Shown here in pieces: positions 1-41,452 of a DNA stretch of 41,452 bases (positions are counted from its first letter, which is position 1; every line of letters begins with the position of its first letter). Both the position numbers and the translations under genes were made by a program. Location of the stretch: contig OMIG01000235.1 of the NCBI GenBank assembly GCA_900299035.1, forward strand, positions 1 to 41,452. The letters are read 5' to 3'. Source of the DNA: Pseudomonadota bacterium (GTDB taxonomy: Bacteria > Bdellovibrionota_C > UBA2361 > OMII01). Below the pieces are notes generated by a model. The model saw only the letters and a list, made by a program, of their open reading frames with translations. It was not told where the DNA came from and did no database searches.

Positions 1-66
1 ATACGGCGACCACCGAGATCTACACAAGGAGTATCGTCGGCAGCGTCAGATGTGTATAAGAGACAG
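1..66 (+). other. Untrimmed Illumina Nextera adapter: P5 (1-25), i5 index AAGGAGTA (26-33), read-1 Nextera sequence ending in the Tn5 mosaic end AGATGTGTATAAGAGACAG (48-66)
   Basis: Exact match to ATACGGCGACCACCGAGATCTACAC + 8-nt index + TCGTCGGCAGCGTCAGATGTGTATAAGAGACAG. Confidence 0.99.
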
Positions 67-1501
67 CATACGAGTAGGCCTTGTCACGTACCATCCCACA
101 CAGGAGCCGACCACCAACGTCACATCAGCGGTCGTGCGAGCGAGCGGCGTGGCCTTTACGACCTTCGCGGGAGTAAAGGCTGCCAGCTCGTGCATCGCGC
201 AGGCGCTCAGTGAGTGCCTCCCGAAAGGACAGCAGATTGGTTACATGCTGACTGCCCGCCGGCAGGGCGGAAACAACACCGACGCTGACTGGTGTGTTGG
301 GAATATCGTTCGCCAGTGGGGCGTGAATCCGTTTGCTAGTCATGGCGCGGCGAACCTTTTCGGCGCCCCGACCGACTGGTGGCAAGGGTTCGCGTACGTG
401 TCCCGCCACACCTCTCAAGGCTGCGGCCCGGCCCCAGCAGAGCTGATTGCTCTCAAGGAGGAGCTCCAGTGTAACCCTCAGGACTTGCGGGTAGTCGTGT
501 TTTCATCGCCGGTGTCGCTCCTCTGGTCGGGGGATGTGGACATAGACTCCGTTCTCTCGTTTTCTTCGTTCCCGCTGAGCGGCAAAGACGAAGGCAAGGT
601 GTTCCAATGGCGCGCCTCCGGCATGACGCCGCTGGTTGTGTACGACTCCACCGGCCTAGGCGAGATTAAGGACGCCACGCAGCTCTTCGGCAACCACACC
701 TTCGGCAAGGAGTGGAATAACGGCTACGAGGCGCTCGCCTCTCTAGACATAGACAAGAGTGGCTGGCTTGAGGGAGAAGAGCTAAACGCGGTCGCTCTCT
801 GGTTTGACTTCAACCAAGACGGAGTGAGCCAGAAGGGAGAGGTGAAGCGGCTCTCAGACGCGGGCGTGCACGCCATTGGAGTCAAGGGCGACAGCGTTGA
901 CGAGAAGACCAAGAACATCTTCGCCTCGCAGGGCTTCAAGCGGACAGTAGACGGCAAAGAGATCGTAGGGCGCTCAGTAGACTGGTTCGGGGGCGACGTC
1001 GAGGGGGCATCCCCAGACTCTCTCCGCACGAGGGAACAGCAGCCAGCGAAGGACGCAGCTGCGCAGGCGGCGGTTAAGCAAGAGGCTTCCGGAGAGGTTG
1101 AAAAGATCGACCTCCGCACGACCGTGAGCGGCGTATGGGAGTGGCACATGACAGACGACAAAGCGCTCCTGCCAGAGCAGCAGCCAGGAGGGTTTCTCGC
1201 CTTCACGCAGGACGGCAGCGGCCTGCGCGGCCAGAGCGTCTCAACGGAGAGCTTCCTGCCGAACATGTACCAGATCGACGAGAAGGTTACCTCGATCCCC
1301 GTCTCCGGCCGTTTCGGCCCAGAAGGGGTAACGTTCGAGATCAAGGGCGAGAAGGGCAAGACTGTTGCGCTCTCAAGCGCCAAGCTCTCCTCTGATGGCA
1401 TGACGCTCACCGGCACCACGACAGAGGAAGCTCCGATCGAGGGAGGCACCGCAAAGGTGACCTTCTCGTGGGAAGCGCGCCGGCTCATCCGAGCAGAGTA
1501 A
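67..1501 (+). CDS. 5'-truncated protein with EF-hand-like calcium-binding motifs; otherwise uncharacterised
   Basis: Open frame to stop at 1499-1501; 'DIDKSGWLEGEEL' and 'DFNQDGVSQKGEV' resemble EF-hand DxDxDG loops. ORF start at 50 lies inside the adapter, so the true start is missing. Confidence 0.7.
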
Positions 1502-1508
1502 CAGCCCG

Positions 1509-4500
1509 CTACCCAGAAATGCTTGCGGGTTGCGGCTCAGCGCTGTCGTGAGCGCGGTAGCTCTGTGAGCTGCGGCGGCGTTCGCGCAAGACCGATGCCC
1601 AAGGAGTCTTGGCCCGCGCGAGCTCGCTTGGCGCGCCTTCGAAGATAACCTTGCCGCCTAGCTCTCCTGGCCCTGGCCCTAGCTCAACCACCCAGTCAGA
1701 CTGAGCGATCGTGTCAGCGTCGTGCTCTATCACAAACACCGAGTGGCCCTGGTCGACCAGGCCGTGGAGCCCCTTGAGGAGCAGCGACACGTCGAGCCGG
1801 TGGAGGCCTGTCGTCGGCTCGTCGAGGATGTAGAGCGTGTGTCCCTTGCGCGAGAGGTGCAGCTCTGAGACGAGCTTGAGACGCTGGCTCTCGCCGCCGG
1901 AGAGCGTCGACGAGGGCTGCCCGAGCGTTAGGTACCCAAGGCCCAGGTCACAGGCGAGCTTGCACACCTGGTGGATCTTCTTGTGGTTGACGAAGAACGT
2001 CCGGGCCTGCTCGAAGGTGAGCTGGAGAGTCTCGCTGATCGAGGTGTCCTTGAAGCGCACCGTGTCAGCCTCAGGCGTGAAGCGGCTGCCGAGGCAGCTC
2101 TCGCACATTACCTTCGCCTCTGCGAGGAAGCTCATCTCAAGCGTTATCTCTCCCTGGCCCTTGCAGGTCGGGCAGCGCCCCTTGCCGGTGTTGTGCGAGA
2201 AGAAGCTCGGGCCCCACCCGCGTGACTTGGCCTCAAGCATGCCGGCGAACACCTTGCGGATCTCATCCCAGATTCCTAGGTACGAGGCAGGAGTCGAGCG
2301 CGAGGTCTTCCCGATCGGCTGCTGGTCGACCACTAGGAAGCGCTCGATCTCAAGCGAGCTCTCGACGGTGCCGGTTGAGCCCTTGAAGATCTTCTTTGAG
2401 GCCCCGGACGAGGAGAGAGCCTCTGCGATTACGCCGTGCACGAGCGAGCTCTTGCCGGAGCCAGACACGCCGGCAACGGTGACGAGGCTCTTGAGGGGCA
2501 GCGTCACGGAGAGCTTGCGCAAGTTGTTGACGGAGGCGTTGAGCACGCGCAGGGATCCGCCAGATCGAAGCTCGCCTTCCCCTCGCAGCGCGAGCGGCAT
2601 CGCCAGCGCCCGGCCAGTCGCAGAGCGCGGCGCAGCGATTGCGCCCTCGACGGGCCCCTGGAACACGACCTCTCCGCCGTGCGTGCCAGCGCCGGGGCCG
2701 ACGTCGATCACGTGCTCAGCGGCGAGGATGTTGTCGATCTCGTGCTCTATCTGGATGACAGTGTTGCCGCGCTCCTTGAGCTGGGCGAGCTGAGAGAGGA
2801 GACGCTTGTTGTCGTCTGGGTGGAGCCCCGCGCTCGGCTCGTCGAAGACGTACGTGACGCCGCACAGCGGGGAGCCCATGGCGGTGCCGAGCCTGAGGCG
2901 CTGGAGCTCGCCGTTTGAGAGCGTGGCGCACTCTCGATTGAGGGCGATGTGGTCGAGCCCGAGGCTTGAGAGGGTCTTGAGCTTGCCGTCAAGCTCTCGC
3001 ACGATCGGCTCAACGATCTCCTTGGCGGAGGAGTCCTTGGAGAGCCGCACGAGGAGCGCGTGGAGCTTGGGTGCTGTGAGCATCGAGAGCTCGTGGATGT
3101 TCTGGTCGAAGAGCCGGATGTTTCGCCCGATCTCGTTGATGCGCGCGCCGCCGCACTCGGGGCAGGGCTTGTTCTTGAGGCTGCCGTAGCCGTCGCACTT
3201 CTTGCAGCGCCCGCGGCGGGAGTTAAACGAGAGGTCTTCTGGGTCCGGCTTGAAGAAGCCGCGCTGGCAGATGCGGCAGGTGCGCTCGGAGCTAAAGACG
3301 CGCTCGCTCGATCCGCTCAACACCACGACTGTGCCGCCGCCGATGGCGAGCGCTTGCTTGACTCCTTCGGCGATCAGGTCGGCAGGCATGCGGCCTGCGT
3401 TGAAGCTCGCCGTGATGAAGTCGATTGAGTGCACGGTGCTCTTCTTGAGCCCCTCCTCAACGAAGCGAGAGGGCGGAGCGACCGCGCCGTCGACCCGCAC
3501 CTCGCTCACCTCGGTGTCGATGGCGCGCTGGAAGACCGCCTTGTGGTTGCCCTTCTTCTGGTTGATGACGGGCGCAAGGAGCCGCACCGAGCCTGAGTAG
3601 TTCTGCTTGATGGAGGCGGCGATCTGTTCGGCTGAGAGCGGAGAGATCGACTCGGCTGGGTGGTCGGGGCAGAACTGCACGCCGACCTTGGCGTACAGGA
3701 GCCGCAGGAAGTTGTAGACCTCGCTCATCGTCGCGACAGTCGAGAGAGATGAGGGCTGGAAGGTGTGCTGGTAGACGCAGATCGTCGGCTGGATGTTGCG
3801 GATGTCGTCGATCGCCGGCTTCTTGAGCTCCTTGATGAACTGCCGCGCGTAGGGCGACAGGCAGTCGAGGTAGCGCCGCTGTCCCTCGGCGTACAGGATG
3901 TCTTTGGCGATAGTTGACTTGCCTGAGCCAGAGACGCCGGTGATGGTGATGAGCGAGTTGAGCGGCACTGAGAGCGAGACGTTCTTTAGGTTGTGCTCGC
4001 GGGCGCCGACGATCTCAATGGCCGTGGGCAGGGGCTTCGCTGCTCGGCCCTTGCGCTTCTCGGCTGCCTGCGGCTTTCGCCCCTTGGCTGGCCCGTACTG
4101 GGCGACGAACTCTGCCAGGTACCTTGCAGTGAGGCTGACGCTTGGGGTTGAGACAAGCTCCTGCGGCGTGCCCTGTGCCACGACCTCGCCGCCCTTGAAG
4201 CCGCCTTCGGGCCCGAGGTCAACGATCCAGTCCGCCGCAGCAACCAGCCGCAGGTTGTGCTCAACGCACAGGATCGAGTGGCCTGAGTCGCGCAGGAAAG
4301 CGAACAGCTCGATGAGACGCTCGACGTCGCGCACGTGCAGCCCGGTCGTGGGCTCGTCGAAGAGGAAGAGCGATCTTCCCCTGGCGCCCTCTACGATGTG
4401 CGGCACGAGTTTTAGCCGCTGCGCTTCGCCGCCCGAGAGCTCGCTCAGCGGGTGCCCGAGCGTGATGTGCCCGAGGCCAAGCTGCTTTAAGACCCTGCAC

Positions 4501-6905
4501 ACGCTAGCGATGAGAAGCTCTGCCTGGAAGAACTCGGCGCAGGCGTCGACGCTCATCGAGAGGATCTCGTGGACGTTCTTCCCCTTGTAGGTGACTTCAA
4601 GAACTGGCGCCTGGAAGCGCATCCCGAGGCAGGACTCGCACTCGATGAAGACGTCGCTCAGGAACTGCATGTCCTCGCGGATGAACCCGGCCCCCTCGCA
4701 CGCTGGGCAGCGTCCGGCGTTGACGTTGAAGGAGAACGAAGAGCGCGAGAGGCCGCGCGCCTTGGCGGCTTCGGTGCCAGCCAAGAGGTCGCGCACCCGG
4801 TCCCAGACCTTGGTGTACGTTGCGATGTTTGCCCGCGGGGTCTTTGAGAGCGGCGACTGGTCAACGAGCAGCACGTTGCTGACGTGCTCAAAGCCTGACA
4901 CCTGCGCATCAACGGTGGCCTCGCCTGGCACAACGCCCTTGTGCAGCTCCCACGAGGCTTCAATCACCTCGGTCAGCAGCGAGCTCTTACCGCTGCCGGA
5001 GACGCCGGTGAGGCACACGAAGGCGTTGAGCGGGATGTCGAGCGAGATGGACTTTAGGTTCCTGTTCTTGGCGTGCCTGACGGAAAGCGTCTTGTCGAAG
5101 CTCGGCCGCAACGCCGACGGAAAGAACGGCGCCATGCGAACGCCCTGCCAGCCCTCGCGCGGCCCGAAGTAGGTAACTTCGCCGCCGCGCTCGCCAGCCT
5201 CGGGGCCAAGCTCAAGGATCGAGTCAGCGGCGCTTAGGCAGTCAGGGTCGTGCTCGACGACGGTCAGCGAGTTGCCGCGGCTGCTCAAGTCGCGCAGCGC
5301 CTTGACCAGCTCCTCGGTGTCACGAGCGTGCAGTCCGACAGAGGGCTCGTCGAGCACGAAGTGAGTCGAGATGAGGTTGCTGCCGAGCGCAGAGACGAGG
5401 TTCACGCGCTGGGTTTCGCCGCCAGAGAGGGTGCGCGACTGCCGGTCGAGCGTGAGGTACGGGAGGCCCAGGGCGAGCAGGTAGCGCAGCCTGCCGATGA
5501 TACCCTTGAAGACGTCGGCGAGCTGGCGCGGGAGCTTCTTGCTGGCCTTGAGCGACTCTTCGAGCGCCACGAACCAGGCGTAGAGGTCTTCAAGCGGGAG
5601 GCTTGCGATCTGGGCGATGCTCTGGCCCTGGATGCGGTAGGCGAGGGCGTCAGCCTTGAGGCGCGACCCGTTGCACTGCGGACAGTCGACCTGGCCGCGG
5701 TAGCGGGCGAGGAACACGCGCACGTGCATCTTGTACTTCTTGCGCTCGAGCCACTTAAACCAGGGGTAGATGCCGACGAACGCGCGCGACTTGTGGCTGA
5801 AGATGAGGTCCTGCTGCTCTTTCGACAGAGAACCCCACGGCTTTGAGGTCGGGATCCCCTGCGCCTTGCAGAACTTTAAGAGCTCGCGGTGCTCCCACGA
5901 CGCGGCGTTGCCGCGCCAGCACTCAACAGCGTGGCCCTCAATCGACTTTGAGTGGTCCGGCACGCAGCGGTGCGGGTCAACCACCAGGATCTTTCCGAAG
6001 CCGTTGCACTCGGGGCAGGCGCCTATCGGGTGGTTGTACGAGAAGAGCGCTGGGCGCGGCCGTTCGACCGACACCTCGCCGTCGCCGCAGTGGTAGGAGC
6101 TCTTGAAGGTGTGGGTTTCAAAGCCGCGCTCCACGGGCACCTCGCCGCGGTAGACGGAGTGGCGAGCCAGGGGGCGCAGCAGCTTCGCGCGCAGCTCCAC
6201 GACGAAAACGGTTCCGGAGCCGAGTGAGAAGCACTGCTCGAGCGAGTCCTGCACCTGCTTCTTGCTGAAGCCCTGCTGGCGGCAGCGGTCAATCGCCACG
6301 ACCACCTCCTTGGTCTTCTTGGGAGGGGGAGAGTCCTCGAAGCTCTCAAGCGAGGCAGACCGTTGGTCGAAGTAGCGCGAGTACCCGAGCGTCTGCAGCC
6401 GGTCGAGCAGCTCTGGAGAGTTCTTGCTCTTTACGCCGAGCACGAAGGTCGCGTCGGGCTTAGCCTCGCACCAGCGCTCCAGGAGCGAGGCGAGCGACGA
6501 GGGGTCCCAGCGCGACAGCTCAAGCCCGCAGGTCGAGCAGACGGGCACCGCTACGTTGCTCCAGATGATCTTGAGGAAGTCGTTAATGTCGGTCATCGAG
6601 CCGACGGTGGAGCGCGAGTTTAAGATCCTCGTCCGCTGCTGAATGGCGATCGCCGGACGGACGTTTTCAATCAGGTCCACGCGCGGACGCTTCACCTTGT
6701 CGAAGAACTGCCGGGTGTAGGGCGAGAACGTCTCGATGTAGCGGCGCTGTCCCTCGGCGTAGATGGTGTCGAAGGCGAGCGAGGACTTGCCCGAGCCAGA
6801 GAGCCCAGTGATTGCGACAAAGGAGTCGTGCGGGATCTCAAGGACTAAGTCCTTGAGGTTGTTCTCGCGGGCCTTCGTGATGGAGAGGGCGTTGTGCTGC
6901 GGCAT
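1509..6905 (-). CDS. uvrA: Excinuclease ABC subunit UvrA, tandem-duplicated double-length form (~1799 aa)
   Basis: Four Walker A motifs (GLSGSGKSS, GVSGSGKSS, GVSGSGKST, GVSGSGKSS), ABC signatures LSGGETQR/LSGGEAQR/LSNGELQR/LSGGESQR, CxxC zinc modules; two UvrA-like halves ('YAEGQRRYIETFSPYTRQF' and 'YAEGQRRYLDCLSPYARQF'). Start at MPQHNAL preferred over the ORF start 6935. Confidence 0.95.
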   Translation of the reverse strand: MPQHNALSITKARENNLKDLVLEIPHDSFVAITGLSGSGKSSLAFDTIYAEGQRRYIETFSPYTRQFFDKVKRPRVDLIENVRPAIAIQQRTRILNSRSTVGSMTDINDFLKIIWSNVAVPVCSTCGLELSRWDPSSLASLLERWCEAKPDATFVLGVKSKNSPELLDRLQTLGYSRYFDQRSASLESFEDSPPPKKTKEVVVAIDRCRQQGFSKKQVQDSLEQCFSLGSGTVFVVELRAKLLRPLARHSVYRGEVPVERGFETHTFKSSYHCGDGEVSVERPRPALFSYNHPIGACPECNGFGKILVVDPHRCVPDHSKSIEGHAVECWRGNAASWEHRELLKFCKAQGIPTSKPWGSLSKEQQDLIFSHKSRAFVGIYPWFKWLERKKYKMHVRVFLARYRGQVDCPQCNGSRLKADALAYRIQGQSIAQIASLPLEDLYAWFVALEESLKASKKLPRQLADVFKGIIGRLRYLLALGLPYLTLDRQSRTLSGGETQRVNLVSALGSNLISTHFVLDEPSVGLHARDTEELVKALRDLSSRGNSLTVVEHDPDCLSAADSILELGPEAGERGGEVTYFGPREGWQGVRMAPFFPSALRPSFDKTLSVRHAKNRNLKSISLDIPLNAFVCLTGVSGSGKSSLLTEVIEASWELHKGVVPGEATVDAQVSGFEHVSNVLLVDQSPLSKTPRANIATYTKVWDRVRDLLAGTEAAKARGLSRSSFSFNVNAGRCPACEGAGFIREDMQFLSDVFIECESCLGMRFQAPVLEVTYKGKNVHEILSMSVDACAEFFQAELLIASVCRVLKQLGLGHITLGHPLSELSGGEAQRLKLVPHIVEGARGRSLFLFDEPTTGLHVRDVERLIELFAFLRDSGHSILCVEHNLRLVAAADWIVDLGPEGGFKGGEVVAQGTPQELVSTPSVSLTARYLAEFVAQYGPAKGRKPQAAEKRKGRAAKPLPTAIEIVGAREHNLKNVSLSVPLNSLITITGVSGSGKSTIAKDILYAEGQRRYLDCLSPYARQFIKELKKPAIDDIRNIQPTICVYQHTFQPSSLSTVATMSEVYNFLRLLYAKVGVQFCPDHPAESISPLSAEQIAASIKQNYSGSVRLLAPVINQKKGNHKAVFQRAIDTEVSEVRVDGAVAPPSRFVEEGLKKSTVHSIDFITASFNAGRMPADLIAEGVKQALAIGGGTVVVLSGSSERVFSSERTCRICQRGFFKPDPEDLSFNSRRGRCKKCDGYGSLKNKPCPECGGARINEIGRNIRLFDQNIHELSMLTAPKLHALLVRLSKDSSAKEIVEPIVRELDGKLKTLSSLGLDHIALNRECATLSNGELQRLRLGTAMGSPLCGVTYVFDEPSAGLHPDDNKRLLSQLAQLKERGNTVIQIEHEIDNILAAEHVIDVGPGAGTHGGEVVFQGPVEGAIAAPRSATGRALAMPLALRGEGELRSGGSLRVLNASVNNLRKLSVTLPLKSLVTVAGVSGSGKSSLVHGVIAEALSSSGASKKIFKGSTGTVESSLEIERFLVVDQQPIGKTSRSTPASYLGIWDEIRKVFAGMLEAKSRGWGPSFFSHNTGKGRCPTCKGQGEITLEMSFLAEAKVMCESCLGSRFTPEADTVRFKDTSISETLQLTFEQARTFFVNHKKIHQVCKLACDLGLGYLTLGQPSSTLSGGESQRLKLVSELHLSRKGHTLYILDEPTTGLHRLDVSLLLKGLHGLVDQGHSVFVIEHDADTIAQSDWVVELGPGPGELGGKVIFEGAPSELARAKTPWASVLRERRRSSQSYRAHDSAEPQPASISG

Positions 6906-7097
6906 GAGACAACCAGTGTACCAAGTTGACGGCAAAATTACAGTTCAGGAAGGCGCTGGAGAGAAACATTCAAGAGCGTGCGGGAGTCGGACGCAGGCGA
7001 GCAGGGGCTTTGCCTCCAAGCACCCTACCAAGCTGGGGCTCTCAGGGGGTACAGTGGCGACACTTTGTGAGGGACGACGTCCATATATAACAACAGC

Positions 7098-8351
7098 ATG
7101 CGGCTCCCCAGACTTGGCTCGACAGTAGCCCACACCTTCGCCTCTTTGTGCCGGGCAGCGCTCGCCCTGGCAGCGACGCTATGCGCAGCCGAAGCGCAGC
7201 AGCCTCAGCCGTGCTCAATCGTCGAGGCGAAGCTCAAGGAGGTGCTCGACGTGCGGGGGCTCGCTTCGCTGCGGGAGATACCGTGCGTGCCAGAAGGGAA
7301 GGCGCAGGTGGAGCAGTTCCTGCGCGAGACCGTGAAGAAGAAGCTCCCCCCGCAGAAGCTTGAGCACGAGGAGGTCGTGTACCGAGCCGTCGGCGTGGTC
7401 CCAGACGACTACGACTACCCCGAGGGGCTGCTGGCGCTCTACGTGAGCCAGATCGGCGGCTACTACGACCCAGAAGAGAAGCGCTTCATCATGGCTGACT
7501 GGATGCCAGCTTTCGCGCAAGGCCCAATAGCGAGGCACGAGCTCACCCATGCGCTGCAAGATCAGCACTACAACCTCGCCCAGTTCATCGACCCCTCGAT
7601 GGAGAACGGAGACGAGCTGCTGGCGCACTCAAGCCTGATTGAGGGCGACGCAACAGCGGTGATGCTCGACATCGAGCGCCGCGTGAAGGGCATGAGGCCG
7701 CTTGCGAGCGAGGCGAGCGTCAAGCCCTACGTCGAAGAGCAGGGACAAGCGCTCGCAGGCGCGGGGCAGCTCCACGACACTCCTCCAGCGCTCAAGGCGC
7801 TGGTGCTCTTTCCGTACTCAGACGGCCTGCGCTTCGTGCACGAGCTGCTCAAGCGGGGAGGCTACGCGGAGGTCGACCGGGCGTTTAAGTCGCCGCCCCG
7901 TTCCAGCCGTGAGATCCTGCACGAACGGGACTACGTCGACCGCAGGTTCGTGCTCGCCATTCCGGCAGCAGCAGAGCTGCTCGGGGCTCCGTCGGGCACA
8001 GCGCCGGCGTACACAGACACGCTGGGCGAGGTCGTGATCAGGTCTATTCTGGAAGCTGGCGGAGCCTCACGAAGCGAAGCCGCGCAGGCCGCGCAGGGCT
8101 GGGTGGGCGACCGCGTTGGGCTATTCCCACAAGGCAACGGCTCGTGGGTTGTCTCGTGGACCACAGCCTGGGAGAGCCAGAACGACGCGCGAGAGTTTGC
8201 GCTCGCGTACCGCAAGCTCATCTCCTCGCGCTACGGCGCCTCGGTCGGAGCAGCGCGCACGCAGCTCTCGCCCTCCAAGGCTGTAGAGCTGCGGGTGGAA
8301 GGCACCCGCGTCTCGCTCGTCTTTAGCATACAGCCTGCCGCTCCGCGTTGA
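7098..8351 (+). CDS. Secreted protein with HExxH-type (HELTH) putative zinc metallopeptidase motif
   Basis: N-terminal Sec-like signal (SLCRAALALAATLCAAEAQQ) and motif 'IARHELTHALQDQHYNL'. Confidence 0.75.
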   Translation: MRLPRLGSTVAHTFASLCRAALALAATLCAAEAQQPQPCSIVEAKLKEVLDVRGLASLREIPCVPEGKAQVEQFLRETVKKKLPPQKLEHEEVVYRAVGVVPDDYDYPEGLLALYVSQIGGYYDPEEKRFIMADWMPAFAQGPIARHELTHALQDQHYNLAQFIDPSMENGDELLAHSSLIEGDATAVMLDIERRVKGMRPLASEASVKPYVEEQGQALAGAGQLHDTPPALKALVLFPYSDGLRFVHELLKRGGYAEVDRAFKSPPRSSREILHERDYVDRRFVLAIPAAAELLGAPSGTAPAYTDTLGEVVIRSILEAGGASRSEAAQAAQGWVGDRVGLFPQGNGSWVVSWTTAWESQNDAREFALAYRKLISSRYGASVGAARTQLSPSKAVELRVEGTRVSLVFSIQPAAPR

Positions 8352-8961
8352 CGTACAGGAAGCTCCCGAGCATCGGCACGCACCCCTTAACTGGCGTCGG
8401 CGACTGGTACACCAGGCTCAGCATCATGATGTTCTTCGGGTCGAGCACCGGCATCTCAAGCCCCGGCTCGAGCACGTCGATCGGCTCAAAGTGCGACAGC
8501 TGCGCTTCTCCGCTGTTTGAGAGCACGTAGCTCAGGGCGATCTTGAGCAGCGACTCCCGCGGCCCGAGGCGCCCGCACAGCTCGTCGTTGTAGCGGTAGC
8601 CCAGCTTGCGCTCAAACTCGTTGAACGCAAACTCGTCCAGGATGCACTCGCCGTAGGGCTTAAAGCCCTTGATGAAGTCGTCGATCGGCTGCACGTCTGA
8701 GAAACGCTTTCGCAGGTCGGCGAGCGGGTACGCCAGCTCCGCAACGAGTCCGTCTCCGTCTTCTACGAGCAGGCACATGCAGTCCACCTTCCCGGTCACC
8801 GAGTCGACACCGCGGGCAAACGTGAGGGTCCCCGACTGCTGCAGGAACCAGTGGCTAATGAAGGCCTCGATGTCGTCGGTCTGGTCAACGATTGACTGCA
8901 CCGAGCTGTTGCGCGCGGAGTTGTCCGGGTCTTGGAAGTTAATCTCTAGTGGCTTCATCAC
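8323..8961 (-). CDS. Hypothetical protein, 212 aa
   Basis: Complete ORF filling the interval between neighbours; converges with and overlaps the upstream CDS by 29 nt. Confidence 0.65.
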   Translation of the reverse strand: MMKPLEINFQDPDNSARNSSVQSIVDQTDDIEAFISHWFLQQSGTLTFARGVDSVTGKVDCMCLLVEDGDGLVAELAYPLADLRKRFSDVQPIDDFIKGFKPYGECILDEFAFNEFERKLGYRYNDELCGRLGPRESLLKIALSYVLSNSGEAQLSHFEPIDVLEPGLEMPVLDPKNIMMLSLVYQSPTPVKGCVPMLGSFLYVNAERQAVC

Positions 8962-9037
8962 GCCTCCCTAAAAGTATGGTTACAGGGGGGTGTTCGGTGA
9001 TGGCCAGCGAGAAGTTGCTTGCTCCTTGCGGAGGGGC

Positions 9038-10399
9038 CTACGGCACCTCAAACGCCAGAGCCTCGTCAATCTCAGGGAAGAGGAAGGAGTAGCCGCTAGC
9101 GAGAGCCTTGCGCGCTGATGCCGCGCTGTTAGCGAGCAGGGCTGCGTCTGCGAGCTCTCCGAAGATTGCGCGCAGCAGGAACCCTGGCAGCGGCATGATA
9201 GTCGGGCGTCGGAGCCTCCTGCCGAGCGCTTTTGTGAACTCCTTGTTGGTGATGATTTCCGGCGCAACGGCGTTGAGCGGCCCGGAGAGCGAGCTTGAGT
9301 AGATCGAGTGCTCGATGAGGCCTAAGAGGTCCTGGAGAGCGATCCACCCCATGCGCTGCTTGCCGCGCCCGAGCGTGCCGCCGACGCCTGCGCGGAATGC
9401 AGGGAGCATCTTCTGGAGCGCACCGCCGCGTGAGTTGAGGACGGTGCCGATGCGCAGCTTGACGAGCCGGATGCCAGCGTCCTCGGCGGGCTGTGCAGCT
9501 TCCTCCCACGAAGAGGCGAGCCGTGCGAGGAATCCTTCGCCCGCTGGGATCGTCTCGTCAGGTGCCGTGACGCCGGTGTCGCCGTAGAAGCCGACCCCTG
9601 AGGCAACGATGAGCGCTTCAGGCTTCTGTTCGAGCGAGGCTAGGGTGAGGGCGAGCAGGGTTGTTGAGTGGAAGCGGCTGTCGAGCAGCCGCGACTTGCG
9701 CGCGTCGTTCCAGCGGCCTGCGGCGATGTTCTCTCCTCCGAGGTGGATCACAATGTCCACATCTTTGAACACCTCGGGTGAGAGGTCTGCGGCTTCGGGG
9801 TTCCACCGCCGCTCGTCGGGCGAGCGCGGCTCGCGGCGCACGAGCCGCGTGACCGAGTGTCCGGCAGACGAGAGGAATGCCACCAGGGCTGAGCCGATGA
9901 ACCCAGACGAGCCGGCGATGAGGACTCGCTTGCGTGGCTGGCCGCGCCAGCGCGCGTGGAGCTGCAAGTCTGCGGCGAGTGCCCTGTGGCGAAAGTGAAA
10001 GAGCCTATCAAGCTCGCGCGTGAAGAGCGGCGAAAGAGGGCGCGCAAAGATCGGCAGCGAGTAGTCGACTTCGTCGAGCATGGTTGAGAGCGAGTCGCTG
10101 TGCGGAATGAAGGTGTGGCGGTGGCGCCAAGACGCAAAAGGGCCGCGGACCTGCTCGTCTGTGAAGAGCTCGTTTTTGACGAGCTCGCCGTGTCGCAGCA
10201 GCCAGGAGAGCGAGATTGGCCCGAGCGCGTGCAGCTTCAGCTCCACTTCGGAGCCTGGTGCGATCGACCCTGACGAGCGCACGACGTCCACTTTTCTCCA
10301 CGGCGGAGAGAGGCGCTGGAACGCGCCTGGCCGGGTGTGCCACTCAAACACCTCGTCGGCTGGGCACGTCAGGGTGCTCTTCCGCGTGAACGTGGGCAC
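9038..10399 (-). CDS. TIGR01777-family NAD-dependent epimerase/dehydratase with N-terminal SRPBCC-like domain
   Basis: 'VLIAGSSGFIGSALVAFLSSAGHSVTRLVRR', 'IVHLGGENIAAGRWNDARKSRLLDSR', 'VNAVAPEIITNKEFTKALGRRLRRPTIMPLPGFLLRAIFGE'. Confidence 0.92.
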   Translation of the reverse strand: MPTFTRKSTLTCPADEVFEWHTRPGAFQRLSPPWRKVDVVRSSGSIAPGSEVELKLHALGPISLSWLLRHGELVKNELFTDEQVRGPFASWRHRHTFIPHSDSLSTMLDEVDYSLPIFARPLSPLFTRELDRLFHFRHRALAADLQLHARWRGQPRKRVLIAGSSGFIGSALVAFLSSAGHSVTRLVRREPRSPDERRWNPEAADLSPEVFKDVDIVIHLGGENIAAGRWNDARKSRLLDSRFHSTTLLALTLASLEQKPEALIVASGVGFYGDTGVTAPDETIPAGEGFLARLASSWEEAAQPAEDAGIRLVKLRIGTVLNSRGGALQKMLPAFRAGVGGTLGRGKQRMGWIALQDLLGLIEHSIYSSSLSGPLNAVAPEIITNKEFTKALGRRLRRPTIMPLPGFLLRAIFGELADAALLANSAASARKALASGYSFLFPEIDEALAFEVP

Positions 10400-10401
10400 G
10401 G

Positions 10402-10833
10402 CTAACCGAGGACTCGCTTGGCTATTTCGCTTGCGCTCTTGCCGTCGTACTGGCCGGCGTACTTTTCCTTTAGGTGCTTCATCACGAGCGGCAGGGCGGC
10501 GCCGGGTGTTGAGTCCTTGAAGTCAGTGATGATCTTTTCTAGCTCCTGCGCCGACATCTGCTTCGGCAGGAACTCTTCGATGACAGCGATCTCGCTGGCG
10601 AGCTTCGCCTTCTGCTCGGCGCGGCCGGCTTGCTCTTCAAACTGAATCGACTCGTGGCGCTTCTTCACTTCGCGCTGGAGCACCGTTGAGCAGTCAGCAG
10701 GAGCGAGCTCGTTTACGCCCTTCTGCATCTCCTCGTACTGTATCTCTGAGAGCAGCGCCCGGATGGTGTCTAGGCGCAGGCGATCTTGGGCTTTCATGGC
10801 ACTCTTCAGCGCCTCTTTGAGTTGTGCTTTCAT
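10402..10833 (-). CDS. yqeY: GatB/YqeY domain-containing protein
   Basis: 'SAMKAQDRLRLDTIRALLSEIQYEE', 'EIAVIEEFLPKQMSAQELEKII' typical of the YqeY family. Confidence 0.9.
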   Translation of the reverse strand: MKAQLKEALKSAMKAQDRLRLDTIRALLSEIQYEEMQKGVNELAPADCSTVLQREVKKRHESIQFEEQAGRAEQKAKLASEIAVIEEFLPKQMSAQELEKIITDFKDSTPGAALPLVMKHLKEKYAGQYDGKSASEIAKRVLG

Positions 10834-10952
10834 GAGGTAGACTCTTACTCGGCGCGGCCAAAAAGGGCAACGAGGAGCCTTACGCCACGCGGCAAAAACA
10901 CAGTCGTGCGGATGCTAGAGAGAGGGCGACTGGCCGTTGAGGGAGCTCGCCG

Positions 10953-11360
10953 TTAGGCAGCCCGAGAGAACTTCTCGTTGAACTCTTGCAGCTTCTTGGC
11001 TGTCTCGGCGCTGATGAGGTGCTCGGTTTTGCAGGCGTCGATCTCAGCCTGCTCAGCGCTCACCTGGAGGATGTTCTGCAGGAAGTCTTGCAGTATGTTT
11101 TTGCGCATGTGCACGGCGCGGGCGATCTCTTCGCCTTCAGGGGAGAGCGAGAGGAACTTGTTCTCGTCCTCAATCACTAGGCCCTTGCTCTTGAGGGACT
11201 TCAGGTTGATAGAGGCGCTGCCGGTGGTGATGTTTAAGTCTTTCGCCACGTCTGTGACCCGCGCGTAGCCGCGCTTCTCGCGCAGCTCAAGAATCGCCTG
11301 CAGGTGGTGGGCGGCGCTGTGGGTAATGTTGTTCTCTTCAAACTTCTTCCAGATTTCCAT
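10953..11360 (-). CDS. Short metal-dependent transcriptional regulator, DtxR/MntR family
   Basis: HTH 'YARVTDVAKDLNITTGSASINLKSLKSKGLV' followed by DtxR-like dimerisation segment 'FLQNILQVSAEQAEIDACKTEHLIS'; lacks a C-terminal FeoA/SH3 domain. Confidence 0.85.
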   Translation of the reverse strand: MEIWKKFEENNITHSAAHHLQAILELREKRGYARVTDVAKDLNITTGSASINLKSLKSKGLVIEDENKFLSLSPEGEEIARAVHMRKNILQDFLQNILQVSAEQAEIDACKTEHLISAETAKKLQEFNEKFSRAA

Positions 11361-11385
11361 GACTAACCCCTGCTCCTGACAACGA

Positions 11386-11395
11386 GTACATGTAC
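11386..11395. promoter_or_regulatory. Palindrome GTACATGTAC, candidate operator between divergent DtxR-like and SCO genes
   Basis: Perfect 10-bp palindrome ~26 nt upstream of the DtxR-like start codon; same GTACNNGTAC form as 24204-24215. Confidence 0.4.
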
Positions 11396-11581
11396 AGTTT
11401 GTTCAACTATTTGAGGAAAGATACTAACGCTTGTTATGTATGTCAAACTTCTGCTAGTCAAAAGGAACGTTTCTGCGGCTAAAGCATTAGCATTGTTTGC
11501 AACAGGGCAGTTTTTGGAGCATTCTCTCCCGCGAGGCAGCTATTTTCGGCAGCTTGTAGTAGGTGTACGTCCAAAGATTGT

Positions 11582-12418
11582 ATGCAGTTAGGCAGGTTTT
11601 CCACCGTCAGTCTCGTGCTCTTGGGCGTTCTACTGCCCTTACTCTTCTTCTATGCTCCGCAAGCTGGGGCGATCGAGCGGCCCGAAGAGCTAGAGTCGAA
11701 GGTCGGTGTTTTTACCCAACTGGGCACAAAGATTGATCTTTCTAGGCAGTTCACTGATACCTCCGGAGTGACCAAGAGCCTTCGGGAGTTCGCGCCAGCA
11801 GACAGGCCCATCGTCATCGCCCCCGTCTACTACCGCTGCCCAAGGCTTTGCGGCCTCCTGCTCGATGGCACTTACGCGCTGCTCAACGAGCTGCCGCTCT
11901 CGCTGTCTCGTGACTACACGCTGCTCGTAGTCGGATTCAATCCGGTTGAGTCATCTCAGGACGCCGCCAAGGTGATGGATAAGTTCAACTCGCGGCTGAG
12001 CGGTGAGTCCACACAGGACCGAAGCGGCGTAAAATATCTGGTAGGTAACGAGGAAAACGTGTCTGCGCTCATGCGTGAGATCGGCTTCCGGTACATGAAA
12101 GATGGCGAGGATTTTGCCCACTCTGCGGCTCTTATGATATTGACGCCAAGTGGTGAGATCTCGCAGTATTTCACCGGCATAGATTTCCCCGCCTGGGACT
12201 TTCGCCTTTCCTTGATTGAAGCCTCGAAAGGGTCGATTGGAACAGCGATTGATCACCTGCTTCTCTACTGCTTCAGATTCGATCCGCTGCAAGGTCGGTA
12301 CACGTGGGCGGTTGTCGGCTTGCTGAGAGTCGGGGGCGCGCTAACGCTCATCGGTCTCGCTGCGGTTCTCTTCTTCTTCGGGAGAAGGCGTCGTAGCGAC
12401 GGGGAGACGCCGGCCTAG
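11582..12418 (+). CDS. SCO1/SenC family cytochrome oxidase copper-delivery protein
   Basis: 'APVYYRCPRLCGLLLDGTYALLNEL' (CxxxC), C-terminal TM helix; directly upstream of the cox operon. Confidence 0.9.
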   Translation: MQLGRFSTVSLVLLGVLLPLLFFYAPQAGAIERPEELESKVGVFTQLGTKIDLSRQFTDTSGVTKSLREFAPADRPIVIAPVYYRCPRLCGLLLDGTYALLNELPLSLSRDYTLLVVGFNPVESSQDAAKVMDKFNSRLSGESTQDRSGVKYLVGNEENVSALMREIGFRYMKDGEDFAHSAALMILTPSGEISQYFTGIDFPAWDFRLSLIEASKGSIGTAIDHLLLYCFRFDPLQGRYTWAVVGLLRVGGALTLIGLAAVLFFFGRRRRSDGETPA

Positions 12419-12456
12419 GCGGGCAAAGTTTAAAGGTACGTGGATACAGTGACGTT

Positions 12457-13755
12457 ATGTTGGGATTGCTAGGAGACCAGGGATCGGATTTTGCGCACAA
12501 GGTGGACTATGCCCACGACATAGTCACGATCATCTCGGTCATTTGCACCGTCTTGATCGTGGGCGTGATGCTGTACTTTGCGGTCATCTACCGCCAGAAA
12601 GACGGCAAGGACCACGAGACTCCGCACATCCACGGCAACAACGCGCTCGAGGTAATCTGGACGACCTTCCCAACGATCGTGTGCATCTGGGTAGCCTGGC
12701 TCGGCTACGACTCCTTCGTTGACATGCGCACGGTGCCTGAGGGCGCCATGGAGATTAACGTCACCGGCCGCAAGTGGGCCTGGGACTTCCAGTACAAGAA
12801 CGGCAAGCGCACCACGGGCGAGCTCGTCGTGCCGGTCGGCGAGCCGGTTAAGCTCATCATGCGATCGCAGGACGTGCTGCACTCGTTCTTCGTTCCCGTC
12901 ATGCGCACCAAGATGGACGTCATCCCAGGTCGCTACACGTACGAGTGGTTCCGCCCGATCAAGACCGGAGACTTCCAGGTGTTCTGCACAGAGTACTGCG
13001 GCAACGAGCACTCGAAGATGCTCGCGCGCCTGAAGGTGCTCCCGAAGGCAGAGTTCGAGCGCTGGCTCGCTGACGACAGCGAGGCGAAGAAGCTCGCCTC
13101 GATGAAGCCCTCAGACCGAGGCAAAGAGATCTACGCCGGCAAGTGTATCGCCTGCCACAGCCTCGACGGCTCCCCGCGCGTCGGCCCATCGTGGCTCAAG
13201 CTCTTCGGACGAAAAGGAGAGCTGTCTGACGGCGGCACCTACGTCGCTGACGAGAACTACATCCGCGAGTCAATCCTCAACCCAGCAGCGAAGGTCGTGA
13301 AGGGCTACCCGGCACAGGGCATGCCGAGCTTCCAGGGCCAGCTCTCGGATGATGACATCACGGGCGTGATTGAGTTCATTAAGACGATCGACGGCACGAC
13401 GAAGGTAGACGTTGCGGCGCCAGCGCCGAAGAAGTCCGCGGCAGCAGCCGGTGCAACTCCAGCCGAGCGCGGCAAGGCGCTCATCAACGACGCCGGCAAC
13501 CTGTGCGCGACCTGCCACAGCATCGACGGCTCGAAGCTTGTCGGACCGAGCTTCAAGGGTCTGTGGGGCCGTAAGGAGAAGATGTCCGACGGCACCGAGG
13601 TTACAGTAGACGCCGACTATATCAAGGAGTCGATCTACAAGCCGCAGGCCAAGATCGTCGAGGGCTACGGGCCAGTCATGCCTGCGATGTACGAGGGCAA
13701 GCTCTCCGAGCAGGACGTCAACGACATCATCGAGTACTTAAAGACTTTAAGCTAA
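12457..13755 (+). CDS. coxB: Cytochrome c oxidase subunit II with two fused C-terminal cytochrome c domains (caa3-type)
   Basis: CuA motif 'CTEYCGNEHSKM', two N-terminal TM helices, two heme motifs CIACH and CATCH. Confidence 0.95.
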   Translation: MLGLLGDQGSDFAHKVDYAHDIVTIISVICTVLIVGVMLYFAVIYRQKDGKDHETPHIHGNNALEVIWTTFPTIVCIWVAWLGYDSFVDMRTVPEGAMEINVTGRKWAWDFQYKNGKRTTGELVVPVGEPVKLIMRSQDVLHSFFVPVMRTKMDVIPGRYTYEWFRPIKTGDFQVFCTEYCGNEHSKMLARLKVLPKAEFERWLADDSEAKKLASMKPSDRGKEIYAGKCIACHSLDGSPRVGPSWLKLFGRKGELSDGGTYVADENYIRESILNPAAKVVKGYPAQGMPSFQGQLSDDDITGVIEFIKTIDGTTKVDVAAPAPKKSAAAAGATPAERGKALINDAGNLCATCHSIDGSKLVGPSFKGLWGRKEKMSDGTEVTVDADYIKESIYKPQAKIVEGYGPVMPAMYEGKLSEQDVNDIIEYLKTLS

Positions 13756-13774
13756 GCGTACGAGGTACCACGTT

Positions 13775-15409
13775 ATGGCAGCACACTCTTCATCACACGC
13801 AGCAGGCGGCGAGGAACTAAACTACCTCAACTGGAAGACAGGACTCTGGTCGTGGCTGTCGTCGACAGACCACAAGCGGATCTGCTTCCTGTACCTCTAC
13901 TCGATCATGGTGTTCTTCATCCTCGGCGGCATCGCGGCGCTCATCATGCGCACCGAGCTGGCGACGGCCGGCCCTACGATCCCCAGCATCGTGAAGGACC
14001 CACACACCTACAACGTGTTCTTCACGATGCACGGCGTGTTCATGATCTTCCTCTTCGTCGTGCCGGGCATCCCCGCCACGCTCGGAAACTTCCTCATCCC
14101 GCTCATGATCGGAGCGAAGGACGTGGCGTTCCCGAGGCTCAACCTGTTTAGCTGGTACCTGTACGTGTTTGGCGCCCTGTGCGGCGGCATCGCGATGATG
14201 AACCCAGTCGACACTGGCTGGACGTTCTACGCGCCCTACAGCACGACCACCAGCACGAACGTGAGCCTGATGGTGTTCGCCGCCTTCATCCTCGGCTTCT
14301 CGTCCATCCTCACGGGACTCAACTTCCTCGTGACGATTCACCAGCTCCGCGCGCCGGGCATGACCTGGATGCGCCTGCCGGTGTTCATCTGGGCCTCCTA
14401 CGCCACTGCGGTTATCCAGACCGTTGCAACGCCAGTGGTTGGAATGACCCTGCTGCTCGTCATCGCAGAGCGCGTGTTCGGCGCTGGAATCTTCGACCCG
14501 ACCAAGGGCGGCGATCCGGTGCTCATGGAGCACCTCTTCTGGTTCTACTCGCACCCGGTTGTGTACATCATGGTGCTGCCTGCGTTCGGCGTCGTTGGAG
14601 AGATCATCCCGGTCTTCTCCCGCAAGCCGCTCTTCGGCTACCAGATGGTGGTCTACTCTTCGGTGGCGATCGCGGCCGTAGGCTTCATCGTGTGGGCGCA
14701 CCACATGTTCGTTGCCGGCATCTCAGACTTCTCGGCGAAGTTCTTCTCAATTGTGACCTTCCTCGTGGCGGTTCCCACAGCCATCAAGGTGTTTAACTGG
14801 GTGAGCACGATGTACAAGGGCTCCATCTCGTTTAAGACGCCGATGCTGTACGCGATGAGCTTCGTGTTCCTGTTCATGGTGGCCGGCACCACCGGCATCT
14901 ACCTGGCGATGCTCGGCGTAGACGTGTACTACCACGACACCTACTTCGTCGTGGCGCACTTCCACTACACCATCCAGGGCGGAGCCGTTATCGGACTGAT
15001 CGCAGCGCTCCACATGTGGTTCCCGAAGATGAGCGGCAAGATGTACAACGAGACGGCCTCAAAGACCGCCTTCGCCATGCTCTTCATCGGCTTCAACCTC
15101 ACGTTCATACCGCAGTTCATCCTCGGCATGGACGGCATGCCGCGCCGCTACTACGACTACCCCGTCGAGTATCAGACGCTGCACACGCTCTCAACGATTG
15201 GGGCGTACCTGAACGGCCTCGGCTACATGTTCGCGCTGCTCAACCTGGCCTGGACAGCTAAGTACGGCAAGGTTAAGGCGCCTCGCAATCCGTACAACTC
15301 TAAGGGTCTCGAGTGGCAGACAGCCTCGCCACCTCCACATGAGAACTTCGACACGCAGCCGGTCGTGACAGAGGATCCGTACAACTACGGAACACCGCAC
15401 CACGCGTAA
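13775..15409 (+). CDS. coxA: Cytochrome c oxidase subunit I
   Basis: 'WFYSHPVVYIMVLPAFGVVGEIIPVFSRKPLFGY', 'VWAHHMFVAG', 'YHDTYFVVAHFHY'. Confidence 0.98.
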   Translation: MAAHSSSHAAGGEELNYLNWKTGLWSWLSSTDHKRICFLYLYSIMVFFILGGIAALIMRTELATAGPTIPSIVKDPHTYNVFFTMHGVFMIFLFVVPGIPATLGNFLIPLMIGAKDVAFPRLNLFSWYLYVFGALCGGIAMMNPVDTGWTFYAPYSTTTSTNVSLMVFAAFILGFSSILTGLNFLVTIHQLRAPGMTWMRLPVFIWASYATAVIQTVATPVVGMTLLLVIAERVFGAGIFDPTKGGDPVLMEHLFWFYSHPVVYIMVLPAFGVVGEIIPVFSRKPLFGYQMVVYSSVAIAAVGFIVWAHHMFVAGISDFSAKFFSIVTFLVAVPTAIKVFNWVSTMYKGSISFKTPMLYAMSFVFLFMVAGTTGIYLAMLGVDVYYHDTYFVVAHFHYTIQGGAVIGLIAALHMWFPKMSGKMYNETASKTAFAMLFIGFNLTFIPQFILGMDGMPRRYYDYPVEYQTLHTLSTIGAYLNGLGYMFALLNLAWTAKYGKVKAPRNPYNSKGLEWQTASPPPHENFDTQPVVTEDPYNYGTPHHA

Positions 15410-15421
15410 CGAAAGGAATTA

Positions 15422-16105
15422 ATGGGTAAGGACAAGGACGTTATGAGCTCGAACGCAGCAGTAGCGGAGCACCACCACGTTGCTCCGGGGGATCCCCCGC
15501 ACATTCACCACATGGACAGCAAGACTGCCTACGGCGCAGCGAAGCTCGGCATGTGGCTCTTCTTGGCGACAGAGGTGCTGCTCTTTGCGGTAATGTTCTG
15601 CAGCTTCGCCATCATGCGCTACTACCACCTGAGCGAGTTCCACGACGCGAGCCACCACCTAAACCTCAAGCTCGGCGCGCTCAACACGGCTGTCCTCCTC
15701 TTCTCGAGCTACACGGCCGCTGTAGCGGTAACCAAGGCTCAGAGGGGCGACAACAAGGGCGTCATCAGGAACTTCGGCATCAGCTTTGCGTGCGGCCTCA
15801 TCTTCTTGGTCGTCAAGACCATTGAGTACACCGGCAAGGCAGAGCACGGCATGTTCCCGTTTGTGTGGAACGAGCACTTCTACGAGTACAAGAACTTCCT
15901 CGGCCTCTACTACTGCATGACTGGCCTGCACGCCCTGCACGTCATCATCGGCATGGCGGTCATGTACATTTACGGAATCAGGCCAGCCATGCACAACCGC
16001 TACTCAGGCCGGTACTACACGCCGGTTGAGCTGGGCGCCCTCTACTGGCACTTGGTCGACCTGATCTGGATCTACCTCTTCCCGCTTCTGTACCTGGTTG
16101 GATAA
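15422..16105 (+). CDS. coxC: Cytochrome c oxidase subunit III
   Basis: 'LGMWLFLATEVLLFAVMFCSF', 'TGLHALHVIIGMAV', 'WHLVDLIWIYLFPLLYL'. Confidence 0.96.
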   Translation: MGKDKDVMSSNAAVAEHHHVAPGDPPHIHHMDSKTAYGAAKLGMWLFLATEVLLFAVMFCSFAIMRYYHLSEFHDASHHLNLKLGALNTAVLLFSSYTAAVAVTKAQRGDNKGVIRNFGISFACGLIFLVVKTIEYTGKAEHGMFPFVWNEHFYEYKNFLGLYYCMTGLHALHVIIGMAVMYIYGIRPAMHNRYSGRYYTPVELGALYWHLVDLIWIYLFPLLYLVG

Positions 16106-16123
16106 CGACGGAGCTCGATACTC

Positions 16124-16465
16124 ATGGCACACGGAAATCACCATTCTCACGACGAAGTCGGTCACGTAGTACCGGAGAGCCTCTTCCTGAAGGTCCTCAT
16201 AGCGCTGCTCGTTCTGACTGTTGTCACGGTAGCTGCAGCCCAGGTTGACCTTGGGAAGTGGAACATCGTCGGCGCTCTCGCAATCGCAACGGTCAAGGCG
16301 AGCCTCGTCATATACTTCTTCATGCACGGCAAGTACGAGAACCGGATCATCTGGACCTACATCCTGATCCCGTTCATCCTTCTGGCGATCATGATCGGCG
16401 GCGTCTTCACCGACGACCCGTTCCGCTCAAGGCCGCAGCCAGTCCAGGTGACGCAGCAGTCGTAG
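16124..16465 (+). CDS. Cytochrome c oxidase subunit IV (caa3-type)
   Basis: 'VIALLVLTVVTVAAAQVDLG...ATVKASLVIYFFMHGKYE' pattern; last gene of the operon. Confidence 0.88.
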   Translation: MAHGNHHSHDEVGHVVPESLFLKVLIALLVLTVVTVAAAQVDLGKWNIVGALAIATVKASLVIYFFMHGKYENRIIWTYILIPFILLAIMIGGVFTDDPFRSRPQPVQVTQQS

Positions 16466-16483
16466 CGCTTATGCGTCAATGAG

Positions 16484-16532
16484 AAAGGCGGGGGCGGGTG
16501 CCGGCACAGGTCCCCCCCCCCGCCTTTTTTTT
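16484..16532 (+). terminator. Rho-independent terminator of the cox operon
   Basis: AAAGGCGGGGGCGGG...CCCCCCCCCCGCC followed by T8. Confidence 0.88.
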
Positions 16533-16595
16533 GTCGGTGGAATTGCGGCCGCAGAGGGGTTATGAACGTCTTCACGACTACAATGAAAGGAAACT

Positions 16596-17693
16596 ATGCC
16601 GACTCTTTTTGACCCGCTTACGCTCGGAGACCTTGAGCTTCCCAACCGAGTCATCATGGCCCCGCTCACGCGCATGCGCAGCAAGCAGCCTGGCAACATC
16701 CCAACACAGCTCAACGCCACCTACTACAGGCAGCGCGCCTCGGCCGGACTCATCATCTCCGAGGCCACGCAGATTTCGCAGCAGGGCCAAGGGTACCCGG
16801 CGACGCCTGGCATCCACACGCCAGAGCAGGTGGACGGCTGGCAGCTCGTGACCGACGCCGTGCACGAAGCCGGCGGACGGATCTTTCTACAGCTCTGGCA
16901 CGTCGGGCGCATTTCGCACCGCTCGCACCAGCCTGGCAACGAGCTGCCCGTTGCGCCCTCGGCGATTAAGCCCTCTGGCGGGACGTTCTCCGCAGACTGG
17001 AAGCAGGTTGCGTTTGAGACTCCTCGCGCCCTCGAAACCGCAGAGGTTAGCGACATCGTGAAGCAGTACCGCGTTGCGGCAGAGAACGCAGAGCAGGCCG
17101 GATTCGACGGCGTCGAAGTGCACGGCGCAAACGGCTACCTGATCGACCAGTTCCTGCAAGACGGATCGAACAAGCGAACTGACGAGTACGGCGGAAGCAT
17201 CGAGAACCGTGCACGGCTGCTGCTTGAGGCTGTCGACCAGGCAACTAGCCTCTGGGGCCCAGGCCGAGTAGGGGTGCGCCTGTCGCCGTACGGCACCTTC
17301 AACGACATGAGCGACTCTGACCCGGTCGGGCTCTTCACCTACGTGCTCTCAGAGCTTAGCCGTCGTGGGATAGCGTACGTGCACATCATCGAGCCGCGCG
17401 CCTCGCTGGCCGGCGGCCAAGACGGAACGAACGCGTCAGCGCCGCGCACGGCAGAGATCTTCCGCAAGGCGTTCTCAGGCGCGCTCATCTCTGCTGGCGG
17501 GTACGACCGCGCCGATGCGATGCGCGCAGTGGAGTCGGGCACAGCCGACGCAGTCGCGTTCGGAAGGCTCTTTATCGCAAACCCGGACCTCCCAGAGCGG
17601 CTGCGCAGCGGGGCAGACCTAAACGCCTACAACCGTGCGACCTTCTACGGCGGCGGGGAGAAGGGCTACACCGACTACCCGCGCGCCTCGTGA
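16596..17693 (+). CDS. nemA: Alkene reductase / N-ethylmaleimide reductase-like Old Yellow Enzyme
   Basis: 'LPNRVIMAPLTRMRS', 'LQLWHVGRISH', 'GFDGVEVHGANGYLIDQFLQDGSNKRTDEYGGSIENRARLLLE'. Confidence 0.93.
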   Translation: MPTLFDPLTLGDLELPNRVIMAPLTRMRSKQPGNIPTQLNATYYRQRASAGLIISEATQISQQGQGYPATPGIHTPEQVDGWQLVTDAVHEAGGRIFLQLWHVGRISHRSHQPGNELPVAPSAIKPSGGTFSADWKQVAFETPRALETAEVSDIVKQYRVAAENAEQAGFDGVEVHGANGYLIDQFLQDGSNKRTDEYGGSIENRARLLLEAVDQATSLWGPGRVGVRLSPYGTFNDMSDSDPVGLFTYVLSELSRRGIAYVHIIEPRASLAGGQDGTNASAPRTAEIFRKAFSGALISAGGYDRADAMRAVESGTADAVAFGRLFIANPDLPERLRSGADLNAYNRATFYGGGEKGYTDYPRAS

Positions 17694-17705
17694 GCGGCGA
17701 CGCTC

Positions 17706-17775
17706 TGCGCTAGCAGCATGCCTCGGGCCTGATGCGCTACGGCGCTACGTCAACGAACTCGACGTCGCCGGTTTC
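17706..17775. repeat. Left copy of ~70 bp direct repeat flanking the 1,560-aa gene
   Basis: TGCGCTAGCAGCATGCCTCGGGCCTGATGCGCTACGGCGCTACGTCAACGAACTCGACGTCGCC...; matches 22787-22870 with one substitution and two fewer 8-bp GGCGCTAC units. Confidence 0.95.
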
Positions 17776-18008
17776 TGCCTGACAGCCAAGGCTACCTTAC
17801 CCTGGTCGGTGACAACCCCGGCCGCGTTGCTAGCCTCATTCGGCACTTGAAGGCAGGTGTTCCTTTAAAGTAGGAATTCGCCAGACCCTACGAGTTTTCC
17901 GTAAAAGTAACCGCTGGCTTGTAACTGTCAGGCGCCTTTACAACCATAATAGTCCGAAACAGCACGGGATTGGCCCCCATCCCCATATCCCTGGCAGGAG
18001 AATGGACG

Positions 18009-21000
18009 ATGGTAATGGCTAAGCATGCGGCAACGACCCCTGGGGCGCGCGAACCGGCAGACCGACTGGCCGTTCGCGATAGTGCACCAACTCTCAAAGC
18101 TACCCCGAGTACGGAATCAGAAAAAGCTAACAGGCAAGACCATGCCCTTGGCGAGATTACAGCCCATTACGGCGTCCTCAAGAAAGACCACCCTGTTCAC
18201 AAATTTGTCGCCGCGCGACTCCACTTACTCATCGACGAGGTGCCTGTAACCGACCGGCCCCACGTGTACGTGCTTGGAAGGTCAGGTTATGGAGTAAACG
18301 CAGGAGCAACAAAAGATGGCCACATTTTCGTTACTCCCGAGCTACTCACCTTCGTAAAGAGCGTTGAGGAGCTCGACTTCATCCTGCTGCACGAGTTCAT
18401 TCATCTTGCACACAGCCACCACGCCGCGCAGGAGAAATTGGGAGACACCGTCTTGTCATCCCTCGGTATTCAGCGGGTACACGAATACGATGCGGACCTC
18501 AATGCGTTCATTCTGCTCGCCCAACCCAAGCGAGGGTCCTCGCCCCTCGGTGCGCTCACATGCCTAGAACGATTTCGGGACAAGGACCCGAAGGGATGGG
18601 ATCTTGCGCACGGAAATCTGAGCGACCGCATCATGAACCTCAAAATGTTCTCTCTCTTCCGCGATCTCTCCGGAGAAGGAGCTCTCTCTGGCGACTTCGG
18701 GTCTCTCACAAAAAAGCTTCGTTCCATGCCCAGCTTCATCGCCCGCGAGGTTGCGGAGCTCCCCCACGGCAGTCGAGTTGCCACCATTCTAAGACATCCT
18801 CCAGATGGCCACCGTTACGACACGTATCGCAAAGAGCTCATCGAAGCGATCCTCGATTCCGGCACGCCATCTCTTCGACGGGCGATTCCCTCCATCATCT
18901 CGCATCTTGAGGAGTATGGAGATTCTGATGGCGCGGTGCATAGGGCCCGTACGAGCGCCTACAAGGAGGCGCTCCAGCATGCCTACGGGCGGCTTTTCGC
19001 AACTGTTGCGGCATGCGCAACGGAACACAACCTAAGCGTTTTGGAGGGCCAGGTGCTGCTTGGCGTTGAATTGACGCTTCTTGATGAAACGCCGGAGCGC
19101 ATCGAAACCAATCTTACAGGGAGGGCCCGCTCTACAGCTCTTGCAGCCTTGGCCTCTCTAGCCACGTTTTCAGCCTCTGCCGAAGCGATCGAGCGAATGA
19201 GCCATATTTTGGCCCTCGTTGAGGACGGAGCGCCATTTTCCTGTACGGAGCGCCTCTTTTACGATGTCGTTCGTCCGGCGCTAGGGGAGAACTGTGCTTT
19301 CGATCGAGACAGCGACGAGACAGTTGATATCAAGCTCTATTTCTCATCAGTGCAAAAGCTAACTAAGGCCCTTAGCGCGCTAAGCCACAGGCACGACAGG
19401 TCGGCAGAGCGCGTGCAGAATGAATTTGATGGAATGGCGGTCTTCACGCTCGCGGCCCATCTGGCAGACATCCGTAGCGATCAGCTCTCAGGCCTAAACT
19501 CGGAAATCGCCTCGCTTCATCCGTCCCTTAAATCGGACAAGCGCGCGCTCTCGCAGGCTCTTAGCTCTGTGATGCAACAAGAGCACACAAGCGAGACGAC
19601 GGCTGCCGTCACCCAATTTGCCAAAGAGGAGCTTGAGGTGCTTTCGATAGCCGAGACACAGGCGGCTCTTATTGAAATCTTCACCCAGGTAGAGCGCTTT
19701 ATATTGGAAGATCGCTCCCCGAATTCTCTCGACCGTATTGAAGCTCTTTTTAAGAGGGCTTTCCGAGTCTCGCTTAACCTCCCGACCTCTATATCTTGCG
19801 ATGATGTAGTGGGCGATGAGTCCAAGAACCTGACCTCATCGTACACCCCCTACTCCATTTCAGTCCATCTGATGGAGGTCGCTCTAGCGCGCGCATTCCC
19901 TGATCTGCCGACCGAGGGACGGCGAGACCACATTGCTCACCTGAATTTTCAAGAGAGCGCTCGCCTTAAGAAGCTTGAGGTCGGCTTCCTCCATACGCTG
20001 TGCTCGAGCCATGGAGAGCGCCAGGATGCGATTGACCGAACCGAGTATATTGTCCAAGTCCACAGCCAATCCTTCGAAGAGATCGCAGCCCTCGTCGATG
20101 AGATTCACAGCGAAGCGCCGGAGGCATTCATACGGGAGGAATCTCTCGCTCCTCGGTCCTTTAAGCCGGAACCCGACATCGCGCTGCATGAGTATGCAGG
20201 CAACGCGCTTCTCTCGGAGCTCAAAAACTCTCAGTCCCTCTCGGAAAAAGGAAAGCTCGAGCGCATCTACAAATTCATTACCGTGTGCCATGTCTGTGAA
20301 ACTGAGGAGCAGCGTGACGCAGGCGTATTTCGAGAAATCCTTGCTATCGGTGAGGCATCCCTTCGAGCCGTCTATCAAGACGACAGGAATTCGCCTGAGT
20401 TTATTCGGCACGCCATCGCCGTAAGCTTTTTCGTGAGCGATGGCGTTCTTAGTCGCTCAATCCAAAGAGAGCTTCTTTTGAGGCTCATTGACACAGCTGG
20501 CTCTGCCACTACAGCCGAGGAGATTTTTTCGAAGCTAAAAAGACAACAGGGGCACCTGAACCTAGAAACTATCGAGAAGCTCGACGAGGGGGCAAGCCAG
20601 GCTTCGGACATCCGATCGATCGGCCGACGGTGCCGGGAGCATCTCCTTGCGAATGATGCTGCAGCGTCGCAAGCGGGCCGGCTTGTCCTTGGGGATATGA
20701 TCGCAACGGGAACGAAGCGGTTTGACTTTCACGAGCTTCTCTCGGTTGGGCTTGACACGTCTGAAAATGACAGCCGTCTCAGAGACGAAATTGCCAAGCG
20801 TTGGTGGGATAGCGCCTCGGATGTCGTGACGAGGGACTTGCAATGGAACGACCTGCCGGAACCGAACGAGATTCCGGAGCGCCTAGATGATGCCAAGGCA
20901 TGGATGTCCACGTTGAACGCCACGACACCAAGGAACCTCGCCAAGGAGTTTCGTCCCGCGGAGCTGGGCTCTCTCGATCCCGCTCATTTTACCGCCAACG

Positions 21001-22688
21001 CAATTCGGCAAAATATGTACAGCCTGGGAATCGCCGAGCGACTGGTCGTCTTGCGGAAGCTCACAAGCGATCCCACGAAAGGGATTTTGATATCGCCGGA
21101 GAGAAGGGAGAAGGTCGCGCAAACCCTGCTGGGCAAGATGGTATCAAACGCTGGTGACGATCCGTTATCGGAGCTCTCCTCGATGGCTTTTCGGGCTCTC
21201 TTTCGCTCGGTTCATGGAGATGACCTTGCGCTCGCCGTCACTCCCATGCTCTTGGACCGGTTTTTGCGGGCTCCGTCATCCCCGTCCACATGGAGGCACT
21301 GTGCAGCGGAGCGAGCATCCACATTTCTGGCCGATTGCCGGTGGGGCAAAGCCTCTTCACAGTCCTCGAGGCGCACTATTAGCGCTTTGCACTCTCGACT
21401 ACTAAACTGCGTCACGAATCACTTCGAATGGGCCCTGAGCGGGAGTAATCCTCGAACGCAGCGCTCAAGCATTCCTGCCCTTGAGGGGCTAATAGAGCTT
21501 TGTGCAATCGAGGTGTCTCCAAAGGCAAGCGTATCCCGTACGGATGCGATATCGTTCATTCTCGACTTTTCGAGAAATCTACAAACGCCAGGCACTCGAG
21601 CGCTTCAGCTCCTCGGTGGGATCGTTGAGCTTCCAAAGGAGATTGAGAGGGAATTTCTACAGGTGTATGACGCCCAAAAGGGGCAATCGAAATCAAGCGC
21701 TCTTGCGACGATCGATCGAGCGCTGCCGGAGTTCGCATCACGAGTGGCCTCGCTGCATCGAATCGGCGGTGGGGCGCTCTACTCGGTATTCCTTGCGGAG
21801 CTTTCGAGTGGAGGAAAGGAGGTAGTTCGAGTCGTTAACCCAAACCCCGAATACCACACGCAGCGAATCGTGCAGAGCATGAAGGCTGCCCAAAAGCAGC
21901 TTGCGCGGGAGGATTCACGATTCGAGATCGGTGAGCAGGTCATTAATCTTGTGGACGAGTGGATCACCGCCGAGCTTCAGGACCAAACCTACGAAGCTGA
22001 TGACAAGGCGTTTCGAGCGCGTTGGAATCATTGGACACCGTCTCGCAAGTGCCCCCTCTCGATATACGTGCCGGAAAACTATCCATCCGGAACGCTCTTA
22101 GTGAGACGAGAAGAGTTTATTCCCGGGAAGAACTTTACGGAGCTAAGCTCGCTCGCGGAGGCAGACGGACGACTTGCGAAACAGGTTGTTGCACTAGCTG
22201 CGCAACACTATGTGGAGCAGCTTACCGGGTCGGCCATGGAGAATATCTGGGGTTCAGAGCTTCTCGTCCACTCAGACATCTCCCCGGGAAACCTGCGAAT
22301 TATGGACGGCGGCAAGGTCGCCATCCTTGATCGGTCAATGTTTCTCAAATTCTCGGTTAAAGACCGGAAGCTGCTCAAGGCGGTTATGGACGCAAAGACT
22401 CCGCACCAGCGCGCTTCAGCCGTTGTGTCGGGGTTAGCGGAGCTCCAAGACGACGAGGTTCCAAAGAGCGAGGTAAGGGCAATCATTGAGCGAGTGAATG
22501 CATCGCTCCAGGGCGAGTCCTCGCTTGAAGGCACGATGCTTAAGGGGCTCATCGCTGCTCAGCGGGAGGGATTAAAAGTGCCGCTGCGCTTTCAGTTGCT
22601 GGTAAAGAACCTGAATTCTTTGAGGGTCATGGCTGAAAAGGTTGGATTCTCAAGCCTCGCAGAGGCCCTCGATTTTAAGTGGTCGTAG
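18009..22688 (+). CDS. ~1,560-aa multidomain protein: N-terminal M48-like zinc metallopeptidase, long mostly uncharacterised middle region, C-terminal diverged ABC1/UbiB-like kinase domain
   Basis: 'GHIFVTPELLTFVKSVEELDFILLHEFIHLAHSHH...HEYDADLNAFILL' (HExxH + downstream ExxxD); C-term 'IGGGALYSVFLAELSSGGKEVVRVVNPNPE' and 'LVHSDISPGNLRIMDGGKVAILDRSMF' (cf. HxDxxPGN...LD). ATG at 18009 has AGGAG 8 nt upstream; the ORF start 17970 is TTG. Confidence 0.85.
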   Translation: MVMAKHAATTPGAREPADRLAVRDSAPTLKATPSTESEKANRQDHALGEITAHYGVLKKDHPVHKFVAARLHLLIDEVPVTDRPHVYVLGRSGYGVNAGATKDGHIFVTPELLTFVKSVEELDFILLHEFIHLAHSHHAAQEKLGDTVLSSLGIQRVHEYDADLNAFILLAQPKRGSSPLGALTCLERFRDKDPKGWDLAHGNLSDRIMNLKMFSLFRDLSGEGALSGDFGSLTKKLRSMPSFIAREVAELPHGSRVATILRHPPDGHRYDTYRKELIEAILDSGTPSLRRAIPSIISHLEEYGDSDGAVHRARTSAYKEALQHAYGRLFATVAACATEHNLSVLEGQVLLGVELTLLDETPERIETNLTGRARSTALAALASLATFSASAEAIERMSHILALVEDGAPFSCTERLFYDVVRPALGENCAFDRDSDETVDIKLYFSSVQKLTKALSALSHRHDRSAERVQNEFDGMAVFTLAAHLADIRSDQLSGLNSEIASLHPSLKSDKRALSQALSSVMQQEHTSETTAAVTQFAKEELEVLSIAETQAALIEIFTQVERFILEDRSPNSLDRIEALFKRAFRVSLNLPTSISCDDVVGDESKNLTSSYTPYSISVHLMEVALARAFPDLPTEGRRDHIAHLNFQESARLKKLEVGFLHTLCSSHGERQDAIDRTEYIVQVHSQSFEEIAALVDEIHSEAPEAFIREESLAPRSFKPEPDIALHEYAGNALLSELKNSQSLSEKGKLERIYKFITVCHVCETEEQRDAGVFREILAIGEASLRAVYQDDRNSPEFIRHAIAVSFFVSDGVLSRSIQRELLLRLIDTAGSATTAEEIFSKLKRQQGHLNLETIEKLDEGASQASDIRSIGRRCREHLLANDAAASQAGRLVLGDMIATGTKRFDFHELLSVGLDTSENDSRLRDEIAKRWWDSASDVVTRDLQWNDLPEPNEIPERLDDAKAWMSTLNATTPRNLAKEFRPAELGSLDPAHFTANAIRQNMYSLGIAERLVVLRKLTSDPTKGILISPERREKVAQTLLGKMVSNAGDDPLSELSSMAFRALFRSVHGDDLALAVTPMLLDRFLRAPSSPSTWRHCAAERASTFLADCRWGKASSQSSRRTISALHSRLLNCVTNHFEWALSGSNPRTQRSSIPALEGLIELCAIEVSPKASVSRTDAISFILDFSRNLQTPGTRALQLLGGIVELPKEIEREFLQVYDAQKGQSKSSALATIDRALPEFASRVASLHRIGGGALYSVFLAELSSGGKEVVRVVNPNPEYHTQRIVQSMKAAQKQLAREDSRFEIGEQVINLVDEWITAELQDQTYEADDKAFRARWNHWTPSRKCPLSIYVPENYPSGTLLVRREEFIPGKNFTELSSLAEADGRLAKQVVALAAQHYVEQLTGSAMENIWGSELLVHSDISPGNLRIMDGGKVAILDRSMFLKFSVKDRKLLKAVMDAKTPHQRASAVVSGLAELQDDEVPKSEVRAIIERVNASLQGESSLEGTMLKGLIAAQREGLKVPLRFQLLVKNLNSLRVMAEKVGFSSLAEALDFKWS

Positions 22689-22786
22689 GCAGCTACTATT
22701 AGAGCACGTTTCCACGCCGGCGCTGTCACAAGGGGTGCCTACCTGTGAGGGAAGCGCTGCCCATATTCAGGGCCTCGTGCTGCGTT

Positions 22787-22870
22787 TGCGCTAGCAGCAT
22801 GCCTTGGGCCTGATGCGCTACGGCGCTACGGCGCTACGGCGCTACGTCAACGAACTCGACGTCGCCCGTT
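22787..22870. repeat. Right copy of the flanking direct repeat, overlapping the 3' end of the phosphodiesterase gene
   Basis: TGCGCTAGCAGCATGCCTTGGGCCTGATGCGCTAC(GGCGCTAC)x3 GTCAACGAACTCGACGTCGCC; see 17706-17775. Confidence 0.95.
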
Positions 22871-23325
22871 TCGGGCGCAAGAAACGCAACGGTGTGCCTC
22901 TCCGCTGCGTAGAGCGCGCCTGGGTTGATGACGCGAGTCTTGCCAACGATCTCGTCTCGCTGCTCGTGAGTGTGGCCGTGGAGCACGTAGTCGTGCTGCT
23001 GTGAATCGATAGCCTCGTTCAGCACGCGGATGCTCGTGCCGTGGTAGGCAAAGAAGCTCTTGCCTGCGTGCGAGAAGACGAGCGTGTCTTCTATCTCTGG
23101 GAAGCCTAGCTCCAGGCACATCTTTTTGAGCCCTGAGCGCTCGAAGTCGTTGTTGCCGAACACAAAGCGCATCGGGAGGCCAGCGAAGCGCTCAACGGTT
23201 GGGGGCGAGACGATGTCACCGCAGTGGATGACGATGGACGGCGATCGCTTGCGCAGGATCTCTATGCCGCGCACGACGAGGGGGGTGTTCTCGTGGGTGT
23301 CTGAGATGATGCCGACCAGGGTCAT
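22834..23325 (-). CDS. yfcE: YfcE/MJ0936-family metallophosphoesterase (phosphodiesterase)
   Basis: 'GIISDTHENT', 'VIHCGDIVS', 'FVFGNNDF', 'YVLHGHTHEQRDEIVGKTRVINPGAL'. Confidence 0.93.
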   Translation of the reverse strand: MTLVGIISDTHENTPLVVRGIEILRKRSPSIVIHCGDIVSPPTVERFAGLPMRFVFGNNDFERSGLKKMCLELGFPEIEDTLVFSHAGKSFFAYHGTSIRVLNEAIDSQQHDYVLHGHTHEQRDEIVGKTRVINPGALYAAERHTVAFLAPETGDVEFVDVAP

Positions 23326-23344
23326 AGTAGCTGGAGAGCTTAAC

Positions 23345-24163
23345 CTAGTTCAGCTCAAAAGACACCGGCACGACAATTGAGAGCGAGTCTTTTGAGAGGC
23401 CGCTCGGAAAGGGCGGGAAGGGAGCGGCGCGCTCGACCATCTCCTGGAGCTCTTCGTCGAGAATCGGAGATGATGTCGAGCGGACGATTTCAAAGCTAAC
23501 GACGTCACCGCCCGAGGCGATCTTGACTCGGATGGCCCCCTCGCCGGTGGTGTGGCGGCGCAGGGCGCTCTCTGGGTAGCGCTTGGATCGAGAAAGCATC
23601 GTTGCGACCATGTCTTGGTAGCTGATACGGGCTGGCTCGCTTGGGTCTCCAGTGCCGTTTGGAACGCCGAGCGCGGAAGAGCTCATCGACGCTCGCGCGT
23701 CTTCTGGCTTCTGGGAGGCAGCGCTGTGCTCTGCCTGCTCTTGCGGCGGCTCTTTTGCCTTCTTCGGCGCAAGCTTCTTCGCCTCTGAAGACGCTACGGG
23801 CTGGCTCTTCTCAACTTTTGGCTTCGGCGGCGGCGCGGGCTCAGCAGGTTTTGGCTCCTGAACGGGCGAAGGCCGCTGAACCCCTTGGGCGAGGTTAGTG
23901 TCGAGCGCAGAGAGGGGCACGAAAGATACGGTAATATCGAGGTCGTGAGCCTTGCCCTGGAGGTCGGTTTCAGAGAGCCAGTGGTAGAACAGCACCACCA
24001 GCACCCCGGCGATGTGCAGGCCGAGAGATGCGGCTACCGAGCGCTTTAAAATCTTGTGGTCTTCGGAGCGGCGCTGGCAGACGGTGGCCGCCTCCTCCGC
24101 AGCGAGTGCCGCAGGGAGTTGGGAAAGCGACTGTTGTGGTAGGGAGTGAGCCGTGGCACTCAC
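23345..24163 (-). CDS. tonB: TonB-family energy transducer
   Basis: N-terminal TM anchor 'SLGLHIAGVLVVLFYHW', Pro/Lys-rich linker, C-terminal 'YPESALRRHTTGEGAIRVKIASGGDVVSFEIVRSTSSPILDEELQEMVERAAPFPPFP'. Confidence 0.9.
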   Translation of the reverse strand: MSATAHSLPQQSLSQLPAALAAEEAATVCQRRSEDHKILKRSVAASLGLHIAGVLVVLFYHWLSETDLQGKAHDLDITVSFVPLSALDTNLAQGVQRPSPVQEPKPAEPAPPPKPKVEKSQPVASSEAKKLAPKKAKEPPQEQAEHSAASQKPEDARASMSSSALGVPNGTGDPSEPARISYQDMVATMLSRSKRYPESALRRHTTGEGAIRVKIASGGDVVSFEIVRSTSSPILDEELQEMVERAAPFPPFPSGLSKDSLSIVVPVSFELN

Positions 24164-24203
24164 GCGCGCATACCTCCGTAAAAGCCCGTTTATCTGCCAG
24201 GAC

Positions 24204-24215
24204 AGTACGAGTACT
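24204..24215. promoter_or_regulatory. Dyad AGTACGAGTACT upstream of tonB, candidate operator
   Basis: Perfect AGTAC-GA-GTACT inverted repeat ~40 nt upstream of the tonB start. Confidence 0.4.
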
Positions 24216-24310
24216 ACAGAGCATTATTTTACTCCAACGCGGGTGTGTGTCATATCGAACACTTACCGCGCTAGGGCCCTGTATCCACCTGATAGATCTA
24301 GGTTTTTCGG

Positions 24311-24554
24311 TAGTGCCCCTTTCAGAGATTTTTTCACGCTAGCTCCAGCGGTAGGGCACTAGGTTTTCTCTGGCGCGCCTTCGGGCTCCTGCCCCCAGTC
24401 GCACACGCTCCGAGCTGCGGCGAGCCCCAAAAACCGGGACTCGCCTCCGCGTCGCGTCAGGCACCTACGCGTGGCTTCGGTGCCTGGGCTGCCATCCATG
24501 GCAGCCCCGGTGCTGGGCCTTAGTAAGTGAAAAAAATCTCTGAAACCCGCACTA
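24311..24554. repeat. ~244 bp element bounded by imperfect terminal inverted repeats; MITE-like or structured intergenic RNA
   Basis: Left TAGTGCCCCTTTCAGAGATTTTTTCAC (24311-24337) vs reverse complement of right end TAGTGCGGGTTTCAGAGATTTTTTTCAC (24527-24554); internal hairpins incl. GGGCTGCCATCCATGGCAGCCC. Confidence 0.6.
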
Positions 24555-27500
24555 GTACGAGTAGCTGCGCGAAGGAATCCCGCTAGCGCTCGCCTGCCGC
24601 ATGAGCGGGTCGAGGGGCTCAAGGGCCGAGGCGTCGATGTAGGCGATCTCTCCGACGCGTTCGAGGGTCCCTGTGACAAAGAGCACGGCGGCCATCATCA
24701 CGGTGCGGTGGAGCTTCTCAAAGAGGGCAGGGCGCACGATGACGTTGAACGAGCCGGTCTCGTCCTCAAGCGTTAAGAACACCACACCCTTTGCGGTGCC
24801 GGGGCGCTGCCGGATGATGGCGAGCCCGGCGGCGGATGCTCGCGCTCCGGGGCGCAGGCCGTGCCTGGCTGAGAGCCCCTCGGCAGTGTGGGCGCCACGG
24901 CTCTCAAGGTGAGAGCGCAGGAACTGTAGCGGGTGCGCCCTGAGTGAGAGCCCGGTGGTTGAGTAGTCCTTGAACATCTCGTGCTGTAGCGTTGAGGCAG
25001 GCAGCCTGTCGGAGCTGCTCGATGCGCGTGGGGCAAGGAGCGCGTCGAGCGGAGCAGGTTTCGGCGCAAGCTCCTGGATCTCCCAGTGTGCGGGGCGGCG
25101 CCCGAGTGAGGCGCTGCCGAATGCGTCAGCGTGGGCGAGGCGAGAGAGGAGCGGCTTTGAGATCTTGGCGCCGCCGCGTCCCCACAGCTCCTTGATCGAA
25201 GTGAACTCGCCGCTGTGCTCGACGGACTCGCGCAGCGCGCGGGCGCCATCTTCGCGCAGCCCGCTCACGAGCCTCAGGCCGAGCCGCAGCGTGGGAGCGC
25301 CGGTGCCGTCGTAGGCAACGGAGCAGTCCCAGGAGCTCTTGTTGGCGTCGATGGGGGCGGCCGTGACACCGTGGCGCTCGGCGTCACGAACGATCTGGGC
25401 CGGTGCGTAGAAGCCCATGGGCTGGCTGTTTAAGAGCGCGCACGCAAACTCAGCCGGGTAGTGCCGCTTGATCCAGGCAGAGGCGTACACGAGCAGGGCG
25501 AACGACGCGGCGTGTGACTCTGGGAAGCCGTACTCGCTGAAGCCCTTAATCTGGTTGAGGCAGGTGTCGGCGAACTCCTCGGAGTAGCCGTTTGCGAGCA
25601 TGCCTTTGGTGATCTTCTCCTTGAACGCCTCGATGACGCCCTTGTGCGTCTTCCAGGCTGCCATTGCGCGCCGCAGCTTCTCTGCTTCGCCAGGGGAGAA
25701 GTTAGCGAGCGTGATGGCGAGCCGCATCGCCTGCTCCTGGAAGATCGGCACGCCGAGGGTCTTGCCCAGGATGCGCTCGACTCGCTCGTCGGGGTAGTGA
25801 GGCTTCTCAAGCCCAGCCCGGCGCCGCAGGTAGGGGTGCACCATGTTGCCCTGGATAGGGCCCGGGCGCACGATGGCTACCTCGATCACGATGTCGTAGA
25901 AGCAGCGCGGCTTGAGCCTCGGCAGCATCGACATCTGCGCGCGCGACTCGACCTGGAACACGCCGATGGTGTCTGAGGCGCACAGCATGTCGTACACCTG
26001 TGGGTCTTCCTGTGGAACCTGGTGCAGCTCAATTCGCTCGCCGCGCCGAGCGCTCACGAGCTCCAGCGCCTTGCGGATGCAGGTCAGCATGCCGAGCGCC
26101 AGGATGTCTATCTTGAGCATCCCCAGCTCCTCGATGTCGTTCTTGTCCCACTCGATCATGGTGCGGCTCTCCATGCCGGTGTTGATGATCGGGACGATCT
26201 CGCACAGGGGCTCGTGCGAGATGATGAAGCCACCCACGTGCTGCGAGAGGTGACGCGGGAAGCCGATCAGCTCCTGCGCGATTGAGAGGGTGTTTCGGAT
26301 CGTTGCGTCGCCTGGCGAGAGCCCAAGGTCACGCAGGGTGGTGTCGGTGATGGTGTACTCGGTCCAGCGGTGCACCTCCTTTGCGAGCCTGTCGACTATC
26401 TCTAGCGAGAGCCCGAGAGCCTTGCCAACTTCGCGCACGGCGCTGCGCGCGCGAAAGGTGATGACGGCAGCGGCGATTGCAGCGCGCTCCCTGCCGTACT
26501 TGCCGTAGATGTACTGGATAACCTCTTCACGCCGCTCGTGCTCAAAGTCGATGTCGATGTCGGGAGGCTCTTGCCGCTCCTTGCTCACGAAGCGCGCGAA
26601 GAGGAGGTCTATCTGCGCCGGGTCAACGGAGGTGATGCCGAGGCAGTAGCAGACGGTTGAGTTGGCGGCAGCCCCGCGCCCCTGGCACAGGATGCCTCTG
26701 CTGCGCGCAAAGGAGACGATGTCGTGGCAGGTGAGGAAGTACTTCTCGTACTGGAGCTCGTGGATGAGCACGAGCTCCTCGCCAATCGATGCGCGCACGC
26801 GCTCAGGGACGCCGTGCGGGTAGCGCTGCCGCGCGCCCTCCTCGACTGCTTCAGAGAGCTGCTCGAGCGGGCTCTTGCCGGCAGGGCAGATCTCTTCCGG
26901 GTACGTGTACGTGAGCTGGTCGAGCGAGAACTGCCGCGCCACCTCGGCTATCTCCTGCGTGCGCGTGATGGCGTGGGGGATGTCACGAAAGAGGCGGGCC
27001 ATCTCACGCGGGTCCTTGAGGTAGCGCTCGCCGTTCTGGAAGAGCCGCGGTCCGGCTTGCTGCACAGGCACCCCTTCGCGGATGCAGGTGACGACGTCGT
27101 GCAGGGGCTTCCTCTCAGGGATGTGGTAGTGCACGTCGTTGGTGGCAACGACAGGGAGGCCCAAAGCCTTTGCTGCCCGCATTGCGGCGTCGGCCATCCT
27201 CACGTTGCTTGGGCCGTAGTTTAAGGTGAGCGCAACCGAGAGCAGCCGCGGGTCGGGGCACGCGTCGCGCAGAATGGAGGCCAGCTGCACGAAGATGTCG
27301 CTGCGTGACGCCGCTGCAGGGCCACCTTCAGTGAAGCCGGCGTAGTGCAGCCGTGTCTGGAAAAACGGCGGGATGATGATCGTTGAGAAGTGCCCGAGGT
27401 GCGGCAAGAGGCTTTCAAGGCTCACGAAGAAGTCGTTCTTTGAGACGTCGTGCTTCCCAAGCGTGATGAGCCGGCAGAGTGCGGCGTACCCTTGGCGGCT

Positions 27501-27785
27501 GGTGGGGTAGAGCAGGAGCGAGCTGCGGCAGAACTGCGAGGCTCGCTCAGCGAGCTGGCGCGAGACGCTCCCCTCGAAGTCAACCTCAACCCTGCAGCCG
27601 ACGAGGAGCTGCACGCCAGCGTCTTTTGCTGCGGTGTGGGCCCGCACGATTCCCGAGAGGGTGTTGTAGTCGGTGATTCCGACGGCTGAGAGCCCTAGCT
27701 CTGCTGCGCGCCACATGTACTCGTGCGGGTGGCTGGCGCCTCGCAGGAACGAGAAGTTTGTCGCTGTCTGAAGCTCACAGTACAT
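24552..27785 (-). CDS. dnaE2: Error-prone DNA polymerase DnaE2 (ImuC)
   Basis: 'MYCELQTATNFSFLRGASHPHEYMWRAAELGLSAVGITDYNTLSGIVRAH', 'PPDIDIDFEHERREEVIQYIYGKYG'; adjacent to imuB. Confidence 0.95.
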   Translation of the reverse strand: MYCELQTATNFSFLRGASHPHEYMWRAAELGLSAVGITDYNTLSGIVRAHTAAKDAGVQLLVGCRVEVDFEGSVSRQLAERASQFCRSSLLLYPTSRQGYAALCRLITLGKHDVSKNDFFVSLESLLPHLGHFSTIIIPPFFQTRLHYAGFTEGGPAAASRSDIFVQLASILRDACPDPRLLSVALTLNYGPSNVRMADAAMRAAKALGLPVVATNDVHYHIPERKPLHDVVTCIREGVPVQQAGPRLFQNGERYLKDPREMARLFRDIPHAITRTQEIAEVARQFSLDQLTYTYPEEICPAGKSPLEQLSEAVEEGARQRYPHGVPERVRASIGEELVLIHELQYEKYFLTCHDIVSFARSRGILCQGRGAAANSTVCYCLGITSVDPAQIDLLFARFVSKERQEPPDIDIDFEHERREEVIQYIYGKYGRERAAIAAAVITFRARSAVREVGKALGLSLEIVDRLAKEVHRWTEYTITDTTLRDLGLSPGDATIRNTLSIAQELIGFPRHLSQHVGGFIISHEPLCEIVPIINTGMESRTMIEWDKNDIEELGMLKIDILALGMLTCIRKALELVSARRGERIELHQVPQEDPQVYDMLCASDTIGVFQVESRAQMSMLPRLKPRCFYDIVIEVAIVRPGPIQGNMVHPYLRRRAGLEKPHYPDERVERILGKTLGVPIFQEQAMRLAITLANFSPGEAEKLRRAMAAWKTHKGVIEAFKEKITKGMLANGYSEEFADTCLNQIKGFSEYGFPESHAASFALLVYASAWIKRHYPAEFACALLNSQPMGFYAPAQIVRDAERHGVTAAPIDANKSSWDCSVAYDGTGAPTLRLGLRLVSGLREDGARALRESVEHSGEFTSIKELWGRGGAKISKPLLSRLAHADAFGSASLGRRPAHWEIQELAPKPAPLDALLAPRASSSSDRLPASTLQHEMFKDYSTTGLSLRAHPLQFLRSHLESRGAHTAEGLSARHGLRPGARASAAGLAIIRQRPGTAKGVVFLTLEDETGSFNVIVRPALFEKLHRTVMMAAVLFVTGTLERVGEIAYIDASALEPLDPLMRQASASGIPSRSYSY

Positions 27786-27800
27786 GCTGCCTGCCCCTTC

Positions 27801-29456
27801 TTACGCCCACACGCCGTGCAGGAACCACTCGAGCGTTCCTTGGTCTCGGTACACCCACAGCCAGCGCCCGGAGTCGTCCTGCACCTTAAAGTAGTCACGC
27901 TCGCGCAGCTGTAGGCCTGCGCCCTGAGAGCCGTGAGCGGAAGGGGCGCTCCACCACTCGGGCGCTATTCGCTCTGGGCCGATGCCTGAGATGATCTTTA
28001 GCTTCTTTCCTCTCCACAGCAGGAAGGACGGTGGCTTGTCGGGGAGCATCGCTATCGTTGTGACCGGCTCTGGCTTGGCAAAGAGCAGCGAGGGGCGCTC
28101 GCGCAGGCTGTATGGGGCGATTGGCTCATGCAGGGAGTCATTAGGGCCGGCGCCCGCGCCAAACGCTGGAGCGTGGGCAAACGACTGCTCAGGGATGTAG
28201 GAGCGGGTGAGCGCAGCGCGGCTGACGCGCGCCTTGCCGAGCCGCACGGCGAAGGCGTTCATTAGCTCCGCGCGGCTGCGCGAGGCAGCGGCAGTGTCGC
28301 GGGACGGAGAGAGCGAGCGCTGCTCAGCAGCTGCGTCTTCGACCTGTGCGGCGCGCAGCGTTACGTCGTGCACCTCGCCGAAGAAGCTCATGCCCTCTAC
28401 TATCGGCTCGATAATCTCTGAGAGGTGCGAGATGTCGTCAGTTGCCGCCGCCAGCGGAAACTCCTTCGTCGCTGTTTGGCCTGATGAGTCGTGGATTGTG
28501 AGCAAGAAGAGCTTTGATCGCTTGCTGCTGGCGCGCAGCTGCGACAGGAGTGCGGCGAAGAGGTGGTGAATGGCGATCGTGACGCTCTTTCGGCTCGAGA
28601 GCGGCGGCTCAAAGGTTCGGCGCATGCGGTATGAGCGTGGCGTGGCTATCGTGTGGAGGCGCTCTTCGACCGCGCCGAGCGCCTGCTCAAGCCGGTACAG
28701 GAGAAACTTCCCAAAGCGCTGCGAGAGAGAGCGGCGAGGCAGGTTGAGGAGCTGCCCGATGAGCGATATGCCGACCTCTGAGAGGGCTGCGGCACACTTG
28801 TGGTCAACCCTGAGCGCCTGCACCGGGAGGAGCGAGATGGCCTGCGGGATCGAGTCGCGCGAGCTGACTACAGACGGCACGTCAGGCGCGCCGTACCGGG
28901 AGAGCGCCCACGCTGCGCCAAGCGTGGGCGCAACAGCGATGCGGGCAGAGCTGCTCATCAGGGCGCGAAACGAGCTGGCGAACGCCCGAGTGTCGCCGTG
29001 CAGCCGGCGCGTTCCGGTCATGTCGAGCGTGATCCCGTAGTGGAGCGGGCTCACGCCCGAGAGGAGCCCTGCTGTGCGGGCGTTAAAGAGCTCGCTGTCT
29101 AGGGCAACGAGCGGCGAGAAGCGCAGGCACCACACGGCGAGCCGGTACAGGGCGCGGCAGTCGCGCACTGGGTCAAAGGCCTCAACGTGCGCGCCAGGAG
29201 CCATCGCGCGCGCAAGCGGCAGCGGCGTGCCGATGCGGACCCCGCAGCGCGCGGCGATCTGGCAGCAGCGCTGCACCGTGAGGTCGCTTGAGCCTGTGCC
29301 GCTCAGGAGGACAGGCGACGTGCTGCTGGCCGCAGGGCTACGTGCCGAACTTTTGAGCTGGAGCTTGCGCCTCGTCACTTCCACTGACCACTCTGGGAAG
29401 TACGCGCAGAGATAGGTCCGCTCCGAAGCCGCATCTGTATCCATGTTCATAGTCAT
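27801..29456 (-). CDS. imuB: DNA polymerase Y-family protein ImuB
   Basis: 'YLCAYFPEWSVEVTRR', 'LDMTGTRRLHG', C-terminal 'WWSAPSAHGSQGAGLQLRERDYFKVQDDSGRWLWVYRDQ...WFLHGVWA' typical of ImuB. Confidence 0.93.
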   Translation of the reverse strand: MTMNMDTDAASERTYLCAYFPEWSVEVTRRKLQLKSSARSPAASSTSPVLLSGTGSSDLTVQRCCQIAARCGVRIGTPLPLARAMAPGAHVEAFDPVRDCRALYRLAVWCLRFSPLVALDSELFNARTAGLLSGVSPLHYGITLDMTGTRRLHGDTRAFASSFRALMSSSARIAVAPTLGAAWALSRYGAPDVPSVVSSRDSIPQAISLLPVQALRVDHKCAAALSEVGISLIGQLLNLPRRSLSQRFGKFLLYRLEQALGAVEERLHTIATPRSYRMRRTFEPPLSSRKSVTIAIHHLFAALLSQLRASSKRSKLFLLTIHDSSGQTATKEFPLAAATDDISHLSEIIEPIVEGMSFFGEVHDVTLRAAQVEDAAAEQRSLSPSRDTAAASRSRAELMNAFAVRLGKARVSRAALTRSYIPEQSFAHAPAFGAGAGPNDSLHEPIAPYSLRERPSLLFAKPEPVTTIAMLPDKPPSFLLWRGKKLKIISGIGPERIAPEWWSAPSAHGSQGAGLQLRERDYFKVQDDSGRWLWVYRDQGTLEWFLHGVWA

Positions 29457-30219
29457 CCTCCACGGTGACGGTCCACGCGGTGACAGCGGCAGAGCCGCCC
29501 TTGAGGCGCTTGAGCGAGAGATCCCACGCGGGCGCCTCGCTCGGCGATGGGATGGGGGTGAGAGACCAGCTCGTCATCGCTGCGCTCGGAGTAGGCTGCT
29601 CACGGTGGCGCTTGAGGAGCAGCGCCGTTGTGCCGTGTGCGCGCGCAGAGAGGGAGAGGCGCCGGGTGGTGGCAAGCGAGACGCGCGGCGTGTCTGCCAC
29701 CACAAGCTTCACTGCAGGAGAGCGAAGCGCGGTTTCGAGGGCCCAGAGTGAGAGCTTCTCTGTGGGCGGATCAACGAAGATGCAGGAGGAGAGGCGCTCC
29801 GGGGGGAGCGAGAAGGGGGTTGGCCAGCAGCGCCGGCCGATCCACACGACGAGCAGCGCACAGGGATCGTTCGCCGATGAGCGCCCCCACCCACTAGCGC
29901 CTGAAGCCTCGCAAGAGTCGAGGGCGTTCCGTGCGAGCAGGGCAGGCAGGGCGAAAGGGTGCGTGACGAGACCGCTCGCATCGTTCATGCTCAGCTCGTG
30001 CACGGCTCCGCACGCAAGGCCGCCGAGGGGCAGGCACTCGTCGATATCAGCGGCGCCGAACGGGATGACATCCCGCGCCGTTGAGCGCTGCTGCCAGAGA
30101 GGGGTGTCGCTCGGCTGGGCACCCTGCCACACCACCCCTTGGGCCAGGAGCGACTGCAGGGCGCAGGGAGGGGTCTCAGGGAGCGCAGGGATAGCGGGGT
30201 CGGTACGGGTAGGAGCCAT
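29338..30219 (-). CDS. imuA: ImuA-like (RecA/SulA-like) mutasome protein
   Basis: Position upstream of imuB-dnaE2; 'DECLPLGGLACGAVHEL', 'WDLSLKRLKGGSAAVTAWTVTVEDDYEHG' resembling the ImuA C-terminus. Confidence 0.8.
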   Translation of the reverse strand: MAPTRTDPAIPALPETPPCALQSLLAQGVVWQGAQPSDTPLWQQRSTARDVIPFGAADIDECLPLGGLACGAVHELSMNDASGLVTHPFALPALLARNALDSCEASGASGWGRSSANDPCALLVVWIGRRCWPTPFSLPPERLSSCIFVDPPTEKLSLWALETALRSPAVKLVVADTPRVSLATTRRLSLSARAHGTTALLLKRHREQPTPSAAMTSWSLTPIPSPSEAPAWDLSLKRLKGGSAAVTAWTVTVEDDYEHGYRCGFGADLSLRVLPRVVSGSDEAQAPAQKFGT

Positions 30220-30261
30220 AAGCGCAGTCGGGGTGAGTTTTTAAACCAAGCTGAGTGTTCT

Positions 30262-30277
30262 AGTATATTTCTATACT
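30262..30277 (-). promoter_or_regulatory. Putative SOS/LexA-type operator AGTATA-N4-TATACT overlapping the imuA promoter
   Basis: Perfect 6-bp dyad ~43 nt upstream of the imuA ATG; minus strand reads TTGATG-N17-TATAGA, so the dyad overlaps the -10 element. Confidence 0.6.
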
Positions 30278-30333
30278 GCAATAAGAATGATGCATCAAGG
30301 GAAAGCTTGGATTCGGGGGTGTGAATACAGGGC

Positions 30334-30383
30334 AAAAAGGGGCTAGGTATGCGTAGTTTAAAGAGTAATGCCCGCCCCTTTTT
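30334..30383 (-). terminator. Candidate terminator between cheZ and imuA
   Basis: Minus strand AAAAAGGGGC ... GCCCCTTTTT with ~30 nt loop. Confidence 0.4.
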
Positions 30384-30458
30384 CCCCGGGGCGCTGCAGG
30401 GGGAGTAGTCGCACTGCCTTGCGGCCGAGGCGTGAACTTTAAAAATCAGCGCAAGCCC

Positions 30459-31082
30459 CTAGAGCCCAAGCTCCTTCAGCAGCGCGTCGGTCGACTCTTG
30501 GTCGACGTTCTGCTCGGCTTCAAGCTCAGCAGCGCTCTTGGGGTTGGGCATGGCGACTTTGAGCTGCTCAAGCAGCGCTCGCAGGTACACCTCAACGTCA
30601 CACACGAGCCGCATCACTTTTTTGACCTTCTGGCCGCACAGGTCTTGAAACTCCTGCGACACAACGATGTCGTGCGAGACGGCCTGCATGGCGTGGTTGA
30701 GAGCCCGGTACTTTGCGACGAACGCTAGCGCAGCGTCCGGGCTGATTGGCCCTTGCTGCGCGAGCTGCTCGAGATCTGCGAGGTGCTTCTCTCCCTGCTT
30801 GATGACCTTGTGCTGGCTGTCGACTAGATCAAACACTTTGTGGCTCGCCTCGCTTGAGTCGTTGAGCACCGACGAGAGCTTTAAGATTGCGTCAGGGATG
30901 TTGGTCGATGACATGCCGACAGCCGCCGGGTCGAAGCCGCTGCGGATGCCGAGCAGCGTCTCGCGCAGCAGCGTGAGCCTGTGAGCTGACTCTGTGGCAA
31001 GCAGCTCGGCGAGAGCTGCGCTCAGGTCCTCGACCGTAACGAGGCTTGTGGTGTGGGTTCCGTTGCCATTGTGTGGTGACAT
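30459..31082 (-). CDS. cheZ: Chemotaxis protein phosphatase CheZ
   Basis: 'SQEFQDLCGQKVKKVMRLVCDVEVYLRALLEQL' CheZ signature; start taken at MSPHNG. Confidence 0.85.
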   Translation of the reverse strand: MSPHNGNGTHTTSLVTVEDLSAALAELLATESAHRLTLLRETLLGIRSGFDPAAVGMSSTNIPDAILKLSSVLNDSSEASHKVFDLVDSQHKVIKQGEKHLADLEQLAQQGPISPDAALAFVAKYRALNHAMQAVSHDIVVSQEFQDLCGQKVKKVMRLVCDVEVYLRALLEQLKVAMPNPKSAAELEAEQNVDQESTDALLKELGL

Positions 31083-31092
31083 CGCAGAGCTC

Positions 31093-31491
31093 CTAGGCGC
31101 TCTTTCGGTTGAAGATTGCGTTGAGCTTCTCTTCCAGAGACTCAACTGTGAAGGGCTTCACGATGTACTGGGAAACCCCAGCTTTTGCAGCCTCAATCAC
31201 GTTCTCTCGCTTCGCCTCTGCAGTCACCATGAGGAACGGGATAGCCTTGAGCTTGTCGCTGCTGCGGACAGCTTTAAGAAAGTCGATCCCCATCATGTTG
31301 GGCATGTTCCAGTCCGAGATGATGAAGTTGAACTGGTCTTTCTCAAGCTTTGCGAGGGCATCGACGCCGTCAACAGCCTCTGTCACGTTGTGAAGCCCGA
31401 GCGCTCCGAGCGACTTCTTGACGATCTGGCGCATCGTTGCGAAGTCGTCGACGACGAGAATCTTTATGTTAGGGTCAACGTTGGCTACCAT
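31093..31491 (-). CDS. cheY: Chemotaxis response regulator CheY
   Basis: 'IKILVVDDFATMRQIVKKSL...FIISDWNMPNMMGIDFLKAVR...FLMVTAEAK...YIVKPFT'; start taken at MVANVDP. Confidence 0.95.
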   Translation of the reverse strand: MVANVDPNIKILVVDDFATMRQIVKKSLGALGLHNVTEAVDGVDALAKLEKDQFNFIISDWNMPNMMGIDFLKAVRSSDKLKAIPFLMVTAEAKRENVIEAAKAGVSQYIVKPFTVESLEEKLNAIFNRKSA

Positions 31492-31513
31492 CACTCCTCC
31501 CCAGGCTCGTAAC

Positions 31514-31819
31514 CTACACCTGCTCCTTCTGCTGCTGCTCTGGAAACTCACCAGCGAAGCACCGCTCTGATGCTAGGCGCTTCCAGGTGTCTTCGCTCGA
31601 CACAGGGTCGCGCTGGCTCTCTTTGTGGCTCCAGTACTCGGCGTGCTTTGAGGCATGTGAGTGCTTGCGGTGAAGCGGCGTCTTGCACAGCACGTCCCCT
31701 GGCTGGGCGATGTACGTGAGCCAGTACGTTGCGGCCTTGAAGTCTTCTGCGAGGAAGACTTCTTCGAGCTTTCCGTCCGGGTTGATTCGGTAAATGATGA
31801 AAGGCACTTTCCAGTCCAT
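31514..31819 (-). CDS. Hypothetical 102-aa protein in the chemotaxis cluster
   Basis: Same-strand ORF between cheB and cheY; start taken at MDWKVPF. Confidence 0.55.
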   Translation of the reverse strand: MDWKVPFIIYRINPDGKLEEVFLAEDFKAATYWLTYIAQPGDVLCKTPLHRKHSHASKHAEYWSHKESQRDPVSSEDTWKRLASERCFAGEFPEQQQKEQV

Positions 31820-31864
31820 ACAGCCTCCTTCGTCAGAAAAACGCAAACGCTTTAAGAAATTCTC

Positions 31865-32944
31865 CTACGCACGAGCCTCAGCCCTGTTTTCTGCCCGCTT
31901 CACTGCGCCAGAGAGCGCATCTGCAACTTGCCCAAGGGGGAGCACAGCAGAGGCGATGCCTGCCTCAACGACCGCTCCAGGCATTCCCCACACGGCGCTC
32001 GAATCCTTGTCTTGGGCTACGATCGTTCCCCCTTTGGCCCGAATAGCCTGGCAGCCGAGCAGCCCGTCTTGGCACATCCCCGTGAGCACCGCTGCGAGCG
32101 CCTTCGCCCCGTACACGGCAGCGACAGAGCGAAACAGCACGTCGACCGCGGGTCGGCAGGAGTTCTCGGGCGGGTTCTCGTTGAGCACGATGGAGGTCCG
32201 GCCGATGACGCGCTTCACCTCCATGTGGAAGCCGCCCGGGGCGAGGTACGCGCAGCCTGGCACCACATCCTGTCCGTTGTGAGCCTCAAAGACCTTGATC
32301 TTTGAAACCTCTGTAAGGCGCTCAGCGAGCATCTTGGTGAAGAGCGGCGGCATGTGCTGCACGAGGAAGATCGGCACCGGCAGGTCGCAAGGGATCTTTG
32401 GAAAGATCTCCATTAACGCGTTGGGGCCGCCAGTGGAGACGCCGATGGCGATGGCATCAAAGGCGGCAGCGGCCACGGGCACAGGAGCTGAGCCCCACAG
32501 GGCGGCAGGCGTTCCTGTAGCTGGCCGAGCATCCGGGGCGCGGGTGCTCGCCAGTCCCTTTATCTTTCGAAGCAGATCCTCTCCAACGACCTCTCGAGTG
32601 TTAACCCCGTGGCTAGAGGGCTTGGTGACGTAGTCAGATGCGCCGAGTGCGAGCGCATCGAGCGTTGTTGAAGCGCCGTGGGCGGTGAGCGAGCTGCACA
32701 TGATGATGGGCTGCGTTGCGCCGCCGTCACGCATCGCCTTGACGGTCTCTAGCCCGTTCATCTCGGGCATCTCCACGTCAAGGGTGACCACGTCAGGCTT
32801 GAGCTCTGCAAGCTGCGCTAGAGCGATCTTGCCGTTAGCAGCTGTGCCGACCACCTCGATCTCTGGGTCTTCGCGCAACAGGTCGCCGAGGACTTTGCGG
32901 ATAACGGCCGAGTCGTCGACGATTAAAACCTTGATTTTTCCCAT
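31865..32944 (-). CDS. cheB: Chemotaxis protein-glutamate methylesterase CheB (copy 1)
   Basis: Receiver 'VLIVDDSAVIRKVL...VVTLDVEMPEMNGLE' plus methylesterase 'AIGVSTGGPNALMEIFPKIP...LVQHMPPLFTKMLAERL'. Confidence 0.95.
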   Translation of the reverse strand: MGKIKVLIVDDSAVIRKVLGDLLREDPEIEVVGTAANGKIALAQLAELKPDVVTLDVEMPEMNGLETVKAMRDGGATQPIIMCSSLTAHGASTTLDALALGASDYVTKPSSHGVNTREVVGEDLLRKIKGLASTRAPDARPATGTPAALWGSAPVPVAAAAFDAIAIGVSTGGPNALMEIFPKIPCDLPVPIFLVQHMPPLFTKMLAERLTEVSKIKVFEAHNGQDVVPGCAYLAPGGFHMEVKRVIGRTSIVLNENPPENSCRPAVDVLFRSVAAVYGAKALAAVLTGMCQDGLLGCQAIRAKGGTIVAQDKDSSAVWGMPGAVVEAGIASAVLPLGQVADALSGAVKRAENRAEARA

Positions 32945-33167
32945 AGCTCTCCCCTTAGGCCCCAAAGGTTCTTCGGCTCAAGCGCTAGCAGGCAAAAGGG
33001 TTTGAGCAGAAAAAAAGATCGGGCTGCCGAAAATCCGGGACACAGGCGTTCTTAGGCTGCAGGGTCCAGCACTTAGGGCTCTTCTAAAAATCTGCTCCCT
33101 GATGCTCAAGGGGCCCCAGAAGGCTGCCGACTAAGACCTTTGGAAAATTACAGGGGGGCGAAGCTGT

Positions 33168-35417
33168 ATGAGCGAGCAGGACGAACTGCTGAATGATTTC
33201 TTGGTCGAGAGCAAGGAGAACCTCGACCACCTTGACGAAGAGCTCCTGGCGCTTGAAGGCAGCCCGGAGGACAGCGACCTAATCAACGCGATATTTCGCC
33301 GCCTCCATACCATCAAAGGCGTGTGCGGATTCCTCGAACTAAAGAAGCTTGAGTCCGTGTCGCACGCAGGCGAGACCCTGCTTGGCGCGCTACGCGCCAA
33401 CGAGCTCAAAGTCACCGACCACATCATCACGCTGCTCCTGACCCTGTGCGACGCCATTCGCACCATCGTGACCTGCATCGAAGAGACGAAGGGTGAAGGC
33501 ACCCAGTCCTTCGAGCAGCTTGCAGCCGAGCTGCTCGCTGCTGCGAAGCCTGCAGAGCAGGACGCAGCGCCGAAGAAAGAGCTCTCGCTCGACGAGGAGT
33601 TCGAGCTGATCCTGGCGCAGCGCGAGGCTGCTGAGTCAGGCGGTGAGCCGCTGGAAGCCAAGCCCGAGGAGCCAAAGCCAGCCCCCACTCCCGCCCGAAC
33701 AGAGCCGCCGCAAGAGCAGCCAGAGCAGGCCTCGCGAGCGGCGCCACAGGAGTCATCGCTGCGAGTCGACGTGCAGCTCCTCGACCACCTGATGAACTTG
33801 GCAGGCGAGCTGGTGCTGGCGCGCAACCAGATCCTCCAGACCACGAAGTCTCTCAGCGACATGAACTTTAGGGCGATAACGCAGAGGCTGAACCTCGTCA
33901 CCTCTGAGCTTCAGGAAGGGGTGATGAAGACCCGCATGCAGCCCATCAATACGGTCTGGGGCAAGTTTCCCCGCGTCGTGCGGGACCTGGCGATTCAGTG
34001 CAAGAAGCAGGTGCGGCTTGAGATGTGGGGCAAAGAGACAGAACTCGACAAGACCCTGATAGAGGCTATCAAAGACCCGCTCACGCACATCGTCCGAAAC
34101 TCAATCGACCACGGCATCGAGGTGCCCGAGAAGCGCGCCGCTGTTGGCAAGGAGGCAGAGGGGTGCATCACCATGAGCGCCTTCCAGGAGGGCGGCTACG
34201 TAGTGATAGAGATCTCTGACGACGGCGCAGGACTCAACACGGAAAAGATTCGCGACCGTGCACTGCAGCGTGGCCTCATCTCGCGCGAGAAGGCTCAAGC
34301 GATGTCCGAGGCCGATGTCCACCGGCTCATCTTTGCTCCAGGGTTCTCGACCGCTGACACGGTGACGAACCTCTCGGGCAGAGGGGTTGGAATGGACGTG
34401 GTGAAGTCGAGTGTGGAGAAGATTGGCGGCCAGGTCGACATCTCGAGCAGGGCCGGCCAGGGCAGCACGATTCGCCTCAAAATTCCGCTGACGCTGGCGA
34501 TAATCCCGGCGCTCCTGCTGTCGTGCGCGTCGCAGCGCTTCGCGGTGCCACAGTCGGCCATTATGGAGCTGGTGCAGCTCAGCGCAACCGAGAAGAGCGG
34601 GCTCCTTTCGTGGATCGGGGACTACCCCTTTTACAAGCTGCGGGGGGACCTGCTGCCCTTGCTGTACCTGTCGCGGCAGCTTGCGGTTGAGTCGCACCCG
34701 CGCGAGGACGCAGGGGATAAAGTCATCGTTGTGCTCGATGTCGATGGCTGCCGTTTCGGGGTGGTCGTTGACGAGGTGCACGACACCGAAGAGATCGTGG
34801 TGAAGCCGCTCGGGAGGCAGCTCGGAAACCTGGCAGTGTACGCTGGCGCAACCATTCTCGGAGACGGCCAGATAGCGCTCATACTCGACCCAGTTGTGCT
34901 TGCGCGTGAGGCGAAGGTTGAGCAGCGCGAGGCCGTCGAGGTACGCGCAGCAGCAACGGCCGCCGCCTCGTTGGGTGAGGGGACCGGGCAGCTTTTGATC
35001 GTGCAGGTCGGCTCGGAGGTGCGCGCAGCGATTCCGCTCGACTGCGTCAGGCGCCTCGAAGAGTTCTCTCTCAGAGACGTCGAGTGCGTCGGGAAGAGCG
35101 CCGTGATCCAGTACAGAGGCTCGATACTGCAGCTCGTCGACGTTGCGGGCACGATCGGCATGCGGTCCGAGCCGTGGACGAGTGGCAACGTAGTGGTGGT
35201 CGGCAGCGGCGACGCGCTCGTAGGCCTGCAGGTGCAGGGGATTCTCGACGTGTCCTGCGAGCTCTCAGCGGTCAAGCCAGTCACTGGCAAGCCGGGGATA
35301 ACCTCGTACGGAGTGATACAGGGGAAGGTGATTGCGCTGCTCGACGTGGCTCACCTCCTCTCGCACGGGCTCGAGGCAACAGATTCACGGGTAGGTTTTG
35401 AGCAGGCAGGGGTATGA
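33168..35417 (+). CDS. cheA: Chemotaxis histidine kinase CheA
   Basis: Hpt 'FRRLHTIKG', dimerisation 'NLAGELVLARNQI', ATPase 'HIVRNSIDHGIE', 'GRGVGMDVVKSSVEKIGG', C-terminal CheW-like domain. Confidence 0.97.
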   Translation: MSEQDELLNDFLVESKENLDHLDEELLALEGSPEDSDLINAIFRRLHTIKGVCGFLELKKLESVSHAGETLLGALRANELKVTDHIITLLLTLCDAIRTIVTCIEETKGEGTQSFEQLAAELLAAAKPAEQDAAPKKELSLDEEFELILAQREAAESGGEPLEAKPEEPKPAPTPARTEPPQEQPEQASRAAPQESSLRVDVQLLDHLMNLAGELVLARNQILQTTKSLSDMNFRAITQRLNLVTSELQEGVMKTRMQPINTVWGKFPRVVRDLAIQCKKQVRLEMWGKETELDKTLIEAIKDPLTHIVRNSIDHGIEVPEKRAAVGKEAEGCITMSAFQEGGYVVIEISDDGAGLNTEKIRDRALQRGLISREKAQAMSEADVHRLIFAPGFSTADTVTNLSGRGVGMDVVKSSVEKIGGQVDISSRAGQGSTIRLKIPLTLAIIPALLLSCASQRFAVPQSAIMELVQLSATEKSGLLSWIGDYPFYKLRGDLLPLLYLSRQLAVESHPREDAGDKVIVVLDVDGCRFGVVVDEVHDTEEIVVKPLGRQLGNLAVYAGATILGDGQIALILDPVVLAREAKVEQREAVEVRAAATAAASLGEGTGQLLIVQVGSEVRAAIPLDCVRRLEEFSLRDVECVGKSAVIQYRGSILQLVDVAGTIGMRSEPWTSGNVVVVGSGDALVGLQVQGILDVSCELSAVKPVTGKPGITSYGVIQGKVIALLDVAHLLSHGLEATDSRVGFEQAGV

Positions 35418-35875
35418 AGGAAGGCACAGGAGCAGCGCCACGACAGCTTGTGACGTTTAAGACCGGCGAGTACTCGTTTGGGATAGATGTGCTGGAGGTG
35501 CAAGAGGTCCTTCGCCACCAGCACATGACCCCTGTGCCGCTGGCGACGAGCGAGGTCCGCGGGCTCATTAACCTGCGCGGGCACATCGTCACAGCGGTTG
35601 GCATGCGAGAGCGCTTAGGGCTCGACTCAGCCCTGGACGTGCGGGAGCAGATGAACCTGATCGTCTCGCTCAAGGACGGGGCGGCGAGCCTCGTCGTTGA
35701 CTCAGTGGGCGACGTCATCACGCTTGAGCCAGAGCGGTACCGCCCGCGCCCGAGCACCCTTGCCGCTCCGCTGCGCGAGATGGTGACGGGCGTTTACCAG
35801 CTCGACAAGGGGCTGCTGCTCCACATAGACGCCGAAGCTGCCTGCAAGGTTTGCGAGGAGGAAGTCCGTGGCTAA
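35414..35875 (+). CDS. cheW: Chemotaxis coupling protein CheW
   Basis: 'TFKTGEYSFGIDVLEVQEVLRHQHMTPVPLATSEVRGLINLRGHIVTAVGMRERLGL'; ATGA overlap with cheA. Confidence 0.95.
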   Translation: MKEGTGAAPRQLVTFKTGEYSFGIDVLEVQEVLRHQHMTPVPLATSEVRGLINLRGHIVTAVGMRERLGLDSALDVREQMNLIVSLKDGAASLVVDSVGDVITLEPERYRPRPSTLAAPLREMVTGVYQLDKGLLLHIDAEAACKVCEEEVRG

Positions 35876-36251
35876 AGACACGCTCATTATCGACGACTGC
35901 CGCTTCACGACTAAGGTGCTTTCTAAGGTGATGGAGGAGCTTGGCTTTCAGGTGCACTCGGCGCGGTCTGCCGAAGAGGCGATCGCGTTTCTTGAGACGC
36001 ATGAGCCCCCAAGCCTCTTCCTGGTCGACTGGGTGATGCCGGGCATGAGCGGCGTGGAGTTCGTGGCCTGGCTGAGGGAGCAGGCAACGACTGCCCAAGC
36101 GCCGGTACTGATGGTCACGGGCGAGCGGGACATGGCGAGAATCGCTGAGGCGATAGCAATCGGCGCAAACGAGTACATCATGAAGCCATTCTCTCGCGAG
36201 GCTGTGGAAGAGAAGCTCCAGCTACTGGGAATTTCAGCGGGCGGAAACTGA
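35868..36251 (+). CDS. CheY-like response regulator
   Basis: 'LIIDDCRFTTKVLSKVMEELGF...LFLVDWVMPGMSGVEFV...YIMKPFS'; GTG start. Confidence 0.92.
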   Translation: MAKDTLIIDDCRFTTKVLSKVMEELGFQVHSARSAEEAIAFLETHEPPSLFLVDWVMPGMSGVEFVAWLREQATTAQAPVLMVTGERDMARIAEAIAIGANEYIMKPFSREAVEEKLQLLGISAGGN

Positions 36252-36252
36252 G

Positions 36253-37332
36253 ATGGAGAAGATCCGGCTCCTCGTTGTTGACGACTCCCTCGTGATTCGG
36301 CGGGCGCTGCGGGAGTGCTTCCGCGCGGACCCCGAGATCGAGGTGGTTGGCGTCGCAGAGACCGGGGTTCGTGCGCTTGAGCAGATTGATCTCTTGCAGC
36401 CTGATGTTGTGACGCTCGACATCGAGATGCCAGAGATGGACGGGCTTGAGGCGCTTAAGACGATCCGCGCGAAGGGCTCTACGGTGCCGATTATCATGTT
36501 CAGCAAGTACACGAGCGAGGGTGCAACAGCGACCCTCGAGGCGCTGGAGCTAGGGGCAAGCGACGTGGTCGCCAAGCCAGAGGCGCACGGCGGCCGAGGC
36601 GCCTCGTGCGACACCGTCAAGCGCCAGTTGACCACGAGGATTCGGGCCTTCGGCAGGAAGGCCCATCGGAGCAGGGGCCGTCAGAGAGCGCACGAGCCAC
36701 AGGTCAGCGCCCCGTCTGCGGAGGCCCTGCAGTGGACCCCGGGGCCAGTCGAGGCTATCGCCATAGCGGTCTCCACAGGCGGCCCCAGCGCCCTGATTGA
36801 GATCGTCTCGGCGCTTGAGCCGGTGGTTGAGGTTCCTATCTTCATCACCCAGCACATGCCGCCCATGTTCACGAAGTTTCTGGCAGAGCGCCTGACTGCG
36901 CGTGGAGCGCTCAGGGCGCACGAGGCGCAGAGCGGAATGCTCATCGAGCCAGGCTGCATCTATGTCGCTCCTGGCAACTTTCACCTCGAGGTAGTGCGGG
37001 CCGACGAAGGGCTTACCGTGAGCCTCTCGCAAGCTCCCCACGAGAACTCGTGCCGGCCGTCGGCTGACGTGATGCTGCGCTCGCTCGCGTCGGCGTTTGG
37101 GCCACGCCTCATGAGCATCGTGATGACCGGCATGGGGCAAGACGGTCGCAAGGGGTGCGAGGCAGTCAAGTCACACGGCGGCTTCGTCGTGGCCCAGGAT
37201 GAGGCCTCGAGCCTCGTGTGGGGCATGCCGAGGGCCGTGATCACGGCAAACCTGCACGACGCAGTCGTGCCGCTCTCGCGCATCGCAGGGCTCATCAACG
37301 AAAGCGGGAAGCGAACCAAGGAGAAAAAGTAG
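36253..37332 (+). CDS. cheB: Chemotaxis protein-glutamate methylesterase CheB (copy 2)
   Basis: 'LLVVDDSLVIRRAL...VVTLDIEMPEMDGLE' and 'AIAVSTGGPSALIEIVSALE...ITQHMPPMFTKFLAERL'. Confidence 0.95.
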   Translation: MEKIRLLVVDDSLVIRRALRECFRADPEIEVVGVAETGVRALEQIDLLQPDVVTLDIEMPEMDGLEALKTIRAKGSTVPIIMFSKYTSEGATATLEALELGASDVVAKPEAHGGRGASCDTVKRQLTTRIRAFGRKAHRSRGRQRAHEPQVSAPSAEALQWTPGPVEAIAIAVSTGGPSALIEIVSALEPVVEVPIFITQHMPPMFTKFLAERLTARGALRAHEAQSGMLIEPGCIYVAPGNFHLEVVRADEGLTVSLSQAPHENSCRPSADVMLRSLASAFGPRLMSIVMTGMGQDGRKGCEAVKSHGGFVVAQDEASSLVWGMPRAVITANLHDAVVPLSRIAGLINESGKRTKEKK

Positions 37333-38184
37333 ATGCTCTCACAGCAGCAGTTTTCAGCGCTCTCCACCATGCTCAAGGACGAGACCGCCGTAGTTCTTGA
37401 GACAGGCAAAGAGTACCTGGTCGAGTCGCGCCTGACCTGCCTGATGCACGAGGAGGGGTACGCGACGCTCTCGGACTTAATTGACGCAGTGCTCCTGCGC
37501 GCTAACCCGAGCCTAAACAAGAAGGTCCTTCTGGCTCTCACCACGAACGAGACCTCATTCTTCCGAGACCTGGGAGCATTTGAGCTGCTCAAGTCAAAAG
37601 TCATTCCGGAGATGCTCCAGAGCAGGGCCTCGACTCGAACGCTGACGCTGTGGTCAGCAGCGTGCTCGGCTGGGCAGGAGCCGTACTCGCTCGCAATTGC
37701 GCTCCGAGAGTCGTTCCCGGAGCTTGCTTCGTGGAAGGTCAAAATCATGGCCAGCGACATCAACCCCAACATGGTGGCCCGGGCCGCTCGGGGCGTGTAC
37801 TCCTCACTGGAAGTCAACCGAGGGCTGCCGATTCAGCTGCTGCTCAAGCACTTCACGCAGCAGGGCGACGACTACTTCGTCAGTAGCGAGATTAAGTCGA
37901 TGATCTCGTTCTTCGAGCGGAACCTGATCGCCGACTGGCCCCCGGGCCCAGTCGACGTGCTCTTTATGCGAAACGTCCTGATCTACTTCGACACGGACAC
38001 CAAGCGGCGAATCTTTGAGAAGGTTAAGGCGACTCTGGCGCCCGACGGGTACCTGTTTCTCGGCACAGCAGAGACCCCGTACCGAATCGTCGAGGGCTTT
38101 AGCAAGGTTATGGGGGCTTCCAACGTCTACCAGCGTGAGGGAGCCGGGGCACAGAAAAAGGGAGAGCAGCCCCTTAAGGTTTAG
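37333..38184 (+). CDS. cheR: Chemotaxis protein methyltransferase CheR
   Basis: 'NETSFFRDLGAFELLK', 'LWSAACSAGQEPYSLAI', 'DVLFMRNVLIYFD'. Confidence 0.96.
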   Translation: MLSQQQFSALSTMLKDETAVVLETGKEYLVESRLTCLMHEEGYATLSDLIDAVLLRANPSLNKKVLLALTTNETSFFRDLGAFELLKSKVIPEMLQSRASTRTLTLWSAACSAGQEPYSLAIALRESFPELASWKVKIMASDINPNMVARAARGVYSSLEVNRGLPIQLLLKHFTQQGDDYFVSSEIKSMISFFERNLIADWPPGPVDVLFMRNVLIYFDTDTKRRIFEKVKATLAPDGYLFLGTAETPYRIVEGFSKVMGASNVYQREGAGAQKKGEQPLKV

Positions 38185-38232
38185 AGAGGGAGTACCGAAG
38201 AGAGTAATGGGTTTTTTGAGGGAGGCACCTGT

Positions 38233-38757
38233 ATGGATAGGCTCAAGGTCAAGCCGACTGGCGTAGAACGGAAGCTAGGCGAAGACGAAATTATTGTGAG
38301 CAAGACCGACCCCTCGGGCCGGATCATGTACGTCAACCAGACGCTGCTCAAGATTTCAGACTTCACCGAGGAGGACCTCATTGGCCAGCAGCACAGCATC
38401 GTGCGCCACCCAGAGATGCCACGCTCTGTGTTTAAGCTCCTGTGGGAGACGATTCAGTCTGGGCAGGAGATCTTTGCGTACGTGGTAAACCTCACCAAGT
38501 TTGGAGACCACTACTGGGTGTTTGCGCACATCACCCCGAGCTTTGACGAGGCCGGCAACATCGTTGGCTTTCACTCAAATCGCCGAGCACCCGACCGAAA
38601 AGGCGTACAGAGCGCACAGGCGCTCTACAAGGTGCTGCTCGAAGAGGAGCAGCGTCACGCCGACCGGCGCAAGGGGATGCTGTCGGCGACAGAGCTGCTG
38701 CAGTCAATGCTGGCTGACAAGCAGGTCGAGTACGACCAATTCGTTTTCACACTGTAG
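38233..38757 (+). CDS. Aer-like PAS domain protein
   Basis: 'GRIMYVNQTLLKISDFTEEDLIGQQHSIVRHPEMPRSVFKLLWETI' strongly Aer-type PAS; no signalling domain in the same ORF. Confidence 0.88.
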   Translation: MDRLKVKPTGVERKLGEDEIIVSKTDPSGRIMYVNQTLLKISDFTEEDLIGQQHSIVRHPEMPRSVFKLLWETIQSGQEIFAYVVNLTKFGDHYWVFAHITPSFDEAGNIVGFHSNRRAPDRKGVQSAQALYKVLLEEEQRHADRRKGMLSATELLQSMLADKQVEYDQFVFTL

Positions 38758-38769
38758 GCGGAGGGGAGC

Positions 38770-40041
38770 ATGGAGCAGCAAACACAGATCTTTGAGTCCG
38801 AAGAGACAACACCGGCGTTGCCGAATGGCAAGAACGGCCACCACAACGGCTCGCCTGCCTGGAGCAAGGAAGAGGCTCCGGCAGACGCTGCTGAGTGGAT
38901 CCGGAAAGCTGCGGCGGTGTGCGCCGAAGCGCGGAGCGGCAACCTGGAGGCCCGCATCCTCGGGTACAACCGGAACGACGAGCTCGGCAATCTAATCAAC
39001 GGCATCAACGACATGCTCGACGTCACGGACGCCTTCGTGCGCGAGTCAAAAGCAGCGCTGGAGTACGCAGCGAAGGGCAAGTTCTTTCGGCGCGTGCTCC
39101 TCAGAGGCCTGCCTGGCTCGTTTAGGGCTGCGGCTCGGGTGATCAACTCGGGCACCGAGGAGATGGAGAAGGGCGCCCGTGCGCTCGACGAGGCACGAGT
39201 CAAGCGGCTCAAGCTGGCTGATGACTTCGAGCAGGCCGTGCGGGGCATCGTTACAACAGTCGCCGCGGCGTCCACCGAGCTCACAGCGACAGCGCAGCTC
39301 TTGGCGCAGAACGCTGCTGGCACGACAGACCAGTCGGTCGCGGCCGCAGCAGCCTCAGAGCAGACATCTGTCAACGTAGCGCGTGTTGCAGCGGCAGCCG
39401 AGGAGCTCACCAATACGGTCTCAGAAGTTGGCCGGCAGGTAGAAGACTCGACGAAATTTGCGGTAGGTGCAGTAGCTGAAGCCGATAGGTCGTCGACGAT
39501 CGTCAACGGGCTGTCCGAGGCGTCAAAGCGCATCGGCGGCGTGGTGAAGCTCATCTCGCAGATTGCGGGGCAGACAAACCTGCTCGCGCTCAACGCAACC
39601 ATCGAGGCAGCGCGAGCAGGCGATGCCGGCAAAGGCTTCGCAGTCGTTGCGTCTGAGGTGAAGAACCTGGCGCAGCAGACAGCTTCTGCGACCGAGGAGA
39701 TTCAGAAAGAGATCGAGGGCATCCAGGCGATCTCGGGAGAAACCGTGCAGGCCATCTCAGGGGTCGGAGACACCATCAAGAAGATGAGGGAGATCGCCGG
39801 AACAATTGAGCACGCCGTATCTGACCAGCAGGCCGCGACGAACGAAATCTGCGCCAACATCAACCAGGCAGCAACCGGCACCAAGGATGTCTCAAAGAAC
39901 ATCTCAGGCGTGACGATTGCGGCCCAGGAGACGAGCTCAGGGGCTTCGCAGGTGCTTGAGGCGGCCCAAGAGCTCTCGCGACAGAGCGAGGCGCTGCAGC
40001 GGGCGGTTGAGAACTTCCTGGTGAACGTGCGGGCTGGGTAG
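38770..40041 (+). CDS. Soluble methyl-accepting chemotaxis protein
   Basis: 'SQIAGQTNLLALNATIEAARAGDAGKGFAVVASEVKNLAQQTASATEEI' MCP hairpin; no predicted TM segments. Confidence 0.95.
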   Translation: MEQQTQIFESEETTPALPNGKNGHHNGSPAWSKEEAPADAAEWIRKAAAVCAEARSGNLEARILGYNRNDELGNLINGINDMLDVTDAFVRESKAALEYAAKGKFFRRVLLRGLPGSFRAAARVINSGTEEMEKGARALDEARVKRLKLADDFEQAVRGIVTTVAAASTELTATAQLLAQNAAGTTDQSVAAAAASEQTSVNVARVAAAAEELTNTVSEVGRQVEDSTKFAVGAVAEADRSSTIVNGLSEASKRIGGVVKLISQIAGQTNLLALNATIEAARAGDAGKGFAVVASEVKNLAQQTASATEEIQKEIEGIQAISGETVQAISGVGDTIKKMREIAGTIEHAVSDQQAATNEICANINQAATGTKDVSKNISGVTIAAQETSSGASQVLEAAQELSRQSEALQRAVENFLVNVRAG

Positions 40042-40202
40042 CTCGGCAACTAGCCAGGGCTGGAGGGGCTGGCCGTCGACCGCAATCTCGTAGTGAGCCT
40101 GTCGGATCGCGCCGACTGAGGGCTGCTAACTACCTGAATCGATTAGGCTTGCAGCACCCTCGGTCGTAACTTATCTGCGCCTTTTGCCGGTCCGGCATCA
40201 TC

Positions 40203-40229
40203 GTAAACAGATCGAGGGGAACTGTTTAC
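40203..40229 (+). promoter_or_regulatory. Perfect inverted repeat GTAAACAG-N11-CTGTTTAC surrounding the fliG Shine-Dalgarno
   Basis: Direct reading; AGGGG lies in the loop and the repeat ends immediately before ATG 40230. Confidence 0.6.
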
Positions 40230-41231
40230 ATGGCGCGAGAGCTATCAAATCCAGAACGTGCAGCCCTTACCCTGCTTAGCCTCGGTAAGGAGCTCGCCAC
40301 TCAGGTCATGCAGAGCCTGAGCGAGGAAGAGGCTAAGACTATCAGCCGCGCGTTCCTGTCCGTCTCTGAGGTCGACAGAGAGACTCAGTTCGTCACCGCC
40401 CGTGACTTCCTCAAGATGCTCAAGGCAGGGGAGACGCTCGTCCTTGACGGCCGTGAGTTCGCCAAGAGCGTCATCGCTGGCGCCTTCGGGGATGCCAAGA
40501 GCGAGGCGCTGCTTGAGTACATCTCAGGCGCCAAGGCGCAGCCGATCGGGACGATTATCGCTGAGGTTCCCGAGAAGGCGCTCTACAGCTTCATCTCAGC
40601 CGAGCACCCACAGACAGCGGCGTTCCTCCTGACAATGATGAACCCTGACCAGGCAGCTGCGGTGCTCAAGCAGATGCGGCCAGAGCTTCAAACCGACGTG
40701 CTCGTGCGAATCTCTAACTTAGCCAACATCAAGACCGACATAATCGACGAGGTGCGCGAGGTTGTGCGGGGCCAGCTCAGAGCCGGCGAATTCAAGGACG
40801 AGCAGATCGGAGGAGCGAAAACGGCGGCCGACATCCTCAACTTTATCGACCGAACAGCAGAAGAGCGGATCGTCAGCGAGATCGAAGAGACCTACCCAGA
40901 CTTGGCCGAGCGCATTCGGGACCTCATGTTCACCTTCGAGGACCTCAAGGAGCTCGACGACACGGCCATCCAGACGACGCTCAAGGATGTGCCGAGAGAG
41001 CAGCTCGTCGTCGCGCTCAAGACGGCGACGCCAGAGCTCAGGGACAAGATCTACAAGAACATGTCATCTCGCGCGGCTGAGATGATTAAGGAAGACCTGG
41101 AGGCCCTCGGGCCAGTCAAGCTGCGCGACGTAGAGACAGCGCAACGCTCGATCACAGACGTTGTTCGCAAGCTAGAAGCCCTCGGCAAGCTCGTTATCCC
41201 GGGCAGCGGCGGGGCAGACCAGGTCGTGTAG
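40230..41231 (+). CDS. fliG: Flagellar motor switch protein FliG
   Basis: 'EHPQTAAFLLTMMNPDQAAAVLKQMRPELQTDVLVRISNL', 'MFTFEDLKELDDTAIQTTLKDV', 'NMSSRAAEMIKEDLEALGPVKLRDVE'. Confidence 0.97.
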   Translation: MARELSNPERAALTLLSLGKELATQVMQSLSEEEAKTISRAFLSVSEVDRETQFVTARDFLKMLKAGETLVLDGREFAKSVIAGAFGDAKSEALLEYISGAKAQPIGTIIAEVPEKALYSFISAEHPQTAAFLLTMMNPDQAAAVLKQMRPELQTDVLVRISNLANIKTDIIDEVREVVRGQLRAGEFKDEQIGGAKTAADILNFIDRTAEERIVSEIEETYPDLAERIRDLMFTFEDLKELDDTAIQTTLKDVPREQLVVALKTATPELRDKIYKNMSSRAAEMIKEDLEALGPVKLRDVETAQRSITDVVRKLEALGKLVIPGSGGADQVV

Positions 41232-41233
41232 CG

Positions 41234-41302
41234 AAAAAAAGGGGACAGACACATTTATCCGCAGCTTCGCTGCATGGATAAATGTGTCTGTCCCTTTTTT
41301 TT
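41234..41302. terminator. Long near-perfect stem-loop downstream of fliG (terminator; REP-like GGGGACAGACACATTTATCC arms)
   Basis: A7-GGGGACAGACACATTTATCC / GCAGCTTCGCTGC / GGATAAATGTGTCTGTCCC-T8. Confidence 0.88.
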
Positions 41303-41307
41303 CTAGC

Positions 41308-41345
41308 CGTGAACGTGCACGTGCTCGTAAACGTAAACGTACCCG
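41308..41345. repeat. Degenerate hexanucleotide repeat (CGTRNN)n
   Basis: CGTGAA CGTGCA CGTGCT CGTAAA CGTAAA CGTACC. Confidence 0.6.
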
Positions 41346-41452
41346 AAAAAACGGTCATCTAGGGTCTCAAGTATAGATTCGCCAGGCGAGACACCGGGTT
41401 TCGGTGGCGCAAGGTGTGGCCGAGGGGGGGCGGATAGCGGACGGGTACGTTC

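Follow-up and report, generated by a model that had tools for sequence, protein, structure and literature searches.

The locus raises the question of how a single large gene came to lie between a nemA-like gene and a convergent yfcE-like gene in a freshwater bacterium, enclosed by two copies of a direct repeat that includes the end of yfcE. The window, meaning the whole stretch of 41,452 nucleotides that was analyzed, is contig C235 of a fragmented assembly (3.02 Mb, 276 contigs, 94.4% completeness, 3.3% contamination).

Organization of the locus and the direct repeat

The nemA-like flavin oxidoreductase gene (16596–17693, + strand) forms the left flank of the ancestral junction, and the intact target gene, the yfcE-like phosphodiesterase (22834–23325, − strand), lies on the right. 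The insert between them is made up of a noncoding left arm (17776–18008, + strand) with a ribosome-binding-like GGCAGGAG just 5′ of the ATG at 18009; a full-length open reading frame for 1559 amino acids (18009–22688, + strand), designated the M48-ABC1 gene from Pfam matches, alignment and predicted fold; and a right arm that is noncoding by its sequence (22689–22786). As the initial annotation had stated, the insert holds no transposase, and the 331 bp outside the gene contain no integrase or integrase remnant. Relatives of the left arm were found neither in this genome nor in the sister loci. A frame beside the left repeat (ending in DSQGYLTLVGDNPGRVASLIRHLKAGVPLK and a stop) was considered as a truncated donor gene and rejected, having no credible homolog (best E 0.13). 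At the contig ends, the window carries a palindromic REP-like element on the right (41233–41303; GGGGACAGACACATTTATCC) and, on the left (28–66), a 39-bp repeat that recurs at many contig ends, both in this genome and in G007; these elements probably caused the contig breaks there.

The left copy of the direct repeat (17706–17775, 70 bp) sits just 3′ of nemA, and the right copy (22787–22872, 86 bp) holds the end of the true yfcE. Each consists of the last 12 yfcE codons and the stop codon (39 bp) followed by downstream DNA (31 bp on the left, 47 bp on the right). Two substitutions separate the copies, a C/T within the noncoding stretch and a G/C within the yfcE codons; they also differ in the length of a tandem array of the 8-bp unit GCGCTACG, with two units on the left and four on the right, the two extra units adding 16 bp. 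The initial annotation had placed the repeat at these positions, the right end now being set at 22872, and had counted one substitution and one additional unit, which is too few on both counts. It had also read the right copy as the genuine yfcE C-terminus, which holds, the minus-strand frame at 22834–23325 ending in ETGDVEFVDVAP and a stop. Of the orphan codons that it had described in the left copy, the 12 codons and stop (ETGDVEFVDVAP and stop, 17737–17775, − strand, 39 bp) are indeed there, and the preceding 'A' falls outside the identity.

Exact repeats in the window reach 36 bp at most, compared with no more than 18 bp in 30 order-3 Markov simulations, so the length of the repeat is far beyond chance. 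A whole-genome search found two copies and no third, which rules out a dispersed repeat family, an alternative that the initial annotation had raised against its own reading. The copy number also bears on the idea that assembly joined a separate molecule or a strain variant carrying the gene into the nemA–yfcE locus via the shared repeat. The contig count, completeness and contamination given above would leave room for such an error, as would the fact that the same-genus relatives are MAGs, but two base differences and 16 bp of extra length set the copies apart, enough for an assembler to separate them, a third copy is absent from the assembly, and homologs of the gene are present in the same genus; we regard such an artefact as very improbable. 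The slippage-prone, variable GCGCTACG array would suit a history in which the 70-bp site was tandemly duplicated first and the gene inserted later between the two copies. Such an insertion must have hit the copy junction exactly, as neither copy is cut, and it invokes two events where one would do, which makes this history unlikely. A transposon or insertion sequence was rejected because the insert lacks a transposase and the repeat measures 70 bp, against target duplications of about 2–14 bp. An integron cassette was likewise rejected, the attC motifs RYYYAAC/GTTRRRY being absent by eye and folding being no better than that of shuffled sequences (z 0.06, −0.26 and −1.35).

Empty sites in relatives and age of the duplication

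Comparison of syntenic loci showed that the M48-ABC1 gene is absent between cox or nemA and yfcE in every same-genus genome with a readable junction (8/8). The gene order is cox–nemA–yfcE in G002, G003 and G011, and cox–yfcE in the five relatives in which nemA is missing at the junction (G001, G004, G006, G009 and G010). The junction spans ~60–630 bp in relatives versus 5140 bp in this genome; it holds ~340 bp of unrelated DNA between nemA and yfcE in G002, and in G003 and G011 (L039 and L040) a frame of ~150 codons that appears PEBP-family-like by eye. The differing spacer content, together with the absence of nemA there in five relatives, marks the nemA–yfcE junction as a variable spot. No integrase element was found at yfcE in any relative examined. 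On the opposite side of yfcE, G002 carries ~3.5 kb of extra DNA between a TonB-like gene and yfcE (L038:5328–8815).

The 39-bp yfcE end is 97% identical between the two copies, compared with 51–71% between species; between G002 and this genome, identity is ~67% at the yfcE 3′ end and 79% for the complete gene. The identity between copies, set against ~67% to the sister genome, indicates that the duplication is recent and later than the split from G002. The noncoding half of the repeat, that is, the 31–47 bp downstream of yfcE, is not recognizable in any of these relatives, which, with the identity of the copies, shows both copies to be this species' own sequence. At the coding difference it is the left copy, not the right, that carries the base found in most relatives, a single base being too little to tell which copy is older.

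Distribution of the gene family

A scan of genome contigs for the M48-ABC1 gene returned same-genus loci only. Homologs outside this genome occur only in G002 (59% identity) and in G006 (two copies, 45% and 43%), and none was found in 380 further genomes, in plasmid or phage records, or in viral contigs; carriage of the gene by a phage or plasmid was rejected on the latter results. The M48-ABC1 fusion family, which is undescribed, is confined to one genus as far as searched. A member of the genus or a close relative is the probable source of the gene, no homolog having been found elsewhere.

All three homologs lie at loci other than nemA–yfcE, the G002 copy adjoining accC; the accC region of this genome has no M48-ABC1 gene. 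Around the homologs (L047, L048 and L049) we found neither flanking repeats of at least 20 bp nor an integrase-bearing element, which rules out the presence of the 5.1-kb unit with its repeats at these other loci. Homologs at other loci without repeats indicate that the family is gained and lost among members of the genus, and that the repeat belongs to this one insertion rather than to the family. In this genome, accC–trxB is flanked by palindromic repeats of 177 bp (L106:7466–7642 and 10626–10802, 89% identity), a dispersed intergenic family with a further copy in L132.

One G006 homolog has as neighbors an AAA_5 ATPase, a protein that looks vWA-like by eye and contains a HELGH motif, and two LRR proteins (L049:103–6088); DNA searches of the other genomes covered gave no match to these neighbors. 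It loosely recalls MoxR–vWA conflict systems (PMC7159879), and we treat it as a lead only, since the other copies of the gene are without such neighbors.

Codon usage and selection

To the initial annotation the enclosed gene had looked less GC-biased at third codon positions than its neighbors, and computed values bear this out: its GC3 is 0.610, versus 0.681–0.864 in the other 29 genes of the window, and none of the 30 genes has a lower codon log-likelihood. The homologs in G002 and G006 have GC3 values of 0.62–0.70, so the codon anomaly may in part reflect the family rather than a foreign origin; relatives with lower GC, G006 among them, would likewise make suitable donors. Over the C-terminal 430 codons, comparison with G002 gave a dN of 0.20 against a near-saturated dS (~4.2, NG86), which indicates that the gene is under purifying selection.

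Predicted protein

The N-terminal M48 metallopeptidase domain (residues ~45–260) matches the Pfam Peptidase M48 model at 30.6 bits (cut-off 20.3). It has HEFIH at 128–132 and a glutamate at 159; H128, E129, H132 and E159 are invariant in four homologs, so that the HExxH motif and downstream glutamate of M48 peptidases are both present. Its predicted fold matches those of BepA and the Geobacter M48 peptidase Q74D82, with which it shares the HExxH...E zinc site. The middle region is long, all-helical and weakly conserved (23–55% identity), and it is followed by a conserved (66–78% identity) ABC1/UbiB-like domain (~1190–1460) that matches the ABC1 Pfam model at 30.4 bits (cut-off 22.9) and scores 24.9 bits with the UbiB equivalog, far below its cut-off of 487.6. 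Like ABC1/UbiB atypical kinases it keeps DxxPGN and the second Asp, and with them the Asp, Asn and Asp of the active site, but KxGQ is replaced by an invariant RALQ, and arginine stands at the usual catalytic lysine position (UbiB alignment by eye). This motif pattern makes nucleotide binding plausible and kinase activity uncertain. Residues 360–1559 gave no significant fold match, the prediction there being of low confidence (pLDDT 54).

The gene probably encodes a soluble zinc peptidase that is linked by a helical scaffold to a nucleotide-binding domain of divergent UbiB-like type. Unlike known M48 and ABC1/UbiB proteins, it joins both domains, here through ~900 mostly helical residues. An accessory or conflict role would be a guess; searches with PADLOC models for anti-phage defense gave no good match, only partial ones (E 0.008 and 0.06).

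Origin of the insertion

The initial annotation had suggested that the gene arrived as a unit at the 3′ end of yfcE, and this part stands: the gain of the 5.1-kb unit at that site in this lineage is well supported by the empty sites in relatives, the homologs at other loci, a repeat that is not a dispersed family, and the lowest GC3 and codon fit in the window. A pattern in which all relatives carry the gene at this locus with both repeats and normal codon usage, which the initial annotation had named as refuting its reading, was not observed.

Very probably, a ~5.0-kb segment with one intact gene inserted between nemA and the convergent yfcE after the split from G002, and the last 39 bp of yfcE and ~31 bp downstream became duplicated, such that yfcE kept its own end at the right and the orphan end stayed beside nemA. 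The insert, the duplication, the empty sites and the lack of further copies are direct observations; beyond them, we propose that the duplication would have arisen in place through illegitimate insertion, whether by break repair or replication-associated events, by template switching, or by one-sided homology, in which case same-species DNA would have been joined to the incoming gene; no integrase would have acted on a pre-existing att site. As a whole, this explanation has in our view about an even chance of being correct. Ku was not found in the genome, so classical end joining would not be available, and we know of no simple established illegitimate route to a 70-bp target duplication.

One of the mechanisms put forward in the initial annotation, an integrative element, is less well supported. 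In its present form it would be a decayed or non-autonomous, CIME-like element with the repeats as its attL and attR; a tyrosine integrase, since lost or acting from elsewhere, would have generated them at the yfcE 3′ end. Integrative elements often use the 3′ ends of housekeeping genes and are typically flanked by repeats of 8–60 bp, with one repeat rebuilding the end of the target gene (PMC5704250), as one copy does here. A 3′-end duplication that leaves the gene intact is the classic footprint of tyrosine-integrase elements (PMC5704250), a point against illegitimate insertion. Classical CIMEs are 1.2–13 kb long and carry cargo and no recombination genes (PMC7563491). The unit described here likewise combines a few kilobases of cargo with direct repeats, one keeping a housekeeping-gene 3′ end, and has no recombination or transfer genes (PMC5704250, PMC7563491). 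Two tyrosine recombinases above the Pfam cut-off are encoded elsewhere in the genome (C178 and C31), and the repeat contains a small imperfect palindrome (ACGTC-gagttcgtt-GACGT).

Against an integrative element stand the lack of an integrase or its remnant in the insert, the absence of any related integrase-bearing element at yfcE in the relatives examined, homologs without flanking repeats, and a repeat core that has no match in viral contigs. The repeat is also, at 70–86 bp, unlike those of CIMEs in reaching non-conserved intergenic DNA. It is this last feature that weighs most against an old att site brought along by the element: an incoming att site should resemble the end of the gene and not the species-specific DNA beyond it, and identity running 31–47 bp into such DNA fits duplicated resident sequence better. 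Illegitimate insertion with target duplication seems to us slightly more likely than site-specific integration, which we see as possible though doubtful.

Illegitimate insertion with target duplication resembles homology-facilitated insertion (HFIR; PMC3240628), which involves insertion of foreign DNA without a recombinase gene, and in which homology on one side could leave a second copy of a resident stretch. At this locus the donor molecule and the junction microhomology of such an event are hypothetical. Once in place, the gene could plausibly be lost by recombination between the repeats.

With its nearly intact target duplication and empty sites in relatives, the locus is a clean example of gene gain. 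As it stands, it represents an ordinary lineage-specific acquisition and ordinary genome dynamics; should the unit prove able to move with no recombinase of its own, it would make a useful minimal case. That a genus-restricted, single-gene M48-ABC1 family travels between chromosomal sites as an independent unit in this way, duplicates the 3′ part of a neighboring gene and perhaps serves defense or conflict, seems to us a long shot.

A survey of 522 kb of the assembly (46 stretches, including the window) revealed one other comparable two-copy spaced repeat, on contig C85, which suggests that such structures are uncommon and not unique. This contig had no syntenic counterpart in relatives. Its 97-bp repeat (L125:1586–1682 and 4086–4182, 92% identity) lies around a 307-aa frame and an SPFH-like gene, and extends into the 3′ end of that frame.

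Follow-up and report, generated by a model that had tools for sequence, protein, structure and literature searches.

The ABC1/AarF/UbiB proteins (ADCK and COQ8 among them; PF03109) make up a large and ancient kinase-like family whose biochemical role is debated and whose members are known mostly as membrane-linked lipid factors. UbiB, Coq8, and COQ8A are ATPases for which no trans protein-kinase activity has been demonstrated (PMC7263595). In COQ8A, the substitution A339G, which restores one glycine in the alanine-rich loop, reverses the preference for ADP and enables Mg-ATP autophosphorylation; removal of the KxGQ motif raises this autophosphorylation, and the substrate pocket of COQ8A is otherwise occluded (PMC4718504). 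In plants, members of this family share a location with a member of the M48 metallopeptidases (HtpX, Ste24, BepA, Oma1, and PGM48; PF01435), since ABC1K1/3 kinases and the M48 protease PGM48 both reside in plastoglobules (PMC12587418). The plant enzymes are separate, lipid-droplet-bound proteins without a long helical middle, whereas the bacterial protein described here carries both families on one chain; homology between the two arrangements is not established. In the literature that we searched, the coverage of which is incomplete, we found no published description of an M48-ABC1 fusion.

The stretch of DNA analyzed here (the window, 41,452 nucleotides) comes from a freshwater bacterium and contains an open reading frame whose 1559-residue product matches both Peptidase_M48 and ABC1 above the curated Pfam cut-offs. 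Pfam finds nothing significant between these two matches, and hydropathy reveals no transmembrane helix in the protein, the best 19-residue window scoring 1.36. At the level of sequence, these results show an M48 domain, about 940 residues without a family match, and a divergent ABC1 kinase domain on one polypeptide that is predicted to be soluble. The features of the locus are as follows.

17706-17775, unstranded: left direct repeat, a duplicated 3' end of the downstream phosphodiesterase gene yfcE plus trailer (local alignment)
17996-18000, plus strand: Shine-Dalgarno-like AGGAG, 8 nt before the ATG at 18009 (sequence)
18009-22688, plus strand: single-chain protein of 1559 aa with M48 domain, helical middle, and ABC1 domain (open reading frame, full-length homologues)
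18141-18653, plus strand: M48-type metallopeptidase domain, residues ~45-215 (Pfam M48, profile-profile)
18390-18404, plus strand: HEFIH zinc-binding motif, residues 128-132 (H128, E129, and H132 invariant in four homologues)
18483-18497, plus strand: EYDAD, residues 159-163, with predicted third zinc ligand E159 and D163, E-x3-D (invariant in four homologues)
18726-21548, plus strand: fast-evolving middle, residues 240-1180, predicted all-helical (AF2 model, Foldseek, identities)
21561-22685, plus strand: divergent ABC1/UbiB-type kinase domain, residues ~1185-1559 (Pfam ABC1, profile-profile)
21597-21608, plus strand: RALQ, residues 1197-1200, at the KxGQ position with the Gln kept (wider alignments; narrower ones put a gap here)
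21765-21776, plus strand: GGGA, residues 1253-1256, at the UbiB Ala-rich loop (alignments; invariant in close homologues)
21828-21830, plus strand: R1274 at the position of the beta3 catalytic lysine (alignments with E. coli UbiB and other ABC1s)
22269-22292, plus strand: HSDISPGN catalytic loop, residues 1421-1428, with D1423 and N1428 (invariant in four homologues)
22329-22331, plus strand: D1441, putative metal-binding Asp at the DFG position, AILDRS (invariant in the ten-kinase alignment described below)
22787-22872, unstranded: right direct repeat, including the 3' end of yfcE (alignment to the left copy)

An in-frame TTG lies at 17970, 5' of the ATG start at 18009. Full-length homologues of the gene occur in two other congeneric genomes (G002:C108, 59% identical; G006:C743, 45%; and G006:C77, 43%), and these three loci were found again in a public genome collection, in Deltaproteobacteria bacterium isolates ZE-3nov15-121 and HTM.30. 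All four close homologues match both Pfam families, and residues H128, E129, H132, E159, D163, D1423, N1428, and D1441 are invariant among the four, which share 41-59% identity. Synonymous sites are close to saturated, and pN/pS values run from 0.22 to 0.32 in the kinase, from 0.25 to 0.48 in the M48 part, and from 0.42 to 0.60 in the middle. The open reading frame has no internal stop and its GC3 is uniform along its length (0.60-0.61).

Much of this had been anticipated by the initial annotation, which was read from the letters of the sequence. It had proposed an M48-like core at the N-terminus, and the Pfam match at residues 71-140, together with the profile-profile comparison, agrees; likewise, the ABC1 match at residues 1256-1460 falls inside the range in which a kinase had been predicted. 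Its candidate third zinc ligand in HEYDAD corresponds to the invariant E159, its ABC1-like loop HSDISPGN and metal-binding Asp in AILDRS are both invariant, and the VVRV that it read in place of VAVK at the kinase lysine position corresponds to R1274, which is Arg in all four close homologues. The roughly 1,000 linking residues in which it recognized no motif are those in which Pfam has no significant match, and the hydropathy profile bears out its remark that no transmembrane helix is obvious.

The M48 assignment rests on both profile and motif evidence. The Pfam match at residues 71-140 (E=3.7e-7) scores 30.6 bits, where the cut-off is 20.3. Comparison of the M48 part of the four close homologues with the stand-alone M48s of the phylum using hhalign gives 96.3% and E=1.6e-9, as opposed to E=0.1 for the reversed control. 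As in M48 peptidases, the gluzincin signature of HExxH and E-x3-D is followed by an H(P/G)...R segment: here, E-x3-D lies 26 residues after HExxH and precedes H201 in HGNLSDRIMNL (HP in relatives), an order that is M48-type. The 26-residue spacing differs from the ~65 residues that separate HExxH from the third ligand in the stand-alone M48s of the phylum, and the domain also differs from known M48s in lacking a transmembrane helix or TPR and in forming the N-terminal part of a 1559-residue chain. Across the wider fused family described below, HExxH is present in every protein that reaches the N-terminus (11 of 11), while an HExxH within the first 220 residues is expected by chance in ~0.4-2% of shuffled proteins; E-x3-D is also kept, with G027 having Asn in place of Asp. 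A tree of M48 domains gives values of 48/72 that speak neither for nor against a single origin of the fused ones.

At the other end of the chain, the ABC1 match (residues 1256-1460) has an E-value of 2.7e-7 and a score of 30.4 bits against a cut-off of 22.9. With hhalign, the kinase part aligns with canonical ABC1s over 314 columns, which begin in the N-terminal extension and reach the end of the C-lobe (97%, E=8.4e-11, as opposed to E=0.32 for the reversed control). It retains the HxDxxxGN loop as HSDISPGN, with the catalytic Asp and the predicted metal-binding Asn, the DFG-Asp as D1441, and the Gln of KxGQ. Its score of 24.9 bits is far from the NCBIfam UbiB equivalog cut-off of 487.55 bits. 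Unlike UbiB, the protein has no C-terminal transmembrane tail and its kinase is fused to a protease, and three hallmarks of the family are replaced: KxGQ by RALQ, the Ala-rich loop by GGGA, and the beta3 Lys by Arg.

The first of these hallmarks, K.GQ, is absent from all four close homologues. Small alignments suggested that KxGQ had been deleted, an explanation that we set aside when the addition of divergent fused relatives revealed its replacement by RALQ; nor can the KGQ at residues 1224-1226 be the motif, since it sits after the helix that comes behind KxGQ in UbiB. The KxGQ lysine is thus Arg in the window protein and Lys in its relatives, whose motif is Kx(G/A)Q or close to it. The Ala-rich loop is likewise missing in its usual form; Gly, as in GGGA, is also found at this loop in one archaeal AarF that was compared. 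In place of a beta3 Lys paired with an alphaC Glu, the protein has R1274, the alignment of which is anchored by a Pro four residues on and which is invariant in the four homologues. Elsewhere in the fused family, the beta3 position is Lys in G012, G007, and both G032 proteins, Arg in G029:C125, and Gly, Cys, or Ser in the others. The alphaC Glu position varies with the register of the alignment, being D1331 in one and Y1328/E1329 in another, and given this dependence we dropped the idea of a coupled K-to-R and E-to-D swap of the salt bridge.

An alignment and profile of ten fused-family kinases, termed A9, has only seven invariant columns, Q1200 (the KxGQ Gln), P1278, D1423, G1427, N1428, D1441, and G1521. 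The G011 kinase, which lies outside A9, has Gln in place of the catalytic-loop Asn. A lysine, K1533, is kept near the position of COQ8A R611. In the AF2 model of the piece that contains the kinase part (mean pLDDT 52.8), the order of strands and helices is compatible with a protein-kinase-like fold, and no Foldseek match reached E<=1e-3. From the retained residues, we infer that the kinase part binds nucleotide and probably uses ATP. An arginine at the beta3 lysine position usually cripples kinases. Catalysis by the kinase part is uncertain because the beta3 lysine is replaced by Arg, Gly, Cys, or Ser in most members, and the domain may work as a true kinase, as an ATPase, or as a pseudokinase that senses nucleotide.

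The middle is the least conserved part of the protein, with identities to the three homologues of 50, 35, and 31%, as compared with 78, 64, and 63% for the kinase. We modeled the protein with AF2 from four sequences in two overlapping pieces, for which the mean pLDDT is 63 (residues 1-980) and 52.8 (residues 600-1559). Residues ~256-850 are all helix in the model, with pLDDT mostly 70-90. The best Foldseek matches of the middle in the PDB are mostly alpha-solenoids (FANCD2, transportin, and CAND1), none of them at E<=1e-3, and a HEAT-like superhelix is a reasonable guess for its fold at the modest confidence of the model. A PDB sequence search with each part of the protein returned nothing significant.

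A search for other proteins of the same architecture, as the initial annotation had suggested, covered 47 genomes of the phylum, first with the ABC1 family and then with the A9 profile. Both ends are present in 11 proteins from 8 of these genomes; with two further kinase-bearing proteins that are cut by contig ends (G007:C215 and G029:C125), the family is scattered over 9 of the 47. Beyond the close homologues, Pfam finds M48 and ABC1 in G012:C185 (1544 aa; its M48 match, at E=1.3e-3, is below the cut-off), G032:C92 (1456 aa), G032:C76 (1478 aa), and G029:C232 (2293 aa). The A9 profile also matches G027:C11 (1506 aa, E=1.9e-27), G011:C30 (1615 aa, E=4.7e-7), and a second G002 protein, C21 (1669 aa, E=3.8e-6). 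These three have an N-terminal HExxH, and their assignment rests on the family profile and motifs because Pfam finds no ABC1 in them and M48 weakly or not at all. Most members have 1187-1304 residues between HExxH and the catalytic loop; the second G002 protein has 1352, and the protein of 2293 aa has 1536. Between subfamilies the middles are unalignable, with BLAST and hhalign finding similarity in the kinase alone.

In a maximum-likelihood tree built with 11 canonical ABC1s and one methyltransferase protein for comparison, the 13 fused kinases fall on one side of a branch (94/92), a grouping that we take as support and not proof because several branches are long. The methyltransferase protein, G029:C265 (L056:3017-12085), is a 3022-aa chain with Methyltransf_28 in place of M48 and a C-terminal ABC1-like kinase. 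The M48-middle-ABC1 layout is no one-off fusion, given its recurrence in several subfamilies of the phylum that have diverged strongly. Because we searched a single phylum and, beyond it, scanned a wider genome collection for patterns, the family may be broader still. Within the genus its distribution is patchy, with some member in 6 of 13 genomes (in one of them cut by a contig end). Two divergent copies occur in several genomes. A strong canonical ABC1/UbiB match is absent from all 13 genomes of the genus, while several are present in other families of the order.

Nine congeners lack a fusion gene between the coxD end of the cytochrome oxidase operon and the phosphodiesterase gene yfcE, and in three of the nine an Old Yellow Enzyme gene comes after coxD; in the window, the fusion gene sits at this point. 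In G002, the gap at this junction is 338 bp and holds no small reading frame. In G003 (L108:8728-9355) and G012 (L109:7859-8479), the junction holds a small reading frame that appears by eye to be PEBP-like (YbhB-type), and on this account the junction between the Old Yellow Enzyme gene and yfcE seems to accept different accessory genes. The GC3 of the fusion gene, 0.61, is the minimum of the window, in which the other genes have values of 0.68-0.86. The direct repeats that flank the gene align with a score of 95, as compared with a maximum of 27 for shuffled sequences, and the two copies, of 70-86 bp, differ by two mismatches and a 16-bp tandem-unit indel. Given the empty site in nine congeners, the lowest GC3, and the flanking direct repeats, the window copy is a recent single-gene insertion. 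There is no integrase inside the inserted segment, and at the other fused loci no flanking direct repeats stand clearly above shuffled controls. A link to the cytochrome c oxidase operon was considered and dropped, the operon being syntenic without the fusion gene in nine congeners. No partner gene is conserved across the fused loci, and the neighbors share no theme; by locus, they are Band 7 and TauE, DUF2950 and biotin carboxylase, sigma-70 and racemase, PAS histidine kinase and HDOD, and Pho4 and porin.

Three other parts of the window merit description in their own right. At 1509-6935, the translation is a 1808-aa UvrA-like protein whose single chain seems to join two ABC ATPases of the UvrA type; some bacteria are known to have such double UvrAs. 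At 24552-30219, downstream of yfcE and tonB, a DnaE2-type polymerase (Pfam DNA_pol3_alpha), an ImuB-like IMS_C protein, and an open reading frame in the ImuA position together look like a mutasome cassette. The contig start, 1-66, retains Illumina P5/Nextera adapter, with an exact AGATGTGTATAAGAGACAG at 48-66 and P5-like sequence before it, and an open reading frame that runs from 50 (MCIRDS...) begins inside this adapter.

The explanation that we favor, with somewhat less than even confidence, is that the fusion is a self-contained regulated protease, nucleotide-gated by its ABC1 part and carried as an accessory, mobile gene. The helical middle would read a trigger or hold a substrate, and the ABC1 part would bind ATP or ADP, with R1274 or the Lys or Arg at the KxGQ position substituting for the beta3 lysine. 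Nucleotide binding, or phosphorylation of a target or of the protein itself, would then open or position the zinc protease, and the protease would cut a specific cytosolic protein. That the protease and kinase parts work together is suggested by the fact that both have been kept on one chain while the middles have lost alignable similarity. The sequences also argue for a middle that would specialize in what is recognized. Because the gene is accessory and moves horizontally, a conflict or stress role fits better than housekeeping and is plausible.

A narrower statement of role, possible but held with some doubt, is that the protein is a conflict or defense effector in which the middle recognizes either an invader or a host protein that has been perturbed, whereupon the kinase-licensed protease kills or halts the cell. 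This is a reading of role and is compatible with the mechanism of a nucleotide-gated protease. The patchy presence in the genus, the two divergent copies in several genomes, the fast-evolving middle, and the horizontal insertion of a single gene with direct repeats all speak for it, as does the locus of G006:C77, 3' of which (L021:9320-15305) lie a MoxR-type AAA ATPase of 661 residues, a protein of 622 residues that contains HELGH and ends in a vWA-like part, and two LRR proteins. MoxR-vWA pairs form the core of known conflict systems (PMC7159879, the main text of which names neither M48 nor ABC1/UbiB), and among the fused loci the association is found at this one only. Relatives of the vWA-like neighbor occur in G003:C34 and G006:C153. 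Also against a defense role, PADLOC models give no match beyond weak partial ones in one member and none in six relatives, the phage and viral collections hold no relative, and plasmids hold only a generic AarF. The initial annotation had likewise entertained a sensor or defense function; its architecture, an M48 domain, a long middle, and an ABC1 domain on one soluble chain, stands and recurs in divergent subfamilies, while the function that it proposed stays conjectural.

The two ends could instead be independent enzymes, a true kinase for protein or small molecules and a protease, that act in the same pathway, with the middle as a passive scaffold. The catalytic Asp, Asn, and DFG-Asp are kept in 10 of 10 A9 kinases, and the Ala-rich loop has become GGGA, but the beta3 lysine has been lost in most members and the characterized UbiB, Coq8, and COQ8A are without demonstrated trans protein-kinase activity (PMC7263595), so that we regard this arrangement as rather unlikely.

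Far less probable is a quality-control factor for lipids or quinones, in which a UbiB/COQ8-like ATPase joined to an M48 protease would echo the pairing of ABC1K with PGM48. Such roles are known for both families, plastoglobules hold ABC1K1/3 together with PGM48 (PMC12587418), and the window copy has a cytochrome c oxidase operon nearby. However, the protein has neither transmembrane helices nor the UbiB C-terminal tail, and the cox neighborhood is incidental, being intact without the gene in nine congeners. The fusion also cannot be a general substitute for UbiB, because a genus without a strong canonical UbiB carries it in some genomes only. The lipid or quinone role that the initial annotation had raised is thus unlikely.

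An assembly chimera, against which the initial annotation had cautioned, or a decaying pseudogene can be practically dismissed in spite of the fragmented metagenome assembly and the adapter in the first 66 bases of the window, given the full-length homologues in two independent assemblies, the uniform GC3, the lack of an internal stop, and purifying selection with pN/pS well under 1.

Returning to the nucleotide-gated protease, the recurrence of the same layout with very different middles suggests a family of self-contained kinase-plus-protease machines. Given that the ABC1 domain is soluble here and shares its chain with a zinc protease, the output of the protease could report the action of the ABC1 nucleotide switch. 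With its rapidly diverging middle and its clean single-gene insertion, the fusion is a candidate accessory effector. Taken as a whole, the proposal that an ABC1-type nucleotide switch licenses an M48-type protease by way of a diversifying helical reader, in a mobile immune or stress effector encoded by a single gene, is one that we advance tentatively, as a possibility short of a probability. If it is true, the combination of ABC1 switch, protease, and reader on one chain would be a previously undescribed class of self-contained protein.
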